A stretch of 64,000 bases of DNA from Gammaproteobacteria bacterium (GTDB lineage Bacteria; Pseudomonadota; Gammaproteobacteria; SZUA-229), in assembly GCA_029881795.1 (NCBI GenBank), contig JAOULX010000002.1:62001-126000 (forward strand), in the 5' to 3' direction. Made by a program: the position numbers and the translations under genes. Under the pieces are notes generated by a model. The model was not told the DNA's origin. It searched no databases and saw nothing but the letters and a program-made list of their open reading frames with translations. Shown here piece after piece: positions 1 through 64,000 of the stretch (positions are counted from its first letter, which is position 1; every line of letters begins with the position of its first letter).

Positions 1-24
1 GACGAGTAATAAGCCGACTTTCAT
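1..24 (-). CDS. Mannose-type PTS EIIA component, N-terminal fragment
   Basis: Only the first eight codons are inside the window; they read MKVGLLLV on the minus strand, running off the left edge. This matches the opening beta strand of EIIA-man domains (typically followed by THG and the phosphorylated histidine). A GGAG ribosome binding site sits about 7 bases upstream of the ATG. The gene starts 14 bases after the rapZ stop, the usual place for an EIIA-man/HPr pair behind rapZ in proteobacteria with a regulatory PTS. The call rests on eight residues plus context, so it is tentative. Confidence 0.5.
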
Positions 25-38
25 TTTACAAACTCCGC

Positions 39-917
39 TTATTCAAGTTCACGGTGGCGCAAGGACACATTGTCACGTTTATCGCTGAAATAATTACACA
101 GCGTTTCGGCCAGATAAACCGAACGGTGCTGGCCGCCAGTGCAGCCGATAGAAACGGTTAGATAATAACGGTTTTGTGCTTCAAATTCAGGAATCCAGCT
201 TTCAATAAAGTCAGCAATTTGTTGAAACATCCTGTCGACCACTTGATACGACTGTAAAAAACGAATAACCCCGGGATCCTGTCCGGTTAAGGGGCGTAAA
301 TTGGTTTCCCAGTGTGGGTTGGGTAGGCAGCGCACATCGAATACAAAATCGGAATCGGTTGGACTGCCGTGTTTAAAACCAAATGACTGAAACAGTATAG
401 AAAGGTCAGTTTCGCTTTTTTTATCAAGTAGGCGTTCTTTAATAACGCTGCGAAACTGATGAATATTGGACTGTGTTGTATCCAGAGTCAGGTCGGCATC
501 ATGAGCGATCGGTGCTAACAGGGAATTTTCTATTTCAATGGCTTCAAACAGCGGAATGCCGCGTCGTGTTAACGGGTGTTTGCGTCGGGTTTCACTAAAT
601 CGCTTGAACAGGGTGTCGAGTTCTGCTTTTAGAAAAACAATATCAACCTGTATCGGAAACTCTTTAACTTTTGAAATAATGCTTTCAAAATTTTTCAGGT
701 CTCTGTGGCCACTGCGGGCATCGATGCCGACCGCAATAGACTGATAGATATTGATATGCTGGTTAAGCATGCGCTGGGTAAAGTCGGGTAGCAGGCTTAG
801 TGGTAAATTATCAACACAATAGAAGCCTTCATCTTCCAGCGTATTTAGAGCGACAGATTTTCCGGAGCCAGACAGGCCGCTAACGATAATCAGGCGAAGG
901 GTAGTATTGTTAGGCAT
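39..917 (-). CDS. rapZ: RNase adapter protein RapZ (P-loop, YvcJ family)
   Basis: A 292-aa protein beginning MPNNTTLRLIIVSG, with a Walker A motif GLSGSGKS at residues 14-21, the YCVDNLP motif shortly after it, and the C-terminal domain with the conserved SIGCTGGQHRS segment. In E. coli RapZ binds GlmZ sRNA and guides RNase E cleavage, tuning glucosamine-6-phosphate synthesis; RNA binding maps to the C-terminal domain. A longer in-frame start exists 51 bases upstream, but the family normally begins a few residues before the P-loop, and 917 gives an 8-base overlap with the hprK end, implying translational coupling. Sits between hprK and an EIIA-man gene. Confidence 0.93.
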   Translation of the reverse strand: MPNNTTLRLIIVSGLSGSGKSVALNTLEDEGFYCVDNLPLSLLPDFTQRMLNQHINIYQSIAVGIDARSGHRDLKNFESIISKVKEFPIQVDIVFLKAELDTLFKRFSETRRKHPLTRRGIPLFEAIEIENSLLAPIAHDADLTLDTTQSNIHQFRSVIKERLLDKKSETDLSILFQSFGFKHGSPTDSDFVFDVRCLPNPHWETNLRPLTGQDPGVIRFLQSYQVVDRMFQQIADFIESWIPEFEAQNRYYLTVSIGCTGGQHRSVYLAETLCNYFSDKRDNVSLRHRELE

Positions 918-1854
918 TGTTGTCCATGAAGTCGCGCTGACGCTGAATGAATTCTTCACTGGCGTCATGTCCGCTTTTTAATAAGATCTGATTTTGTACC
1001 GCAGCCTCAACCATAACCGCAAGGTTACGCCCGGTGGCAACCGGCAGGATAAATTCGGGAATCTTGACATCAAGGATTTTTCGCTGATCACGTGTGCCGT
1101 AAAGCCGGTCTATGCGCTGACGATCTTTCATGTCCATACGCTTGAGGTGGATAATCAGGCGTAAATATTTGTTGGTTTTTAGCGCATTGTCGCCGTACAT
1201 TTCCCGAATGTTGAGTACGCCAAGCCCCCTGACCTCGAGAAAGTCGCTGAGCATCGGGGGGCAGGAACCGAGTAACAGTTCGGGCGCAATGCGGGTAAAT
1301 TCAGGTACGTCATCAGCAATTAAGCGGTGCTGGCGGCTGATCAATTCCAGTGCCAGTTCACTTTTACCAATACCGCTTTCACCGGTAATTAGCACGCCGG
1401 TGCCCATTACTTCCATAAAAACACCGTGCAGGGTGGTTTTATCAGCCAGCATATTTGACAGGTAATAGCGTACCGAGGTGATCAGGTCATTGCTGTTGAG
1501 TGAGCTGATAAATAATGGAATGCCTTTGTGATCGGCACGACTGATAAATTCACTGGATACTTCTATGTCATCACAGATAACAACGGCACCGGTTCGCCAG
1601 TTAAAAATATTATCGAGAATCTGCAGTCGTTCGATATCACTAAGGCGACGCAAATAATGGCATTCAAATTTGCTCAGTACCTGTATACGGTTACGGCGCA
1701 TCAAATTGAGATGGCCGATCAGGGTGGAGCGGTCGCTCCAGGATAAGGCACGCCGGAAACGGCGGTCTGCATTTTGCTTACCGGCAATCCAAGAGATATC
1801 GATCAGCTGATTGAGCCGTTCAAAAATCTGCTTTTGTGAATATAGGTCGGTCAT
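910..1854 (-). CDS. hprK: HPr kinase/phosphorylase
   Basis: A 314-aa protein with an N-terminal regulatory domain and a C-terminal kinase domain. Walker A GESGIGKS is at residues 158-165 and the HPr kinase signature (LEVRGLGVLNIRE) near residues 206-218. The enzyme phosphorylates and dephosphorylates HPr on serine. In proteobacteria it occurs together with rapZ, ptsN, EIIA-man and HPr, usually where the PTS is regulatory rather than sugar-transporting. No sugar permease is present here. The next gene rapZ overlaps it by 8 bases; 176 bases with no clear gene separate it from ptsN, so it may have its own promoter. Confidence 0.93.
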   Translation of the reverse strand: MTDLYSQKQIFERLNQLIDISWIAGKQNADRRFRRALSWSDRSTLIGHLNLMRRNRIQVLSKFECHYLRRLSDIERLQILDNIFNWRTGAVVICDDIEVSSEFISRADHKGIPLFISSLNSNDLITSVRYYLSNMLADKTTLHGVFMEVMGTGVLITGESGIGKSELALELISRQHRLIADDVPEFTRIAPELLLGSCPPMLSDFLEVRGLGVLNIREMYGDNALKTNKYLRLIIHLKRMDMKDRQRIDRLYGTRDQRKILDVKIPEFILPVATGRNLAVMVEAAVQNQILLKSGHDASEEFIQRQRDFMDNNA

Positions 1855-2030
1855 AGGCGAAGCATAACGAATATATCATCAATAAAACAGTCTAGATGAA
1901 TTAAATACGAAGAAATAATATAAATAATATTTAATCGCCTAAATAGCAGTTTGAAGCTGCTTAGAAGCCCCGGGTTTTGTGGTTGTAAATGTAGATGCTT
2001 TTAAAGCAATAAAAGTGGCTGTTACAGCGT

Positions 2031-2477
2031 TCAGTCACGGCTGAGTGTCTGATATATATCTTCAGCGCTGTCACACTCTCGAATACTTTGTTGATGTTTG
2101 CTATCCGAGAAAAATTTGGCAATTGCTGCCAGTGTTTGCAGGTGCTCAGTGTTTTTTGCTTCCGGCACCAGTAATGCAAAAAGCAGATCTACCGGCTGAC
2201 CATCGGCGCTGTCAAAGGCGATGGCTTCCGGTAATTTAATAAATGCCGCGATGATTTCATCACCTTGTCCCAGGCGACCGTGAGGCAATGCAATGCCATG
2301 ACCTAAGCCGGTTGAGCCAAGTCTTTCTCTTTCAATCAGCGTATCGAATATTGCCAGTGATGTCTGATCGCTGGCACTTGCCAGCAGCGTGCTCAGCTGT
2401 TCCAGTACGCGTTTTTTGCTGCGAATGTCAGGATTGCATTCGATGCGGTCGAGAGTGATAAGGTGAGTGAAATCCAT
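2031..2477 (-). CDS. ptsN: PTS nitrogen-regulatory EIIA protein (EIIA-Ntr)
   Basis: A 148-aa cytoplasmic EIIA of the fructose/mannitol type. The phosphoacceptor histidine is His66 in GLGHGIALPHGR. It takes phosphate from EI-Ntr (the ptsP product, encoded at 26300-28585) via an HPr-like carrier, and in relatives controls K+ uptake and metabolic regulators by phosphorylation state. It lies five bases downstream of hpf in the rpoN operon, the classic rpoN-hpf-ptsN order. Confidence 0.93.
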   Translation of the reverse strand: MDFTHLITLDRIECNPDIRSKKRVLEQLSTLLASASDQTSLAIFDTLIERERLGSTGLGHGIALPHGRLGQGDEIIAAFIKLPEAIAFDSADGQPVDLLFALLVPEAKNTEHLQTLAAIAKFFSDSKHQQSIRECDSAEDIYQTLSRD

Positions 2478-2481
2478 AGTG

Positions 2482-2808
2482 TTATTCTATAATGTCTTGC
2501 GGTTGCGGTTGTTTATGATGCAGATGGTTTTTCAGTTTTTCTTTGTGCTTTTTAACCTGTCGGTCGAGTTTGTCGACCAGACCATCAATCGCTGCATACA
2601 TATCATCGGCCACACAGTCGGCAAAAACATCATTACCACTCATATGGACAGTCGCTTCGGCTTTATGGCCGGCGCTGTCGACTGTGAGGATAACGTGGGT
2701 GTCAGTGACTTGATCAAAATGTTTTTCAAGTTTTAAAATCTTTTCATTGACATATGCTTTCATTGAATCAGTCAGATCAATATGATGTCCTGTCAGATTT
2801 ATTTGCAT
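2482..2808 (-). CDS. hpf: Short ribosome hibernation promoting factor
   Basis: A 108-aa protein of the HPF/YfiA family. It starts MQINLTGHHIDLTDSMKAYV, the standard beta-alpha-beta opening, and ends in a basic KKHKEKLKNHLHH tail. Its length corresponds to the short HPF, which with RMF supports 100S dimers; the long-HPF dimerisation domain is absent. A near-perfect GAGGAG ribosome binding site stands 6 bases before the ATG, in keeping with a protein made in quantity on entry to stationary phase. It is immediately downstream of rpoN. Confidence 0.92.
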   Translation of the reverse strand: MQINLTGHHIDLTDSMKAYVNEKILKLEKHFDQVTDTHVILTVDSAGHKAEATVHMSGNDVFADCVADDMYAAIDGLVDKLDRQVKKHKEKLKNHLHHKQPQPQDIIE

Positions 2809-2829
2809 AGGTAACTCCTCATTTTGGCC

Positions 2830-4347
2830 TTAGGCAAGGCGTTTTCGCTCATTGGATGGCGGAATAACCATAGCTTCACGATATTTTGCTACAGTTCTTC
2901 GTGCCACGTTTATACCCTTTTCTACCAGTATTGTGGCAATTTTATTGTCACTCAATGGTTTCGTAGGACTTTCATTTTCAATCATTTTTTTAATCATAGC
3001 GCGGATTGCGGTGGCAGAGCATTCGCCACCATCGGCCGTACCTACATGACTGGAAAAGAAATACTTAAATTCAAAAATACCGTTTGGCGTGTGCATGAAC
3101 TTTTGTGTGGTAACCCGTGAAATAGTCGATTCATGCAGTTCCAGCTGTTCGGCTATTTCACGCAGCACCAGTGGTTTCATGCCTTCTTCGCCGTAGTCAA
3201 AGAAAGTGCGTTGTTTTTCAACGATTGCGGTGGCAACACGCAGCAGGGTTTCGTTTCGACTGAGCAGGCTTTTTAGAAACCAGCGGGCTTCCTGTAAATT
3301 GTTTTTCAGGTACGTATTGTCATCGCTGCTGTCACGGTTTTTTACAAAACTGGCATATAACGGGTTAATTCTCAGTTTCGGTGTGTTTTCACTATTCAGC
3401 TCAACCGTCCAGCGATTTTTAATTTTTTTAACAAAAACATCGGGTACGATATATTCGGCTTTATTGGCAGACAGATAAGCCCCTGGTTTGGGGTTTAAAG
3501 ATTGAATTAATAAAACGATGGCTTGCAGTTCGTCATCATTGAGCCGGGTTAGGCGTTTGAGCTTGACGTAATCGTGTAAACCGAGCAGCTCCAGATGGTT
3601 TTCAATCAGCTCGCGGGCTGATTTAAGCTGTTGTGAACCGTCGTCGATCAGATCTAACTGCAGGCTCAGGCACTCTTTGAGATCACGCGCAGCAATACCG
3701 GGTGGGTCAAAGCGCTGAATTAAATGCAACACGGCATCGATTTCTTCCAGACCTACCGCTTCAGAGTCGATATTAAGTTGTTCCGTTTCTTGTCGCAGCC
3801 CTTGCAGAATCTGTTCACAGCTTTCGGTCAGGTAACCGTCTTCATTGATCGCATCAATAATCATCATGCCGATAGCATGATCGGTTTCTGACATTGGTGT
3901 GCACTGTAACTGCCAGAGCAGGTGGCTGATTAGTCCATCTTCTTCAATGCTCTGGTTTTCGAAAAAATCGCGGTTATCATTAGCAGCCGAACTGGTGCTG
4001 GTACTGGGCGGTGGCGGGATATCGTAAATATCCTCCCACGCGGTGTCGACAGGCAACTCATCGGGTAAGCTGTCTTTTTGTTGATTCAGCTCGATTGAGT
4101 CAGCGTTATCTATGCTGCCTGGGTTATTCTCCGGGTTTTCGCTACTGTGTTCTTCGCCATTAATTTTATTGTCATTGCTGTTATCAGAGCCGCCTTCCTC
4201 GACTTCAAGCATGGGGTTGGATTCCAGTGCTTCCTGAATCTCGGATTGCAGTTCAAGTGTTGAAAGCTGCAGCAATCGGATGGCTTGCTGCAGCTGAGGC
4301 GTCATCGTCAGTGACTGGCCGATGCGTAGTTGTAAAGACTGCTTCAT
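2830..4347 (-). CDS. rpoN: RNA polymerase sigma-54 factor
   Basis: A 505-aa sigma-54. Region I at the N-terminus is the glutamine/leucine-rich activator-interaction region (LRIGQSLTMTPQLQQAIRLL). A long acidic, Asn/Ser-rich linker (about residues 50-130) follows. The core-binding domain, the helix-turn-helix and the C-terminal RpoN box (ARRTVAKYRE, about 482-491) that reads the -24 element are all present. The product directs transcription that needs ATP-dependent enhancer-binding proteins. It lies downstream of lptB as in E. coli, with a 64-base gap that may carry a promoter. Confidence 0.96.
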   Translation of the reverse strand: MKQSLQLRIGQSLTMTPQLQQAIRLLQLSTLELQSEIQEALESNPMLEVEEGGSDNSNDNKINGEEHSSENPENNPGSIDNADSIELNQQKDSLPDELPVDTAWEDIYDIPPPPSTSTSSAANDNRDFFENQSIEEDGLISHLLWQLQCTPMSETDHAIGMMIIDAINEDGYLTESCEQILQGLRQETEQLNIDSEAVGLEEIDAVLHLIQRFDPPGIAARDLKECLSLQLDLIDDGSQQLKSARELIENHLELLGLHDYVKLKRLTRLNDDELQAIVLLIQSLNPKPGAYLSANKAEYIVPDVFVKKIKNRWTVELNSENTPKLRINPLYASFVKNRDSSDDNTYLKNNLQEARWFLKSLLSRNETLLRVATAIVEKQRTFFDYGEEGMKPLVLREIAEQLELHESTISRVTTQKFMHTPNGIFEFKYFFSSHVGTADGGECSATAIRAMIKKMIENESPTKPLSDNKIATILVEKGINVARRTVAKYREAMVIPPSNERKRLA

Positions 4348-4411
4348 TTATTGATCGGCTTTAGTATTTTTGCGGCTGATGGTTCATGGTTAATAAGGAT
4401 CATAACATTAT

Positions 4412-5134
4412 TTATAGTCTAAAATTCTGCCCCAGATAGACATCTTTAACCTGTTTGTCATTTAATACCTGATCCGGTGTGCCCTCGGCTATCACCTGAC
4501 CTGCACTTAATATGTAGGCGCGGTCGCAAATTCCAAGTGTTTCACGCACATTGTGGTCGGTAATTAAGACCCCGATATCTTTTGATGTCAGCTGGCTGAT
4601 GATTTTTTGAATATCAAGTACGGATATCGGATCAACACCGGCGAATGGTTCGTCTAGCAGGATAAAGCTGGGGTCAGCGGCTAAGGCACGTGCAATTTCG
4701 ACCCGCCGCCGTTCGCCGCCGGATAAGCTGATACCGAGACCGTCCTGAATGTGTTCAATTTGCAGTTCAGAAAGCAGTTCCTCGAGTCTTTGCTTGCGCT
4801 GCGCATGTGTTAATGGGCGTGTTTCAAGGATAGCCATGATGTTTTCATTGACCGTCAGTTTGCGGAAAATTGAGGCTTCCTGAGGTAAATAACCGATTCC
4901 CAGTTGCGCGCGCTTATGCATTGGGGAATGTGTGATATCGGTTTGATCCAGCATCACCTCACCCTGGTCGGCATTGACCAGTCCTACCACCATATAAAAA
5001 CTGGTGGTTTTGCCGGCGCCGTTAGGACCGAGCAGACCGACAACCTCGCCGCTATTGATGTGTATGCTGACGTCATTAACAATTCGCCGCTTGTTATAGC
5101 TTTTAAATAAACTTTTAGTGGTTAATACGCTCAT
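4412..5134 (-). CDS. lptB: LPS export ABC transporter ATPase LptB
   Basis: A 240-aa ABC ATPase. Walker A GPNGAGKT is at 36-43, the signature LSGGE at 137-141 and Walker B FILLDEP at 157-163. LptB dimers on the inner face of the cytoplasmic membrane power extraction of lipopolysaccharide through LptFG into the LptC-LptA-LptD bridge; lptF and lptG are not in this window. The start overlaps the lptA stop by 4 bases (ATGA), so the two are translationally coupled. Confidence 0.95.
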
Positions 5135-5670
5135 TCAGCTGTTTGGCTTTCATCGTTAGGGTGAATAGTGATTTTTACGCGCTCGTCCTGCGCGTTGTCG
5201 TCATTACCGGCAGTAATGACATCCTTGGCGGTATTGTATGTAATTTCCGCGCTCCTGAATACATTGTCTTTTTGCTGCAGTTCGGCATTTTCTTTCAGGA
5301 TCAGCAAGTCTTTGCCATTATAAAAAATCATTTCATTACCACTGGCTTTAATGGTTTCGTTTTTATCGTTAAGCTGGCTGAATGATGCAGGCTGTCCCTT
5401 GATGATGATTTTTGTGATCTCATCGGTTTTTGAAAAGATAGTGATTGATTCGCCGCTGATAATACGGCTGCCCTGAGTAATCGTTACCGTGCCGGAATAA
5501 ATGCTGGTACCTTGCTGTTCATCGATCACCAGTTTACCGGCATTGATTTGCATGGACTGATTATTGTCGGTATTCAGTGCTGCGACCAGTAACGGGGTGG
5601 CTATTGTGAGCAGAAGTAGCCCATGTGTTGTGCTCTTTAAAAGTCGTTTATGGCATTTTTTACTTAACAT
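5131..5670 (-). CDS. lptA: Periplasmic LPS bridge protein LptA
   Basis: The protein from this start is 179 aa: [12 protein letters not shown], then a hydrophobic stretch (about 16-31), consistent with a signal peptide, then the OstA-like beta-jellyroll repeats (for example [18 protein letters not shown]). LptA polymerises in the periplasm to carry LPS from LptC to LptD. An in-frame extension of 34 codons reaches 5772, but it would overlap lptC by more than 100 bases and put residues before the signal peptide, so 5670 is preferred; this still gives an 11-base overlap with lptC. Confidence 0.88.
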
Positions 5671-6211
5671 AGGTAGCTTTAACACCCGATATGAGTTTAA
5701 AAGTGCCAGTCTGGCTGTTATAACTGAGACCATCGCCTTCAAGCCGGGTCTGACCTTCAATAATAGTGACATGTGCTGATGTTTGCAGCAGTTCTTTTTC
5801 TGTAAACAGGGTCATTTGTTCAGTCTGCAGAGTTAGAGGTTGCTGTGAATCCTGTGCTGGCCGGGTAAACGTAACGTTTTCAAAGAACACGATCTTGTCT
5901 TCCTGCTGAAAAATTTTAGCCTGATCGGCGCGGATCTCCCAGTTGGCTTTTTTACTGAACAGGGTGGAGTGTACATCCTGTAATTCTGCGACTGATTCCT
6001 GTTCGTAATTGTCCAGTCGTCTGGCGCGTATGATGTATTTAATTTTGCCCTGTTTGTCATGCGCCGTGAGCTTAAAGTCTTCGAGGTAGTAATTGGCAAA
6101 GCGGGATTTGTCGCGGGTGATCAGTTCAGGTTTACGGTCGAATAAGTTTTGCAGCCACCAGCTTAGCAGTAGTAACACAATAATCAGCAGATAGCGGCTG
6201 GAGTTTTTCAT
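5660..6211 (-). CDS. lptC: LPS export protein LptC
   Basis: A 183-aa bitopic protein. One N-terminal transmembrane segment (about residues 7-22, YLLIIVLLLLSWWLQNLF) is followed by a periplasmic LptC/LptA-type jellyroll domain. It anchors the LPS bridge to LptBFG in the inner membrane. It is placed between kdsC and lptA, as in other gammaproteobacteria, and overlaps lptA by 11 bases. Sequence conservation in this family is low; the assignment leans on position, topology and size. Confidence 0.88.
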   Translation of the reverse strand: MKNSSRYLLIIVLLLLSWWLQNLFDRKPELITRDKSRFANYYLEDFKLTAHDKQGKIKYIIRARRLDNYEQESVAELQDVHSTLFSKKANWEIRADQAKIFQQEDKIVFFENVTFTRPAQDSQQPLTLQTEQMTLFTEKELLQTSAHVTIIEGQTRLEGDGLSYNSQTGTFKLISGVKATYVK

Positions 6212-6249
6212 GGTGTATCGAGTTTTGCTGGTTTCACTGGACTGCCGCT

Positions 6250-6774
6250 TTAAGCCAGGTAGTGCTTAATAATATCGTCCCACTTACCATGAGCTTCTAA
6301 TATTAACTCACAAACATCGCGACCTGCGCCACGCCCTCCCGGGTTTTCGGTAATCCAGTGGGCATGTTTTTTGACTATCGGGCGGGCATCCTGTACAGCG
6401 ATAGAAAGACCAACCCGGCTCATGATTGGCAGATCGACCACGTCATCACCGACATAAGCAATTTGTTCCAGACTCAACCCGGTTGTATTCATCATTTCAT
6501 CGAGTGCCGGGCCTTTTTCGCGTCGTCCCTGCATCACATAGGATACCCCTAGCTCTTGCATTCGCAGTTTAACAAGCGTGGATTCACGACCCGTGATGAT
6601 ACCTACATCAATCCCTGCATCCTGTAATAAACGCATGCCGAAACCATCTTTTGAATTAAAGGCTTTGTATTCCTGACCGTCGTCGCTTAAAAATAAACTG
6701 CCATCGGTGAGGACACCGTCAACGTCAAATATAACGAGCTGGATTCGGCTGGCTTTTTCCAGAATATCTTGCAT
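6250..6774 (-). CDS. kdsC: 3-deoxy-manno-octulosonate-8-phosphate phosphatase
   Basis: A 174-aa HAD-superfamily phosphatase with the nucleophile motif DVDGVLTDG at residues 17-25 and the DD motif in YVGDDVVDLPIM. It lacks a cap domain, as KdsC tetramers do. The enzyme removes phosphate from Kdo-8-P to give Kdo for lipid A inner core. It follows kdsD by 22 bases and precedes lptC by 38, forming one Kdo/LPS-transport operon. Confidence 0.94.
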   Translation of the reverse strand: MQDILEKASRIQLVIFDVDGVLTDGSLFLSDDGQEYKAFNSKDGFGMRLLQDAGIDVGIITGRESTLVKLRMQELGVSYVMQGRREKGPALDEMMNTTGLSLEQIAYVGDDVVDLPIMSRVGLSIAVQDARPIVKKHAHWITENPGGRGAGRDVCELILEAHGKWDDIIKHYLA

Positions 6775-6796
6775 ACATTCTCCAGTATGGTGCTTG

Positions 6797-7768
6797 TTAA
6801 ATAACGCCGGCTCTTAGCATATCTTGCATATTCAGCGCGCCAATCAGTTTGTTGTTTTCATCAACAATCAGCAGATCATTAATGCTGTGCTGTTGCATGC
6901 TGTTAAGTGCTTCGGCAGCCAGGATATTGGCGGGCAGTGTTTTGCAGTTTTTTGTCATCACGTCGCAAATTTTAGCACTATGAATATCAATCTCTTTATC
7001 CAGCGTGCGTCGCAGATCACCATCGGTATAGATACCCACTACGGTTTGCTCGGATGTCACCACGGCCGTCATGCCCAGGCCTTTTTTAGACATTTCAAGC
7101 AGTGCCTGTTTTAAGCTGGCCTCTTCAGTGACGGCCGGGATTTCTTCACCTTGATGCATGACATCTGATACATGCAAGAGTAAACGTCGGCCTAAGCTGC
7201 CGCCAGGGTGAGACAAGGCGAAGTCTTCTGCGGTAAAGCCTTTTGCATCGAGTAGAGCCACCGCCAGTGCATCTCCCAGTACCAGTGCCACGGTTGTACT
7301 GGTGGTGGGTGCCAGGCCCAGTGGACAGGCTTCTTTTTCGACGCTGGCATCCAGATTAGTTGTGGCAGCCTTCGATAACGTTGAATTGGGGTTGCCGGTG
7401 AGACTGATTAAAGGCACACCGAGGCGTTTGATGATCGGTAAAATGGTCAGTATTTCGCCGGTTTCGCCGGAATTTGATAAGGCCAGCACGACATCTTTAT
7501 TGGTAATCATACCGAGGTCGCCGTGACTGGCTTCACCCGGGTGGACAAAGAAAGCGGGGCTGCCGGTACTGGCTAAAGTGGCAGCGATTTTGCTGCCGAT
7601 ATGGCCGGATTTTCCCATGCCGGTTACAACGATGCGGCCTTCACAGGCCATCATTAGCTCGCAGGCGCGGGCAAACTGATCGTTGATCTGCAGCTTTAAG
7701 GCTTCAATGCCGGCCAGTTCGGTTTCAATGACGGCCAGACCGAGTGTGATAAATTGTTCTTTATTCAT
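6797..7768 (-). CDS. kdsD: D-arabinose-5-phosphate isomerase
   Basis: A 323-aa protein made of an N-terminal SIS sugar-isomerase domain (about 35-180; GMGKSGHIGSKIAATLASTG and SNSGETGEI motifs) and two C-terminal CBS domains (about 205-323). It converts ribulose-5-phosphate to arabinose-5-phosphate, the first committed step to Kdo. In this organism ribulose-5-phosphate is also a Calvin-cycle intermediate. Starts 11 bases after yrbG ends. Confidence 0.94.
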   Translation of the reverse strand: MNKEQFITLGLAVIETELAGIEALKLQINDQFARACELMMACEGRIVVTGMGKSGHIGSKIAATLASTGSPAFFVHPGEASHGDLGMITNKDVVLALSNSGETGEILTILPIIKRLGVPLISLTGNPNSTLSKAATTNLDASVEKEACPLGLAPTTSTTVALVLGDALAVALLDAKGFTAEDFALSHPGGSLGRRLLLHVSDVMHQGEEIPAVTEEASLKQALLEMSKKGLGMTAVVTSEQTVVGIYTDGDLRRTLDKEIDIHSAKICDVMTKNCKTLPANILAAEALNSMQQHSINDLLIVDENNKLIGALNMQDMLRAGVI

Positions 7769-7779
7769 AGTATTTATTT

Positions 7780-8748
7780 CTAACCTGCGCTGGCGCTGAA
7801 GTAGAGAATCGTCTCATAGCCAATAAAACATCCCAGCAACAAGCCGCCTTTGAGTCGTGACAGGTAGCCTGCCGAATTAAAGCCATAAGCCAGCAAAAAG
7901 AGTAACAGAGTCAGACCAATCGTCCATGGCAGGTCGCGGGTTAATACGCCTTCTGGTAATTTGCCCGGCGCAATCAATGCCGGGAGTGCGAGCACGCCCA
8001 GCATGTTAAAGATATTTGAACCGATGATGTTACCCAGAGCAATATCGTGTTCTTTTTTATAGGCGCTCATTATAGTTGCTGCAAGTTCTGGCAGGCTAGT
8101 GCCGATAGCAACAATAGTCAGACCGATGATCAGATCACTAACCCCCAGTTCGACCGCTATATTCGTCGCACCCCAGACCAGTAATTTTGAACTGCCAAGC
8201 AGTACCAGCAGACCCATGCTTAACAGGATGCTGGCTTTTTTCATCGACATGGTGTCGGTTAATTCCTGTTCAAATTCTTTTTTCAGCGGATCCGCGGTCT
8301 TTTTTACCGCTTGTTTGCCAAGCCAGCTCATCACCCCGATAAGGCCAATGACTAATATCAGGCCATCGACAAAACCCAGCTCATGATCCAGTAGTAACAC
8401 CAGAACAATCAGCATGATGGCGCTGAGAATGGGCATTTCTCTTTTTAAAATACCGGAATGTATATGCAGTGGCACCAGTAATGCGGTGATACCGAGAACC
8501 AGAGCAATATTGGTAATATTCGAACCCAGAGCATTACCGATCGCAAGCCCGGGTGAGCCTTCAGCCGAGGCAAAGGCCGCGACCAGCATTTCAGGTGCTG
8601 AGGTGCCGAAACCGACGATAACCAGTCCGATCAATAACGGGGAAATGCCCAGATTCTGGGCAGCGGCTGAAGCGCCGTCAACAAAGCGGTCAGCACTCCA
8701 TATCAGCAGAACAAAACCAGCGAGAATGGCAAGAATATCTAATAACAT
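7780..8748 (-). CDS. CaCA-family Na+/Ca2+ antiporter-like protein (YrbG type)
   Basis: A 322-aa polytopic membrane protein with two inverted alpha repeats typical of the Ca2+/cation antiporter superfamily: GFGTSAPEMLVA near residue 46 and AIGTSLPELAATI near residue 216, with GNALGSNITNIA and GNIIGSNIFNMLG as the paired second motifs. About ten transmembrane segments. E. coli YrbG occupies the same position next to kdsD. The transported ions cannot be settled from sequence. Confidence 0.88.
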   Translation of the reverse strand: MLLDILAILAGFVLLIWSADRFVDGASAAAQNLGISPLLIGLVIVGFGTSAPEMLVAAFASAEGSPGLAIGNALGSNITNIALVLGITALLVPLHIHSGILKREMPILSAIMLIVLVLLLDHELGFVDGLILVIGLIGVMSWLGKQAVKKTADPLKKEFEQELTDTMSMKKASILLSMGLLVLLGSSKLLVWGATNIAVELGVSDLIIGLTIVAIGTSLPELAATIMSAYKKEHDIALGNIIGSNIFNMLGVLALPALIAPGKLPEGVLTRDLPWTIGLTLLLFLLAYGFNSAGYLSRLKGGLLLGCFIGYETILYFSASAG

Positions 8749-8852
8749 TAAGTTTCGTATTTAGTCAGACAGGATAAGGCGCCATCATACACAGATTTGG
8801 ACGCTATCCAAGACGGAACGTGTAAATATTTATAAACAGTGAATATCATCGT

Positions 8853-9533
8853 ATGATGACGGCCAATTATAATCACCGAGTGAAAGCATTGTTACGATCT
8901 GTGGGTTCCTGGGGCTGGCGACACCCCGAGTGGGAAAAAGACGTTTTTTATCCTGATGATTTGCCAGCCGACTGGCAGTTATCTTATTACGCGAATGAGT
9001 TTGATCTGGTTGTGGTGCCTGCGAGTTACTGGGGCGCAGATGGCTATACGGATGAAGACTGGCTGGACGATGTTGAAGAGGACTTTGTGTTTTATATCGA
9101 CTGGCCATTTTTACAATTAGCTGATCTGGCCGATTATCCGCACTGCGCTCAGGCCTGCCGCCAACTGGGCGGGCAGATGGCAGCCGTGCTGGTTAATAAT
9201 GACATCTGGCAGCAGCTCGATAAAGAACAGCGAGACTGCTTTGAGGCGGAAACTGCCGGTTTTGAGATTCTACAATATGGCAGTCAGCCGATAGCGGCTT
9301 ATCAGCAGCTGACAGATGCTCAGAACCCCGTTCTGGCACAGGATTTAGCGACAACAAAACTACTGTTAGTGCACAGTGAGCAGAATGAAAATTTGCGTGA
9401 TTTGAGTCAGCGTATCATGCCGTGGTTTCAGGCCAGCTCTTTTCAGCATGTGATACTGGCAGAGGGCGACAATATGGCACGTCTGAAAGAGCTACAGACT
9501 TTAACCACTTTACTGCCCGAGGCGATCGAGTAA
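8853..9533 (+). CDS. DUF72-like protein of unknown function
   Basis: A 226-aa soluble, acidic, Trp-rich protein. Its N-terminal half (GSWGWRHPEWEKDVFYPDDL, then YYANEFDLVVVPASYW) resembles the opening of DUF72/YecE TIM-barrel proteins (consensus-like GTSGWxYxxWxxxFYPxxL then YYAxxFxxVExxxxFY). The rest is divergent and shorter than typical members, with no recognised catalytic motif. Two ATGs in tandem (8853, 8856) are possible starts and neither has a strong ribosome binding site. It is divergent from yrbG across 104 bases and ends 138 bases before mlaF. Confidence 0.6.
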   Translation: MMTANYNHRVKALLRSVGSWGWRHPEWEKDVFYPDDLPADWQLSYYANEFDLVVVPASYWGADGYTDEDWLDDVEEDFVFYIDWPFLQLADLADYPHCAQACRQLGGQMAAVLVNNDIWQQLDKEQRDCFEAETAGFEILQYGSQPIAAYQQLTDAQNPVLAQDLATTKLLLVHSEQNENLRDLSQRIMPWFQASSFQHVILAEGDNMARLKELQTLTTLLPEAIE

Positions 9534-9573
9534 ATAAATGTGAACGGCTTCATGTTGTCATGCCGCTAAAGGA

Positions 9574-9602
9574 TTGACAGTCAGTGAAACAGCGTTGATG
9601 AT
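9574..9602 (+). promoter_or_regulatory. Putative sigma-70 promoter of the mla operon
   Basis: A perfect -35 hexamer TTGACA (9574-9579) is followed after 17 bases by GATGAT (9597-9602), which matches four of six -10 positions. Transcription would begin about 60 bases upstream of mlaF. Prediction by eye only. Confidence 0.45.
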
Positions 9603-9671
9603 TAAACAAAAGACCAATAAATAAAGAAAAGGGACAGCACAATTTCTATTAAAACATCAGACAGTAGTCAT

Positions 9672-10457
9672 TTGATCGAAATTCGAAATATGAGTTTCAG
9701 TCGTGGCTCACGCAAAATCTTCGACAACATCAGTCTGGATATTCATCGTGGCAAAGTGACCGCCATTATGGGCCCCAGTGGTACTGGTAAAACGACCTTA
9801 TTAAAACTAATTGGCGGACAGTTAAAGCCGGATCAGGGCAGTATCGAGATGGACGGTAATAATGTTCATCAGCTCAGCCGTAAAGATTTATATCAGCTGC
9901 GCAAACGCATGGGCATGCTGTTCCAGAGCGGAGCCTTGCTCACAGATATAAATGTCTTTGATAACATTGCCTACCCGATACGTGAACATACTGATCTTGA
10001 TGAAAGCCTGATTCGTTCACTGGTGCTGATGAAATTAAATGCGGTCGGTTTAAGAGGTGCGCGTGATTTAATGCCATCGGAATTATCCGGCGGCATGGCA
10101 CGCCGGGTGGCGATGGCCAGAGCCATAGCGCTGGACCCGGTGATGGTGATGTATGATGAGCCGTTTACCGGACAGGACCCGATTTCAATGGGGGTCTTGG
10201 TCAACCTGATTCGCAGCATGAATCAGTCACTGCACTTATCCAGTGTTGTGGTCTCGCATGACGTTCCAGAAACTTTATCGATCTCTGATTTTATCTATCT
10301 GATTTCAGATGGCCGTATCGTCGCGCAAGGCAGCCCGGATGAATTAAAAAACAGCAGTGATCCGTGGGTTCAGCAATTTATTACTGGTCAGCCGGATGGA
10401 CCGGTGCCATTTCATTTTACTGCATCGCCCCTGATGCAGGACTTGTTGCAGGAATAA
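9672..10457 (+). CDS. mlaF: Phospholipid transport ABC ATPase MlaF
   Basis: An ABC ATPase, Walker A GPSGTGKT (about residues 34-41 from this start), signature SELSGGMARR and Walker B VMYDEPF, plus the C-terminal tail ending TGQPDGPVPFHF that in E. coli MlaF contacts MlaB and the neighbouring subunit. The cytoplasmic ATPase of the Mla retrograde/anterograde phospholipid system. The start is uncertain: 9672 is TTG without a good ribosome binding site, the first ATG (9690) would cut the first beta strand, and the open frame continues upstream to an ATT near 9648 with GGGA before it. mlaE begins 2 bases after its stop. Confidence 0.9.
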   Translation: MIEIRNMSFSRGSRKIFDNISLDIHRGKVTAIMGPSGTGKTTLLKLIGGQLKPDQGSIEMDGNNVHQLSRKDLYQLRKRMGMLFQSGALLTDINVFDNIAYPIREHTDLDESLIRSLVLMKLNAVGLRGARDLMPSELSGGMARRVAMARAIALDPVMVMYDEPFTGQDPISMGVLVNLIRSMNQSLHLSSVVVSHDVPETLSISDFIYLISDGRIVAQGSPDELKNSSDPWVQQFITGQPDGPVPFHFTASPLMQDLLQE

Positions 10458-10459
10458 CT

Positions 10460-11242
10460 ATGCTTGATTATTTGCAGTTAACAGGGCAACGCGTGTTAGC
10501 CGTATTTGCACGGCTGGGTCAGGCAACCCTGTTTTTATATCAGATATTGCTGACTCTGCCGGGCCTGCTGATGCGGCCTTCGCTGATTATTAAACAGCTG
10601 TATTCGACCGGTGTGCAAACCCTGTTGATTATTCTTGTGGCCGGTTGTTTTGTTGGCATGGTGCTGGCATTACAGGCCTATTATGTACTGGTTGATTTCG
10701 GTGCCGAAGACTCGATCAGCCAGATGGTTGTACTGACCCTGATGCGGGAGCTGGGACCGGTGATAACCGGTTTGTTGTTCGCCGGCCGGGCTGGCTCGGC
10801 TTTAACGGCAGAAATTGGCTTAATGAAAAGCACCGAACAGTTATCGGGTATGGAAATGATGGCAATCGATCCGATGCAACGGGTGATGGCGCCCAGGGTA
10901 CTCGCCGGCTTTCTGGCAATGCCGTTATTAACCGCTGTTTTTATAGCGGTTGGTGTGCTCGGTGGTTATCTGGTGGCGGTACATGGTGTAGGTATTTATG
11001 AAGGTGTTTACTGGTCGCTGGCACAACTTAAAGTGGACTTTTATACCGATTTAATGAACGGCATGATTAAAAGTGTCGTGTTTGGTTTTGTCATCGTCTG
11101 GATTGCTGTGTTTGAAGGTTATGACAGTGTACCGACATCGGAAGGTTTAGGACAGGCGACCACCCGCACCGTGGTGCATGGTTCATTAGCCGTGTTAGGG
11201 CTGGACTTCTTACTGACAGCAATAATGTTTGGAGATATATAA
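10460..11242 (+). CDS. mlaE: Phospholipid transport permease MlaE
   Basis: A 260-aa MlaE/YrbE permease starting MLDYLQLTGQRVL. Five to six hydrophobic segments and the family core LMRELGPVITGLLFAGRAGSA are visible. The ATG at 10460 has AGGA directly upstream and follows the mlaF stop by two bases; a longer open frame going back into mlaF is an artefact. MlaE dimers form the inner-membrane channel with MlaF ATPases and an MlaD hexamer. Confidence 0.94.
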   Translation: MLDYLQLTGQRVLAVFARLGQATLFLYQILLTLPGLLMRPSLIIKQLYSTGVQTLLIILVAGCFVGMVLALQAYYVLVDFGAEDSISQMVVLTLMRELGPVITGLLFAGRAGSALTAEIGLMKSTEQLSGMEMMAIDPMQRVMAPRVLAGFLAMPLLTAVFIAVGVLGGYLVAVHGVGIYEGVYWSLAQLKVDFYTDLMNGMIKSVVFGFVIVWIAVFEGYDSVPTSEGLGQATTRTVVHGSLAVLGLDFLLTAIMFGDI

Positions 11243-11245
11243 GCA

Positions 11246-11710
11246 ATGAATAGTAGAACGATAGAAATAGCCGTTGGTGTTTTTGTTGCACTGGGTCTTG
11301 CCGCTTTCTTTATGCTGGCAATGAAAGTAAGCAACCTGATTTCCTATGAATCAGAGACTGGATATCAAATCAGCGCCCGTTTCGATAATATCGGTGGTCT
11401 GAGAGAGCGTTCACCAGTAGCGGTTGCTGGTGTCAGAATAGGTAAAGTGTCCAGCATTGTCTACGATAACGAAACTTATGAAGCCGTGGTGGTGATGGAA
11501 ATTGAGCCACAATATAACCGTTTTCCGATCGATACATCAGCGGGCATATTAACCGCCGGGTTGTTGGGTGAGCAGTATGTAGGGCTGGAGCCCGGCGCAG
11601 AAGAAGAATTTTTGAAAACCAACAGTGTGATTACTGTGACCCAATCAGCCATCGTATTAGAAGAAGTGATCGGGCAGTTCCTCTACAGTAAAGCGGACGA
11701 AAAAGAATGA
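11246..11710 (+). CDS. mlaD: MCE-domain phospholipid-binding protein MlaD
   Basis: A 154-aa protein with one N-terminal transmembrane helix (about 8-25) and a single MCE domain (YQISARFDNIGGLRERSPVAVAGVRIGKVSSI), then a helical tail with VLEEVIGQFLYS. MlaD forms a hexameric ring in the periplasm through which phospholipid passes between MlaFEB and MlaC. Ribosome site GGAG; overlaps the following tolC-like gene by 4 bases. Confidence 0.94.
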   Translation: MNSRTIEIAVGVFVALGLAAFFMLAMKVSNLISYESETGYQISARFDNIGGLRERSPVAVAGVRIGKVSSIVYDNETYEAVVVMEIEPQYNRFPIDTSAGILTAGLLGEQYVGLEPGAEEEFLKTNSVITVTQSAIVLEEVIGQFLYSKADEKE

Positions 11711-13131
11711 CAGTACGGCTAGCTGTTCAAGGCGTTTGTGCATTTGTTATGGTTTTTGCTGCGGCTATACAAGCTGAGACATTGTCATTAGATCAGGCCT
11801 TACAAAGAGCTTATGTGGCAGATCCACGAATCGGTGAAAAAGCCCATCTGGTCACCGCGGCGCAAGGCCTGTTGGATGAGGCGCAAGCCAATAAAGGCTG
11901 GCGTACTGAGTTAAACAGTTTTTTGGGTTTTACCACGGCAGTAGACGGCGGTTTTTACGATAACGGTACAAATTCCTGCACCGGCGGCACAGATTGTGTG
12001 GTGCGCGACGACCTGTATGATTTTAATAATTTATCGCTCTGGCTAAATGCTCAGTTTGCGGTGATCAAACCCTTGCATACCTTTGGCAAAATCGAGAATT
12101 ATTCAAAAGCGGCAAAGAATAATATCCTGATCAAACAAGCCGAGGTCGAATTGCAACGGCAAACCACTCGTTATGATGTTAGCCGGGCCTATTACGGTTT
12201 TCTGACGGCACGTGATATCCGTTATTTAATGGATGATTCGGTAAAACGACTGAGCGGGGCGCTGGATCTAGTGACAGAATGGCTGGAACAGGAAAACGGT
12301 CAGGCTACCGAAGCCGATAAATTTGCGCTTACAGCAGGTGTGGCATTACTGACTCGCTATCAGTCAGAAGCCGCCTCGTTAGAAAAAATTGCACTGGGTG
12401 GACTGAAGGTGCTGACAGGTATTGGGCTGGAAAATGAGCTGAAACTGGCCGATAGCCGGATCACCCCGGAGCCGCTGCCTGCAAGCAGCCTGCAAAATTA
12501 TAAAGCTCAGGCATTAAAAGAGCGCCCGGAGATGAAGCAGGTAGAAGCCGGTCTGAGTGCAAGACGGGCTTTGGTCGCGGCCAATAAATCGGATGCCAGA
12601 CCTAATTTATATGCCGGTATTGGTGGCACCTTGGCTTATTCGCCAGGTCGTGAGCGGGTCGATAACCCGTATATTTACGACCCTTTCAACCACGTGGCGG
12701 CAACCCCGGTGATTGGTTTGCAGTGGTCATTTTCGGGCGGCATTCGTGATGCCAAAGTTAAGCAAGCTCAGGCAGAGCTGGATGCGTTAATCTCCAAGGC
12801 CAGTTTTGCACAAAAAGGCATTCCGTATCAGGTTGAGGATACCTTTACCCGGGTTCATGCTGGCTATGAACAGGTCGAGCAAATGAAACAGGCCAGTATT
12901 AACGCGCGGCGCTGGATGATTGCAGCTTATACGGATTTCGAAGCCGGTTTGAAAGAAGCCGAGAAAATAATTACCGCTTTTCAGGCTTATGTGCTGGCGC
13001 ATTCGGATTATTTACGGCTGGTGAATGATTACAATATGAATACCGTCTTATTAAAAAACCTGACAGCAGAGCCAACCCTGCAAAACACCCGCGTTGAGCA
13101 AGCAGTTATAATGAATAAGGAGACCGAATAA
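11707..13131 (+). CDS. TolC-family outer-membrane protein inserted in the mla operon
   Basis: A 474-aa protein with a signal peptide (about 1-23, ending IQAE), then a two-repeat TolC/OEP layout: an N-terminal LSLDQALQRAYVADPRI segment, long helical coiled coils, and outer-membrane beta strands (ARPNLYAGIGGTLAYSPG, TPVIGLQWSFSGG). TolC proteins form trimeric channels from the outer membrane into the periplasm. The gene overlaps mlaD by 4 bases and mlaC by 1, so it is an integral operon member. E. coli mla has no such gene (its outer-membrane partner MlaA is encoded elsewhere). No fusion protein gene (HlyD type) accompanies it. Its partner is therefore unclear; MlaD or MlaC are candidates by position only. 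Confidence 0.85.
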   Translation: MTVRLAVQGVCAFVMVFAAAIQAETLSLDQALQRAYVADPRIGEKAHLVTAAQGLLDEAQANKGWRTELNSFLGFTTAVDGGFYDNGTNSCTGGTDCVVRDDLYDFNNLSLWLNAQFAVIKPLHTFGKIENYSKAAKNNILIKQAEVELQRQTTRYDVSRAYYGFLTARDIRYLMDDSVKRLSGALDLVTEWLEQENGQATEADKFALTAGVALLTRYQSEAASLEKIALGGLKVLTGIGLENELKLADSRITPEPLPASSLQNYKAQALKERPEMKQVEAGLSARRALVAANKSDARPNLYAGIGGTLAYSPGRERVDNPYIYDPFNHVAATPVIGLQWSFSGGIRDAKVKQAQAELDALISKASFAQKGIPYQVEDTFTRVHAGYEQVEQMKQASINARRWMIAAYTDFEAGLKEAEKIITAFQAYVLAHSDYLRLVNDYNMNTVLLKNLTAEPTLQNTRVEQAVIMNKETE

Positions 13132-13751
13132 TGGTTTTATTAAAAAAGCAAATAGCAGTGTTAATGTTGTTTCTGGCCGCTGCCTTAACTTCAAATCTGC
13201 TGAGTGCCGCCACTGTGCCGGCAGATCAGCTGATCAAAACAACGTCCGAACTGGTGCTCAAAGCGCTGGAAGAACAGCAGGAGCAACTAAAGAAAGATCC
13301 CAATCATGTTTATAAACTGGTGGATGAGATTATTCTGCCGCATATTGATTTTGAAAAAATGGCCAAACTGGCACTCGGTAAAAACTGGCGAAAAGCCAAT
13401 GCTGCACAGAAAAAATCGTTCACTGCGGCTTTCCGACAATTATTAGTTAGAACCTATAGTAAATCATTAAGCGAATATACCGGTCAGAAACTGATTTATC
13501 TGCCATTTAAAATGAAAGCAGGGGACACCAAGGCCACGGTAAAAACGGAAATAGATCAAAAAAGTGGTTTTCCTATTCCAGTGACCTATTCACTGTTTTT
13601 AAAAGGCAGTGCCTGGAAAGTCTATGATATTAAGATCGATGGTCTCAGCCTGGTCACTAATTACCGGGGTAGTTTTGCCAAAGAGATCAGAGCCAAAGGA
13701 GTCGGTGCATTAATCAAGAAACTGGAAGACAAGAATAAGCAGGAGTCCTGA
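13131..13751 (+). CDS. mlaC: Periplasmic phospholipid carrier MlaC
   Basis: A 206-aa protein with a signal peptide (about 1-26, cleaved after LLSAA) and the MlaC/Ttg2D fold: ILPHIDFEKMAKLALGKNWRKA, then FRQLLVRTYSKSL. It shuttles phospholipid between the MlaA-porin complex in the outer membrane and MlaD in the inner membrane. It shares a base with the stop of the preceding TolC-like gene (TAATG) and with mlaB downstream. Confidence 0.93.
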   Translation: MVLLKKQIAVLMLFLAAALTSNLLSAATVPADQLIKTTSELVLKALEEQQEQLKKDPNHVYKLVDEIILPHIDFEKMAKLALGKNWRKANAAQKKSFTAAFRQLLVRTYSKSLSEYTGQKLIYLPFKMKAGDTKATVKTEIDQKSGFPIPVTYSLFLKGSAWKVYDIKIDGLSLVTNYRGSFAKEIRAKGVGALIKKLEDKNKQES

Positions 13752-14050
13752 TGACTGATTTTACGGTAGATGCGGGAAAAGACGGCGAGGTAAGGATCGA
13801 GGGTGTACTGGACTTTAATACCGTCAATTTGGTGAAAAAACAAACTATTGGTTTGTTTAATGACTCATCCGATATACAATTTGATCTTTCGGCTGTCAGT
13901 CAGAGCAATAGCGCGGCATTGGCGTTGTTGCTTGAATGGCTAAAAGCGGCTCAAAAAAATCACATTTCTTTGAGCTTTAGTAATCTTCCCGACCACTTGC
14001 GGCAGCTCGCGAGTGTTTATGGCATCGAGCAAGACTTAAATATTATTTAA
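13751..14050 (+). CDS. mlaB: STAS-domain protein MlaB
   Basis: A 99-aa single STAS domain (RIEGVLDFNTVNLV ... FDLSAVSQSNSAALALLLEWLKAA). MlaB binds MlaF in the cytoplasm and is needed for assembly and activity of the complex; the SNSAAL loop holds the serine region used in contact with MlaF. Ribosome site AGGAG overlaps the end of mlaC. murA follows with no gap. Confidence 0.9.
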   Translation: MTDFTVDAGKDGEVRIEGVLDFNTVNLVKKQTIGLFNDSSDIQFDLSAVSQSNSAALALLLEWLKAAQKNHISLSFSNLPDHLRQLASVYGIEQDLNII

Positions 14051-15310
<1,260 letters not shown>

Positions 15311-15361
15311 ACAGGTTCATCTGAACTATCAAACCGTAACAAATACATCAAAAGAAATGTC

Positions 15362-15997
15362 ATGAGTGAAATCATTACCATTGCCTTGTCAAAAGGCCGC
15401 ATCTACAAAGAAACCATGCCGTTGCTTAAAGCTGCCGGCATTATCCCCAAAGATGATCCTGAAAAAAGCCGTAAGCTGATACTTGATACCAATCGAGATG
15501 ACGTCAAGCTGGTGGTTATTCGAGCCACGGATGTGCCGACCTATGTTCAGTACGGCGCGGCTGATATTGGTGTTGCGGGTAAAGATGTGCTGCTGGAACA
15601 CGGTGCTGAAGGCTTATACGAACCGGTTGATTTAAAAATTGCATGCTGCAAGCTGATGACTGCAGGGCCGATCGATTACAAGCCTGCAAGCGGCCGGCTG
15701 CGGGTAGCCACGAAATTTGTTAATGTCACCAAAGAATATTTTGCGTCGATTGGTCAGCAGGTAGAAGTGATTAAACTCTACGGTTCAATGGAACTGGGGC
15801 CGATTGTCGGCTTATCCGATTTAATTGTTGATGTGGTTGATACCGGAAATACCCTGAAAGCCAACGGCTTGAAGCCGATGGAAAAAATTGCTGATATCAG
15901 CTCACGTTTGATTGTCAATAAAGCCTCGATGAAAATGAAACACGAGCGTTTGCAACAGATTATCGAACAAATGCGCGATGCGGTAGAGAGCGAGTAA
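15362..15997 (+). CDS. hisG: ATP phosphoribosyltransferase, short form
   Basis: A 211-aa HisG of the short (hetero-octameric) type: it ends after the catalytic domain and has no C-terminal ACT-like regulatory domain, so it should need HisZ, not in this window. Starts [14 protein letters not shown]; the PRPP-binding loop is [17 protein letters not shown]. Catalyses the first step of histidine synthesis. hisD follows four bases later. Confidence 0.95.
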
Positions 15998-16001
15998 CAA
16001 G

Positions 16002-17306
16002 ATGCCTGATATAAAACGCCTTAATGCGAATGATGCCGGTTTCATGCAGCAGCTGGATGATTTACTGGCCTGGGAAAGCGTTTCCGATAATCAGGTGTTT
16101 ACTACGGTCATGGAAATTCTTGCAGCGGTTAAATCAAAAGGTAACACGGCGGTTATTGAATACACCAATCGATTTGATGGTGGTTCGATTCAAAAGGCTG
16201 CTGAGCTTGAGCTATCAAAAGAAGATTTAAACACGGCGCTGCAGTCAATTAGCGCAGAACAAAGGCAGGCGCTGGAAAAAGCAGCGCAGCGCGTGCGTGA
16301 TTATGCCGAGCATCAAAAAATGCAGTCCTGGTCCTATACCGAAGCCGATGGCACGATTTTGGGTCAACAGGTAAGCTCACTGGACCGCGTCGGACTCTAT
16401 GTGCCCGGTGGTAAAGCGGCATACCCGTCCTCAGTATTAATGAATGCTATCCCTGCCAAAGTAGCCGGTGTACCAGAACTGATAATGGTGGTGCCGACAC
16501 CGAAGGGTGAAACCAATGCGTTAGTGCTGGCGGCTGCGGCGATTGCCGGTGTTGATCGCGTCTTTACTATTGGTGGTGCACAGGCTGTTGCCGCACTGGC
16601 TTATGGTACGGAGACCATTCCACAGGTTGATAAAATAGTTGGCCCTGGCAATATCTATGTTGCTACTGCAAAACGTATGGTATTTGGAACGGTTGGCATC
16701 GACATGATCGCGGGACCGTCAGAGATCCTGGTGTTATGTGATGGTAAAACCGATCCCGACTGGATCGCGATGGATTTATTCTCTCAGGCCGAGCACGATG
16801 AGGATGCGCAATCAATTCTTGTGTGTCCTGATGCCGCTTACATCGAGCAGGTAGCGGCCAGTGTTGAAAAACTGATTCTAGAAATGCCTCGCGCCGATAT
16901 TATTAAGGCTTCACTTGAAGCACGTGCTGCATTTATAACGGTTAATGATCTTGATCAGGCCGCTGAGATTTCGAATTACATCGCACCCGAGCATTTAGAA
17001 TTGTCGCTTGATGATGCAGAAGATTTTGCTGCGCAAAAAATCAAACATGCCGGTGCTATTTTTATGGGTCGATATACAGCAGAAGCGCTGGGTGATTACT
17101 GCGCTGGTCCCAATCATGTCCTACCGACATCACGTACAGCGCGTTTTTCATCACCGCTGGGTGTTTATGATTTTCAGAAGCGTTCAAGCCTGATCGGCTG
17201 CTCAGCTGACGGCGCATCAGAGCTCGGTAAAACCGCGTCTGTGCTCGCCCGTGGTGAAGGTCTGGTTGCGCATGCCTGTTCGGCTGAATACCGTATTAAA
17301 CAATAA
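16002..17306 (+). CDS. hisD: Histidinol dehydrogenase
   Basis: A 434-aa zinc enzyme catalysing the last two oxidations from histidinol to histidine with NAD+. Recognised by [35 protein letters not shown], and the metal/catalytic segments [14 protein letters not shown] and IAPEHLEL ... GPNHVLPT. hisC, which often follows in gammaproteobacteria, is not next; transcription may end in the 80 bases after it, but I see no clear terminator. Confidence 0.95.
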
Positions 17307-17389
17307 AACTTGTCGGTCTTAGTCGGCTGGAATTTGTTTTGAATGGTATCTGTACTGTTATCAGGGCAGAAACATAGGTGATCACTTTA

Positions 17390-17575
17390 ATGGCCGATAT
17401 TCTGCCTTTCAAAAAGAAAAAAGCCTCTGAAAAACACGATAAAAGAATCATGTGTCAGAGCGGCTTCCATAAATGGGAAGTCGTTACAGAACAAAAGTTT
17501 GATGTGAAGCAGGGCAAGCTGTTGTCTGTTTACAAATGCAAACGCTGCGGAAAAATAAAAAATGAAGCGCGCTAA
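17390..17575 (+). CDS. Small zinc-ribbon-like protein, unknown function
   Basis: A 61-aa basic protein starting MADILPFKKKKAS. It has two cysteine clusters, a single Cys in RIMCQSGFHKWEVV and CKRCG near the end, with a histidine at FHKW, an arrangement suggesting a small metal-binding knuckle. Lys-rich start and end are in line with nucleic-acid or ribosome contact, but this is speculation. A GTG 12 bases upstream (17378) is an alternative start. It follows hisD by 83 bases and reads as a separate gene. Confidence 0.6.
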   Translation: MADILPFKKKKASEKHDKRIMCQSGFHKWEVVTEQKFDVKQGKLLSVYKCKRCGKIKNEAR

Positions 17576-17721
17576 GCTGTGCGGTTTTGCTTAACTGCTG
17601 GGACGTTGCAGAAATATTTGTCTTTTGATTTATTCTGGGTAACTTTAATTCAGCACTCTTGCTTGTTTTTTCTGATCAGCTGTCATCATTGCGCAATGCA
17701 CAGTTATCCGACGCTTATCAA

Positions 17722-18774
17722 TTAAGTAATCGGGCTTTCTGCATCCGGGTGTAAAATAGTCTCTAGTGAATGCTCCTCCTGGAAGTCATCGACCTTGGCT
17801 TCTATTTCATGTATGTCTTCAAATCGTGCAATATGATAAAGTGCGTCGCCTTCATTGACCAGTGGCAAGTTGCTTCTGCCGATAACGATACCGCTGAATG
17901 AGGTTGTGACATTGACTTCAGATTCGCCAAACGGATCGGCCACAACGCCTAATAATGTATTCTTTTTTACCCGTGCACCGAGAGGCACCATCGCTCGGAG
18001 TATGCCGCTGTCGGGCGCACGCACCCATGAGCTTGAGCGTGCCACTACGGGCTCAATGTGTTTTTTCCGGCTGCTGCGGCCTGCTGGCAGCATATCTAAT
18101 GAACGCATGACATTGATAATGCCTTTAACGCCGGCACGAATTGAAACCTCATCGAACCGCAAGGCTTCGCCTGCTTCATAAAGCAGCATCGGTATACCAA
18201 ATTCAGCAGCAGATTCTCTCAGCGAGCCGTCCCGCAGGTTGGACGAGATAATTACCGGCACATCAAAGGCAGTGGCTAGTTTTTCGGTTTCTTTATCATC
18301 CAGGTTTGCGCGTATCTGCGGTAAATTGCTGCGATGAATAGCGCCGGTATGCAGATCGATACCGTGCGTGCTTTTCTCAACAATCTCTTTCATAAACAGG
18401 TTGGCAAGACGTAATGCCAGCGGGCCTTTTTCTGAGCCGGGAAACGAGCGGTTGAGATCGCGTCGGTCAGGCAGGTAGCGTGAATGGTTTATGATGCCGT
18501 GAACATTGACCATCGGTACAGCAATGATAGTGCCGCGTAAATTTTTAAGCGCGGGCAGTTTTAATACGCGGCGGATAATTTCGACACCATTAATTTCATC
18601 ACCATGAATAGCTGCGCTTAAAAATAAGCGTGGGCCATGTTTTTTACCGCAGATGACGTGCACCGGTATATTCATCGGTGCATGTGTGTATAGGCGAGCA
18701 GCAGGTAAGTCGATAGTAACTCGATTGCCGGGCTGGATAACAATCCCGTTAATCTCTAAAGATTCGTTGCGCAT
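17722..18774 (-). CDS. M14 family zinc hydrolase (succinylglutamate desuccinylase/aspartoacylase type)
   Basis: A 350-aa protein of the AstE/aspartoacylase branch of M14. Zinc ligands are visible as HGDE (His57, Glu60) and DLHTG (His142); the substrate-binding DLNRSFPG (about 106-113) and the YEAGEA segment with a candidate catalytic Glu follow. The C-terminal ~100 residues form a biotinyl/barrel-like domain (SGILRAMVPLGARVKKNTLLGVV). Substrate is unknown. It is the third gene of a retropepsin-rimK-M14 operon, 5 bases behind rimK, so it may trim or release acidic amino acids from a RimK-made product. Confidence 0.85.
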   Translation of the reverse strand: MRNESLEINGIVIQPGNRVTIDLPAARLYTHAPMNIPVHVICGKKHGPRLFLSAAIHGDEINGVEIIRRVLKLPALKNLRGTIIAVPMVNVHGIINHSRYLPDRRDLNRSFPGSEKGPLALRLANLFMKEIVEKSTHGIDLHTGAIHRSNLPQIRANLDDKETEKLATAFDVPVIISSNLRDGSLRESAAEFGIPMLLYEAGEALRFDEVSIRAGVKGIINVMRSLDMLPAGRSSRKKHIEPVVARSSSWVRAPDSGILRAMVPLGARVKKNTLLGVVADPFGESEVNVTTSFSGIVIGRSNLPLVNEGDALYHIARFEDIHEIEAKVDDFQEEHSLETILHPDAESPIT

Positions 18775-18779
18775 CAGTT

Positions 18780-19685
18780 TTAGCCTTTGCCTTTGGTGCG
18801 CGTTTTATGAGGTTTTGCATTGCCTTCAATGAATTCAATAATCATACCGGCGACATCTTTGCCGGTGGCTTTTTCAATGCCTTCAAGCCCGGGTGACGAG
18901 TTGACTTCCATGACTAAGGGGCCGCGTTCTGAGCGCAGCAAGTCCACGCCGGCAACATTAAGTCCCATCACTTGGGCTGCTTTAACTGCAGTCTGACGTT
19001 CAGTGGGTGTGATTTTGATCAGTGATGCACTGCCGCCACGATGCAGATTTGATCTGAACTCGCCGGCCTGAGCCTGACGTTTCATAGAGGCAACAACTTT
19101 GCCACCGATGACCAGACAGCGAATATCTGCGCCATTGGCTTCTTTAATGTATTCCTGGATCAGGATATTGGCTTTTAACCCCATAAAGGCTTCGATAACA
19201 CTTTCAGCTGCTTTTTTGGTTTCGGCCAGTACTACTCCGATACCCTGCGTGCCTTCAAGCAGTTTGACCACCAGAGGAGCGCCACCCACCATTTTAATTA
19301 AATCCTGGGTGTCGTCCGGGCTGTTGGCAAAACCGGTATTTGGCAGGCCGATACCTTTGCGGGCCAGCAACTGCAGCGAGCGCAGTTTGTCACGGGAGCG
19401 ACTGATGGCAACAGACTCATTAAGAGGGAATGAGCCTTGTACTTCAAACTGTCTGAGTACGGCAGTGCCATAAAATGTTACCGATGCTCCAATGCGTGGG
19501 ATAACAGCATCAAAGTAAGGTAATTCCTCGCCTTTAAAATGTGCTTCCGGCTTGTTTGAAGTAATGTTCATATAAGTGCGCAGTGCATCGAGTACCACCG
19601 GTTCATGGCCGCGTTGTTCACAGGCTTCTATTAATCTGCGAGTAGAGTAGAGCTTTTTGTTGCGCGATAAAATTGCAATTTTCAT
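18780..19685 (-). CDS. rimK: RimK-type alpha-L-glutamate ligase (ATP-grasp)
   Basis: A 301-aa ATP-grasp ligase: N-terminal preATP-grasp domain ([18 protein letters not shown]), ATP-grasp core with [15 protein letters not shown] and metal-binding [15 protein letters not shown]. coli RimK adds glutamates to the C-terminus of ribosomal protein S6 and makes poly-alpha-glutamate. A basic tail [11 protein letters not shown] is present. Cotranscribed with a retropepsin-like protein (RimB-type) 3 bases upstream and an M14 hydrolase downstream, the set seen in several proteobacterial rim operons. Confidence 0.92.
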
Positions 19686-19688
19686 ACT

Positions 19689-20129
19689 TTAGCCTTGTGT
19701 TAGTGTCTTGTCTGGTTTACCCAAAAGATAAGATTCAGAGGGGTTAACCATGATTTTGTGTTCCATAGCCGTGCGCCCAAGTAACATTCGAAATTTCATT
19801 GTGTCACGATTGGTCAGTGTTAGTTCAATCGGCCATTGCTGGTCAGCAAGAATGACATTGGTAGAGATGACATAACGCTCTTCGGTATGTCCGCCGGAAT
19901 CACTGACCATGCGCTGGTCAAAAACACGGGCATCGCAAAATACTTCGGTCTCAGTATCTCCCTGATGCGGGTGAATGCCAAAACGTACCCATTGTTGCCC
20001 GTCTTTTTCGTAGGGCTCTACACTAAAGGCATGAAGACACGATGTTCTTGCACCGGTATCGACTTTTGCCTTGATTCTGGGTAGGCCTATCTCTGGTAAG
20101 GCGCACCATTCACGCCAGCCGACTGTCAT
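19689..20129 (-). CDS. Retropepsin-like aspartic protease (RimB-type, 'ATP-dependent zinc protease' family)
   Basis: From this start the protein is 146 aa: MTVGWREWCALPEIGLPRIKAKVDTGARTSCLHA, with the aspartic-protease DTG at residues 24-26 and a late LLGRTAM segment matching the family's second conserved block. The family was annotated as zinc protease but its fold is retropepsin. A TTG at 20219 would add 30 residues without a ribosome site; most relatives begin near 'VGWREW', so 20129 is chosen. First gene of the operon with rimK and an M14 hydrolase; RimB-type proteins process RimK-modified substrates. Confidence 0.82.
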   Translation of the reverse strand: MTVGWREWCALPEIGLPRIKAKVDTGARTSCLHAFSVEPYEKDGQQWVRFGIHPHQGDTETEVFCDARVFDQRMVSDSGGHTEERYVISTNVILADQQWPIELTLTNRDTMKFRMLLGRTAMEHKIMVNPSESYLLGKPDKTLTQG

Positions 20130-20517
20130 TAATGTATTATTCAATGTGATAACCTCTAAATAATGTTCTGTTTGCTTTTTGTCGGGTCTTGAGGCAATGA
20201 TAAATACAGGTTTTAGCAATTATTCTGTACCGATCCATGTATTGTTGATTATAGGTTGAAGCATTTATGCGGGCTATGCCAAGTTACTCTACTCCAGACC
20301 ATAACAGACAGAGATAACTCATGGCAAACAGCCGGTGAGGTATTTTGATCAATGCCGGTGTTATTATTAATGAATATACTATGCTGGAAATCAGTATTAT
20401 AGAGGTATTAGGTTTTAAGTTTAAGCTAAAAAAGTAGGGTTTTAGCTATACTGAGATCGCAGCTTTCAGTAACAACAGATGTTGGTGTTTGTTTCAGGCT
20501 AAACGCCGGGAAGACTT
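20130..20517. other. Intergenic region between rim operon and zntB-like gene
   Basis: 388 bases between divergent genes with no open frame I would call a gene. It should hold both promoters. The one clear structure is the inverted repeat at 20424-20447. Confidence 0.6.
20424..20452 (+). promoter_or_regulatory. Inverted repeat and -10-like element upstream of zntB-like gene
   Basis: A perfect 8-base inverted repeat AGCTAAAA / TTTTAGCT (arms 20424-20431 and 20440-20447, 8-base spacer) ends directly at TATACT (20447-20452), a good -10 hexamer. A poor -35-like TTAAGC lies 20-odd bases upstream. The position is that of an operator for the transporter gene starting at 20518, for example a metal-responsive one, but no known box is recognised. 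Confidence 0.35.
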
Positions 20518-21489
20518 ATGATTAATAAAGGTTTGATAGCGGCCTATCAGTTTGACGGTCAGGGCGGCGGTAAAGCACTGGACTGGTCTGATATCGATAA
20601 TATTTCTACAGCAGACAAACTCTGCTGGATTCATCTTGATTACACATCCCCTGATGCTGAAAACTGGTTAAAGGAAAAAAGTGGCTTGGATGATTTGGTG
20701 ATAGCCGCATTGCTCAGTGATGATCCACGGCCACGAAGCGCTGCGATGAAAGATGGCCTGTTAGTAATACTCCGCGGTGTCAATTTAAACCCAGGCGCTG
20801 ATCCCGAAGATATGGTTTCGATCAGGCTGTGGATTAACGACCGGCAGATTATCACTACAAGAAGACGAAAATTATTATCCGTAGCGGACGTATGTGACAC
20901 GATTGAGCAGGGTATAGGCCCCTGTTCCAGCGGCGAGTTTCTGGCAAGTATTGCCAGCAGACTGGTAGAGCGTATGTCGGTTGTGGTGCAAGATATTGAT
21001 GATAAAACCGATTTGCTTGAGGGTCAGGTCTTAGCTGAGCAGAGCTATCAGTTAAGAAGTGATATTTCTAAATTAAGGCGTGAAGCAATCAGTCTGCGTC
21101 GTTATCTGGCACCGCAACGCGAAGCCATGTCACGTTTGTTTAATGAGCGGGCTGAGTGGCTGAGTGATACGGATCGCTTGAGGTTACGTGAAGCGGCAGA
21201 TAATGTGATGCGTTATATAGAAGACCTTGATGCGATCAGAGAAAGAGCGATTGTTATTCAGGAAGAACTAATCAGTCATATTTCAGAACAAATGGATAAA
21301 CGTATGTATGTTTTATCGATGGTTGCGGCGATATTTTTACCGCTGGGTTTTTTTACCGGATTATTGGGGGTCAATCTTGGCGGGATTCCGGGAGCTGATG
21401 ATAAAGGATCCTTTTTTGTTTTTTGTGGGGTATTACTTGCTGTGGTATTTCTGCAGGTGCTTTTATTCCGAAAAATGAAATGGTTATAA
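20518..21489 (+). CDS. CorA-superfamily divalent cation transporter, ZntB-like
   Basis: A 323-aa protein with a long cytoplasmic N-terminal domain, the helical funnel (residues about 150-260) and two C-terminal transmembrane helices. The first ends in the selectivity motif GLLGVNLGGIPG, i.e. GVN as in ZntB rather than the GMN of CorA. The opening (LIAAYQFDGQGGGKALDW) is also ZntB-like. ZntB moves Zn2+ coupled to protons. Ribosome site GGGAAG. Convergent with mgtE, 16 bases apart. Confidence 0.85.
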   Translation: MINKGLIAAYQFDGQGGGKALDWSDIDNISTADKLCWIHLDYTSPDAENWLKEKSGLDDLVIAALLSDDPRPRSAAMKDGLLVILRGVNLNPGADPEDMVSIRLWINDRQIITTRRRKLLSVADVCDTIEQGIGPCSSGEFLASIASRLVERMSVVVQDIDDKTDLLEGQVLAEQSYQLRSDISKLRREAISLRRYLAPQREAMSRLFNERAEWLSDTDRLRLREAADNVMRYIEDLDAIRERAIVIQEELISHISEQMDKRMYVLSMVAAIFLPLGFFTGLLGVNLGGIPGADDKGSFFVFCGVLLAVVFLQVLLFRKMKWL

Positions 21490-21505
21490 CAGAGTGTAGA
21501 CTGCT

Positions 21506-22873
21506 CTAAAGTAAGAACAGTGTGGCCAGCCCAAGAAAACTCAGAAAGCCGACCACATCTGTCACGGTGGTTAAGATTACGGCACCGGAAAGAGCAGGGT
21601 CTATCTTCATTCTTGTTAGTATCACCGGAATTAAAACCCCGGATAAAGCAGCGGCAGTCAGATTCAGAATCATTGCAGCGGCCAGAATAAGTGAAATGCC
21701 GGTATCCTGAAACCAGATATAGGTTAAAAGTGCGACGATTACAGACCAGGCTAGACCATTAAGCAGGCCTACCGATAATTCTTTGCTGCTCAGCCAGCGC
21801 AAGTTGGCGCTGCTCACCTGGCCTAAAGCCAGGCCACGAATCGTCAAGGTCAAAGTCTGGCTGCCGGCAATGCCGCCCATGCTGGCGGCAACCGGCATCA
21901 ATACCGCCAGTGCGACTATTTTATCCAGTACCAGTTCAAAACGACCGATGACCCAGGCGGCAAAGAACACCGTGATCAGGTTAATGCCGAGCCAGACAGC
22001 GCGTCGTTTTGCACTCGGCAGTACCGGTGAAAACAGGTCTTCATCTTCTACCAGACCGGCACTGGCCAGCAATGCTTTGTCGGCTTCTGCCATGATGATA
22101 TCGACGACATTATCGATAGTGATGCGACCCAGCAGCTTCTTTTCAGTATCAATCACTGCAACTGAAATCAGATCCCGTCTTTCAAATTGTACTGCAACAT
22201 CGTGATCTGAGGCATCAGCAAAAACCCGGTCGGCATCTTCCTGCATGAGCTGTGATACCAAGGTATCGGGGTGCTCAGAGACCACCGTAGAAATTGATAA
22301 CTTGCCTAAATAAGTACCGTTTTCATCGGTCACCATCAGTGCATCGGTGTGTAACGGCAGTGGTTTCAGATAACGCAGATAACGTAACACCACGGCGATA
22401 GTAACCGTCATACGAACACTGATAACATCGGTGCTCATCAGCCGCCCGGCAGTACCTTCGGTATAAGCCAGTGTGGTTTCCAGACGCTGACGCCGATCAT
22501 CATCAAGGGATTCTATTATCGCTTCACCCAGATGTTCAGGGAGTTCATCTAAAACATAAGCCAGGTCTTCAATTTCCATGGCTTCAGTAGCGGCAACGAC
22601 TTCGTGATTTTCCATTTCATCAAGGATGCTGCCGCGGACTTCTTCACCCAGATAACTGAGTGTTTCAGCTTCCATTTCCTGTGGCAGTAATTGCCAGAGT
22701 CTACGTCGCAGCTCAGGTGGCAGTGACTCAAGTAATACACCGATGTCAGAGGTGTGCAGAAGCTCAAGCTGGTTAATGACAGCGCTATTGTCACTGGCTT
22801 TTAATAAGCCAATGATGTTATCGACCAGATTGATATCGATACTGTCTTCTGCGGCTGGGGAGATCGTTGTCAT
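21506..22873 (-). CDS. mgtE: Magnesium transporter MgtE
   Basis: From the ATG at 22873 the protein is 455 aa, the usual MgtE length: N-domain of helical repeats (LLESLPPELRRRLWQLLP), two CBS domains (about 125-245), a plug helix and five transmembrane segments with the Mg2+-selective region PVAASMGGIAGSQTL. It is a Mg2+ channel gated by cytosolic Mg2+. A TTG 18 bases upstream is a weaker start. Mg2+ supply matters for RuBisCO activity, but the two loci are 8 kb apart. Confidence 0.92.
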   Translation of the reverse strand: MTTISPAAEDSIDINLVDNIIGLLKASDNSAVINQLELLHTSDIGVLLESLPPELRRRLWQLLPQEMEAETLSYLGEEVRGSILDEMENHEVVAATEAMEIEDLAYVLDELPEHLGEAIIESLDDDRRQRLETTLAYTEGTAGRLMSTDVISVRMTVTIAVVLRYLRYLKPLPLHTDALMVTDENGTYLGKLSISTVVSEHPDTLVSQLMQEDADRVFADASDHDVAVQFERRDLISVAVIDTEKKLLGRITIDNVVDIIMAEADKALLASAGLVEDEDLFSPVLPSAKRRAVWLGINLITVFFAAWVIGRFELVLDKIVALAVLMPVAASMGGIAGSQTLTLTIRGLALGQVSSANLRWLSSKELSVGLLNGLAWSVIVALLTYIWFQDTGISLILAAAMILNLTAAALSGVLIPVILTRMKIDPALSGAVILTTVTDVVGFLSFLGLATLFLL

Positions 22874-22932
22874 GAGTCTAACCTGATACAAACCTGTCGT
22901 TATTAAAATCGTCTAAATAGTATTATAGCGAT

Positions 22933-23418
22933 TTATAAAGAATTACACTGTGGGAGAGTAGATTGTTTGACCGCAGAGTCAACCAGAAAACGGCCTTTTA
23001 AAAAGCTGCGGCCAATCAGCATGCGGTATTTGAAGCCTTTTCTTTCTGCCAGATTAACCGGTGCCAGATAGATATGGTTGCCGATACACAGTTTCATGCT
23101 GACGACCGGGCGCTCTACGGGTTCAGCGCGTTTGCGTTTGATCAGGGTGTAGCCTTCTAGAGGTCGTTCAAATGTTATGGTATCTTCGTTATTGTTGATC
23201 ACATCGAACCGGATCCATTCTTCATCCTGATGAGAATAAGTTTTCCAGCTGATAACATCCAGTGATGAGTTATCTGCTCCGCTATCAATTTTTGCCGTCA
23301 GCTCAAATTTTTCCGGCATAATTCTTACCGTCTCAATCCAGCCAATAATCGTTTTATCGGTAGTTTCAGCCTGAGCCTGTAAGCAAAAAAACAGTAAAAC
23401 AGCAGATAAATATCGCAT
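22933..23418 (-). CDS. Secreted retropepsin-like protease, second copy
   Basis: The chosen ATG has GAGG upstream and opens a signal peptide (MRYLSAVLLFFCLQAQA|ETT), giving 161 aa. The mature part matches the 'ATP-dependent zinc protease' retropepsin family: IIGWIETV at the start, catalytic DSG at 45-47 in AKIDSGADNSSLD, and RMLIGRSFLKGRFLVD near the end. Unlike the copy beside rimK it is exported. In other bacteria this exported form is coupled to the UUP1/7TM protein that lies divergently here, 114 bases away. Confidence 0.82.
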   Translation of the reverse strand: MRYLSAVLLFFCLQAQAETTDKTIIGWIETVRIMPEKFELTAKIDSGADNSSLDVISWKTYSHQDEEWIRFDVINNNEDTITFERPLEGYTLIKRKRAEPVERPVVSMKLCIGNHIYLAPVNLAERKGFKYRMLIGRSFLKGRFLVDSAVKQSTLPQCNSL

Positions 23419-23532
23419 AAATACCTCGATGATAAATTCCATAGTTTGAAATATCGATAATACGATATTTACTGGCAATAGAGATAAATATAACGCATTA
23501 TTTATTTCATATAACAACAGGTTGGCAAAGGT

Positions 23533-25179
23533 ATGAAAACCACTAAGACTCCAGAAAAGAATAAAAAGGCGATGTTGAAAATTGCTCTGCTTTTGTTCTT
23601 AGCAAGTCTGTTGTTGATGTTGGGTCACTCTATGTTTCTTGAAAAGCTGCGGGTGCAGGGGGATGAAAACTGGTTAATCAGCCTGGATATTACCTACATG
23701 GCAGAGCAAAATGACTCTGTGCTGATCATTCAGCCACCCTATGAATCTGAATACCTCCGGCTTGTCGGCAGAAAACTTAGCCATCCGGGTTTGCGTGTTA
23801 TGCATGCGCCAGCTAATTCACTGAATAAACGTGCGATACGCCTGCGTTCCCGCGAAGCGGGTAATTACCCGGTTGCGGTTGAATTTACACTACAGCTTAA
23901 TCAGACGCCGCATTTTCATAGCAATCTCAGCAAAGAACTTTCAACTGAAAGGCGTCAGTATTTCCTTGCTGATAATGAGTGGTTGCAGCTTGATAATACA
24001 TCGCTTGGTGTTTTGCTTACGGAAATCGGTTTTGATCAGGCGAGGCAGGAGAGGTTGCCAGAAAACATCTACAGCTATGTTCAAAGTTTGCCGGGTAAAA
24101 GTACATCGCAGCGACGTCGTGTGCCGGATGTATTGAAAACCCGTTCTGCCAATCAGCAGGAAAAAGCGTTACTGATGGTGGCTTTGTGTCGTAAAGCCGG
24201 TGTGCCTGCAAGAATGATTACTGGCCTGGAACTGAAGGATGATCCGGTAGCTGCCTCCAGTTATTGGGTTGAGGCTTTTGTTAATGGTCGCTGGCATAGT
24301 TATCATCCGGCGCTCGGTTATATAAATAACCTGCCAAATAATTTCGTTGCGCTGGATAAATATGGCGACGGTATTATTTCGGCTACTGTTAATGCAACGA
24401 AATTGCCCAAGCAACAGTTAGAGCTGGAAAATGCCATATTAATTGAGCAGATTGCAGACCGCTTTATAAGCCCTGATAATACGCGTGATGAGTGGTATCA
24501 GGTGTTTATACTCGACCGCTTGCCAGGAGATACCCGCGAGCAGCTTTCTTTATTAATGTTATTGCCGCTGGGTGCTTTGCTTTGCGGTTTTATCAGGCAG
24601 TTTGGCGGGTTACACAGTTACGGTGTGTTTACCCCGACAATTTTAGCGCTGGCTGTAACCTACTCAGAGATAGAAACGACGTTACTTATTTTGTTGATCA
24701 CGGCGCTGCTGGTTTATCTGGCACGGCCAGCATTTCACCATGAAATGTCGAGAACGCCGCGTTTATCGATCATTTTCACACTGGTATCTGTCGGCATGGT
24801 GCTTGGTGTATCAGTTCTGGATCACTTTTCATTTGCAACAGGTGGAGAGCTTATACTGCTGCCGATAGTGATCATTACGTCATTGATCGATCGGTTTTTT
24901 GCGGCGGTGGATTCGCTCAGTTATCGCACTGCCATCATACGCCTGATGTGGACGCTATTGCTGATGCTGACGGTATTACCGATATTACAGTTATCCTGGC
25001 TGGGTGGCTGGATACTTCGATATCCTGAGTTTCATTTAATAACACTGTCGCTGCTAATCATGATTTCATACTATCCCTTTGGAAAACATAAATTACCCAA
25101 ATCACTTAGCTGGTTAACCGAGAGGGATAAAAAGCGTGAACCAAAGCAGTCTGAGGACAGAACTGGCAATGATGCGTGA
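23533..25179 (+). CDS. Inactive transglutaminase-like domain fused to 7TM membrane protein
   Basis: A 548-aa protein: N-terminal transmembrane anchor (about 14-32), a UUP1-like periplasmic domain (40-180), a transglutaminase-like domain (about 185-275), then about seven transmembrane helices (330-525). The transglutaminase core is recognisable (ALLMVALCRKAGVPARMITG ... YWVEAFVNGRWHSYHPALGY) but the catalytic Cys position before it is Gln/Asn, the HAW histidine is Tyr and the DPT aspartate is His, so it cannot be a classical enzyme. Families like this are linked to retropepsins and RimK-like glutamate ligases; here the ligase next door is missing and a GGDEF gene overlaps the end. Confidence 0.82.
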   Translation: MKTTKTPEKNKKAMLKIALLLFLASLLLMLGHSMFLEKLRVQGDENWLISLDITYMAEQNDSVLIIQPPYESEYLRLVGRKLSHPGLRVMHAPANSLNKRAIRLRSREAGNYPVAVEFTLQLNQTPHFHSNLSKELSTERRQYFLADNEWLQLDNTSLGVLLTEIGFDQARQERLPENIYSYVQSLPGKSTSQRRRVPDVLKTRSANQQEKALLMVALCRKAGVPARMITGLELKDDPVAASSYWVEAFVNGRWHSYHPALGYINNLPNNFVALDKYGDGIISATVNATKLPKQQLELENAILIEQIADRFISPDNTRDEWYQVFILDRLPGDTREQLSLLMLLPLGALLCGFIRQFGGLHSYGVFTPTILALAVTYSEIETTLLILLITALLVYLARPAFHHEMSRTPRLSIIFTLVSVGMVLGVSVLDHFSFATGGELILLPIVIITSLIDRFFAAVDSLSYRTAIIRLMWTLLLMLTVLPILQLSWLGGWILRYPEFHLITLSLLIMISYYPFGKHKLPKSLSWLTERDKKREPKQSEDRTGNDA

Positions 25180-26084
25180 TGTCTGAATTAGCAGAAAAAA
25201 AGGGTCTTAATTCAAGCCCAAAGGAGCTCGTCGCAGTGATTCAAAAAATCAGTCGCTATTTAGAAAAGCTAAGTACGCGTGCTTGTATTTTCATTATGCT
25301 GATTGCCAGTCTTTTTTTAGGTGTTCTGGATTACCTGATTGGTCCTGATATTTCATTTTCTATTTTCTATACAATACCAATCAGTCTGGCGGTCTGGTAT
25401 AGCGGGAAAAAAGCAGGCTTGATAGTGGCAGTTGTGTCAGCTGGCGTGTGGCTGGCTGCTGATATAGCAGCAGGTAGTTTATATATTTCTATTTTTATAC
25501 CGCTATGGAATACGCTGGTTCGGCTGGCATTTTTTTTGATAATACTCTGGTTGCTGCTGATCATCCGTGAAAAACTGGCACTGGAGAAAAGTCTGGCAGA
25601 TACCGATCCGCTGACAGGGCTGGCAAACCGCCGGTTTTTTCAGGAACAACTCGAACGTGAATACAATCGTATGTTGCGTTACCCGGAACCCTTTACGATT
25701 GCTTATTTTGATCTGGATAATTTCAAATATGTGAATGACTCAATGGGCCATGTTGTCGGAGATGTCTTATTGCAGGCTGTGGCACGGGTTTTATATAAAA
25801 ATATCAGAAAGCCAGATTTTTCTGCCCGTCTGGGAGGCGATGAATTTGCCGTGTTGTTTCCGGTCTTGAATGCTGGCTCGGCCAGGCAAGTGATGCAAAA
25901 TCTGCAGAGCGAATTATTGAAGGTGATGCAGGAAAACAACTGGCCGGTAACATTCAGTGTTGGTGTGGTAACCTTTGAGGCAGCGACAGAGTCAAGCCGG
26001 GATATGATTAAGCGGGTGGATGACCTAATGTATGAAGTTAAAAAATCCGGTAAAAATAATATCCGTCACGTTATCTGTTCATAA
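25179..26084 (+). CDS. Membrane-bound diguanylate cyclase (GGDEF)
   Basis: A 301-aa protein. The ATG overlaps the preceding stop by one base. Residues 35-125 form four to five transmembrane helices, a MASE-like sensor with the IFYTIPISLAVWYSGKKAG segment seen in related membrane cyclases. The GGDEF domain (about 140-300) has an intact active site GGDEF at 219-223 and an intact inhibitory I-site RKPD (RxxD) at 210-213, five residues before it. It should make c-di-GMP and be feedback-inhibited. Coupled translation with the 7TM protein suggests a shared envelope signal. Confidence 0.9.
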   Translation: MSELAEKKGLNSSPKELVAVIQKISRYLEKLSTRACIFIMLIASLFLGVLDYLIGPDISFSIFYTIPISLAVWYSGKKAGLIVAVVSAGVWLAADIAAGSLYISIFIPLWNTLVRLAFFLIILWLLLIIREKLALEKSLADTDPLTGLANRRFFQEQLEREYNRMLRYPEPFTIAYFDLDNFKYVNDSMGHVVGDVLLQAVARVLYKNIRKPDFSARLGGDEFAVLFPVLNAGSARQVMQNLQSELLKVMQENNWPVTFSVGVVTFEAATESSRDMIKRVDDLMYEVKKSGKNNIRHVICS

Positions 26085-26299
26085 ATACGAGGTTAGGGTA
26101 AATTTTTAGGTTATGGATAACGGCGTTATGATTCAACAACTGCGAATTTTTGGTTGCCAACTCAGGCATACAATCCGCTTATTATTTCGGGCTTATTACA
26201 GGGTTGCCAGTTTTTTCATGTCGGACTCATTATATATAGTGACAGTCGATAAAATGGTTTATTGTTACGCTATGAACAGTAAATGTAGCGGATAGCCTG

Positions 26300-28585
26300 A
26301 TGACGACCGATATACTCAGTACTCTGAGGAATATTATTCAAGATGTGAACGACGCCTCCGGTCTGGAACAGGCGCTCAATATAACGGTTAAGCGTATAAA
26401 GCAGGTTATGCAAGTCGATGCGGTGTCCGTTTATTTTCGTGATAACACATTGCAGCAATTGATTCTAATGGCTACCGATGGATTAAATCAAAATGCCATC
26501 GGCAAAATACGCTTCAATCTCGATCAGGGCTTGATCGGTCTGGTATTAAAACAGGCAGAGCCGATTAATATCGAAGACGCACATGAGCACCCTGACTATC
26601 ATTTTGTGACAGAAACAGACGAGATATCTTTTCATGGCTTTTTAGGGGTTCCCATTATCCAGCACCGACAGGTACTGGGCATACTGGTTGTGCGCCAGAC
26701 CAGACGACGACGTTTTTCTGCAAACGATGAAACCTATCTGGTGACGCTGGCAGCTCAGCTTGCTGGCGCTATTTCTCACGCGAAAAAAATGGGTGAATTA
26801 ACCAGCTTGCTGAAAAACATTGATGGTCAGTCATTCCATCTTAGTGGGATTTCTGGTTCGTCCGGTGTTGCTATTGGTGAAGCGCATGTTGTTTATCCGC
26901 CGGCAAGTCTGAGTGCTGTACCGGATAAGCAGATAGCGCCAGCAGAGGTCGATGAACAGATTCGAGAATTTACAAATGCACTGTCAAGTGTGGAAAAAGA
27001 GTTCAAAGATTTATCTCAGCGTATGGCGGGTGTGTTATCTAAAGAAGATATCGCTCTGTTTGATGTGTTTGCGCTGATGCTGCGAAGCGATACATTAACA
27101 GAAGCCGTTATCGCTCGTATTAAAGCAGGGCAGTGGGCTCAGGGTGCGTTGCGTGAAACCATTACCGAGCATGTTAAAAAATTCACTGATATGGAAGATG
27201 CCTATTTTCGCGAACGTGCAGTAGATATTAAAGATCTTGGTTTGCGCATTCTTATGCACCTGCAGAAATCACAGCGAGAGATAAAGCAAGTCAAGGGGCC
27301 GGTTATAATGGTGGCCGAAGAAATAACAGTCTCGCATTTTGCTGAAGTTCCGCTGGAATATTTGATGGCTGTGATATCGAGCAAAGGCTCGGCTTCATCA
27401 CACGTGTCTATATTGGCTAATGCGTTAGGTCTGCCGTCAGTTGTCGGGGTTGATGATCTTCCTGTCAGCCGGATACAGGGTCAGCAGCTTATTGTAGACG
27501 GTTATCAGGGGCAGGTTTATGTGAAACCTTCTGCAGCCTTGCTGGAAGAATTTTATCGCTTAATGGATGCCGATAAAATACATAATAGCGAACTCAGTGA
27601 GCTGGTTGATAAACCGTCTGAAACCCTGGATGGTGTACATATTGCGCTGCATGTGAATACCGGGCTGCTTGAGGATATTTCGCCGTCGTTGAAAAGTGGC
27701 GCTGAAGGTGTCGGGCTTTACCGCACTGAAATTCCATTTCTTATTCGTGATGGTTTTCCGGGAGAAGATGAGCAGGCGAAGACCTATCGACAAATCTTGA
27801 AAAGTTTTTCACCGCGGCCAGTTACCTTTCGCACACTGGATATAGGCGGAGATAAAGCGCTGCCTTATTTTCCGATAGAGGAGGAAAACCCGTTTCTAGG
27901 ATGGCGCGGTATCCGTATTATGCTCGATCATCCGGAATTATTCCTGACTCAGATACGGGCCATATTAAAGTCCAATGTGTATCAAAATAACCTGCGGTTA
28001 ATGCTGCCCATGGTGAGCGATGTCGCTGAAGTGGATGAAGCTGTAGCACTTATTCGCCGCGCACATCAGGAATTAAACGATGAAGGTCTGTCACTACCAT
28101 TTCCTGTTTTGGGTTTAATGATCGAGGTGCCTTCTGCGGTCTATCAAATGCGGGCACTGGCTAAACGGGTTGATTTCTTTTCAATTGGTAGTAATGACTT
28201 AACACAGTATTTACTGGCTGTGGACAGAAATAATAAACAGGTGGCGGCGCTTTATAACAGTATGCATCCGGCGGTATTGCATGCTATCAGAGAGGTCGTT
28301 AACTCGGCGCATCTATACAATAAACCGGTCAGTGTGTGTGGTGAAATGGCCGGTGATCCTGCCTCTGCACTGGCACTTGTTGGCATGGGTGTTGACAGCC
28401 TGAGCATGAGTGCAGGCAGCGTATTAAAGGTCAAGATGGCTATCCGTTTATTTACAAAAGCGGATACTGAAGCACTGTTAAAAGAGGCATTGGCAATGGA
28501 AAATGTAGCGGATATTCGTCTCTTGTTTGACCGGGCGCTCGAGCAGGTCGGTGCGAGCAGCCTGATAAAAAAGAAAAGCCAGTAA
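26300..28585 (+). CDS. ptsP: PTS phosphoenolpyruvate-protein phosphotransferase EI-Ntr
   Basis: A 761-aa protein: N-terminal GAF domain (about 20-160), then the EI phosphotransfer region with the active histidine in SSKGSASSHVSILANALGLP and a C-terminal PEP-binding barrel (PVTFRTLDIGGDKALPYF ... SIGSNDLTQYLLAVDR). The nitrogen-PTS EI that feeds HPr-like carrier and PtsN (encoded at 2031-2477). The GAF domain in relatives senses glutamine. It is usually preceded by rppH/nudH in gammaproteobacteria; here 215 bases without a supported gene precede it. Confidence 0.95.
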   Translation: MTTDILSTLRNIIQDVNDASGLEQALNITVKRIKQVMQVDAVSVYFRDNTLQQLILMATDGLNQNAIGKIRFNLDQGLIGLVLKQAEPINIEDAHEHPDYHFVTETDEISFHGFLGVPIIQHRQVLGILVVRQTRRRRFSANDETYLVTLAAQLAGAISHAKKMGELTSLLKNIDGQSFHLSGISGSSGVAIGEAHVVYPPASLSAVPDKQIAPAEVDEQIREFTNALSSVEKEFKDLSQRMAGVLSKEDIALFDVFALMLRSDTLTEAVIARIKAGQWAQGALRETITEHVKKFTDMEDAYFRERAVDIKDLGLRILMHLQKSQREIKQVKGPVIMVAEEITVSHFAEVPLEYLMAVISSKGSASSHVSILANALGLPSVVGVDDLPVSRIQGQQLIVDGYQGQVYVKPSAALLEEFYRLMDADKIHNSELSELVDKPSETLDGVHIALHVNTGLLEDISPSLKSGAEGVGLYRTEIPFLIRDGFPGEDEQAKTYRQILKSFSPRPVTFRTLDIGGDKALPYFPIEEENPFLGWRGIRIMLDHPELFLTQIRAILKSNVYQNNLRLMLPMVSDVAEVDEAVALIRRAHQELNDEGLSLPFPVLGLMIEVPSAVYQMRALAKRVDFFSIGSNDLTQYLLAVDRNNKQVAALYNSMHPAVLHAIREVVNSAHLYNKPVSVCGEMAGDPASALALVGMGVDSLSMSAGSVLKVKMAIRLFTKADTEALLKEALAMENVADIRLLFDRALEQVGASSLIKKKSQ

Positions 28586-28603
28586 AACACAGTCGTTTGT
28601 TAT

Positions 28604-28628
28604 GCCTGCAGAGCAGGCTTGTTTTTTT
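28604..28628 (+). terminator. Intrinsic terminator after ptsP
   Basis: GCCTGC-AGA-GCAGGC hairpin (6-bp stem, 3-base loop, 28604-28618) followed by a T-rich run TTGTTTTTTT. It lies 18 bases past the ptsP stop and 24 bases before the convergent cnoX stop. Confidence 0.85.
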
Positions 28629-28651
28629 AACAAAAGCGCAGCGGCTGTGGC

Positions 28652-29524
28652 TTAATTTGCGGCACTTCCGAGTTTGCGGCGTGCTTGCTGTGAAAGCGCC
28701 GGTTCATTGCTTGCCAGCATGTTACTCAGGTTGATAATCATTTCTTTGACGGCGCCGTTCTTGCTTTCAGGGTCCTGATCAAACAGGGTAAATAAGGTGT
28801 CCAGTGCCTCTGCATATTCGTGCGCTGCGACAAGACAAATTGCCAGATTAAATCCGCTATCGGTATCTTCCGGGTGTTCGATAAAACGGGCTTGTAACTG
28901 ATCTTTGCCGTCGGTTTTTGCGGCCAGGTCTTTAAAAGTCAGTTGTCCGAGCAGCGCCTTACCCATTTCGCTTGTGCGTTCGTTTTCGGGCAAACGGTTA
29001 AACAGGCTTTTGGCCTGCTCGATTTCGTTGATGTCTAGGAATATCTGCACCATGTCCATTGCAACGCGGGTATTACTAGGGTCCTGCTGAACGGCTTGTG
29101 TTAAAAGCGTAATGGCTTCAATGGTTTCGCCGGCCATATGTTTTTGGCGGGCAAGTTCTCTGCTTTCGTCTGACTGTCTGTAAATACCATAAACTTTAAG
29201 AAGGTCTTTTAGTTCGTCTTGTTTTAATAATCCTTCTTCAGTGCGAACTACTTCGCCATCTTTAAATACTTTTATTGTTGGTACATTTTCGACAGTGTAT
29301 TCTTTTTGTAATTCCGGCTGTTCATCGATATCAACTTTGGCAAAAATAAACTGGCCGGCAAATTCTTTAGCCAGTTCTGCCAGTGTGTCCGCCATCTGTA
29401 TGCAGGGACCTGACCAGACGCCCATAAATTCTACAATAACGGGTAGTTTGTGGGAGTTAAGGACAACAGATGTATTGAAGTTATTTTTTGATACTTCGAA
29501 AATCAATGCTTCTTGGTCAGACAC
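28652..29524 (-). CDS. cnoX: CnoX/YbbN-type thioredoxin with TPR domain
   Basis: A 290-aa protein: thioredoxin domain (about 1-110), then tetratricopeptide-like helices. The active site reads WSGPC, so the first cysteine of CxxC is serine and ordinary dithiol reduction is impossible; E. coli CnoX (YbbN) likewise has SxxC and works as a chlorine-activated holdase chaperone. Start is GTG, supported by a perfect AGGAGG site. Stands between ptsP (convergent) and cbbR. Confidence 0.88.
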   Translation of the reverse strand: MSDQEALIFEVSKNNFNTSVVLNSHKLPVIVEFMGVWSGPCIQMADTLAELAKEFAGQFIFAKVDIDEQPELQKEYTVENVPTIKVFKDGEVVRTEEGLLKQDELKDLLKVYGIYRQSDESRELARQKHMAGETIEAITLLTQAVQQDPSNTRVAMDMVQIFLDINEIEQAKSLFNRLPENERTSEMGKALLGQLTFKDLAAKTDGKDQLQARFIEHPEDTDSGFNLAICLVAAHEYAEALDTLFTLFDQDPESKNGAVKEMIINLSNMLASNEPALSQQARRKLGSAAN

Positions 29525-29613
29525 GAAAACAGCCTCCTGAAAGTGAGTTGGTGATTATAGCGCAACAGAGAAATATGTTTGCCGATTAAATGTGCCTGCT
29601 AAATAGGTTAAAT

Positions 29614-30528
29614 CTAGAGTTCGTACTCTCTGCCGAGAATGTTGTGGCTTTCCTGTAGAATGAAATCAAGAAATGTTTGTGCCACCAGTGAGAGTTTGCG
29701 GCCTTTTAAATGCACGGTATACCACCTTCGCTTCAGTGGAAAACCTTGTATATCGAGCACTGTGAGTTTGTTGACTTCCAGTTCCAGCTGTACGCTATGG
29801 AGTGATAAGGCGGATATCCCTAGCCCGGCCATTACTGCCTGTTTAAGGGCTTCGCTGCTACCGAGTTCCATATAGGGCTCGATATGCATGCCATGCTCTT
29901 CGAGTAATTTATCGAACACAAAGCGGGTACCTGAACCAATTTCTCGGTTTAAAAAGCGCTGATTTTGTAATTCTTCTATTTTGATATTTTTTTTGTTAGC
30001 CAGTGGGTGATTGGCAGGAGCAACAACTCCTATGATGTTATTTAGAAATGGGTAGGCTTCTAAGTGGTCGTCTTCCGGAACCTGGCCCATGATGACAAAG
30101 TCATCATCGTTATTCATCAGGCGGTCAAGCAGTCGTGCTCGGTTGGTAAATTTCAGTTTAGGCTCGACTTCTGGGTATTGCTGTAAAAATGCCCCCAGTA
30201 GATTGGGTAAAAAATATTTGGCGGTGGTCACGACGGAAACCTGCAGATTGCCTTTGACCGTACCTTTTAATACCTCGATTTCTATTTTTAGATCTTCAAC
30301 CCGGTTAAGGATATCCAGGCTGGCGGCGTACATTTCCTTGCCGGCAGCAGTGGAGAATGTTTTTTTGCCAACCTGCTCAAACAGGGGTAGTCCTGTTTGC
30401 TCTTCAAGTCGTTTAATCTGAATAGAAACAGCAGGTTGCGTCAGGCACAGCTCTTTGGCGGCGCGCGTGTAACTGCCCAGACGAGAGACTGCTTCAAATA
30501 GTTTAAGTTGTTGTAATGTAAGGTGCAT
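29614..30528 (-). CDS. cbbR: LysR-type regulator of the Calvin cycle, CbbR
   Basis: A 304-aa LysR protein: winged helix-turn-helix (MHLTLQQLKLFEAVSRLGSYTRAAKELCLTQPAVSIQIKRL, 1-45 or so), a linker helix and an effector domain. It is divergent from cbbL across 194 bases, the standard CbbR arrangement. CbbR proteins bind the intervening DNA at T-N11-A-type dyads and respond to metabolites such as RuBP, PEP or NADPH. A matching dyad is at 30567-30591. Confidence 0.92.
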   Translation of the reverse strand: MHLTLQQLKLFEAVSRLGSYTRAAKELCLTQPAVSIQIKRLEEQTGLPLFEQVGKKTFSTAAGKEMYAASLDILNRVEDLKIEIEVLKGTVKGNLQVSVVTTAKYFLPNLLGAFLQQYPEVEPKLKFTNRARLLDRLMNNDDDFVIMGQVPEDDHLEAYPFLNNIIGVVAPANHPLANKKNIKIEELQNQRFLNREIGSGTRFVFDKLLEEHGMHIEPYMELGSSEALKQAVMAGLGISALSLHSVQLELEVNKLTVLDIQGFPLKRRWYTVHLKGRKLSLVAQTFLDFILQESHNILGREYEL

Positions 30529-30566
30529 TGATGATCCATAAACATATGTAAATGTAATTTATAACA

Positions 30567-30591
30567 AAAACTAATTTTTATAAATAGTTTT
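30567..30591. promoter_or_regulatory. Candidate CbbR binding dyad
   Basis: Inverted repeat AAAACTA (30567-30573) / TAGTTTT (30585-30591) with an 11-base spacer; extending inward gives 9 matches of 11. It is AT-rich, 39 bases from the cbbR start and 132 from cbbL, the size and position expected of a LysR recognition site. A separate perfect palindrome ACATATGT lies at 30542-30549. Confidence 0.5.
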
Positions 30592-30669
30592 TAGCATATA
30601 TATTCCCCTCAGCCTTATTTACGACGTCGCATGATGTTTGATGTAGGTAAGAATTCTAACTCTGAAAAG

Positions 30670-30688
30670 CTGAACACAGACTGTTCAG
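30670..30688 (+). promoter_or_regulatory. Hairpin or operator in the cbbL leader
   Basis: CTGAACA (30670-30676) / TGTTCAG (30682-30688), a perfect 7-base inverted repeat with a 5-base loop, 34 bases upstream of the cbbL start codon. It may stabilise the 5' end of the abundant cbbL mRNA or be a protein site; it sits in front of the GAGGA ribosome site. No convincing -10/-35 pair could be placed. Confidence 0.4.
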
Positions 30689-30722
30689 AGTTTAACAATA
30701 AGTAACTGCTGAGGAAAACAAC

Positions 30723-32141
30723 ATGGCTAAGACTTACAGCGCGGGTGTTAAAGAATACCGCGAAACGTACTGGATGCCTGAATACACTCCAAAAGAGACT
30801 GATATTCTGGCATGTTTTAAAATCACTCCACAAGAAGGCGTTCCTCGTGAAGAAGTAGCAGCTGCTGTTGCTGCAGAATCTTCAACAGGTACCTGGACTA
30901 CAGTATGGACTGACCTGTTAACTGATCTTGATTACTACAAAGGTCGTGCATACGCAATCGAAGATGTACCAGGTGATGACACTTGTTACTATGCGTTTGT
31001 TGCATACCCAATCGACTTATTTGAAGAAGGTTCAGTTGTAAACATCCTGACTTCTTTAGTGGGTAACGTATTCGGCTTTAAAGCACTGCGTGCACTTCGT
31101 TTAGAAGATATCCGTTTCCCGGTTGCTTATGTTATGACTTGTAATGGACCACCGCAAGGTATCCAGGTTGAGCGTGACTTATTGAACAAATACGGTCGTC
31201 CTATGTTGGGTTGTACTATCAAGCCTAAGCTTGGTCTTTCAGCTAAAAACTATGGTCGTGCATGTTACGAAGGTTTACGTGGCGGTCTTGACTTCACTAA
31301 AGATGACGAGAACGTTAACTCACAGCCATTCATGCGCTGGAGACATCGTTTTGATTTCGTAATGGAAGCTATCCATAAAGCAGAAGCGGAAACTGGTGAG
31401 CGTAAAGGTCACTACCTGAACGTTACTGCACCTACTTCTGACGAAATGATGAAACGTGCTGAGTACGCTAAAGAAATCGGCGCTCCTATCATCATGCATG
31501 ACTACTTAACTGGTGGTCTGTCAGCTAATACTCAGCTGGCTCAATGGTGTCAAGATAACGGTATGCTGTTACACATTCACCGTGCAATGCACGCTGTATT
31601 GGATCGTAACCCGCACCACGGTATCCACTTCCGCGTATTAACTAAAGTATTACGTCTGTCAGGTGGTGATCACCTTCACTCAGGTACTGTTGTTGGTAAA
31701 CTGGAAGGCGATCGTGACGCTACTCTGGGTTGGATCGACATCATGCGTGATTCATATATTAAAGAAGATCGTTCACGCGGTATCTTCTTCGACCAGGACT
31801 GGGGTTCAATGCCTGGTGTTATCCCGGTTGCTTCTGGTGGTATCCACGTATGGCACATGCCAGCATTAGTTAGCATCTTTGGTGATGACTCAGTACTGCA
31901 GTTCGGTGGTGGTACATTAGGTCACCCATGGGGCAACGCGGCTGGTGCTGCTGCTAACCGTGTTGCGGTTGAAGCTTGTGTTGAAGCACGTAACTCAGGT
32001 GTTGAGCTTGAGAAAGAAGGTAAGGACATCCTTACTAACGCTGCTAAGCATAGCCCAGAGCTTAAGATTGCAATGGAAACTTGGAAAGAGATCAAGTTCG
32101 AATTTGATACAGTTGACAAGATCGACGTTGCTCATAAGTAA
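30723..32141 (+). CDS. cbbL: RuBisCO large subunit, form IA
   Basis: A 472-aa form I large subunit. Active-site residues are intact: Lys167 (TIKPKLG), the carbamylated Lys193 in [11 protein letters not shown], His286 in HIHRAMH, and loop-6 Lys326 in [10 protein letters not shown]. Fixes CO2 onto ribulose-1,5-bisphosphate in the cytoplasm. With cbbQ and cbbO downstream and no carboxysome shell genes, this is the non-carboxysomal type often called IAq. A strong GAGGA ribosome site precedes the ATG, and codon use looks narrower than in neighbours (many GGT, CGT, AAC), as in highly expressed genes. Confidence 0.97.
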
Positions 32142-32152
32142 AAGAGTTGTCT

Positions 32153-32210
32153 AGCGCGTTCTGGTAGCGCTGTTGAAAGGATCGGTGATTGTAAAATTAC
32201 CTCCTTTTAC
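32153..32210 (+). promoter_or_regulatory. Two hairpins in the cbbL-cbbS spacer
   Basis: In the 148-base spacer, AGCGC/GCGCT (arms 32153-32157 and 32167-32171) and GTAAAA/TTTTAC (32191-32196 and 32205-32210, extendable by GAT/ATC) can fold. Neither has a T-tract, so they are more likely mRNA processing or stability elements setting the L:S ratio than terminators. Confidence 0.35.
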
Positions 32211-32289
32211 ATCGTGGCCAGATCGCACTGTAAACACTTTTATAAGCAGTATTAAATTTAATAGTTAAAACTAATTTGGAGTAAATCAC

Positions 32290-32649
32290 ATGAGTGATGT
32301 ACAAGATTACAATTCAAGCTTGAGCGATGCAGCTCAGAGCCGTAAATATGAAACTTTTTCATACCTGCCACCACTGAGCAAAGAGTCTACTCGCGCTCAG
32401 ATCCAGTTTATCGTTGATAAAGGCTGGAACCCAGGTATTGAGCACACAGAGCCAGAAAATGCGATCAGCAACTACTGGTACATGTGGAAACTGCCTATGT
32501 TTGGTGAAACTGACGTAGATGCAATCCTGGCTGAAATTGAAAACTGTCATAAAGCACACCCAAAGAACCATGTTCGTTTATTGGGCTTTGACAACTTTGC
32601 ACAGTCTGCCGGTGCTGCAATGGTTATCTACCGTGGTGTTTCTGTTTAA
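32290..32649 (+). CDS. cbbS: RuBisCO small subunit, form IA
   Basis: A 119-aa small subunit with the conserved [29 protein letters not shown] opening, [13 protein letters not shown], and [13 protein letters not shown]. Eight copies cap the L8S8 holoenzyme. A hydrophilic extension ([21 protein letters not shown]) precedes the core; whether this matches the extension reported for some non-carboxysomal small subunits should be confirmed by alignment. GGAG ribosome site; followed by a strong terminator. Confidence 0.96.
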
Positions 32650-32684
32650 TAACAGACATCAGGTGTTAGCCTAGCAAGATAAAG

Positions 32685-32723
32685 GTCTCTGGGCGGATTT
32701 AGTTACTGTCCAGAGACTTTTTT
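32685..32723 (+). terminator. Intrinsic terminator after cbbS
   Basis: GTCTCTGG (32685-32692) / CCAGAGAC (32710-32717), a perfect 8-base stem, followed by TTTTTT. It would keep the abundant cbbLS transcript apart from the 103-aa gene, cbbQ and cbbO. Confidence 0.88.
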
Positions 32724-32732
32724 GCCTATAAT
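32703..32732 (+). promoter_or_regulatory. Possible promoter for the 103-aa gene-cbbQ-cbbO unit
   Basis: A perfect -10 hexamer TATAAT (32727-32732) lies right behind the cbbS terminator, 33 bases before the next start codon. The best -35 at 18-base spacing is only TTACTG (3 of 6), so it may be weak or activator-dependent. Confidence 0.4.
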
Positions 32733-32765
32733 CCAAGCTTTATTTACTAATTCAAAGAGTTTTAT

Positions 32766-33077
32766 ATGGCGCGTCCCGATAAGTATGTTGGTCTGAACAA
32801 CGAAGTAAATGGTGGTATGACCACGATTGGTAAAATTATTCGAGATGCCAGGGTATTTGGATTAATTGGAGAGACAGAAACCTGTGAAGGCTGGAACTTC
32901 GCTGGTGTTGATGGCTTGCTGGATAAGGTAAACAAAGAGTGGGATAAATATGGTTGTCTGGTGAGTAATTTGCCACCAGAGCTGTTTGAGAAACACCAGA
33001 GTATTCATGGTCAGGCAATCGAAGATGCCAAAGCAGCTGGCTGGTGTGGCGAAGCAGAAACCGATGATGAAAAGTAG
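32766..33077 (+). CDS. Small protein of unknown function inside the cbb cluster
   Basis: A 103-aa soluble protein, no signal peptide or membrane segment. It starts MARPDKYVGLNNEVNGGMTT, is rich in Trp, Gly and acidic residues, and has three cysteines (in ETCEGWNFAG, KYGCLVS and GWCGEAE); the first and third are in similar 'E-x-C-x-G-W / G-W-C-G-E' contexts. I recognise no family. AAAGAG ribosome site. Lies between the cbbS terminator and cbbQ, same strand, with no terminator before cbbQ, so it is probably co-expressed with the CbbQO activase. A role in RuBisCO assembly or repair is a guess from position. Confidence 0.75.
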   Translation: MARPDKYVGLNNEVNGGMTTIGKIIRDARVFGLIGETETCEGWNFAGVDGLLDKVNKEWDKYGCLVSNLPPELFEKHQSIHGQAIEDAKAAGWCGEAETDDEK

Positions 33078-33160
33078 TATGGCTTAATAAAGATTGTTGA
33101 GCGGTACTTCAGTTAAAAAAATATTTTAAATCGAGTTAATCGAACAAGAGAGAGTAGGTC

Positions 33161-33982
33161 ATGTCCGTTACTGATAACGTTGTAGATGCTGAGCAGTATA
33201 AAATAAAAGACGAGCCTTATTACGAGCCAGTCGGTTCAGAAATTACTCTGTATGAATCTGCCTATGAAGTTCGTATGCCGATGATGATTAAAGGACCAAC
33301 AGGTTGCGGTAAATCGCGTTTTGTTGAGCACATGGCCTGGCGACTGGGCAAGCCTTTGATTACGGTTGCCTGTAATGAAGATATGACGGCTTCTGATCTT
33401 GTTGGTCGTTTCCTGCTGGACAAAGATGGCACCAAATGGCAAGACGGTCCTCTGACTACTGCAGCGCGTATGGGTGCGATCTGCTATCTTGATGAAATTG
33501 TTGAGGCTCGACAGGATACAACGGTTGTCATTCACCCGCTAACCGATCACCGTCGTCAGCTACCGCTAGATAAAAAAGGTGAGCTGATCGAAGCGCACCC
33601 TGATTTTCAGTTGGTTATTTCATACAATCCGGGTTACCAGAGTTTAATGAAAGACTTGAAGCAATCAACTAAGCAGCGTTTCGGTGCTATGGATTTTGAT
33701 TATCCGGTTGAAGCGACTGAAATCGAGATTGTTTCAAAAGAATCTGGTGTTGATAAAGCGACGGCAGAAAAATTAGTGCACATTGCACAGCGTGCCCGTA
33801 ACCTTAAAGGCCATGGTCTGGATGAGGGTATCTCGACACGTTTATTGGTTTACTCAGGACAGTTAATTGCTAAAGGCGTATCACCGTTGGATGCCTGCAC
33901 TATGACAATGGTTACACCATTAACTGATGATCCTGATATGCGCGATACGTTAAACGCAGCAGTTGAAACATTTTTTGGCTAA
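33161..33982 (+). CDS. cbbQ: RuBisCO activase AAA+ subunit CbbQ
   Basis: A 273-aa MoxR-type AAA+ protein. Walker A GPTGCGKS at residues 45-52, Walker B ICYLDE at 107-112, and the sensor/insert region VISYNPGYQSLMKDLKQSTKQRF. With CbbO it forms a ring-shaped motor that strips inhibitory sugar phosphates from form I RuBisCO. Good ribosome site (GAGAG). Separated from cbbO by 83 bases containing a hairpin. Confidence 0.95.
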   Translation: MSVTDNVVDAEQYKIKDEPYYEPVGSEITLYESAYEVRMPMMIKGPTGCGKSRFVEHMAWRLGKPLITVACNEDMTASDLVGRFLLDKDGTKWQDGPLTTAARMGAICYLDEIVEARQDTTVVIHPLTDHRRQLPLDKKGELIEAHPDFQLVISYNPGYQSLMKDLKQSTKQRFGAMDFDYPVEATEIEIVSKESGVDKATAEKLVHIAQRARNLKGHGLDEGISTRLLVYSGQLIAKGVSPLDACTMTMVTPLTDDPDMRDTLNAAVETFFG

Positions 33983-34000
33983 AGAAAGTTCGACCTGAAT

Positions 34001-34035
34001 GTGACGGAGATGAGCTGATGCCTGTTCTCCGTTGC
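34001..34035 (+). promoter_or_regulatory. Hairpin between cbbQ and cbbO
   Basis: ACGGAGA (34004-34010) / TCTCCGT (34026-34032) pair perfectly, extendable to 10 pairs with G-U (34001-34035). The sequence after it, TGCTTGTTGTT, is only moderately T-rich. It could be a partial terminator or mRNA cleavage/stability site keeping CbbO below CbbQ, which is needed in excess (a hexamer per adaptor). Confidence 0.45.
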
Positions 34036-34065
34036 TTGTTGTTCTGATAACGATAGAAATTTATT

Positions 34066-36414
34066 ATGTCGATGAAGCTAGAAGATTATCAAGAAATTCT
34101 CCATGATGTAGCACCCGAAATTCGTGATGTGATGGAATCTACGTTCCAGGAAGCCTCACGTGTTATGTCGCCGAGTGGCCTGCAAGAATATATGGATGGT
34201 GCTAAAAGTCTATCCAATCTGGGGCGTGGTTCTGGTGTTGTTATTTCTTATTTGCAGGAAATGCCGCTGGTAGCAAAAGAGTGTGGTGAAGATGTTATAG
34301 GTGATTGTCTGACAGCGGCAATGAAGCTGTCTTCAATGACCTCTGGTGAAGTGGTGGCGCTTTTATTTGCGAGTATGCCGTCTGCGGCACGCAATCTGGG
34401 CGATGCAGAGTTGTTCCGTGGTTATCTCACATTAATTCATCAGCTGGCTTCAACTGCATCACGTGGTGTACGTCCCCTGCTTAATCATATTGATGAGCTA
34501 CTGAGTAAATTAACTCTTAGTGGTTTGCGTCGCTGGGCTCAGTTTGGTGCTCAGGCTTACCGCCGTGATTATAATAATCTGACGGCATATTTTAATCTTG
34601 AGTCAGCCGACAGTCGTGCCGTTTTACAGAAAGAGCGCCGTGGTATTTTATTTATTAAAACCCAGCGTAAATTAAATTTCTATTTACGTGCCCTATGGGG
34701 TCGTGATTTCTTTTTGCGCCCGACCGGTGCCGACTTTGCAGATTTTCGTCCTTTCATAGAGCACCGAATTTTGCACTTGCCAGATGCACTTGATGATTAT
34801 GGTGATATCGCTGGGCTGGAAGTTTATCGTGCAACAGCAGCGCATATGGCTGCGCACATGGCATATTCAACAGCGCCGATATCTGCAGAGGGTTTAAGTC
34901 CTGCGCAAATGTTCTTTATCGGTTTGATTGAAGATGCGCGTATTGAATATAAAGCAGTCAAAGACTTTCCTGGTTTAAGGAAACTCTGGCATTCGCTGAT
35001 GGATGTGCCTCATGACGAAGATCAGGTGATTGAGCATCCAACAATGCCGATACTGGAGCATTTTGCTGTGATGTTGCTGGATGCAAAGATATCATCGGAG
35101 GATAAAGAGCTTAATGAGCTGGCGAAGAAATTCCACGATGGCATAGAAGAAAATCAGGATAATAATAATTTCTGCTGGCATCTGGGTCTAGATGTTTTCA
35201 ACCTGTTTTCTTCGCGTAAAGAAGTGCCGAGCTTGCGTATTCTGGAGCGCATTGATATTCCTTACCGTGATGATAATCGTTATGTCTGGGAGTTTGAAGA
35301 ATTCGATATGAATGCCGAATTCGAATATGTTCCAGCCAGTCAGCGCCAGGTTCGCAGACAGGTCAGTGTGATTGAAATGGCCAATGAAGTGGACTGCGAA
35401 TTAGCCGGTGATGATGCTCAGGAAATCTGGACCTGTTCAACCAATATGCGTCCCTACGAAGATGACTTAACGGATGAGCAAGTCAGCTTTAATGATATGT
35501 GGGGTAAAGAGCCGGTATCGGATCCGTTCCATTATCAGGAATGGGATTATCAGATACAGTTACATCGTCCTGATTGGGCTACGGTGTATGAGCGTCGTCA
35601 GCCGCGAGGCCATGTTGAAGATATTCAGGCGATTATTGACGAGTACAAACCGGTTGCGCATCGTATTAAACAAATCATCGACTTGTTAACACCAGAAGGT
35701 GTGCAGCGTGTGCGTAATATGGAAGACGGTGATGAGGTCGATATTAATGCAGCCATCGACGCGATGATTGCCATCCGTATGGGTGAGCAACCAAATACCC
35801 GTATCACCATGCGTAATGTATTAAAAAATCGTGACCTGTCGGTTGTGGTTCTGCTTGATTTGTCGGAATCAACGAATGAGCCTATGAACGGTTCTGAAAA
35901 AACGGTCTTGCAGTTAACCCGCGAAGCGGCGACTCTGGTTGCCACCGCGATTGAAGGGATTGGTGATCCGTTTGCATTACATGGTTTTGCATCGGATGGC
36001 CGTCACGATGTTCAGTATTACCGCTTTAAAGATTTTAATCAGCGCTTTGATGATGAATCAAAATCACGTCTGGCAGGTATGAAAGGCGGCTTATCAACGC
36101 GCATGGGTGCTGCATTACGCCATGCCGGTCAGCACTTATTAAAACAGCAGGAAAAACGTAAACTGGTTTTGTTGGTAACTGATGGTGAGCCTGCTGATAT
36201 TGATGAGCGCGATCCGCAGCATTTACGACATGATGCCAAAAAAGCAGTTGAAGAACTTTATAGTACCGGTGTACTAACCTATTGTCTGACGCTTGATCCG
36301 AATGCAGATGATTATGTGAAACGCATTTTTGGTGCTAATAACTATACCGTTATTGATCATGTTGATAAATTACCGGAACAGCTGCCGACATTATTTGCGA
36401 GTTTAACGGCCTGA
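34066..36414 (+). CDS. cbbO: RuBisCO activase adaptor CbbO
   Basis: A 782-aa protein whose C-terminal ~190 residues are a von Willebrand A domain. The MIDAS is intact: DLSES (Asp598, Ser600, Ser602) and TDGEP with Asp706; LSTR supplies the middle threonine. The N-terminal ~570 residues hold helical CbbQ-binding regions and a large acidic middle part. CbbO links the CbbQ hexamer to RuBisCO through the VWA domain. No strong ribosome site, which together with the preceding hairpin suggests low expression relative to cbbQ. Confidence 0.94.
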   Translation: MSMKLEDYQEILHDVAPEIRDVMESTFQEASRVMSPSGLQEYMDGAKSLSNLGRGSGVVISYLQEMPLVAKECGEDVIGDCLTAAMKLSSMTSGEVVALLFASMPSAARNLGDAELFRGYLTLIHQLASTASRGVRPLLNHIDELLSKLTLSGLRRWAQFGAQAYRRDYNNLTAYFNLESADSRAVLQKERRGILFIKTQRKLNFYLRALWGRDFFLRPTGADFADFRPFIEHRILHLPDALDDYGDIAGLEVYRATAAHMAAHMAYSTAPISAEGLSPAQMFFIGLIEDARIEYKAVKDFPGLRKLWHSLMDVPHDEDQVIEHPTMPILEHFAVMLLDAKISSEDKELNELAKKFHDGIEENQDNNNFCWHLGLDVFNLFSSRKEVPSLRILERIDIPYRDDNRYVWEFEEFDMNAEFEYVPASQRQVRRQVSVIEMANEVDCELAGDDAQEIWTCSTNMRPYEDDLTDEQVSFNDMWGKEPVSDPFHYQEWDYQIQLHRPDWATVYERRQPRGHVEDIQAIIDEYKPVAHRIKQIIDLLTPEGVQRVRNMEDGDEVDINAAIDAMIAIRMGEQPNTRITMRNVLKNRDLSVVVLLDLSESTNEPMNGSEKTVLQLTREAATLVATAIEGIGDPFALHGFASDGRHDVQYYRFKDFNQRFDDESKSRLAGMKGGLSTRMGAALRHAGQHLLKQQEKRKLVLLVTDGEPADIDERDPQHLRHDAKKAVEELYSTGVLTYCLTLDPNADDYVKRIFGANNYTVIDHVDKLPEQLPTLFASLTA

Positions 36415-36436
36415 TAAGTCGTTAAAACGAAATTAC

Positions 36437-37328
36437 ATGCCACTGGTTAATATGCTCCGCCATGCCTATGATAATAACTACCCTGTGGGTGCGTTTGATT
36501 AAGTCAGCTTAGATTTTCTGGAAGCGGTTTTGGGGCTGCTGAAAGTTGTCACTCTGCGGTTATCCTGAGTATCGATGAACCGCATTTCTCCTATTATGAT
36601 TATGAATTGTTACTGCCTGCGGTTGAAGCGGCCGCAAAACGTGCAAGCGTGCCGGTAGCGATTTAGCTTGATCACGGTAGCAGTATCGAGACGGCTATTA
36701 AAGCCACTAATCTGGGCTGTAATGTCGTCATGCTGGATGCAACAAGCCAGGATCTTTCTGAAAATATTAAGCAGTCCCGGGCCGTGGTTGAGATGGCTCA
36801 TAAATGTGGCGTAACAGTGGTGGGTGAGCTGGGCTATGTTGCTGGAAAAGTCGGTGAAGGTGCTGAACCGCATCCGGGTGAGGCTGCTATTACCAATCCA
36901 TCTGAAGCCAGAGCGTATGTAGAACGAACAGGTGTGGATGTTTTAGCTGTGTCGATTGGTGCGGTACAGGGGCGCATGGATGGTCGTGCAAAGCTGGACT
37001 ATAGCCGTCTCAAACAAATTAATCAGGCTGTCAGTATTCCACTGGCAATTCATGGTGGCAGTGGATTAAATGAAGATTAATTTCATAAATTAACCGTTAA
37101 CGGCGTTGCAAAAATAGATTATTACACCGCGCTTTCGGATATTGCTGCCAAGGCAATGAGAAAACGCAGTAATGAAAATCCAGCTGCAGCTTTACCGATC
37201 TTAAAAAAGATGTAAAACAGGCTGTCTCTGCAGAAGTGCAGCGCTGCCTGCGTCAGTGGGGTAGTGCTGCTGAAGTATTGGCACAGTGTGAGCCCTGGTT
37301 GTCTGTCGAGACATCTGATTATTCATAA
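36437..37328 (+). pseudogene. Degenerate class II fructose-bisphosphate aldolase
   Basis: Pieces in three frames together spell a class II (ketose-bisphosphate) aldolase: MPLVNMLRHAYDNNYPVGAFD, then EPHFSYYDYELLLPAVEAAA, LDHGSSIETAIKA, GELGYVAGKVGEG, ERTGVDVLAVSIG, LAIHGGSGLNED, NGVAKIDYYTALSD. Lesions: stop at 36500-36502, frameshift near 36533, stop at 36664-36666 (right before the LDHG zinc motif), stop at 37078-37080, frameshift near 37195. The Calvin-cycle aldolase/SBPase-providing enzyme of this cbb cluster has therefore been lost here and must be encoded elsewhere. Residues around the breaks are well preserved, so the decay looks recent. Confidence 0.9.
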
Positions 37329-37361
37329 TGTCGATATAATCAGCGCTCAGTCAGTAGTTTA

Positions 37362-37592
37362 ATGGCGGAAGGAAAAGAATTGTTATTGCAGGTGTCCGGT
37401 GTGCGTGAGGTTTTCACCAGTGAAGCTGTTGAGGAAAACAGCAAGTGCCGTTTTTGCTGGTCCGTCAGCTTTACTCACAAAGCAGCGCTAGAAAGTTTTC
37501 GGGCTGATAATAACTTCGATACATTTTTAAAGAAACAATTTAAACCTAATGCCAGTGATTTTATCAGCATTGATTATCTGGAAAGCGCTTAA
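37362..37592 (+). CDS. Small Dabb-like protein, possibly N-terminally truncated
   Basis: A 76-aa reading frame. The pattern LLQVSGVREVFTSEAV, then CWSVSFTHKAALESFRADNNFDTFLKKQFKPNASDFISIDYLE, resembles the second half of a stress-responsive A/B barrel (Dabb) domain, where a hydrophobic strand ends in 'xDY'. The typical first beta strand (HxVLFKF) is absent, and the region directly upstream is the decayed aldolase gene, so it may be a fragment. It ends overlapping the convergent hypothetical gene by 4 bases. Confidence 0.45.
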   Translation: MAEGKELLLQVSGVREVFTSEAVEENSKCRFCWSVSFTHKAALESFRADNNFDTFLKKQFKPNASDFISIDYLESA

Positions 37593-38044
37593 GCTTTCTG
37601 GTTTAGCGGAAGAATACTGATATTTTGACTGCTGGGTAGAGATTCACGGTGACGCTGATCAAGTTGCAACATGGATTGATAAAACTCGTTGTTTAGACGG
37701 TTATGGACAGCGCTCATATCTTCACCATAGAAAACAATATCGTAATCCATGTGTTGTGTTAATGCCTGACGTTCACTGGCAACAACAGTCGGGTGCCAGG
37801 AAACTCTGATCAGGCGTCCGCCTTCATCACCGCGAACTGCATACGCTAAACTATCAACAAACCAGAAAGCCTGTTTTTCAATAATAGCCAGATACTGAAG
37901 GGAGCGAATAGGCACAAATACATGAGATGACTGGCTGCGATTGAGTAATACATGCGCCAGATTGTAGGTAGTAGCCAGCATCCGTGAAGACTGCCGGGAA
38001 TATTCGTTCGGTGTAAAAAATGACTGGGTATCGTGTGCACTCAT
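37589..38044 (-). CDS. Hypothetical protein
   Basis: A 151-aa soluble protein, no signal peptide, no motif recognised. It has an N-terminal Ser/Thr-rich stretch and a central beta-rich part (SHVFVPIRSLQYLAIIEKQAFWFVDSLAYAVRGDEGGRLIRVSWHP) that reads like a structured domain, followed by a helical QLDQRHRESLP segment. Convergent to the cbb genes and downstream of the ion-channel gene on the same strand, about 200 bases away. Confidence 0.6.
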   Translation of the reverse strand: MSAHDTQSFFTPNEYSRQSSRMLATTYNLAHVLLNRSQSSHVFVPIRSLQYLAIIEKQAFWFVDSLAYAVRGDEGGRLIRVSWHPTVVASERQALTQHMDYDIVFYGEDMSAVHNRLNNEFYQSMLQLDQRHRESLPSSQNISILPLNQKA

Positions 38045-38248
38045 AGGTTTAATGATAGCATGAAAAAGGTACTATTTTTTCTGGCTGATTTGTTAACAGG
38101 GGATGTGACGCGACCACCTGACTCATTAAGTAAGCTGACTCGGGGGAGTGTTTGTTGATTCATAAAAAGAAGAAAATGATAAGCTAGGGCGTCACTAAAA
38201 ACGGGATCTTTAGAATTATCTTCTAACATGCTGTATCAATGGGTGATC

Positions 38249-39079
38249 TCAATTGTCTCGCTGACCAGCTACTAGTAGCTGCTTGAGTTGCCTGATCTCA
38301 GTACGTAAAAGTTGTATCTCTTGATTAAGATTGGTCTCAATATTTTCTTGTGTTTGTTGTAAAGTCAGAACCGTTTCCTGGTGTTCTGCTTCACTATAAG
38401 TCTGCATTGCGCTAACAATGATGGCGACAAATAGGTTAAGCATGGTGAAGGTGGCTATCAGAATAAAGGGTACAAAAAAGAGCCACGCATAAGGGAATAC
38501 TTCCATGACTGGGCGAGCAATACCCATCGACCAGCTTTCCAGAGTCATGATTTGAAACAAAGTGAAAAATGAATCCCCCAGAGTGCCGAACCATTCAGGG
38601 TGAGTACTACCAAAAAGATTGGTGGCGATGACAGCGAATACATAATAAAAGATCAATAGCATCAGGCCGATCGATCCAAGCCCAGGTATGGCCGCTAATA
38701 AGGCACCGACTACCCGACGCATGGAAGGTACCATGGTTAGTAGTCGTAATACTCGCAGTACTCGTAATGCACGTAAAACAGCGAAGGGGCCAGATGCAGG
38801 GATCAAAGCTATAGCAACGACACTGAAATCAAATAAACTCCAGGGGTCACGAAAGAAAGAAAAACGGTACACATAAATACGCAGGGTAATTTCTATGACA
38901 AACAATAAAAGGATTAATTGATCGAGAGCCAGTATAAATCCGCCTGACTGACTCATCATAGCATCTGATGTCTCTAAACCCAGTAACACGGCATTAATAA
39001 GGATCAGAGTAACGATCAGTCTCTGCGCATATTGGTGCTCAATGAGTGTTTTTATACGGTGGCGCATTAGTATTCGCAT
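38249..39079 (-). CDS. Bacterial voltage-gated sodium channel (BacNav)
   Basis: A 276-aa six-helix channel. S4 carries regularly spaced arginines (Arg103, 106, 109, 112 in LRALRVLRVLRLL); the pore's selectivity filter is TLESWS at 179-184, the Na+-selective signature of NaChBac-type channels; S6 is TMLNLFVAIIVSAM; the C-terminus (about 235-270) is a heptad coiled coil that would hold the tetramer. It passes Na+ on depolarisation and in bacteria is tied to motility, chemotaxis and pH/Na+ homeostasis. Start codon shares a base with the stop of the VC0807-like gene. Confidence 0.93.
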   Translation of the reverse strand: MRILMRHRIKTLIEHQYAQRLIVTLILINAVLLGLETSDAMMSQSGGFILALDQLILLLFVIEITLRIYVYRFSFFRDPWSLFDFSVVAIALIPASGPFAVLRALRVLRVLRLLTMVPSMRRVVGALLAAIPGLGSIGLMLLIFYYVFAVIATNLFGSTHPEWFGTLGDSFFTLFQIMTLESWSMGIARPVMEVFPYAWLFFVPFILIATFTMLNLFVAIIVSAMQTYSEAEHQETVLTLQQTQENIETNLNQEIQLLRTEIRQLKQLLVAGQRDN

Positions 39080-39807
39080 TATTTATTAGAGGTGTGTGAT
39101 ACCAGTATCTTTTCAAACGACAGCCCGGTCATGCTATGGATAGTACGCCATAGGTAGTAGAGGATGCCCATCATCATTAGCATGGAGGGAATGACGATAA
39201 CGGGGTAGCTCATTAGGGTCATCCAGGCCAGTTCTTCGTTAAAGGCGGCACTTCCTGCCGGACTGGTGACTACCCACTTAGCCAGTATGTAATTCATCGC
39301 GGCTGAAAAGAAAAAAGTAGCACTTAAGAGATAAGTAACTTTTAGCAGTCGGCCTTCGAATTCAGCATGGCTGCCACGCTGTTCGAGCTGCTGTTTAATT
39401 TGATCTACATCCATAATGGCAGGGTTATAAAGCATGGTTCTGACTAATGGGTAGCGGGTAAATGTCGAGATTAAGACGGCCACACCAAGTAAGCCGGGGA
39501 TAGCGGCCTCTTTGATCGCCAGCCATTGTGGGTCGAGTTGTAGCAGACCAATTCCACCGGTCAAGAGCACGCTTAACAAACCCAGCAAAGCAATAAAATT
39601 GAATTTTTTGTATCTTAGTAGTTCAAATAGCCCCCAGCTGAGCGGGAAAGCCAGTGCGGTGATAAGGGCGCCGGTTGCTCCAAGTGCGTCGTCGCCACTC
39701 AGTTTCATTAGAATGACTGAGGGAGCGATAATGCTGACCAATAAGTCCATCATGGGGCGAGGCTTATGACTGGGTCTTGATGGCACGTGAGTGTTTGAAT
39801 TATTCAT
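39079..39807 (-). CDS. VC0807-like multi-pass membrane protein
   Basis: A 242-aa protein with about six transmembrane segments (roughly 20-50, 60-80, 90-110, 150-175, 195-220) and a short cytoplasmic loop with a charged stretch (DVDQIKQQLEQRG). It resembles the VC0807 family of unknown function. It overlaps the sodium channel gene and is probably cotranscribed with it, which hints at a role in ion or membrane-potential handling, not shown by sequence. Confidence 0.6.
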   Translation of the reverse strand: MNNSNTHVPSRPSHKPRPMMDLLVSIIAPSVILMKLSGDDALGATGALITALAFPLSWGLFELLRYKKFNFIALLGLLSVLLTGGIGLLQLDPQWLAIKEAAIPGLLGVAVLISTFTRYPLVRTMLYNPAIMDVDQIKQQLEQRGSHAEFEGRLLKVTYLLSATFFFSAAMNYILAKWVVTSPAGSAAFNEELAWMTLMSYPVIVIPSMLMMMGILYYLWRTIHSMTGLSFEKILVSHTSNK

Positions 39808-39836
39808 AGATAGTAACTGATGTTGGTGACGGAACT

Positions 39837-39882
39837 GATAACCGGCCTATTTATCTTTTGGAGAGCAAAACAGGCCGGTATC
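39837..39882. promoter_or_regulatory. Strong hairpin in the divergent VC0807-like/nhaR region
   Basis: ACCGGCCT (39841-39848) / AGGCCGGT (39872-39879) form a perfect 8-base GC-rich stem, extended by GAT/ATC with one bulged base. It lies 30-75 bases upstream of the VC0807-like start codon and 200 bases upstream of nhaR. No T-tract on either side, so it is a leader structure or operator rather than a clear terminator. Confidence 0.4.
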
Positions 39883-40080
39883 AGGGGTTCATAATAAGCA
39901 ACAATAATAAACAATTATATTCGAATTTAGTCAACCAATAGATCGGTTTATCCGATGCTTTAGAAGAGTGCGCCTAGGTATGCAATTTTTTTCATTTAAA
40001 CCGTTTTAGTCTATATAAAAATAAGAAATTTACGTCTATAGTAGCTCTATTGTTCGTTTTATACGAAGTGACTGGTTGAG

Positions 40081-41016
40081 ATGATTAACTATAAACATCT
40101 GCATTATTTCTGGGTAGTGGCAAATGAGGGCAGTATTGCCCGAGCCAGTGAGAGCCTGCATCTGACGCCGCAGACAATCAGTGGTCAGCTCAGCTTGCTG
40201 GAAGAAAATTTGGGTGAGGCTTTATTTAATCGGACCGGCCGAAGTTTAGAGCTGACAGAGATCGGCAGGCTTGCATTAAGCTATGCCGACGAGATCTTTT
40301 CACTGGGTGGCGAACTTGAAGAAGTCATACATAATCATCCGGACAAAAGAAAACTGGTATTTAGGGTGGGCGTGGCTGACGTAGTTCCAAAATCAATTGC
40401 CTATCGTTTACTGGCTCCCTCATTGCAATTAGCGGAACCGGTTCGAATTGTCTGCCGTGAAAACAGCGTAGATTCTTTATTGGCTGAACTGGCTTTACAC
40501 AAGCTTGATCTGGTGATTTCTGATGGGCCGATTCCTTCTAATGTGAATGTACGTGGTTATAATCATCAGCTGGGTGAGTGTGGGATTAGTTTTTTTGCGA
40601 TTCCAGAGCTGGCCGAGCAGTTAACTGGTGAGTTTCCGCAGAATATGGATGGTGCTCCTTTATTATTGCCCAGTGAGATGACAGTGGTGCAGAGTCGGTT
40701 ATTAAAATGGCTTGATAAACTTCATATCCATCCACGTATAGTCGGTGAATTTGATGACAGCGCATTAATGAAAACATTTGGGCAGGCCGGTACCGGAATT
40801 TTTATCGCGCCTACCGCAATAGTCGCAGAAGTAGAGAAGCAATATGGGGTCGTTGTTATCGGTCAGACAGATGCAGTGCGTGAACAGTTTTATGCAATTT
40901 CAGTTGAGCGAAAGATCAGTCACCCTGCGGTATCCGCAATCACGGAAACGGCGCGTGAATGGTTATTTCGAGAGACTTCCGAATTATCTGAAAAAGACAG
41001 TCGAGATATAAAATGA
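40081..41016 (+). CDS. nhaR: LysR-type transcriptional activator NhaR
   Basis: A 311-aa LysR regulator with the NhaR-type opening MINYKHLHYFWVVANEGSIARASESLHLTPQTISGQLSLLEE. NhaR responds to Na+ and activates nhaA. Here it lies upstream of nhaA and overlaps it by 4 bases (ATGA), so regulator and antiporter are one transcript, reversed from the E. coli nhaA-nhaR order. Confidence 0.9.
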   Translation: MINYKHLHYFWVVANEGSIARASESLHLTPQTISGQLSLLEENLGEALFNRTGRSLELTEIGRLALSYADEIFSLGGELEEVIHNHPDKRKLVFRVGVADVVPKSIAYRLLAPSLQLAEPVRIVCRENSVDSLLAELALHKLDLVISDGPIPSNVNVRGYNHQLGECGISFFAIPELAEQLTGEFPQNMDGAPLLLPSEMTVVQSRLLKWLDKLHIHPRIVGEFDDSALMKTFGQAGTGIFIAPTAIVAEVEKQYGVVVIGQTDAVREQFYAISVERKISHPAVSAITETAREWLFRETSELSEKDSRDIK

Positions 41017-42413
41017 GTAAGCTAGGCAGTACTTCAATCAGCAAAAAAGCAAAAGGTATTTTTCATTCACCGTGGGAAAAGTCGTTTGACAAAATCCTGA
41101 CTCCGTTTGAAGAATTTATTCATCAGCAAACCAGCAGCGGTATATTGCTGATGCTGATGGCAGCGCTGGCTCTGTTTATGGCAAACAGTACTTTTGCTTC
41201 GGGTTATGCGCATATTCTGCATACCACTGTCAGCCTTGGTGCTGGTAGCTGGCGTTTAGAAATGAGTCTGCATCATTTTATTAATGACGGCTTGATGGCG
41301 CTGTTCTTTTTTATAGTTGGCCTAGAGCTGAAACGGGAAATACTGGTTGGCGAGCTGGCAAATATTCGTAATGCAGTCTTACCTATCGGCGCGGCTATCG
41401 GCGGCATGCTGGTGCCAGCTCTGATCTATTTAATGATAAACCCGGATGCGGACGCTGCTCGCGGTTGGGGTATTCCAATGGCCACGGATATTGCTTTTGC
41501 AATCGGTGCGCTGGCATTGCTCGCCAAGCGTGTCCCAAAAGCTTTAATTACTTTTCTGGTTGCACTGGCCATTGTGGATGATCTGGGTGCCGTGTTGGTG
41601 ATTGCCGTGTTCTATACCGACACGATTTCGATGCAGCCACTGATTGTGGCGACCGGCTTGTTTGCATTGCTGGTGTTATTTAATCTGGCTGGTGTACGTA
41701 AAACTACACCTTACTTTATTGTCGCCATTATCTTATGGTATGCGTTGTTGCTATCGGGTGTGCATGCTACTTTAGCTGGCATACTCGGTGCGTTGACGAT
41801 ACCGGCCATTCCGAAATACAAACCGGAACTGTTTAGTCGTCATGTCAAAGAGCTTATGCAGCGTTTCGATGCCAGTCATAAACCCGGTCAGAGTATTATG
41901 ACCAATGATGCATTGCGTGCCGTGGTACAAACTCTGGAAAATGGCGTGCACAGTGTAGAAGCGCCGCTGCAAAGACTGGAGCATGCCTGGCATATACCGG
42001 TTGCTTATCTGGTTATCCCGATATTTGCACTGGCTAATGCCGGGATACCATTATCAACTGATGCGCTGACTGAAACTTTGGCACACCCGGTATTGCTTGG
42101 TGTCACTTTAGGTCTGGTGCTGGGTAAATTTATCGGCATCGCCGGAGTAAGCTGGTTGCTGCTTAAATTAAAACTGGCGGTATTGCCAAAAGATACGCGC
42201 TTTACCCAGATATGCGGTGTGTCATTGCTTGCAGGAATAGGTTTTACTATGTCTATTTTTGTCGCTGAGCTTGCTTTTGCCGGACAGCCAGAAAGTCTGT
42301 TGATGGCAAAAACCGGTATACTCGCGGCGTCGTTGTTTGCCGGTATAACAGGTTATGTTTGGTTGTATCTGGTGAGTAAAAAACCTGCAGACAAGACAGA
42401 GTCTTCACAGTAA
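41013..42413 (+). CDS. nhaA: Na+/H+ antiporter NhaA
   Basis: A 466-aa, 12-helix antiporter, about 80 residues longer than E. coli NhaA. The extra residues are an N-terminal cytoplasmic tail (to about 35) and a long central loop (about 260-325; KPELFSRHVKELMQRFDASHK). The ion-binding aspartates are in the MATDIAFAIG and ALAIVDDLGAVLVIA segments (the paired DD equivalent to Asp163/164). Exports Na+ in exchange for H+. Followed 55 bases later by carbonic anhydrase. Confidence 0.94.
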   Translation: MSKLGSTSISKKAKGIFHSPWEKSFDKILTPFEEFIHQQTSSGILLMLMAALALFMANSTFASGYAHILHTTVSLGAGSWRLEMSLHHFINDGLMALFFFIVGLELKREILVGELANIRNAVLPIGAAIGGMLVPALIYLMINPDADAARGWGIPMATDIAFAIGALALLAKRVPKALITFLVALAIVDDLGAVLVIAVFYTDTISMQPLIVATGLFALLVLFNLAGVRKTTPYFIVAIILWYALLLSGVHATLAGILGALTIPAIPKYKPELFSRHVKELMQRFDASHKPGQSIMTNDALRAVVQTLENGVHSVEAPLQRLEHAWHIPVAYLVIPIFALANAGIPLSTDALTETLAHPVLLGVTLGLVLGKFIGIAGVSWLLLKLKLAVLPKDTRFTQICGVSLLAGIGFTMSIFVAELAFAGQPESLLMAKTGILAASLFAGITGYVWLYLVSKKPADKTESSQ

Positions 42414-42468
42414 TACTCTGACGAGTTAATCAAGTTAACAAATATATATTTAATACTGGAAACGATAG

Positions 42469-43098
42469 ATGATTGATGCAACGACAGCACTAAAGCGTTT
42501 AAAAGATGGTAACCAGCGTTTTGTTAATGGCTTACGTTCTATTGACACAATGATGAGCCATACCCGGCGCGATAAATTAACCGGAGGGCAGGAACCGTTT
42601 GCCATTATTCTGGGTTGTTCTGATTCGCGTGTGCCTGCAGAGATTGTTTTTGATCAGGGTTTAGGTGATCTATTTGTTATTCGGGTTGCAGGTAATATTG
42701 TTGCACCGTCTCAAATTGGAAGTGTAGAGTTTGCGGCCTCACAATTTAACACGCGGCTGGTTGTTGTATTGGGGCATTCCTCATGCGGAGCTGTTTGTGC
42801 AACTGTTGAAGAAATGAAACGCCCGAAATCAGAGCAGTCAAAAAATATCAAATCGATTGTTGACCGTATTCGCCCGTCCGTTGAGCCGTTTAAAGTAACC
42901 GAACTGTGGAATGATGAAGATGCTCTGGTGGAAGAAGCAATGCGTGCAAATGTTCGTGCATCTGCTAATCAGTTAAGACATGGTTCGGATATTTTAGAGG
43001 ATCTCAGTGAGAATCACGAGTTATTGATTGTAGGTGCTGAGTATTCTCTGGAGACAGGTGAAGTTATATTTTTTGAAGGTCTGCCTGATAAAATTTAA
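42469..43098 (+). CDS. Beta-class carbonic anhydrase
   Basis: A 209-aa beta-CA. Zinc ligands Cys50, His103, Cys106 and the Asp52-Arg54 catalytic dyad (GCSDSR, GHSSCGAV) are intact. No signal peptide, so it equilibrates CO2 and bicarbonate in the cytoplasm. In an autotroph it supplies CO2 to RuBisCO. It follows nhaA in the same direction with no terminator between, which links carbon supply to Na+/H+ exchange. Confidence 0.94.
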   Translation: MIDATTALKRLKDGNQRFVNGLRSIDTMMSHTRRDKLTGGQEPFAIILGCSDSRVPAEIVFDQGLGDLFVIRVAGNIVAPSQIGSVEFAASQFNTRLVVVLGHSSCGAVCATVEEMKRPKSEQSKNIKSIVDRIRPSVEPFKVTELWNDEDALVEEAMRANVRASANQLRHGSDILEDLSENHELLIVGAEYSLETGEVIFFEGLPDKI

Positions 43099-43134
43099 TC
43101 CTGTCAAGACATCGATAAACGAGAGTGTATAAAT

Positions 43135-43163
43135 ATCGGTGTTAACCGATGACTGCTTTTTGA
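43135..43163 (+). terminator. Probable terminator after carbonic anhydrase gene
   Basis: ATCGGT-GTTA-ACCGAT hairpin (6-bp stem, tetraloop, 43135-43150) followed by GACTGCTTTTTG. The T-run starts six bases after the stem, so strength is moderate. Confidence 0.5.
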
Positions 43164-43224
43164 GTTCGTTACGGCTATTTTCATCGGTGATGAAAAATGC
43201 CAGTCGTGATTAATTTTACGGTGG

Positions 43225-43261
43225 CAGGATAAGAGCTGTCATGCAGCTCTTATCCTGTTTT
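43225..43261. terminator. 14-bp perfect hairpin between convergent genes
   Basis: CAGGATAAGAGCTG (43225-43238) and CAGCTCTTATCCTG (43244-43257) pair without mismatch around a 5-base loop; TTTT follows on the plus strand. It sits only 8 bases from the hsp20 stop and would end leftward or rightward transcription; the T-tract favours the plus strand. Confidence 0.7.
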
Positions 43262-43264
43262 GGA

Positions 43265-43711
43265 TTAATGTGTTACAGAAATCTTTCTGGCTTGTGCCGC
43301 TTCCTTTTTAGGGATGCTGATTTCTAAAACGCCGTGCTCGGATTTTGCGGCAATCTTTTCCGGGTCAGCATTGTCAGGCATATTAAAACGTCGGTAAAAA
43401 ACACCGTAGTTACGTTCGATACGTTTATAGCTTTCGCGCTCTTCACGTTTTTGTGATTCGCGTTCGCCTTTAATAGAAAGAATGCCGTCTTCCATATGCA
43501 CTTCTATTTCATCCGGTTTTACGCCAGGAATATCCGCGGTGATCAGGTAGCGGGTATCTTCTTCCTTAATGTCGACAGCAGGTGCCCAGTCGCTGGTGAC
43601 AACATTGCCATTATCATCGGCTTTAGTCAGCGGGTAGTTGTCGTTTAATTTGTTAAATTCTTGCTGCATATAGTCAAAGATGTTGCGTGGTTCTCTGCGT
43701 AAAATAGCCAT
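43265..43711 (-). CDS. Hsp20 family small heat-shock protein
   Basis: From ATG 43711 (SD AGGAG) the protein is 148 aa, MAILRREPRNIFDYM..., with a full alpha-crystallin domain (WAPAVDIKEEDTRYLITADIPGV ... LEISIPKK). A cytoplasmic ATP-independent chaperone. A longer in-frame start at 43756 lacks support. A heat-shock sigma-32-like promoter stands upstream. Confidence 0.93.
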   Translation of the reverse strand: MAILRREPRNIFDYMQQEFNKLNDNYPLTKADDNGNVVTSDWAPAVDIKEEDTRYLITADIPGVKPDEIEVHMEDGILSIKGERESQKREERESYKRIERNYGVFYRRFNMPDNADPEKIAAKSEHGVLEISIPKKEAAQARKISVTH

Positions 43712-43754
43712 CGTTAATCTCCTGAAAGATTTGTTTATTTTGATGCAATAAACC

Positions 43755-43780
43755 ATGCGGTTGTTTTTTTGGTTTTCAAG
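43755..43780 (-). promoter_or_regulatory. Sigma-32-like heat-shock promoter of hsp20
   Basis: Read on the minus strand: CTTGAAA (complement of 43774-43780), then 13 bases, then CCGCAT (complement of 43755-43760), close to the CTTGAA-N13-17-CCCCAT consensus. The start site would fall near 43745, about 35 bases before the ATG. Confidence 0.55.
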
Positions 43781-43842
43781 AAATATTTGAAAATTTTATT
43801 AAAAAACTTTTTTATTAAAAATAAAAGATTCAATAAAATTTT

Positions 43843-44955
43843 TTAATTGCTGAGCTGGGGACGCTGTATCAGCACCGCTGAGGCATTAAAGCTTTGCATC
43901 TGGCGTACGCCTTTAATGGATACTTTTTGCTGAGGTCTGCTGTCGGCAATTGTATTGAGAACATCACGAACATCATTGATGTCGGTGTCATCAATGCGGG
44001 TAATAATGTCACCAACCCGTAGTCCGGCTTTATCGGCCGGGCTGTTTTTAAATACATCGGTAATCAGTACGCCTTTAATATCTTTTAAACCAATTTTGCT
44101 GAGTATTTCAGGGTTTACATCCTGTCCTTCAACACCGAGCCAGCCTCTGACTACCTGACCGTGGGTTGCCAGATCTCGCATGACGCTGAGAGCTAGATTT
44201 AGCGGGATCGAAAAACTGATGCCCTGATAGGCACCAGACTGGCTATAGATGGCAGAATTAATAGCGACCAGTTCACCACGGGTGTTGATCAGTGCGCCGC
44301 CGGAATTACCAGGGTTGATGGCGGCATCAGTCTGAATAAAATTTTCATAGGTATTAAGTCCAACCCGGTTACGACCTGTTGCGCTTATAATGCCCTGAGT
44401 GACGGTCTGGCCAACCCCATAAGGATTTCCGATTGCCAGTACAATATCTCCAACCTCAAGTTGGTCTGAGTTGCTGAGTGGGATTGCTGGTAAGTTGTTG
44501 AGTTCGATTTTTAATAAAGCCAGATCTGTTTCTGGATCAGCGCCAACCCGCTGGGCTTTTACCGAGCGTCCGTCCATTAAGGTGACGTTAATCTCTCGGG
44601 TATTCGCGATTACATGGTAGTTGGTTAATATCAGGCCGTCTTTGGACAGAATAACGCCGGAGCCTAAACTGGTTTTGGTATTAAACTGGTTTGAGTGCGG
44701 AGAGCCTTGACCAAAAAAACGCTCAAGTAAGGGATCAAGTGGTGGCTTGTTCGGAGTTTCTTTGACAAAGCTAAGTGTTTTTATGCTGACAACCGCAGGT
44801 GATGCTATTTGCACCGCGTGTGCGTAGCTGTCTCTTTGCAATGCTGTGCGGTTATCTGGCGGCAGCGGGTGTGATGATGGCAGTTGCATAAACAGCGTGA
44901 TCAGTAATCCTGTGACCAGACCAGCAGTTCCCCAGATAAAAATATATCGCAGCAC
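43843..44955 (-). CDS. DegS/HtrA-type periplasmic serine protease
   Basis: A 370-aa protein with a single N-terminal membrane anchor (about 4-22), trypsin-like domain with His114 (TNYHVI), Asp144 (TDLALL) and Ser218 (GNSGGAL), and one PDZ domain (about 255-360). The single PDZ and the uncleaved anchor fit DegS, which cuts RseA to free sigma-E on envelope stress, rather than two-PDZ DegP. Start is GTG. Upstream of it, divergent, lies the nif3-like gene, where E. coli has degQ-degS elsewhere. Confidence 0.85.
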   Translation of the reverse strand: MLRYIFIWGTAGLVTGLLITLFMQLPSSHPLPPDNRTALQRDSYAHAVQIASPAVVSIKTLSFVKETPNKPPLDPLLERFFGQGSPHSNQFNTKTSLGSGVILSKDGLILTNYHVIANTREINVTLMDGRSVKAQRVGADPETDLALLKIELNNLPAIPLSNSDQLEVGDIVLAIGNPYGVGQTVTQGIISATGRNRVGLNTYENFIQTDAAINPGNSGGALINTRGELVAINSAIYSQSGAYQGISFSIPLNLALSVMRDLATHGQVVRGWLGVEGQDVNPEILSKIGLKDIKGVLITDVFKNSPADKAGLRVGDIITRIDDTDINDVRDVLNTIADSRPQQKVSIKGVRQMQSFNASAVLIQRPQLSN

Positions 44956-45016
44956 TTTTATTACACTCTAGGTTAGAATCTAACGCATTATTACTGTCTA
45001 AAGAGGTCTTGTACAG

Positions 45017-45778
45017 ATGGTGCAACGTAAAGAATTGCTGGAGTATCTTCAGGAGCTTTTAAAAGTAAGAGATTTTAGTGATTATTGCCCAAACGGTCTT
45101 CAGCTTGAGGGCACTGCTGACATAAAACATATCGTGGCTGGTGTGACAGCGTCTCAGGCTTTAATTGATCGTGCTATTGCAGTAAATGCTGACGCTGTGC
45201 TGGTCCATCACGGCTATTTCTGGAAAGGCGAAAGCCCGGCAATAACGGGGATGAAGCAAAAGCGTATCAAGGCATTGTTGACAGCAGATATAAATTTACT
45301 GGCCTATCATTTGCCGTTGGATTGTCATCCTGAGCTAGGCAATAACGCTCAACTGGCGAAGCAGTTGGGGATTGAAGTGCTGGCGAGTCATAGTCAGTCC
45401 GGGGTTAACAATCTGCTGTGGCAGGGGTGTTTTCAACAGGCTCAGACTCCGGCTGAGCTAAATCACTTGCTGCAACAAAAGCTGGGTCGTGAAGCGCTGT
45501 GGTTGTCATCGGATACAAACCAGCCTATCACCACAGTAGCCTGGTGTACCGGTGGTGCGCAGTCATATATTGAAGCGGCGGCAGAACTGGGGGTGGATGC
45601 TTACATCAGTGGTGAGGTGTCTGAGCAAACCCTGCATCAGGCAAGAGAGCTGGATATCCATTATTTTTCGGCAGGCCATCATGCAACTGAGCGTTATGGT
45701 GTGCAGGCGTTGGCAACGCATTTGCAGGAAACGTTTTCGATCAGCTGTGAATTTGTTGATCTGGATAATCCGGTATAA
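45017..45778 (+). CDS. Nif3-like dinuclear metal-binding protein (YbgI family)
   Basis: A 253-aa protein of the NIF3/DUF34 family. Metal-binding segments are VHHGYFWKG (His-His), YHLPLDCHPELGNN (His, Asp), and HHATERYG near the C-terminus (His, Glu). Function is debated: GTP cyclohydrolase-like hydrolase or metal chaperone activities have been reported for relatives. AGAGG ribosome site. Lies between degS-like and petABC, a frequent gammaproteobacterial neighbour of the latter. Confidence 0.9.
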   Translation: MVQRKELLEYLQELLKVRDFSDYCPNGLQLEGTADIKHIVAGVTASQALIDRAIAVNADAVLVHHGYFWKGESPAITGMKQKRIKALLTADINLLAYHLPLDCHPELGNNAQLAKQLGIEVLASHSQSGVNNLLWQGCFQQAQTPAELNHLLQQKLGREALWLSSDTNQPITTVAWCTGGAQSYIEAAAELGVDAYISGEVSEQTLHQARELDIHYFSAGHHATERYGVQALATHLQETFSISCEFVDLDNPV

Positions 45779-45916
45779 ATATTAGCCATGGTATTAATAG
45801 GTGAATAAGCATTTTTAATGCTCTTGTAAACCCTTAAAAAATATAAATAAATCGCGGTAAAAATAATCAATCGAATCAAATTAGTTCTTAATAATCAATC
45901 GCTTATAAAATAATAC

Positions 45917-45953
45917 TTGGTCTTGGCGGCAACTTGCTATATGCTATGCCGCC
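45917..45953 (+). promoter_or_regulatory. Candidate petABC promoter with overlapping inverted repeat
   Basis: TTGGTC (45917-45922), 17 bases, TATGCT (45940-45945) is a reasonable -35/-10 pair. Perfect 7-base arms GGCGGCA (45925-45931) and TGCCGCC (45947-45953) flank the -10, leaving a 15-base centre. The leader to petA would be about 120 bases. The layout is that of a repressor operator or of a stable 5' stem, depending on where transcription starts. Confidence 0.45.
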
Positions 45954-46071
45954 ATCAATACTCATTCGCCTTTTTTTGCGCGGTGAGAATAAGAATTTTG
46001 TGGAACGGGTCAGTCATTGAACGCTTCACTTTTGGTTTTATTTTAATACTTTGTGTTTTGGAGAGCTGCAT

Positions 46072-46665
46072 ATGACTACAGATACTGTAGATACAGGCAA
46101 ACGTCGCACGCTCACACTGGCCACATCAGCTGTTGCAGCTGTTGGTGCTGGTTTTGTAGCGGTTCCGTTTGTTGCGTCCTGGGCTCCTAGTGAACGCGCT
46201 AAAACAGCGGGTGCACCAGTTGAGGTTGATATTAGCAAGCTAGATGAAGGCCGTTTAATGACGGTTGAGTGGCGCGGTAAGCCAGTCTGGATTGTTAAGC
46301 GCAGTAATAAAACGCTGGAAGATCTGAAAACTTTAGATGATTCTCTGCGTGATGCAGCTTCAGAAAAAGATCAGCAGCCAGAATATGCTAAGAACCCTGT
46401 TCGTTCAAGAAAGCCAGAAGTTCTAGTTTTAGTCGGTATTTGTACTCATCTGGGTTGCTCTCCTACTTTCCGTCCTGATCTGGCTGCTGCTGATTTAGGC
46501 GCTGACTGGAAAGGTGGTTTTTTCTGTCCTTGTCACGGTTCTAAGTTTGATTTAGCTGGCCGTGTTTACTCTGGTGTACCAGCACCAACAAATCTTGAAG
46601 TTCCTCCACATTATTACTTGAGTGATAACGTGATCCTGGTTGGTGAAGACGGGAGTGCCGCATAA
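46072..46665 (+). CDS. petA: Ubiquinol-cytochrome c reductase, Rieske subunit
   Basis: From ATG 46072 (GGAGAG site) a 197-aa protein. Twin arginines at 11-12 ([17 protein letters not shown]) begin a Tat-type signal/anchor helix (13-34). The 2Fe-2S cluster ligands are Cys124, His126, Cys152 (wait-free pair CTHLGC and CPCHGS: Cys124/His126 and Cys152... His155), with the disulfide cysteines Cys129 and Cys154. Carries electrons from ubiquinol to cytochrome c1. First gene of petABC. Confidence 0.95.
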
Positions 46666-47876
46666 TGGAAAAATTATTAAACTGGGTGGATGATCGTTTT
46701 CCACTGTCAGTCCTGTGGAATGACCACATGGCTAAATACTATGCACCGAAGAATTTTAACTTCTGGTATTTCTTTGGCTCATTAGCGTTACTGGTACTGG
46801 TAATTCAGATTGTTTCCGGTATTTTCCTGACCATGCATTACAAGCCAGACGGTGCGCTGGCATTCGCCTCGGTCGAGTACATCATGCGCGATGTGCCTTA
46901 CGGCTGGTTAATTCGCTATATGCATTCAACCGGTGCGTCAGCATTCTTCATTGTGGTTTATCTGCATATGTTCCGTGGTTTGATGTACGGTTCATACAAG
47001 CAGCCACGTGAGCTGATCTGGTTGTTTGGTATGCTTATTTATCTGGCGTTAATGGCTGAAGCGTTCATGGGTTATTTACTGCCATGGGGTCAGATGTCAT
47101 TCTGGGGTGCGCAGGTAATTATTTCATTATTTGGTGCGATTCCATGGATTGGTGATGCCTTAACACTGTGGATTCGTGGTGATTATGTTATCTCTGATGC
47201 AACACTGAACCGTTTCTTTGCTTTGCATGTTATTGCGCTGCCATTTGTTCTAGTTGGCCTGGTTGTGGCTCACCTGATTGCACTTCACGAAGTGGGTTCT
47301 AACAACCCTGATGGCGTTGAAATCAAGAAGAACAAAGATGAGAACGGTATTCCTAAAGACGGTATTCCGTTCCACCCTTACTATTCTGTAAAAGATATCG
47401 TAGGTGTGGTTGTGTTCCTGATGTTCTTTGTGTCAGTGATGTTCTTTGCGCCGGAAATGGGTGGTTATTTCTTAGAGCACGCTAACTTTGTTCCTGCAGA
47501 TCCATTGAAGACGCCTGAGCATATTGCACCGGTCTGGTACTTCACACCGTTCTATGCAATTCTGCGCGCCGTACCTGACAAGCTGTTAGGTGTAATTGCG
47601 ATGTTCGCATCGATTGCGGTTCTGTTTGTGTTGCCATGGATTGATCGCTGCAAAGTAAAATCAATTCGTTATCGTGCGACGATTTACAAAGTTAATCTGG
47701 CTGCATTTGTCGTGAGCTTCTTGGTACTGGGTTATCTGGGTATGTTACCAACGACGCCAGGTCGTACTTTAGTGGCGCAAATTGGTAGTATCGTTTACTT
47801 CGGTTTCTTCGTGGTACTTTGGTATACCTCTAAAAACGAGAACACAAAACCTGTACCAGAAAGGGTGACAAAATGA
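46665..47876 (+). CDS. petB: Cytochrome b subunit of bc1 complex
   Basis: A 403-aa cytochrome b with eight transmembrane helices. Haem ligands are in the second and fourth helices ([21 protein letters not shown] and [23 protein letters not shown]), and the Qo-site PEW-type motif appears as [10 protein letters not shown]. It starts one base inside the petA stop (TAATG) and overlaps petC by four bases. Confidence 0.96.
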
Positions 47877-48619
47877 GAAAACTAATTACTGCATTATTAT
47901 TAGCTGTTGCTCCGTCACTGGTTCTAGCTGGCGGTGCTGGCATACAGCTGGATAAAGCCAATATTGACGTTGCTAATAAAGAGGCGATTCAGCGTGGCGC
48001 TAAAACGTTTGTAAACTATTGCTTGAGCTGTCATTCGGCTGCTTACATGCGTTATAACCGTTTAGGCGCTGATGCGGATATGACTGATCAGCAATTAAAG
48101 GATAACTTAATCTTCACACGCAACAAGAAAGGCGAGCAGACGAAAGTCGGTGAGCTGATGAAAATTGCGATGAGCGAAGATTATGCCAAAGAAGCCTTTG
48201 GTACCAAGATTCCGGATCTGACTGTTATCGCCCGTTCACGTGGTGCGGACTGGTTATATACCTATTTGCGTACGTTCTATGCAGATGCCGGTCGTCCAAC
48301 TGGTCATAACAATAAAGCCTTCCCGGATGTGGGTATGCCGAATGTGCTGTGGGAAATGCAGGGTGTTCAGGAAGCTGAAATTCGGGTTGACGATAAAGGC
48401 ACCAAGCACGTTGAAAGCCTGAAGATTACCAAGCCAGGCACTCATTCAGTGGCTGAGTTTGATCAGGTTGTGAACGATCTGGTAACCTATCTTGTGTATA
48501 TGGGTGAACCGATGCAGCTTCAGCGCCAGTCGATTGGTTTCTGGACGCTGGTTTTTCTGTTGATATTCTTTGTTGTGGCGTACATGCTGAAGAAAGAGTA
48601 CTGGAAAGACGTTCACTAA
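47873..48619 (+). CDS. petC: Cytochrome c1
   Basis: A 248-aa protein with a signal peptide (1-19, ending SLVLA), covalent haem site CLSCH (Cys50, Cys53, His54), a probable Met ligand in [13 protein letters not shown], and a C-terminal membrane anchor ([20 protein letters not shown]). Passes electrons from the Rieske centre to a soluble cytochrome c. In a chemolithoautotroph bc1 can also run backwards to reduce NAD+ from quinol. Confidence 0.95.
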
Positions 48620-48645
48620 GAACACAGTGGTGTTATAGTATCGAT

Positions 48646-48684
48646 TGCCAGCAGGTGTGAAAACGTCTGCTGGCAGCTTTATTT
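48646..48684 (+). terminator. Terminator between petC and sspA
   Basis: TGCCAGCAG (48646-48654) / CTGCTGGCA (48667-48675), a perfect 9-base GC-rich stem with a 12-base loop, then GCTTTATTTTG. The T-tract is interrupted, so read-through into sspA may occur. Confidence 0.65.
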
Positions 48685-48711
48685 TGAGATTTTGAAAAAC
48701 GGAGCAACTCT

Positions 48712-49338
48712 ATGGCGACACTCGCCAATCGAAGATCGGTTATGAATTTATTTTCGTCACCCACATGTCCTTATTGTCATCGTACACGTATTGTCCTGTC
48801 TGAAAAAGACATCAGCTTTGAAGTCATTGATGTTGATCTGGATAATATGCCTGAAGACCTGATCGACCTGAACCCATATCACACCGTGCCAACGCTGGTT
48901 GACCGTGATCTGGTTTTGTATGATTCCGGTGTTATTACGGAATACTTGGATGAGCGTTTTCCACATCCGCCGCTGATGCCGGTTGATCCTGTCTCCAGAG
49001 GTAAGTCACGACTGGCGCTATATCGTGTCGAAAAAGACTGGTATCCGTTAATGCATGACATTATGACCCGTGGTGAAAAAGCCAGTGCCAAAGCGCGTAA
49101 AATGTTACGTGAAAGCCTGACTGCTGCTAACGAGGTGTTTGAAGTCATGCCGTATTTCCTGAGTGAGGAATTTAGTCTGATTGATTGCACCATTGCTCCT
49201 ATTTTATGGCGTTTACCGGTATTGGGTATCGAGTTACCTGATGAAGCTAAAGCGGTAAAAGCATACGCAGAACGCGTCTTCAAACGTGAGGCTTTTCAAG
49301 CGAGCCTGACTGAAGAAGAACGGGATATGCGTCTTTAA
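48712..49338 (+). CDS. sspA: Stringent starvation protein A
   Basis: A 208-aa glutathione-S-transferase-fold protein (SPTCPYCHRTRIVLSEKDISFEVIDVDL, then NPYHTVPTLVDRDL, DSGVITEYLDERFPHPPL). SspA binds RNA polymerase holoenzyme and alters transcription under starvation and acid stress. The CPYC pair is present here although glutathione is not bound by E. coli SspA. Follows petC, the common gammaproteobacterial order. Confidence 0.94.
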   Translation: MATLANRRSVMNLFSSPTCPYCHRTRIVLSEKDISFEVIDVDLDNMPEDLIDLNPYHTVPTLVDRDLVLYDSGVITEYLDERFPHPPLMPVDPVSRGKSRLALYRVEKDWYPLMHDIMTRGEKASAKARKMLRESLTAANEVFEVMPYFLSEEFSLIDCTIAPILWRLPVLGIELPDEAKAVKAYAERVFKREAFQASLTEEERDMRL

Positions 49339-49395
49339 TTTACAGATCACCGGCCAAGTGACTGCTTGGTCGGTAGATTTTCTATACGTTCATAT

Positions 49396-49782
49396 ATGAC
49401 TTCAAGCCGCCCTTATTTAATTCGAGCCCTTTATCAATGGATTGTTGATAACGGTATGACGCCTTATATTCTGGTTGATGCTGACTCGCCTGATTTAGTG
49501 ATTCCACGCGAGTTTGTGCAGGATGGAAAGATTGTTCTGAATGTTGCGCCAATGGCAGTGCAGGGGCTTATTCTGGCAGATGATCTGATCACGTTTAATG
49601 CGCGTTTTAGTGGTCAGTCCATGGATTTGTCGATAGCTATTGGTAGTGTGCTAGCCGTTTATGCAAAAGAAAATGGTCAGGGCATGATGTTCGGTGAGGA
49701 TGAGAATGGCAAGCCTAGTCCGTCGGCTCCGTCAGGTGGTGACAAAAAAGCAAAAAAACCAGCACTCAGGGTTGTTAAGTAA
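49396..49782 (+). CDS. sspB: ClpXP adaptor SspB
   Basis: From ATG 49396 the protein is 128 aa: MTSSRPYLIRALYQWIVDNGMTPYI, the SspB fold, an Lys/Gly/Ser-rich linker and the C-terminal ALRVVK tail (the ClpX-binding module XB, usually RVVK). It delivers ssrA-tagged proteins to ClpXP. A TTG 30 bases upstream is in frame but lacks a ribosome site. Confidence 0.94.
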   Translation: MTSSRPYLIRALYQWIVDNGMTPYILVDADSPDLVIPREFVQDGKIVLNVAPMAVQGLILADDLITFNARFSGQSMDLSIAIGSVLAVYAKENGQGMMFGEDENGKPSPSAPSGGDKKAKKPALRVVK

Positions 49783-49821
49783 TCACTGCTAGCGGCTAAT
49801 CTCTGCAGCGTTTAAAGCGGC

Positions 49822-51192
49822 TTATTCGGCTGGAATTGTTTTACCCGGATTAAGAATGTTGTTCGGGTCAAACACCTGTTTGATCAAACGCATCATCGAC
49901 AGCGCTTCTTTATCTAATTCTGCTGCGATAAAGTCGAGTTTATCAAGGCCAACACCGTGCTCCCCTGATAAGGTGCCATCCAGTGATAACACCAGTTTGA
50001 AAACGTCATCCAGACACTGATAGGCAGCGGCGTCTTTTTCCTGTACCAGCAAATTAACATGAATATTGCCATTGCCAGCATGACCGAAATTGACGATTGG
50101 TATCCGGTGTTGCTGGCTGATCAGTTCAAGTCCGTTTATCAATGCCGGTATATTCGATACCGGTACCACCACATCCTCGTTTATCTTTTTCGGAGCGACA
50201 TGCCTGAGGCTGGGGGATAAGGCCTTGCGTGTCTGCCACAGGTCTTTTACCTGTTGCGGGTTTTGGGCCGTGCTGAATAACTCAAGCCCGTCATTGTTGC
50301 AGGCGGCTTTAATGTCACGGCACATCTGATCAAGATGTTCGGCCTTGCCATCGACTTCAATCATCAGCATTGCACCGGCATTTTCGGGTAACTCGGCAGC
50401 GGAATACTGGCGCACCATATCGAGTGCATTTTTATCCATAAACTCAAGTGAACAGGGGATGGTATTCTGCGCCATAATGCTGGCGACTGCCTGAGCAGCG
50501 CTATCGATATCACGGTAAATGACTTTGATGGTTTGTTTGCTTTCAGCCAGAGGCGTGAGTTTTAAAGTGGCTTCGGTAATGATGCCCAGAGTGCCTTCTG
50601 AGCCAATCAGTAAGCGAGTTAAATCGTAACCGACAACGCCTTTGCTGGTATAGACGCCGCAACGCATTTTTTTACCGGCACCGGTGACCACTTCAAGACC
50701 AAGTGTGTTGTCTCTGGGGGTGCCGTATTTAACTGCTCTTGGGCCGGCGGAGTTGTATGCAAGATTGCCACCGACAGTGCAAAAGGCGGCACTGGTAGGA
50801 TCAGGTGGCCAGAAGAAGCCGTGTTCAGCGGCAGCTGCCTGTACCTCTGCATTGGTAACGCCGGGCTGGACTACCATATAGCGGTCAGCAGGTTTAATCC
50901 GAATGATTTTATTCATGCGTTCGCTAGAAAGGATGATGCCGCCACTGACCGGTACCGTGGCACCGGTGGTGCCAGTGCCTCGACCGCGAGCAATCAGGGG
51001 AATGTTGTGGCGATTGCAAAGACTGACAATGGCAGCGATTTGTTCTGCGCTATGGGGTAAAACAACAAAATCTGCCAGGCCCTGACGACGACTGTTATCA
51101 AAGCCGTAACTCCAGATATCGGCCTGCTCTGTTTTGACAAATTCAGTGCCAAGAATATCAACAAGCTGGCTTGTCAGGTCGTGCTTTGTCAT
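49822..51192 (-). CDS. FAD-linked oxidase, GlcD/D-lactate dehydrogenase type
   Basis: A 456-aa flavoprotein: FAD-binding PCMH domain (residues about 38-215; GRGTGTTGATVPVSGGI, NLAYNSAGPRAVKYG) and an FAD-oxidase C domain (HAGNGNIHVN, HGVGLDK). This family oxidises D-2-hydroxy acids such as D-lactate or glycolate. In a RuBisCO-using organism glycolate from oxygenation would be a natural substrate, but no GlcE or GlcF partner is adjacent. Sits where dolP is found in E. coli, 5 bases after diaA in the opposite reading direction order (same strand). Confidence 0.85.
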   Translation of the reverse strand: MTKHDLTSQLVDILGTEFVKTEQADIWSYGFDNSRRQGLADFVVLPHSAEQIAAIVSLCNRHNIPLIARGRGTGTTGATVPVSGGIILSSERMNKIIRIKPADRYMVVQPGVTNAEVQAAAAEHGFFWPPDPTSAAFCTVGGNLAYNSAGPRAVKYGTPRDNTLGLEVVTGAGKKMRCGVYTSKGVVGYDLTRLLIGSEGTLGIITEATLKLTPLAESKQTIKVIYRDIDSAAQAVASIMAQNTIPCSLEFMDKNALDMVRQYSAAELPENAGAMLMIEVDGKAEHLDQMCRDIKAACNNDGLELFSTAQNPQQVKDLWQTRKALSPSLRHVAPKKINEDVVVPVSNIPALINGLELISQQHRIPIVNFGHAGNGNIHVNLLVQEKDAAAYQCLDDVFKLVLSLDGTLSGEHGVGLDKLDFIAAELDKEALSMMRLIKQVFDPNNILNPGKTIPAE

Positions 51193-51197
51193 ACAGT

Positions 51198-51794
<597 letters not shown>

Positions 51795-51830
51795 CTATGA
51801 TGATGAGATGAGGGAATTATAGCGTTTTGT

Positions 51831-52184
51831 TTACTCAAATGCGTATTTTATCCAGTTAATTTTGTTTTTGTCTTCAAGGCTGGAGAGGGTGATAACATCA
51901 AAGCGTGCGTTGTGTTTGCTGTTGTGTTTCTGCAGGTAGTGCTGGGCTGTGGTGCGAATCTTGTTCTGCTTCTTCTGGTCGATGCTCTCAACTGCGCCGC
52001 CAAACTGAGCGCTTTTTCTGAAGCGAACCTCGACGAAAACCAGTGTTTCTTCATCCTGCATGACCAGATCTATTTCACCATAGCGGCAGTGGTAATTTTT
52101 TTGCAGCAACTTAAGCTGGTGAGATTCGAGTAATTCGCAGGCTATGTTTTCAGCTAACTTTCCCTGTTGGCTTTTTTTGTTCAT
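51831..52184 (-). CDS. YraN/UPF0102 nuclease-fold protein
   Basis: A 117-aa protein of the UPF0102 family with the endonuclease-like core (GEIDLVMQDEETLVFVEVRFRKSAQFGGAVESI), i.e. E-x-D ... EVR, a restriction-endonuclease-like fold. Its substrate is unknown. Begins 3 bases after lpoA and belongs to the lpoA operon. Confidence 0.92.
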   Translation of the reverse strand: MNKKSQQGKLAENIACELLESHQLKLLQKNYHCRYGEIDLVMQDEETLVFVEVRFRKSAQFGGAVESIDQKKQNKIRTTAQHYLQKHNSKHNARFDVITLSSLEDKNKINWIKYAFE

Positions 52185-52186
52185 AT

Positions 52187-54118
52187 TTAATTGATGACTT
52201 GCTCGGGGTTGTCATCCTGCGGGGCTTCCTGATTTTGATAGAGTATTGACATATTGTCCTGAGCGGCCAGTGGAACCGGCAGGCCTTCAATAAACTGTGC
52301 AGTAATCAGCTTGCGGTGAATACGCAGCAGCGGATCAAGATACAGGTTGCCGGTATAGCCGTTAAAGTTTTCACCGCTGCGGGCTTTTAAGCGGCCCAGG
52401 TAAGGTATTAAATGATACGCATCAGCTCCCAGTGCATAAAGCCGGCTGTAGTGTTTGCTGCTATCGGGCCAGTTTTTCTCGACCGTGGTTTTTATTGTGT
52501 TGTCCTCAAGAACCCATGGAATATCGCAATAAAGTAACTGGTTAATGTCACGGTCGGCGCTTTTGTTCGGGCTGCCGGTATAGGCGTGGGAGGTTGAATA
52601 AACCTGTAAATCACTGGCCTGGTGAAATTTTAATTGCGGTAATATTGAGCGCGCGGCTCGTGGTTCGCCGGCGATGAAGATCATATCGATGTCATTGCGG
52701 CGATAAAGTTCGTATTTGATGTTGTTACCGAGCAGGTTTTTGATTGTGTCTATCCGCTGTTTGCTCTGGGTAAGGTTCAGCAGAGTAGTGATTGAATTGG
52801 AGAAATCATTTCTTTTGCTCTGGTAGGTTTTTATGCTGCGGGCTTCGCCACCAAGTTCTTCAAAGCGTTGTCTGAATGCATTTTGTAGCCGCTCTCCCCA
52901 AGGTGATGCGGGTACCAGAATAGCGGCGTGCTTTTTGCCCTGTTTAATCGCCAGTTCGGCGATCTGAGTGGCTTCATCCTCTGGCAGTAAGCCAAATTGA
53001 AACAGGTTGTCGGTAGCCGATGACTGCTGTTCGGCGTAGTTCAGGGTCAGTACCGGCACGTCAAGTTCTTTAATTTTTGCCAGTTCATCGATAGATTTTT
53101 TTGCCAGTGGGCCAACAATAAAATCAGCCCCTTTCTGTAAGGCTGTCTGGTAATGTTGCCAGATAGAAGTTTCACTTTCACTGGTATCGATAACCGATAT
53201 CTGTATCTGACGCTGTCGTTGGGCCTGAAAATGTGTACTCAGAAAGCCGTCTCTGATGGCGCGGGCAGGTCCGGCAAATTTGTCATTTAAAGGCAGCAGT
53301 AAGGCAATATGACGCGGTTGTTTGATCAGTTCAACCTGCTTTTGGGCTAATGTGGCCAGAAAAGTTCTGCCAGCAGGGTGTTGTGGGTGGTTTTGTAACC
53401 AGTCGCGATAGATGTTTTCCAGCTGTTGCCAGTTGTTTTGATTGTTTTTTGTGGTGATCGCCAATTCAATCCAGCCTTTTAACTGGGTGCCCAGTTCCAG
53501 TGTGTTGATCTGTTTCAGGCTGTTTAGCGACATCAGGTTTAAAATGCGCCAGATTGTGTAACGATTATCATCGATTTCCAGTTCATTTTGCAGATAGGCT
53601 GATAACATGATGCGTGTTCGGATTGCCTCGAACGGATAATCAGCGCCCAGATACGCCTGTGCGCGCAGATTTAAAACATCGATTTTTTGTTGGTTGCTAA
53701 GGTTATCAAGCGTGACCGGCAGGGTTCTGATAACGCTGATATTGTCGCCTAGAGATAACATAATGCGGGCTTTTAATAAAAAGGCGCGGTTGTTCTGCTG
53801 CAGTGACAGTTGCTCTGGCTGGAGTTTTTCCAGTGCCCGTAATGCGGCTTTTAATTCCAGTTGCTCATACAGCCATTCCGACATTTCAAGAATATATTGT
53901 TGACGTAGTGGCCCGCTATTGGATTCACTGCGCTCAATATAGTCTTTAAGTGTCTCGGTTTGGGATTCGGTCAGCTGTTTGGTCTGAGCCGTGAGTTCGC
54001 TTTCAATGGTGATAGCCGGAGCCGGGGGGATGGTCTTACTGAGCTGAGGTTTTGGTGCGCAACTGGTCAGCAAAATGAATAACAAGAGGCTAAGGGCTAA
54101 ATTCACGGATTTATTCAT
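52187..54118 (-). CDS. lpoA: Penicillin-binding protein activator LpoA
   Basis: A 643-aa outer-membrane lipoprotein: lipobox LLTSCAPK with Cys20, an N-terminal TPR-like helical domain (25-240), and a C-terminal periplasmic-binding-protein-like domain (about 265-610; RHIALLLPLNDKFAGPARAIRDGF). LpoA reaches through the periplasm and stimulates PBP1A. The gene is divergent from rsmI. Confidence 0.93.
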   Translation of the reverse strand: MNKSVNLALSLLLFILLTSCAPKPQLSKTIPPAPAITIESELTAQTKQLTESQTETLKDYIERSESNSGPLRQQYILEMSEWLYEQLELKAALRALEKLQPEQLSLQQNNRAFLLKARIMLSLGDNISVIRTLPVTLDNLSNQQKIDVLNLRAQAYLGADYPFEAIRTRIMLSAYLQNELEIDDNRYTIWRILNLMSLNSLKQINTLELGTQLKGWIELAITTKNNQNNWQQLENIYRDWLQNHPQHPAGRTFLATLAQKQVELIKQPRHIALLLPLNDKFAGPARAIRDGFLSTHFQAQRQRQIQISVIDTSESETSIWQHYQTALQKGADFIVGPLAKKSIDELAKIKELDVPVLTLNYAEQQSSATDNLFQFGLLPEDEATQIAELAIKQGKKHAAILVPASPWGERLQNAFRQRFEELGGEARSIKTYQSKRNDFSNSITTLLNLTQSKQRIDTIKNLLGNNIKYELYRRNDIDMIFIAGEPRAARSILPQLKFHQASDLQVYSTSHAYTGSPNKSADRDINQLLYCDIPWVLEDNTIKTTVEKNWPDSSKHYSRLYALGADAYHLIPYLGRLKARSGENFNGYTGNLYLDPLLRIHRKLITAQFIEGLPVPLAAQDNMSILYQNQEAPQDDNPEQVIN

Positions 54119-54235
54119 ATTGTTATGATTTGCTGATCAACGCTGTGGAAAGAAAAAATTCAAATTCAAAGACCTATCTATTCTACAATAGCTGTTTCAT
54201 TATGTCTTATAAACAAGATCCCGGAGAGGCAGAGT

Positions 54236-55081
54236 TTGGAGCAGGTAATCGGTAAACTGTATGTGGTGGCAACGCCGATTGGCAATCTGACGGATATCAG
54301 TCAGCGAGCACTGGATGTCTTGCGTGAGGTCGATCTTATCGCAGCTGAAGATACGCGCCACAGCGCGAGGCTGCTTGAGGCGTATATGATTAAGACGCCA
54401 TTAAAGGCCTATCATGATCATAATGAAGACTACCAGTCCACCGTGCTGGTTAAGCAATTGCTGGGCGGTGACAATGTGGCGCTGATTTCGGATGCTGGAA
54501 CACCATTAATTAATGATCCGGGATACCGCTTGCTGAGTGCGGTACACGATGCAGGTATTCAGGTGGTTCCGGTGCCAGGTGCCAATGCCGCGCTGGCTTT
54601 ATTGTCGGTCTGCGGTCTGGCGGTAAACAGTTTTGTTTTTGAAGGTTTTCCGCCGGTCAAGTCGCAACAACGGCAAGATTATTTTTGCAGGTGGCTGAAA
54701 AGCCCGCATACTCATGTGTACTATGAATCCAGTCATCGCATCGTGGCTTCTCTGGTTGATGCGCTGGCGGTGCTGGGTGGCGACAGAATGGTGGCGATGG
54801 GGCGGGAGTTAACCAAGACATTTGAAACCATTAAGCGTTGTACGTTGGCTGAGTTAGTTGAGTTTGTGCAAAGTGATAATAATCAGCAAAAAGGTGAATT
54901 TGTCATTGTCATCAGTCGTGCCCAGGTGGATGAGTCGGCAGCGGATACTGATATAAGAGAGATGTTAGAAAAAATATTGCCTATTGTCTCGTTAAAGCAG
55001 GCGAGTCAGGTGGTTGCATCGCTGACCGGGCAAAAAAAGAACAGGGTATACCAAATAGCGCTGGAAATGCAGCAAAGCTGA
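54236..55081 (+). CDS. rsmI: 16S rRNA 2'-O-ribose C1402 methyltransferase
   Basis: A 281-aa SAM-dependent enzyme of the tetrapyrrole-methylase fold (KLYVVATPIGNLTDISQRALDVL, AEDTRHSARLL, SDAGTPLINDPGY, PVPGANAALALLSV). The start codon is TTG: it follows a strong GGAGAGG site by about 6 bases and no in-frame ATG is available upstream of the first conserved strand. rnpB follows 168 bases downstream. Confidence 0.93.
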   Translation: MEQVIGKLYVVATPIGNLTDISQRALDVLREVDLIAAEDTRHSARLLEAYMIKTPLKAYHDHNEDYQSTVLVKQLLGGDNVALISDAGTPLINDPGYRLLSAVHDAGIQVVPVPGANAALALLSVCGLAVNSFVFEGFPPVKSQQRQDYFCRWLKSPHTHVYYESSHRIVASLVDALAVLGGDRMVAMGRELTKTFETIKRCTLAELVEFVQSDNNQQKGEFVIVISRAQVDESAADTDIREMLEKILPIVSLKQASQVVASLTGQKKNRVYQIALEMQQS

Positions 55082-55211
55082 CGGCAGGCGGTGTGCGGCT
55101 TTTATGCCGTGTTAGGTTGTAAGTTTGTGGTCTTTGATGGCTGAAGTGCCTATTTTTAGCTTGATGTTCAGTTAATTAGTCGACGGTCTCTGACTTAGAG
55201 TTTGAAGATGT

Positions 55212-55242
55212 TTGAGCATGTTTGAGTAAGAGCATATATAAT
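55212..55242 (+). promoter_or_regulatory. Promoter of RNase P RNA gene
   Basis: TATAAT (55237-55242), a perfect -10, lies eight bases before the RNA 5' end. The best -35 is TTGAGC (55212-55217) with a long 19-base spacer. GCG after the -10 resembles a discriminator. Confidence 0.5.
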
Positions 55243-55249
55243 GCGTCGC

Positions 55250-55606
<357 letters not shown>

Positions 55607-55877
55607 TTTTTAACAACGTATTGTGGTGTTAGTCACTAAGACGGCAATACGACAAAACGGCTTTGATGACATTTTTATGGCTTTGGGGCTCAGCAAATAC
55701 CGTTCGTCAGTTCATTTCATAGAGAAAAATCCTACACACTTAAAGTAGTTCTTTAAGTTCTAAGTACAAGCTAATGATTTAATTAATGTTAAAAAACCTT
55801 CCTCCATAGGGTTTTTGTAATCACCCCTAACTTATTGACCTGTAAGCCTTTTTTTCAATTCTGAAGGGCTTAAAGCC
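55607..55877. other. Intergenic region between rnpB and the mra cluster
   Basis: No plausible gene. Two perfect 7-base inverted repeats are visible: CGTATTG / CAATACG (55617-55623, 55645-55651) and CTTAAAG / CTTTAAG (55739-55745, 55751-55757, 5-base loop). Neither has a T-tract. The -35 of the mra promoter begins at 55878. Confidence 0.6.
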
Positions 55878-55907
55878 TTGACGGGTGGGTGTTTGGGGGA
55901 CTATAGT
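55878..55907 (+). promoter_or_regulatory. Promoter of the mra/dcw cluster (Pmra)
   Basis: TTGACG (55878-55883), 18-base spacer, TATAGT (55902-55907): five of six matches in both boxes. Start site expected near 55914, just ahead of the MraZ operator repeats. Confidence 0.75.
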
Positions 55908-55915
55908 GTTTATAT

Positions 55916-55950
55916 GTGGGGAATAGTGGGTGAAAGTGGGTAAAAGTGTT
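55916..55950 (+). promoter_or_regulatory. MraZ autorepression operator (GTGGG direct repeats)
   Basis: GTGGG at 55916-55920, 55926-55930 and 55936-55940 with exact 10-base spacing, and a degenerate fourth unit GTGtt at 55946 that includes the mraZ start codon. Tandem TGGGN repeats one helical turn apart are the known binding pattern of MraZ, which represses its own operon. Confidence 0.85.
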
Positions 55951-56401
55951 TCGTGGAATCAACAATCTGGCTCTGGATGCAAAGGGTCGTGTCGCAATGC
56001 CGGCACGATATCGCGAGCGCCTGCTCGAGTCTTGTGCAGGTCGCTTGATTGTGACCATAGAGTTTGATTCCTGTTTGTTGGTTTACCCACTGCCGGAATG
56101 GGAAAAAATTGAAGAAAAGCTGGTTGCTTTACCATCGATGAACAAACAGGCGCGGACATTACAGCGTCGGATGATGGGGCACGCCACAGAATGTGAGATC
56201 GATTCGCAGGGTCGTATCCGGTTGCCGACGATTTTACAGGAACAGGCTGGGCTGGATAAAAAGGTTGTGATGATAGGTCAGGGCAAGAAATTTGAGATAT
56301 GGGATGAGGCGACCTGGCAAGATAATCAGAATGCCTGGCTCGATGAGATAAAGAACGATGAAGCCGGTTTGCATTCATCGCTGGAAAGTTTGTCGCTGTA
56401 A
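55946..56401 (+). CDS. mraZ: Transcriptional regulator MraZ
   Basis: A 151-aa protein of two AbrB-like SpoVT domains (FRGINNLALDAKGRVAMPARYRERL and ATECEIDSQGRIRLPTILQEQAGL). Start is GTG; the following FRG matches the family. It represses the mra operon through GTGGG repeats lying in its own leader. First gene of the division and cell-wall cluster. Confidence 0.93.
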   Translation: MFRGINNLALDAKGRVAMPARYRERLLESCAGRLIVTIEFDSCLLVYPLPEWEKIEEKLVALPSMNKQARTLQRRMMGHATECEIDSQGRIRLPTILQEQAGLDKKVVMIGQGKKFEIWDEATWQDNQNAWLDEIKNDEAGLHSSLESLSL

Positions 56402-56404
56402 CTG

Positions 56405-57340
56405 ATGACTGAAATATTCACGCATCAGCCGGTGTTATTAGACGAAGCGGTTGATGCGCTAAACATCAAGGCTGACGGTATATATATAGACGGTACATTC
56501 GGTCGGGGTGGTCACAGCGCTGCGATATTGAGTCGTCTAGGTGAGAACGGCAGGCTGATAGCTTTTGATCAGGATCCTGAGGCGATAGCGGCAGCGGCCA
56601 AGCGGTTTGCTGACGATAAACGGTTTGAAATTGTGCATGAGAACTTCAGTGCTATGGAAGCAGTTATTGAGGCGAGAGGATTAAGTGGTCAGATTGACGG
56701 CGTGTTGCTGGATATTGGTGTTTCCTCGCCGCAATTTGATGACCCGGAAAGAGGTTTCAGTTTTAGTCAGTCCGGGCCGCTGGATATGCGCATGAATCCT
56801 GAGGCAGGAATATCGGCAGCGCAATGGTTGAGTACGGCAGAGGCAAGAGACATTGCCCGGGTATTAAAAATATATGGTGAGGAAAAATTTGCCAAGCGAA
56901 TAGCTTTCGCCATTGTGGATCGCCGGGATGAAACTCCGATAGAAACCACGATGGAACTGGCGCAGCTGATTACCGATGCGGTGCCGAAAAAAGATCAGCA
57001 TAAACACCCGGCAACCAGAAGTTTTCAGGCGATCAGAATATTTATCAATAAAGAGCTCGAGGTGCTGCAGCAGACACTTGAACAAGTGAATACTTTGCTT
57101 CGGGTGGGCGGGCGTTTATCCGTTATTAGCTTTCATTCTTTGGAGGACCGGATAACGAAACGCTTTATTAATAAAATGAGCAGCGAGCCGGCGGCATTAC
57201 ACGATCTGCCTATCAGAAATGATGAGATCGTGAAGCCAATGAAAAAAGTTGGCAAGGCTATTAAGGCAGGAAGGCGCGAGCTGGAGCAGAACCCGCGAGC
57301 AAGAAGTGCGGTGTTAAGAGTGGCGGAGAGAGTGAGCTGA
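56405..57340 (+). CDS. rsmH: 16S rRNA m4C1402 N4-methyltransferase RsmH
   Basis: A 311-aa SAM enzyme (TFGRGGHSAAIL, LDIGVSSPQFDDPERGFSF, FHSLEDRITKRF). With RsmI (54236-55081) it produces m4Cm at the same 16S rRNA nucleotide C1402, so both halves of this modification are encoded within 3 kb. Confidence 0.95.
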   Translation: MTEIFTHQPVLLDEAVDALNIKADGIYIDGTFGRGGHSAAILSRLGENGRLIAFDQDPEAIAAAAKRFADDKRFEIVHENFSAMEAVIEARGLSGQIDGVLLDIGVSSPQFDDPERGFSFSQSGPLDMRMNPEAGISAAQWLSTAEARDIARVLKIYGEEKFAKRIAFAIVDRRDETPIETTMELAQLITDAVPKKDQHKHPATRSFQAIRIFINKELEVLQQTLEQVNTLLRVGGRLSVISFHSLEDRITKRFINKMSSEPAALHDLPIRNDEIVKPMKKVGKAIKAGRRELEQNPRARSAVLRVAERVS

Positions 57341-57606
57341 TGTTGAGAACAGTATCATTGTTGGCTCTGTTTGTATTAGTGATGGCTTCGGCCATTTCTG
57401 TCGTTTATAGCAAGCACTTAAACAGAAAGTTGTTTGTGGAGTTGCAGCAGCTGAATAAAAATATCGACATGCTGAATATAGAGTGGGGTCGTCTGCAGCT
57501 TGAGGAAGGTGCTTGGGCTGACCATGGCCGGTTAGAGAAAATAGCGCGTACCGAACTGGATATGTTAATGCCGAATGTGAACTCTGTGGTGTACTTAAAA
57601 CCGTGA
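57340..57606 (+). CDS. ftsL: Cell division protein FtsL
   Basis: An 88-aa bitopic protein: one transmembrane helix (about 3-22), then a periplasmic leucine-heptad coiled coil (LNRKLFVELQQLNKNIDMLNIEWGRLQLEEG). Joins FtsB and FtsQ to activate FtsWI. Overlaps the rsmH stop (TGATG). Confidence 0.92.
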   Translation: MLRTVSLLALFVLVMASAISVVYSKHLNRKLFVELQQLNKNIDMLNIEWGRLQLEEGAWADHGRLEKIARTELDMLMPNVNSVVYLKP

Positions 57607-59345
57607 TGGTAGAAAAGCAACAATTTGTTTTCAGACGAGTGGTTATTATCGGGCTGTTTTTTCTGGCTGCTTGCGCTCTGCTCTGGCGCGCTTTTGATTT
57701 GCATATCAGTAGCCAGGTGTTTTTACAAAAACAGGGTGATGCACGTCATATCAGAACAGTAGCGATCAGTGCGCACCGTGGAAACATATATGATCGTAAC
57801 GGTGAGCCGCTGGCGATCAGTACGCCGGTAGATAGCGTATGGATTAATCCGCAGCAACTTGATAGCAAGTCTGAGGCTCTGCAGCCGCTTGCAGATTTGT
57901 TGCAGCTAAATTTTACAAAACTTGAAAAACGTCTGCAGGAAAATGCATCACGTGAATTTATGTACGTAAAACGCAGAGTACAACCGGATCTTGCGGAACA
58001 GGTTAAAAATCTGGCAATCGAAGGTGTTTATCTGCAACGTGAGTATCAGCGCTTTTATCCGACCGGTGAGGTCAGTGCGCATGTGCTTGGATTTACCAAT
58101 GTGGATGATAAAGGTCAGGAAGGTGTCGAGCTGAGCTACGAGGCGTTTTTAGCCGGTAAGCCAGGAGCCAAAAAAATAATTCGTGATCGTCTTGGTCGTG
58201 CTGTTGATGATGTTGAAAAAATACAGTCAGCGCAGCCGGGTCAGGATTTAACGGTGAGTATTGATAAGCGTCTGCAATATCTGGCCTACCGTTCATTAAA
58301 ATCTGCGATGCAAAAACACAAAGCGAAATCTGCATCGGCAGTGGTGATGGATGTTAGAACGGGTGAAGTTTTGGCGATGGTCAATCAGCCATCATTTAAT
58401 CCGAATGATCGCAGTGATCTGAGGCCGGAGAAAACTCGGAATCGAGCAGTAACGGATTTATATGAGCCGGGCTCGACTATTAAGCCGGTCACTATGCTGG
58501 CAGCGCTGGACAGTGGTAAATGGAAAGCAACGGATTTTGTGGGTACGGCGCCGGGTTATATGCGGCTTAATGGAGCACCGATTAAAGATATCAGAAACTT
58601 TGGCTGGTTGTCGTTGCCGGCAGTGATTTATAAATCCAGTAATGTGGGTATTTCTAAACTTGCCTTGTCGATATCACAGGAACAGCAATGGCATATTTAT
58701 CGTCAGTTTGGGCTTGGTCAGAGTACCGATAGTGGATTTCCTGGAGAAACAGCCGGGCATTTTGATTACTACAAACCGGTTACGGATTTTGAGCGCGCAA
58801 CACTGGCTTTTGGTTATGGTATGTCGGTAACGCCGCTACAGTTAACAAGGATATACGCAACGATTGCAAATCACGGAGTGATGAATCCGGTGAGTTTTCT
58901 GAAACAGACAAACAAGCCAGAAGGTGAGCAAATAGTCGCTGCGAAAATTGCCAAAGAAGTCTCTGTAATGATGGAAAAAACCGTGTCATCAAAAGGTACC
59001 GGAATTCGTGCCGGTGTGATCAATTACAGGGTGGCCGGTAAGACAGGGACGGTACATAAACCTAAAGCTGGTGGTTATGAAGAGGACAGTTATCAATCGG
59101 TTTTTGCAGGCTTTGCTCCGGCAAGCGATCCGCGCTTGGCAATGGTAGTAGTGATTGATGAGCCGACAGCCGGTGAATATTACGGCGGCAGAGTAGCAGC
59201 CCCGGTATTTTCAAATGTGATGATGAACGCGATGAGGCTGCTGGATATTGCTCCAGATAAATTAAATCTTGGTAAGAATACACGAGCTGATAAAAAACAA
59301 GCGGTACTCAGTGATAACAGTGGCAGTGTTGGTGGGCGGGTATGA
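57606..59345 (+). CDS. ftsI: Peptidoglycan D,D-transpeptidase FtsI (PBP3)
   Basis: A 579-aa class B PBP: N-terminal membrane helix (about 11-29), pedestal domain, transpeptidase with S290-TIK (SxxK), SSN at 344-346 and KTG near 479. Septal crosslinking enzyme partnered with FtsW. The ATG 57606 overlaps the ftsL stop by one base; a GTG three bases earlier is in frame. Confidence 0.95.
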   Translation: MVEKQQFVFRRVVIIGLFFLAACALLWRAFDLHISSQVFLQKQGDARHIRTVAISAHRGNIYDRNGEPLAISTPVDSVWINPQQLDSKSEALQPLADLLQLNFTKLEKRLQENASREFMYVKRRVQPDLAEQVKNLAIEGVYLQREYQRFYPTGEVSAHVLGFTNVDDKGQEGVELSYEAFLAGKPGAKKIIRDRLGRAVDDVEKIQSAQPGQDLTVSIDKRLQYLAYRSLKSAMQKHKAKSASAVVMDVRTGEVLAMVNQPSFNPNDRSDLRPEKTRNRAVTDLYEPGSTIKPVTMLAALDSGKWKATDFVGTAPGYMRLNGAPIKDIRNFGWLSLPAVIYKSSNVGISKLALSISQEQQWHIYRQFGLGQSTDSGFPGETAGHFDYYKPVTDFERATLAFGYGMSVTPLQLTRIYATIANHGVMNPVSFLKQTNKPEGEQIVAAKIAKEVSVMMEKTVSSKGTGIRAGVINYRVAGKTGTVHKPKAGGYEEDSYQSVFAGFAPASDPRLAMVVVIDEPTAGEYYGGRVAAPVFSNVMMNAMRLLDIAPDKLNLGKNTRADKKQAVLSDNSGSVGGRV

Positions 59346-60865
59346 TGAAGCCGGCTCAAGATCAGGCAGCCATTAAACTTTCGGCACTGTTTAACGGCAT
59401 TGTTGAAATAACAACGTGCGCTGAGTGTTCAGTCCATGCTGTGCAGACAGACAGTCGTGAGCTAGCTGCAGGTGATTTGTTTATTGCGTTGCCAGGCGTG
59501 GATAAACACGGGCTTGATTATCTAAATGCTGTGCTTGAGGCCGGTGCAGCTTGTATTGTATTTGATCAGGAAGATGCGAAAAATTATCAGCAGGTTTTGC
59601 ATGCCTGCGAACAACAGATCAGACAGGTAGCGGTGGAGGCGATAGCTGATGTTGCCGGTGTCATTATTTCACGTTTTTACGGCAACCCAAGTCAGCAGTT
59701 ACAAATTATTGCGGTAACCGGTACCGACGGCAAAACATCGGTCAGCCGATTTATTGCACAGGCCTTGTCGGCTGAGATCAGTACAGCGGTGATTGGAACA
59801 ACAGGCAATGGACTATGGGGCCAGTTAACTGCTGCCACGCATACAACGCCAGATGTTTTGAGTCTGCATAAAATGATTTATGAAATGAAGCAGGCCGGTG
59901 CCGACTGTGTGGTGATGGAAGTGTCATCACACGGTATAGAGCAAAAAAGAATTGCCGGTGTAAATATCGATACGGCGATTCTGACGAATGTGAGTCGTGA
60001 TCACCTTGATTATCATGGCAGTGTTGAAAATTACCGAGCAGTTAAAAAGCAGCTGTTCAGTATTTCTGAAGTAAAAAATATTGTACTGAATCTTGATGAT
60101 GAAGTGGGCCGAGAACTGGCGGAAAGTTTGAAAGATGAAAAAACTATCTGGACATATAGTCTGCAGCAAGCGGAGCCGGTATGCGATAAGCAGATCTATT
60201 TGCGTGACTTGCAGGTTAAAGAAAATGGCTTTATGGCAAGTGTTGTAACACCAGAAGGACAGGTTGAACTGAATATACCGCTGCTGGGTCGGTTTAATGT
60301 AGCAAATGTACTGGCGCTGTTATGTGTGCTGCTGATTAATAAATTCAGTTTGCAGCAGGCACAGAAAAAAATTGCTGAACTTGAAACTGCTCCGGGGCGT
60401 ATGGAACTGTTTGACGGAGCGGAAAAAAGCAAAATAGTGGTTGATTACGCGCACACGCCGAAAGCACTGGAGCTGGCATTGCAGGCGCTGGCTGAACACA
60501 GCGCAGGTAAACTCTGGTGCGTGTTTGGCTGCGGCGGTGAGCGTGATCAGGGTAAGCGAGCATTAATGGGTGCAGTTGCTGAAAAGTATGCCGACGTGGT
60601 TATTGTGACAGATGATAACCCGAGAAATGAAGATAGCGATCATATCATCGAGCAGGTGTTGTCTGGTTTTCAGAAACGTGACGCTGCGATGGTGATTAAA
60701 GACAGAAAAGCTGCGATTGATTATGCGTTTTTAACAGCAGCGAATGATGATGTGATTCTGGTTGCAGGTAAAGGCCATGAAGAATATCAGCTCGTTGGGA
60801 ATAAAAAGATAGCCCATAGTGATCGTGGCATGGCATTGAGACTGAGCAATGGTGGTTCGTTATGA
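59342..60865 (+). CDS. murE: UDP-MurNAc-tripeptide ligase MurE (meso-DAP)
   Basis: A 507-aa Mur ligase: ATP loop TGTDGKTSVSRF, MEVSSHGIEQKR, and DNPRNEDS, the meso-diaminopimelate specificity motif (DNPR). Adds the third amino acid of the stem peptide. Start overlaps the ftsI stop by 4 bases; a second ATG follows directly. Confidence 0.95.
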   Translation: MMKPAQDQAAIKLSALFNGIVEITTCAECSVHAVQTDSRELAAGDLFIALPGVDKHGLDYLNAVLEAGAACIVFDQEDAKNYQQVLHACEQQIRQVAVEAIADVAGVIISRFYGNPSQQLQIIAVTGTDGKTSVSRFIAQALSAEISTAVIGTTGNGLWGQLTAATHTTPDVLSLHKMIYEMKQAGADCVVMEVSSHGIEQKRIAGVNIDTAILTNVSRDHLDYHGSVENYRAVKKQLFSISEVKNIVLNLDDEVGRELAESLKDEKTIWTYSLQQAEPVCDKQIYLRDLQVKENGFMASVVTPEGQVELNIPLLGRFNVANVLALLCVLLINKFSLQQAQKKIAELETAPGRMELFDGAEKSKIVVDYAHTPKALELALQALAEHSAGKLWCVFGCGGERDQGKRALMGAVAEKYADVVIVTDDNPRNEDSDHIIEQVLSGFQKRDAAMVIKDRKAAIDYAFLTAANDDVILVAGKGHEEYQLVGNKKIAHSDRGMALRLSNGGSL

Positions 60866-62220
60866 TGATATCAGAACTGGCAACTGTTTTCGGGGCGAAG
60901 CTTACTGTTGCTGATAAAGAAATTTTGTCGGTATCCACTGATACCCGGACGATACTGCCTGGAGCGCTTTTTGTTGCGATCAATGGTGAAAAGTTCGATG
61001 CGCATGACTACCTTGATTTGGCAGCAGAAAAAGGTGCAGTTGCTGCTCTGGTTGAGCGCGACGTGGAAACAAACCTGCCCATTATCAGAGTTAAAGACAG
61101 TAGGCTGGCACTGGGGCAGTTGGCAAGTTACTGGCGCCAGCAACAGGCGGTAAAAGTAGTCGGACTGACAGGTAGTAATGGTAAAACAACCGTTAAAGAA
61201 ATGCTCAGTTGTATTTTATCTGAAGAGGGACCGGTACTGGCCACCGATGGTAATTACAATAATGATATCGGCTTACCGTTAACACTGTTGCGTATCAGGC
61301 CAGAGCATGAGTATGCGGTGATTGAAATGGGTGCTAATCATATTGGCGAAATTGCCTATCTGACACAGCTGACTCGGCCTGATGTGGCTTTGTTAAATAA
61401 TGCAGCACCGGCACACCTGGAAGGCTTCGGCTCGATGCAGGGGGTGGCAGATGCCAAGGGTGAAATTTTTTCCGGGCTTGGTGCAAAAGGCGTGGCGGTT
61501 ATTAACAGAGATGATCAGTACTCGGATTACTGGTCATCTCTGTGTGATCAGCAAAGAAAAATATTTTTCGGACTGGATGCGGCGGCTGATGTCAGCACTA
61601 GTAGTGATGAATCGCATTATGATGGTCGTTTTATGCTCCGAGTCAATGCTGAAGAAACTGAAGTCAGGCTTGCTGTACTCGGCTATCACAATCTAAAAAA
61701 TGCATTGGCAGCCAGTGCCGCAGCTACTGCGATTGGTGTTGGGATGTCGAGTATAAAAAAAGGTCTGGAAAAATTTAAAGGTGTTAAAGGGCGCTTGCAG
61801 GTGAATGCTGTAGCGATTGATTCAGTGGTTATTGATGATAGTTATAACGCTAACCCGGCTTCAGTGAAAGCGGCGATTGATGTGTTAGCCGGTCTCAATA
61901 AAGTTTCTGTTCTGGTGCTCGGTGATATGGGTGAACTCGGTGAAGATGCTGTAAAACTGCATTCCGAAATTGGGCTATACGCAAAACAAAAAAATATAAA
62001 CAGTGTAATGACATTTGGGGAATTATCCGGCTTTGCGGCCGAAAGTTTTGGTGAAAACGGATATTCATATAACGATAAAAAAGCATTAATTAAAGATCTG
62101 AAAAAACAACTTGAACACAGTATTGCTGTGCTGGTGAAAGGCTCACGTAGTATGCGCATGGAAGAAGTAGTGGCAGCATTAACTGACAATACTGGCCTGG
62201 GGGCTGCATCATGTTATTAA
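60862..62220 (+). CDS. murF: UDP-MurNAc-tripeptide-D-Ala-D-Ala ligase MurF
   Basis: A 452-aa Mur ligase: [20 protein letters not shown] loop, [26 protein letters not shown], and [15 protein letters not shown]. Adds D-Ala-D-Ala. Overlaps murE by 4 bases and mraY by 10. Confidence 0.95.
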
Positions 62221-63293
62221 TTTTGACTGAGTACTTAACACAAATTTACAGCGGCTTTAATGTCTTTTCATATCTGACGATGAGAGGAATTCTTGGTGCC
62301 TTAACGGCATTAATGATTTCGCTGATGATCGGGCCATGGATGATCAGGCGTCTGTCGAGATATAACATTGGTCAGTCGGTAAGAGACGATGGCCCGCAGT
62401 CTCATCTATCAAAGGCAGGTACACCGACCATGGGTGGTTTGCTGATTCTGGTTTCGATTGTAGTGACGACTTTACTGTGGGCTGATCTGAGTAATCATAA
62501 AATCTGGCTTGTGCTTAGTGTTACTGTGGCTTTTGGTGTGATCGGCTGGGTTGATGATTATAAAAAAGTGGCGTTAAAAAACTCAAAAGGTTTGTCTGCC
62601 GGCAAGAAATATTTCTGGCAATCGGTGTTCGGTTTTACTGCGGCTTATTTTCTCTACTCATCAGCTGTCTCGCCGGCAGAAACACTGCTGAGTGTGCCGT
62701 TTTTTAAAGATCTGATGATTGATATGGGCTGGTTTTTTATTGTCTTTGTTTATCTGGTTATTGTGGGTACCAGTAATGCTGTTAATTTAACTGATGGGCT
62801 TGATGGTCTTGCAATTATGCCGGCAGTGATGATTGCGGCAGCATTGGGTGTGATTGCTTATCTGACTGGGCATGTAAAGTTTGCCGAGTATCTGGCTATT
62901 CCCTATATACATGGTGCCGGTGAGATGATTGTTTTTTGTGCTGCAATAGTGGGTGCCGGCTTAGGTTTTCTGTGGTTTAACACATATCCGGCACAGGTTT
63001 TTATGGGTGATATCGGTGCGCTGGCACTGGGAGCTGCACTGGGTGTGGTTGCGGTTGTGGTGCGTCAGGAATTATTGCTGGTGATTATGGGTGGCGTATT
63101 TGTGATGGAGACATTATCGGTAGTGCTGCAGGTTGCATCATTTAAATTAACCGGTAAAAGAATTTTTAAGATGGCACCGATACATCATCATTTTGAATTA
63201 AAAGGCTGGCCTGAACCGAGGGTGATTGTCAGGTTCTGGATTATAACATTTTGTCTGGTGCTGGCTGGTCTGGCTACCTTAAAACTAAGATAA
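62211..63293 (+). CDS. mraY: Phospho-MurNAc-pentapeptide transferase MraY
   Basis: A 360-aa, ten-helix enzyme that loads UDP-MurNAc-pentapeptide onto undecaprenyl phosphate to make lipid I. Motifs: [32 protein letters not shown] (catalytic Asp pair), [24 protein letters not shown] and [10 protein letters not shown]. Overlaps murF by 10 bases. Confidence 0.96.
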
Positions 63294-63317
63294 AACTCAG
63301 GGAATTAGTTAATCGTT

Positions 63318-64000
63318 ATGTCTGAATCGCAGCACATCGATCAGGATCTTAGCAACAGCGTGGTTGTACTCGGTCTGGGTATTACCGGGCTTTCTGTTGT
63401 GCGCTATTTAACAAATAAAAAAGATCTTCCTGTAGTGCTAGATAGTCGTGATCAGCCACCTGCAAAAGATGAATTAACGAAAGATTTCCCGCAAATAAAA
63501 TACCGCTTCGGTAGTTTTGATAAAAATATCCTTGCAAAAGCAAAACAGCTGGTTGTCAGTCCTGGTATTTCTGTTAAGACAGCAGCAATTGCACACGCGA
63601 AAAACTGTGGCGTTGAGGTCATAGGTGATATTGAAATATTTGCCAGAAATGCAGACGCACCGGTGATTGCGATTACTGGATCAAACGGTAAAAGTACGGT
63701 AACTACATTAGTCGGCGACATTCTCAGACAAGCTGGTCTTAAGGTGGCTGTTGGAGGAAATATCGGTGTGCCGGCGCTTGATTTGCTGGACAAAAATGCA
63801 GATGTATATGTTTTAGAATTATCGAGCTTTCAGCTTGAAACAGTGCAAAGTTTAAAGCCCGAGTCTGCGGTAGTGCTGAATGTTAGCGAAGACCATATGG
63901 ATCGTTATGACAGTTATGGCGATTATATAACGGCTAAGCAACGGATATATTCTGGTGCCTTGCACTGTGTAATTAATCGCGATGATGAAATCGTTAGTAG
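63318..64000 (+). CDS. murD: UDP-MurNAc-L-alanine:D-glutamate ligase MurD, truncated by window edge
   Basis: The first 227 codons are present, starting MSESQHIDQDLSNSVVVLGLGITGLSVVRY; the remainder lies beyond the window. The N-terminal UMP-binding domain and the ATP loop ITGSNGKSTVTTLVGD are intact, followed by GNIGVPALDLL and LELSSFQLE. Adds D-glutamate to UDP-MurNAc-Ala. Starts 24 bases after mraY. Confidence 0.95.
   Translation, partial: MSESQHIDQDLSNSVVVLGLGITGLSVVRYLTNKKDLPVVLDSRDQPPAKDELTKDFPQIKYRFGSFDKNILAKAKQLVVSPGISVKTAAIAHAKNCGVEVIGDIEIFARNADAPVIAITGSNGKSTVTTLVGDILRQAGLKVAVGGNIGVPALDLLDKNADVYVLELSSFQLETVQSLKPESAVVLNVSEDHMDRYDSYGDYITAKQRIYSGALHCVINRDDEIVS

Follow-up and report, generated by a model that had tools for sequence, protein, structure and literature searches.

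The question that this locus raises is whether a small gene of uncharacterised product, set between the structural genes of a form I RuBisCO and the genes of its activase, encodes a protein that serves the same enzyme. In the window (the whole 64,000-nucleotide stretch of gammaproteobacterial DNA analysed here), the gene order is lysR (minus strand), cbbL, cbbS, the 103-aa protein gene that we call X, cbbQ and cbbO. The LysR-family regulator gene (29614-30528, minus strand; Pfam LysR_substrate and HTH_1) is divergent from cbbL and holds the same place in many related loci. The large subunit gene cbbL (30723-32141, plus strand; Pfam RuBisCO_large and translation) encodes a form I protein ending in KIDVAHK, and cbbS (32290-32649, plus strand), recognised by its open reading frame and translation and homologous in related loci, encodes the small subunit, the only RbcS that PF00101 finds in this genome. 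On the far side of X lie cbbQ (33161-33982, plus strand; Pfam AAA_5 and CbbQ_C), encoding the MoxR-type AAA+ ATPase of the activase, and cbbO (34066-36414, plus strand; Pfam VWA), encoding its VWA-domain adaptor. Downstream of cbbO, at about 36438-37400 (plus strand), is a sequence that reads as a class II fructose-bisphosphate aldolase-like gene broken by frame changes and in-frame stops. The cbbL-cbbS gap (32142-32289, plus strand) is predicted to fold strongly (-42.1 kcal/mol, z -4.1), and neither a terminator search nor Rfam gave a match there.

The initial annotation described X as an intact 312-base gene with its own ribosome site, and both features are borne out. The open reading frame (32766-33077, plus strand) runs from ATG to TAG and is present in a single copy in the genome, and a Shine-Dalgarno-like AAAGAG (32754-32759, plus strand) lies 6 nt upstream of the ATG; some near relatives have AAAGAG or a similar GAG at equal spacing from the start. 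Comparison with six relatives gave dN/dS values of 0.04-0.11, which are rough since dS is high, and the median over 63 pairs with moderate synonymous difference was 0.17. Third codon positions hold 199 of the 272 differences between X and five relatives. X is, therefore, a real protein gene under purifying selection, far beyond a chance open reading frame. Two copies elsewhere look like pseudogenes (G045:C10:32864-33151, with five in-frame stops, and G203:C52:42780-43070, with one).

A stem search located an intrinsic terminator, a hairpin followed by six T, between cbbS and X (32685-32723, plus strand), within a 66-nt stretch of -26.6 kcal/mol (z -4.7); the stock terminator scan missed it because that scan allows loops of 3-8 only. 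X thus lies between a cbbS terminator and cbbQ, as first described. The layout recurs: among 90 loci with the order cbbS-X-cbbQ, a hairpin with a T run occupies the cbbS-X gap in 62 (0.5 expected from mononucleotide shuffles), whereas the search detected none in the X-cbbQ gap of any of the 90, the window included, in agreement with the earlier statement that none follows X. The recurring form consists of AAGCCCCTG, a stretch of ~16 nt, CAGGGGCTT and then the T run, and a pattern of this type was matched in 45 of 91 cbbS-X gaps. Median gaps are 99.5 nt for cbbS-X and 51 nt for X-cbbQ in the 90 loci. Since the terminator recurs in the first gap and is absent from the second, X is placed as the first gene of the activase unit, and from this shared operon place it follows that X would be made together with the repair machinery and presumably in smaller amounts than RuBisCO. 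The TATAAT that had been pointed out before X is indeed present as a possible -10 element (32727-32732, plus strand), but no full promoter passes a promoter scan of this gap and the hexamer occurs in only 11 of 91 cbbS-X gaps. An Rfam search found no RNA element match.

The protein, which has a calculated pI of 4.6, matches no family in Pfam (E 1), NCBIfam or PHROGs, consistent with the initial report of no known domain, and searches with 64 diverse members of the family returned nothing beyond weak, scattered hits. Positions with at least 95% conservation among 179 members are Y7, G9, G17, M18, T19, G22, D27, A28, F31, E36, C40, W43, W59, L69, P70, I80, A88, G92 and W93, with C40 in 176 and W43 in all 179. 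Two recurring cysteine motifs, CEGW and GWCG, had been singled out; both are present and CEGW is a family motif, but the cysteine of GWCG (residue 94) is found in only 16 of 92 near relatives. Position 64 is cysteine throughout the cbbS-X-cbbQ group (96 of 96) but in few members elsewhere, where it varies. The hint given by the cysteines is thus a weak one, C40 being general and the others not. We considered a metal site formed by C40, C64, H77 and H81 and rejected it as a general mechanism because C64, H77 and H81 vary across the family.

AlphaFold models predict three long helices (about 20-30, 45-60 and 71-90); the model built from 23 near rows is mostly ordered (pLDDT 88, pTM 0.78), and that built from 64 diverse rows has the same helices (pLDDT 80, pTM 0.66). 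Foldseek found nothing in the PDB at E 0.001 or better for either model and no match among viral models for the first, and the best VIA-align Z was 2.3 for both; this fold search is weak and does not show that the fold of X is new. The best PDB profile hit, chain H12 of 8fjg (E 4e-4 and 7e-4), was dismissed as a helix-rich match whose best stretch had an i-E of 0.72, and a match to GpsB (E 0.024-0.077) was dismissed likewise.

A scan of species genomes yielded 89 relatives, of which 80 were kept. X is present in 44 of 96 kin genomes and, by a 24-row profile, in 113 of 369 genomes drawn evenly from the class of the window (one of these, G237, is doubtful at E 5e-4). A phylum-wide set contained it in 12 of 398 genomes, three in the same class and nine in one family of another class, in which X occurs in 9 of 78 genomes. 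No relative was found in phages or viral contigs, and a phage origin was rejected on that basis; the one plasmid copy belongs to the alphaproteobacterium Nitrobacter hamburgensis. All members are of 85-130 aa, with no fusion seen, although starts were chosen near the expected one, so that true longer starts would be missed.

We surveyed the place of 182 members in 181 loci; 80 named loci among these were chosen as best hits to X and bias the survey toward near relatives. The strict one-strand order cbbS-X-cbbQ accounts for 90 of the 182, X directly after cbbO for 11 and X between cbbQ and cbbO for 2. Cocleimonas flava (L042), which is in culture, has the order cbbL-cbbS-X-cbbQ-cbbO. When contig-edge cases are labelled as well, 99 members are cbbS-X-cbbQ, 11 follow cbbO, 2 lie between cbbQ and cbbO, 6 are otherwise near a cbb gene, 1 is linked to dab genes and 63 stand alone, one of these being labelled as next to an aldolase gene. 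For the even draw from the class (116 copies inspected out of 119 matches listed) the corresponding counts are 32 cbbS-X-cbbQ, 17 otherwise up to 600 bp from a cbb gene and 67 stand-alone, with no cbb gene inside that distance by the criteria applied, and 7 of the 8 inspected copies (9 found) in the second class are cbbS-X-cbbQ, the eighth following cbbO. Homologues lying mostly away from cbb genes had been named at the outset as evidence against a RuBisCO link, and the result is mixed: 67 of 116 copies do stand alone, while nearly all genomes with X have RuBisCO.

In a quick tree of 147 members and 103 columns, in which many forks are unresolved, nearly all cbbS-X-cbbQ members fall in one part, a second part collects 8 of the 11 copies that follow cbbO, and a third part mixes stand-alone copies, those between cbbQ and cbbO, three after-cbbO copies and the dab-linked one. 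The after-cbbO label requires at least two changes counted by starred branches and nine on the tree as drawn; adjacency to activase genes was therefore gained or retained in at least two branches.

Individual loci show further arrangements. One cluster (G087, L162) has two divergent X genes (5231-5542 and 8834-9145), one after cbbS and one after cbbO, and another locus (L060) retains X-cbbQ at a place where cbbLS are absent. A class II aldolase-like gene adjoins X in 2 of the 63 stand-alone loci (L104 and L204), and SulP-like transporter genes lie near X in L028, L153, L165 and L197 (gene names by reading in both cases). A neighbour common to the stand-alone copies was sought and rejected: no neighbour family occurs in more than five loci, and the scattered neighbours are common only within small locus groups. 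The N. hamburgensis plasmid copy adjoins dabB-like and DUF2309 genes at the edge of a carbon-fixation island that holds two dab-like modules, lysR, cbbLS and carboxysome genes, together with a CbbQ-family gene and a norD-like gene. The modules on this plasmid (plasmid 1, L254; 8499-14385 and 15418-21304) are near-identical and in tandem beside lysR-cbbLS and the carboxysome genes; each comprises a proton-transporter subunit, a hypothetical protein, DUF2309 and P-II, and two protein accessions are identical in both.

The profile co-occurrence count that had been proposed as a check was carried out on the 369 genomes, 144 of which have RbcS (PF00101). X and RbcS occur together in 104, X alone in 9, RbcS alone in 40 and neither in 216 (odds ratio 62, uncorrected for relatedness); at family level, X is found in 62 families, RbcS in 76 and both in 60. 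X thus follows RuBisCO (104 of 113 genomes with X), though 40 of the 144 RbcS genomes are without it, and it is encoded with RuBisCO genes (cbbS-X-cbbQ in 90 of 182), though the 67 class-draw copies stand alone. Among the nine genomes with X alone, four, one of them the doubtful G237, gave a match to the RuBisCO large subunit and five did not; the latter are rated 72-88% complete (G086, G101 and G336), 93% (G351) and 100% (G410). G410 has two X genes, one of which (L164, 7550-8287) lies behind a broken cbbO remnant.

The tie to the activase was assessed with a form-I-like CbbO, defined as E 1e-100 or better by a cut set on reading the tables. It is present in 85 of the 104 genomes with X and RbcS (26 of 31 plus 59 of 73) versus 18 of the 40 RbcS genomes without X (p 3e-5), leaving 19 of 104 with X and no such CbbO. 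CbbL was scored in these 19 and in the 40 X-less genomes. All 19 have a CbbL 77-81% identical to that of the window, with 18 of the best matches ending at residue 469 or 470 of 472 and one at 472; PMC8718961 describes a shorter tail for those form IA enzymes of carboxysomes that are encoded in clusters without cbbQ and cbbO. Of the 40, 29 have a form IA-like CbbL (77-90%), 10 have only a CbbL of 54-58% and one has no match, so X is dispensable to form IA. These data show that X tracks RuBisCO (form IA where tested) more closely than CbbQO. The suggestion that X is a third component linked to RuBisCO, first made by position, has gained from the co-occurrence, the varied cbb adjacency, the recurrent layout and the plasmid island copy, and has lost from the many stand-alone copies.

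A literature search, with most subscription papers outside its reach, found no study of X. The gene has probably been seen before as the 'conserved hypothetical protein' of the rbcL-rbcS-hyp-cbbQ cluster of Ca. Thiobarba (Campylobacterota), which shares the place of X between the small subunit gene and cbbQ, in a cluster of gammaproteobacterial origin; the accessible text of PMC6908604 assigns it no function, groups the Ca. Thiobarba RuBisCO genes with those of gammaproteobacterial sulfur oxidisers and notes a similar cluster in a free-living bin. In Methylococcus capsulatus, where cbbS is MCA2744 (PMC8388818, in part), MCA2745 falls by number between it and cbbQ, MCA2746. PMC5506194 takes the sequence between cbbS and cbbQ in its fragment to be non-coding, and PMC3772326 describes Noc0330 of Nitrosococcus oceani, a neighbour of a gene named CbbX, as 'associated with RuBisCO operon'. 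PMC7895386 ranks those Pfam and EC terms that go with the Calvin cycle, a ranking in which X, having no Pfam model, could not appear. Acidithiobacillus ferrooxidans RuBisCO and CbbQO made in E. coli worked in vitro, with no third protein described in the available parts of PMC4660213 and PMC8718961 or named in that of PMC5437159, which also describes CbbQO. PMC4660213 notes conflicting outcomes when RuBisCO was co-expressed with CbbQ and CbbO, and the cbb2 operon of A. ferrooxidans is listed as cbbL2, S2, Q2 and O2, without X, in the accessible part of PMC2942843.

The reading that we place first, tentatively, is that green-type form IA RuBisCO has in X an accessory protein dedicated to it, in many cases expressed together with the activase. 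We rank it above the others because the presence of X goes with RuBisCO more tightly than with CbbO. X would be made at activase-like, sub-RuBisCO levels and may fold into a compact helical unit on which the invariant Y7, G9, D27, F31, E36, C40-x-x-W43, W59, L69-P70 and G92-W93 form a patch. This patch could bind the large or small subunit of RuBisCO, or the enzyme while it is being assembled or when it is inhibited, and X might thereby support assembly, stability or inhibitor release, alongside CbbQO where present. Consistent with such a role are the presence of RbcS in 104 of 113 X genomes and 60 of 62 families, cbb adjacency on several branches, form IA CbbL in 19 of 19 CbbO-less X genomes, the terminator layout, purifying selection, the Nitrobacter copy by dab, cbbLS, carboxysome and cbbQ genes, the second class with 7 of 8 copies in cbbS-X-cbbQ order, and the Ca. 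Thiobarba gene at the place of X (PMC6908604, in part). Against it stand the 29 of 40 X-less RbcS genomes with form IA-like CbbL, the 67 of 116 copies found alone, G410 without RuBisCO, the A. ferrooxidans RuBisCO and CbbQO that work with no third protein described in what is available of PMC4660213 and PMC8718961, and the cbb2 operon as listed in that of PMC2942843. Raf1, RbcX and acRaf are likewise small proteins tied to RuBisCO genes. X differs from them in having no Pfam match at E 1, nor one in the 64 members, and its models gave no Foldseek match at E 0.001 and a best VIA-align Z of 2.3 in a fold search that is weak. All three, known as RuBisCO assembly factors, are named in PMC12918739.

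Less probably, X belongs to the CbbQO activase as its third component or acts as its regulator; it would then bind CbbO or CbbQ and adjust how these are recruited to inhibited RuBisCO or released from it. X shares with CbbQ and CbbO the downstream transcription unit and much the same genomes, takes places after cbbO or between the two genes in other clades, is accompanied by a higher frequency of CbbO (85 of 104 versus 18 of 40, p 3e-5), and persists beside a cbbO remnant in G410 and as X-cbbQ without cbbLS in L060. It differs from both in lacking an AAA+ or VWA domain (Pfam, E 1), and in 19 of 104 RbcS genomes it persists without a form-I-like CbbO rather than keeping its constant company; the A. 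ferrooxidans CbbQO, moreover, worked in vitro in assays whose description does not include X (PMC4660213 and PMC8718961, in part).

Other readings detach X from RuBisCO itself. It is unlikely that X regulates the Calvin cycle in the manner of CP12, without touching RuBisCO, by sensing redox state (through C40) or a metabolite and binding a different enzyme of the cycle. CP12 is a small acidic Calvin-cycle protein with conserved cysteine pairs, and X, small and with a pI of 4.6, resembles it to that extent; C40 in 176 of 179 members, the commonness of stand-alone copies and the aldolase gene adjoining X in L104 and L204 fit such a role. In contrast to the cysteine pairs of CP12, X has one general cysteine, C64 being found mainly in a single group. 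The window protein matches neither CP12 nor any other Pfam family at E 1, the 64 members gave no match to the CP12 profile, the model of X is mostly ordered (pLDDT 88), and aldolase neighbours amount to only 2 of 63 stand-alone loci. More improbable still is that autotrophs use X for something else, for example to take up inorganic carbon or to sense energy, its company with RuBisCO genes in some lineages being incidental. The 67 of 116 copies that stand alone, the dabB-like and DUF2309 neighbours in Nitrobacter, the SulP-like genes near four copies and the two X copies of the RuBisCO-less G410 point that way, whereas the strong co-occurrence with RbcS, the recurrence of cbb adjacency on separate branches and the restriction of common stand-alone neighbours to small locus groups argue otherwise.

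Taken with the accessory-protein reading, and proposed with somewhat more reserve, X may represent a new family of proteins that chaperone or regulate form IA RuBisCO, which would then have a third set of helpers in addition to the activase CbbQO and the carboxysomal factors. This family would be unrelated in sequence to known families, kept with or without CbbQO, moved between classes with the operon and omitted from heterologous work as 'hypothetical'. The X genes form a family that has been overlooked, is under constraint and is strongly tied to form IA RuBisCO at the genome level. Many sulfur-oxidising and symbiotic bacteria fix CO2 with form IA RuBisCOs and, if the proposed role is true, biochemical and engineering work moving cbbLS with cbbQO has omitted one component.
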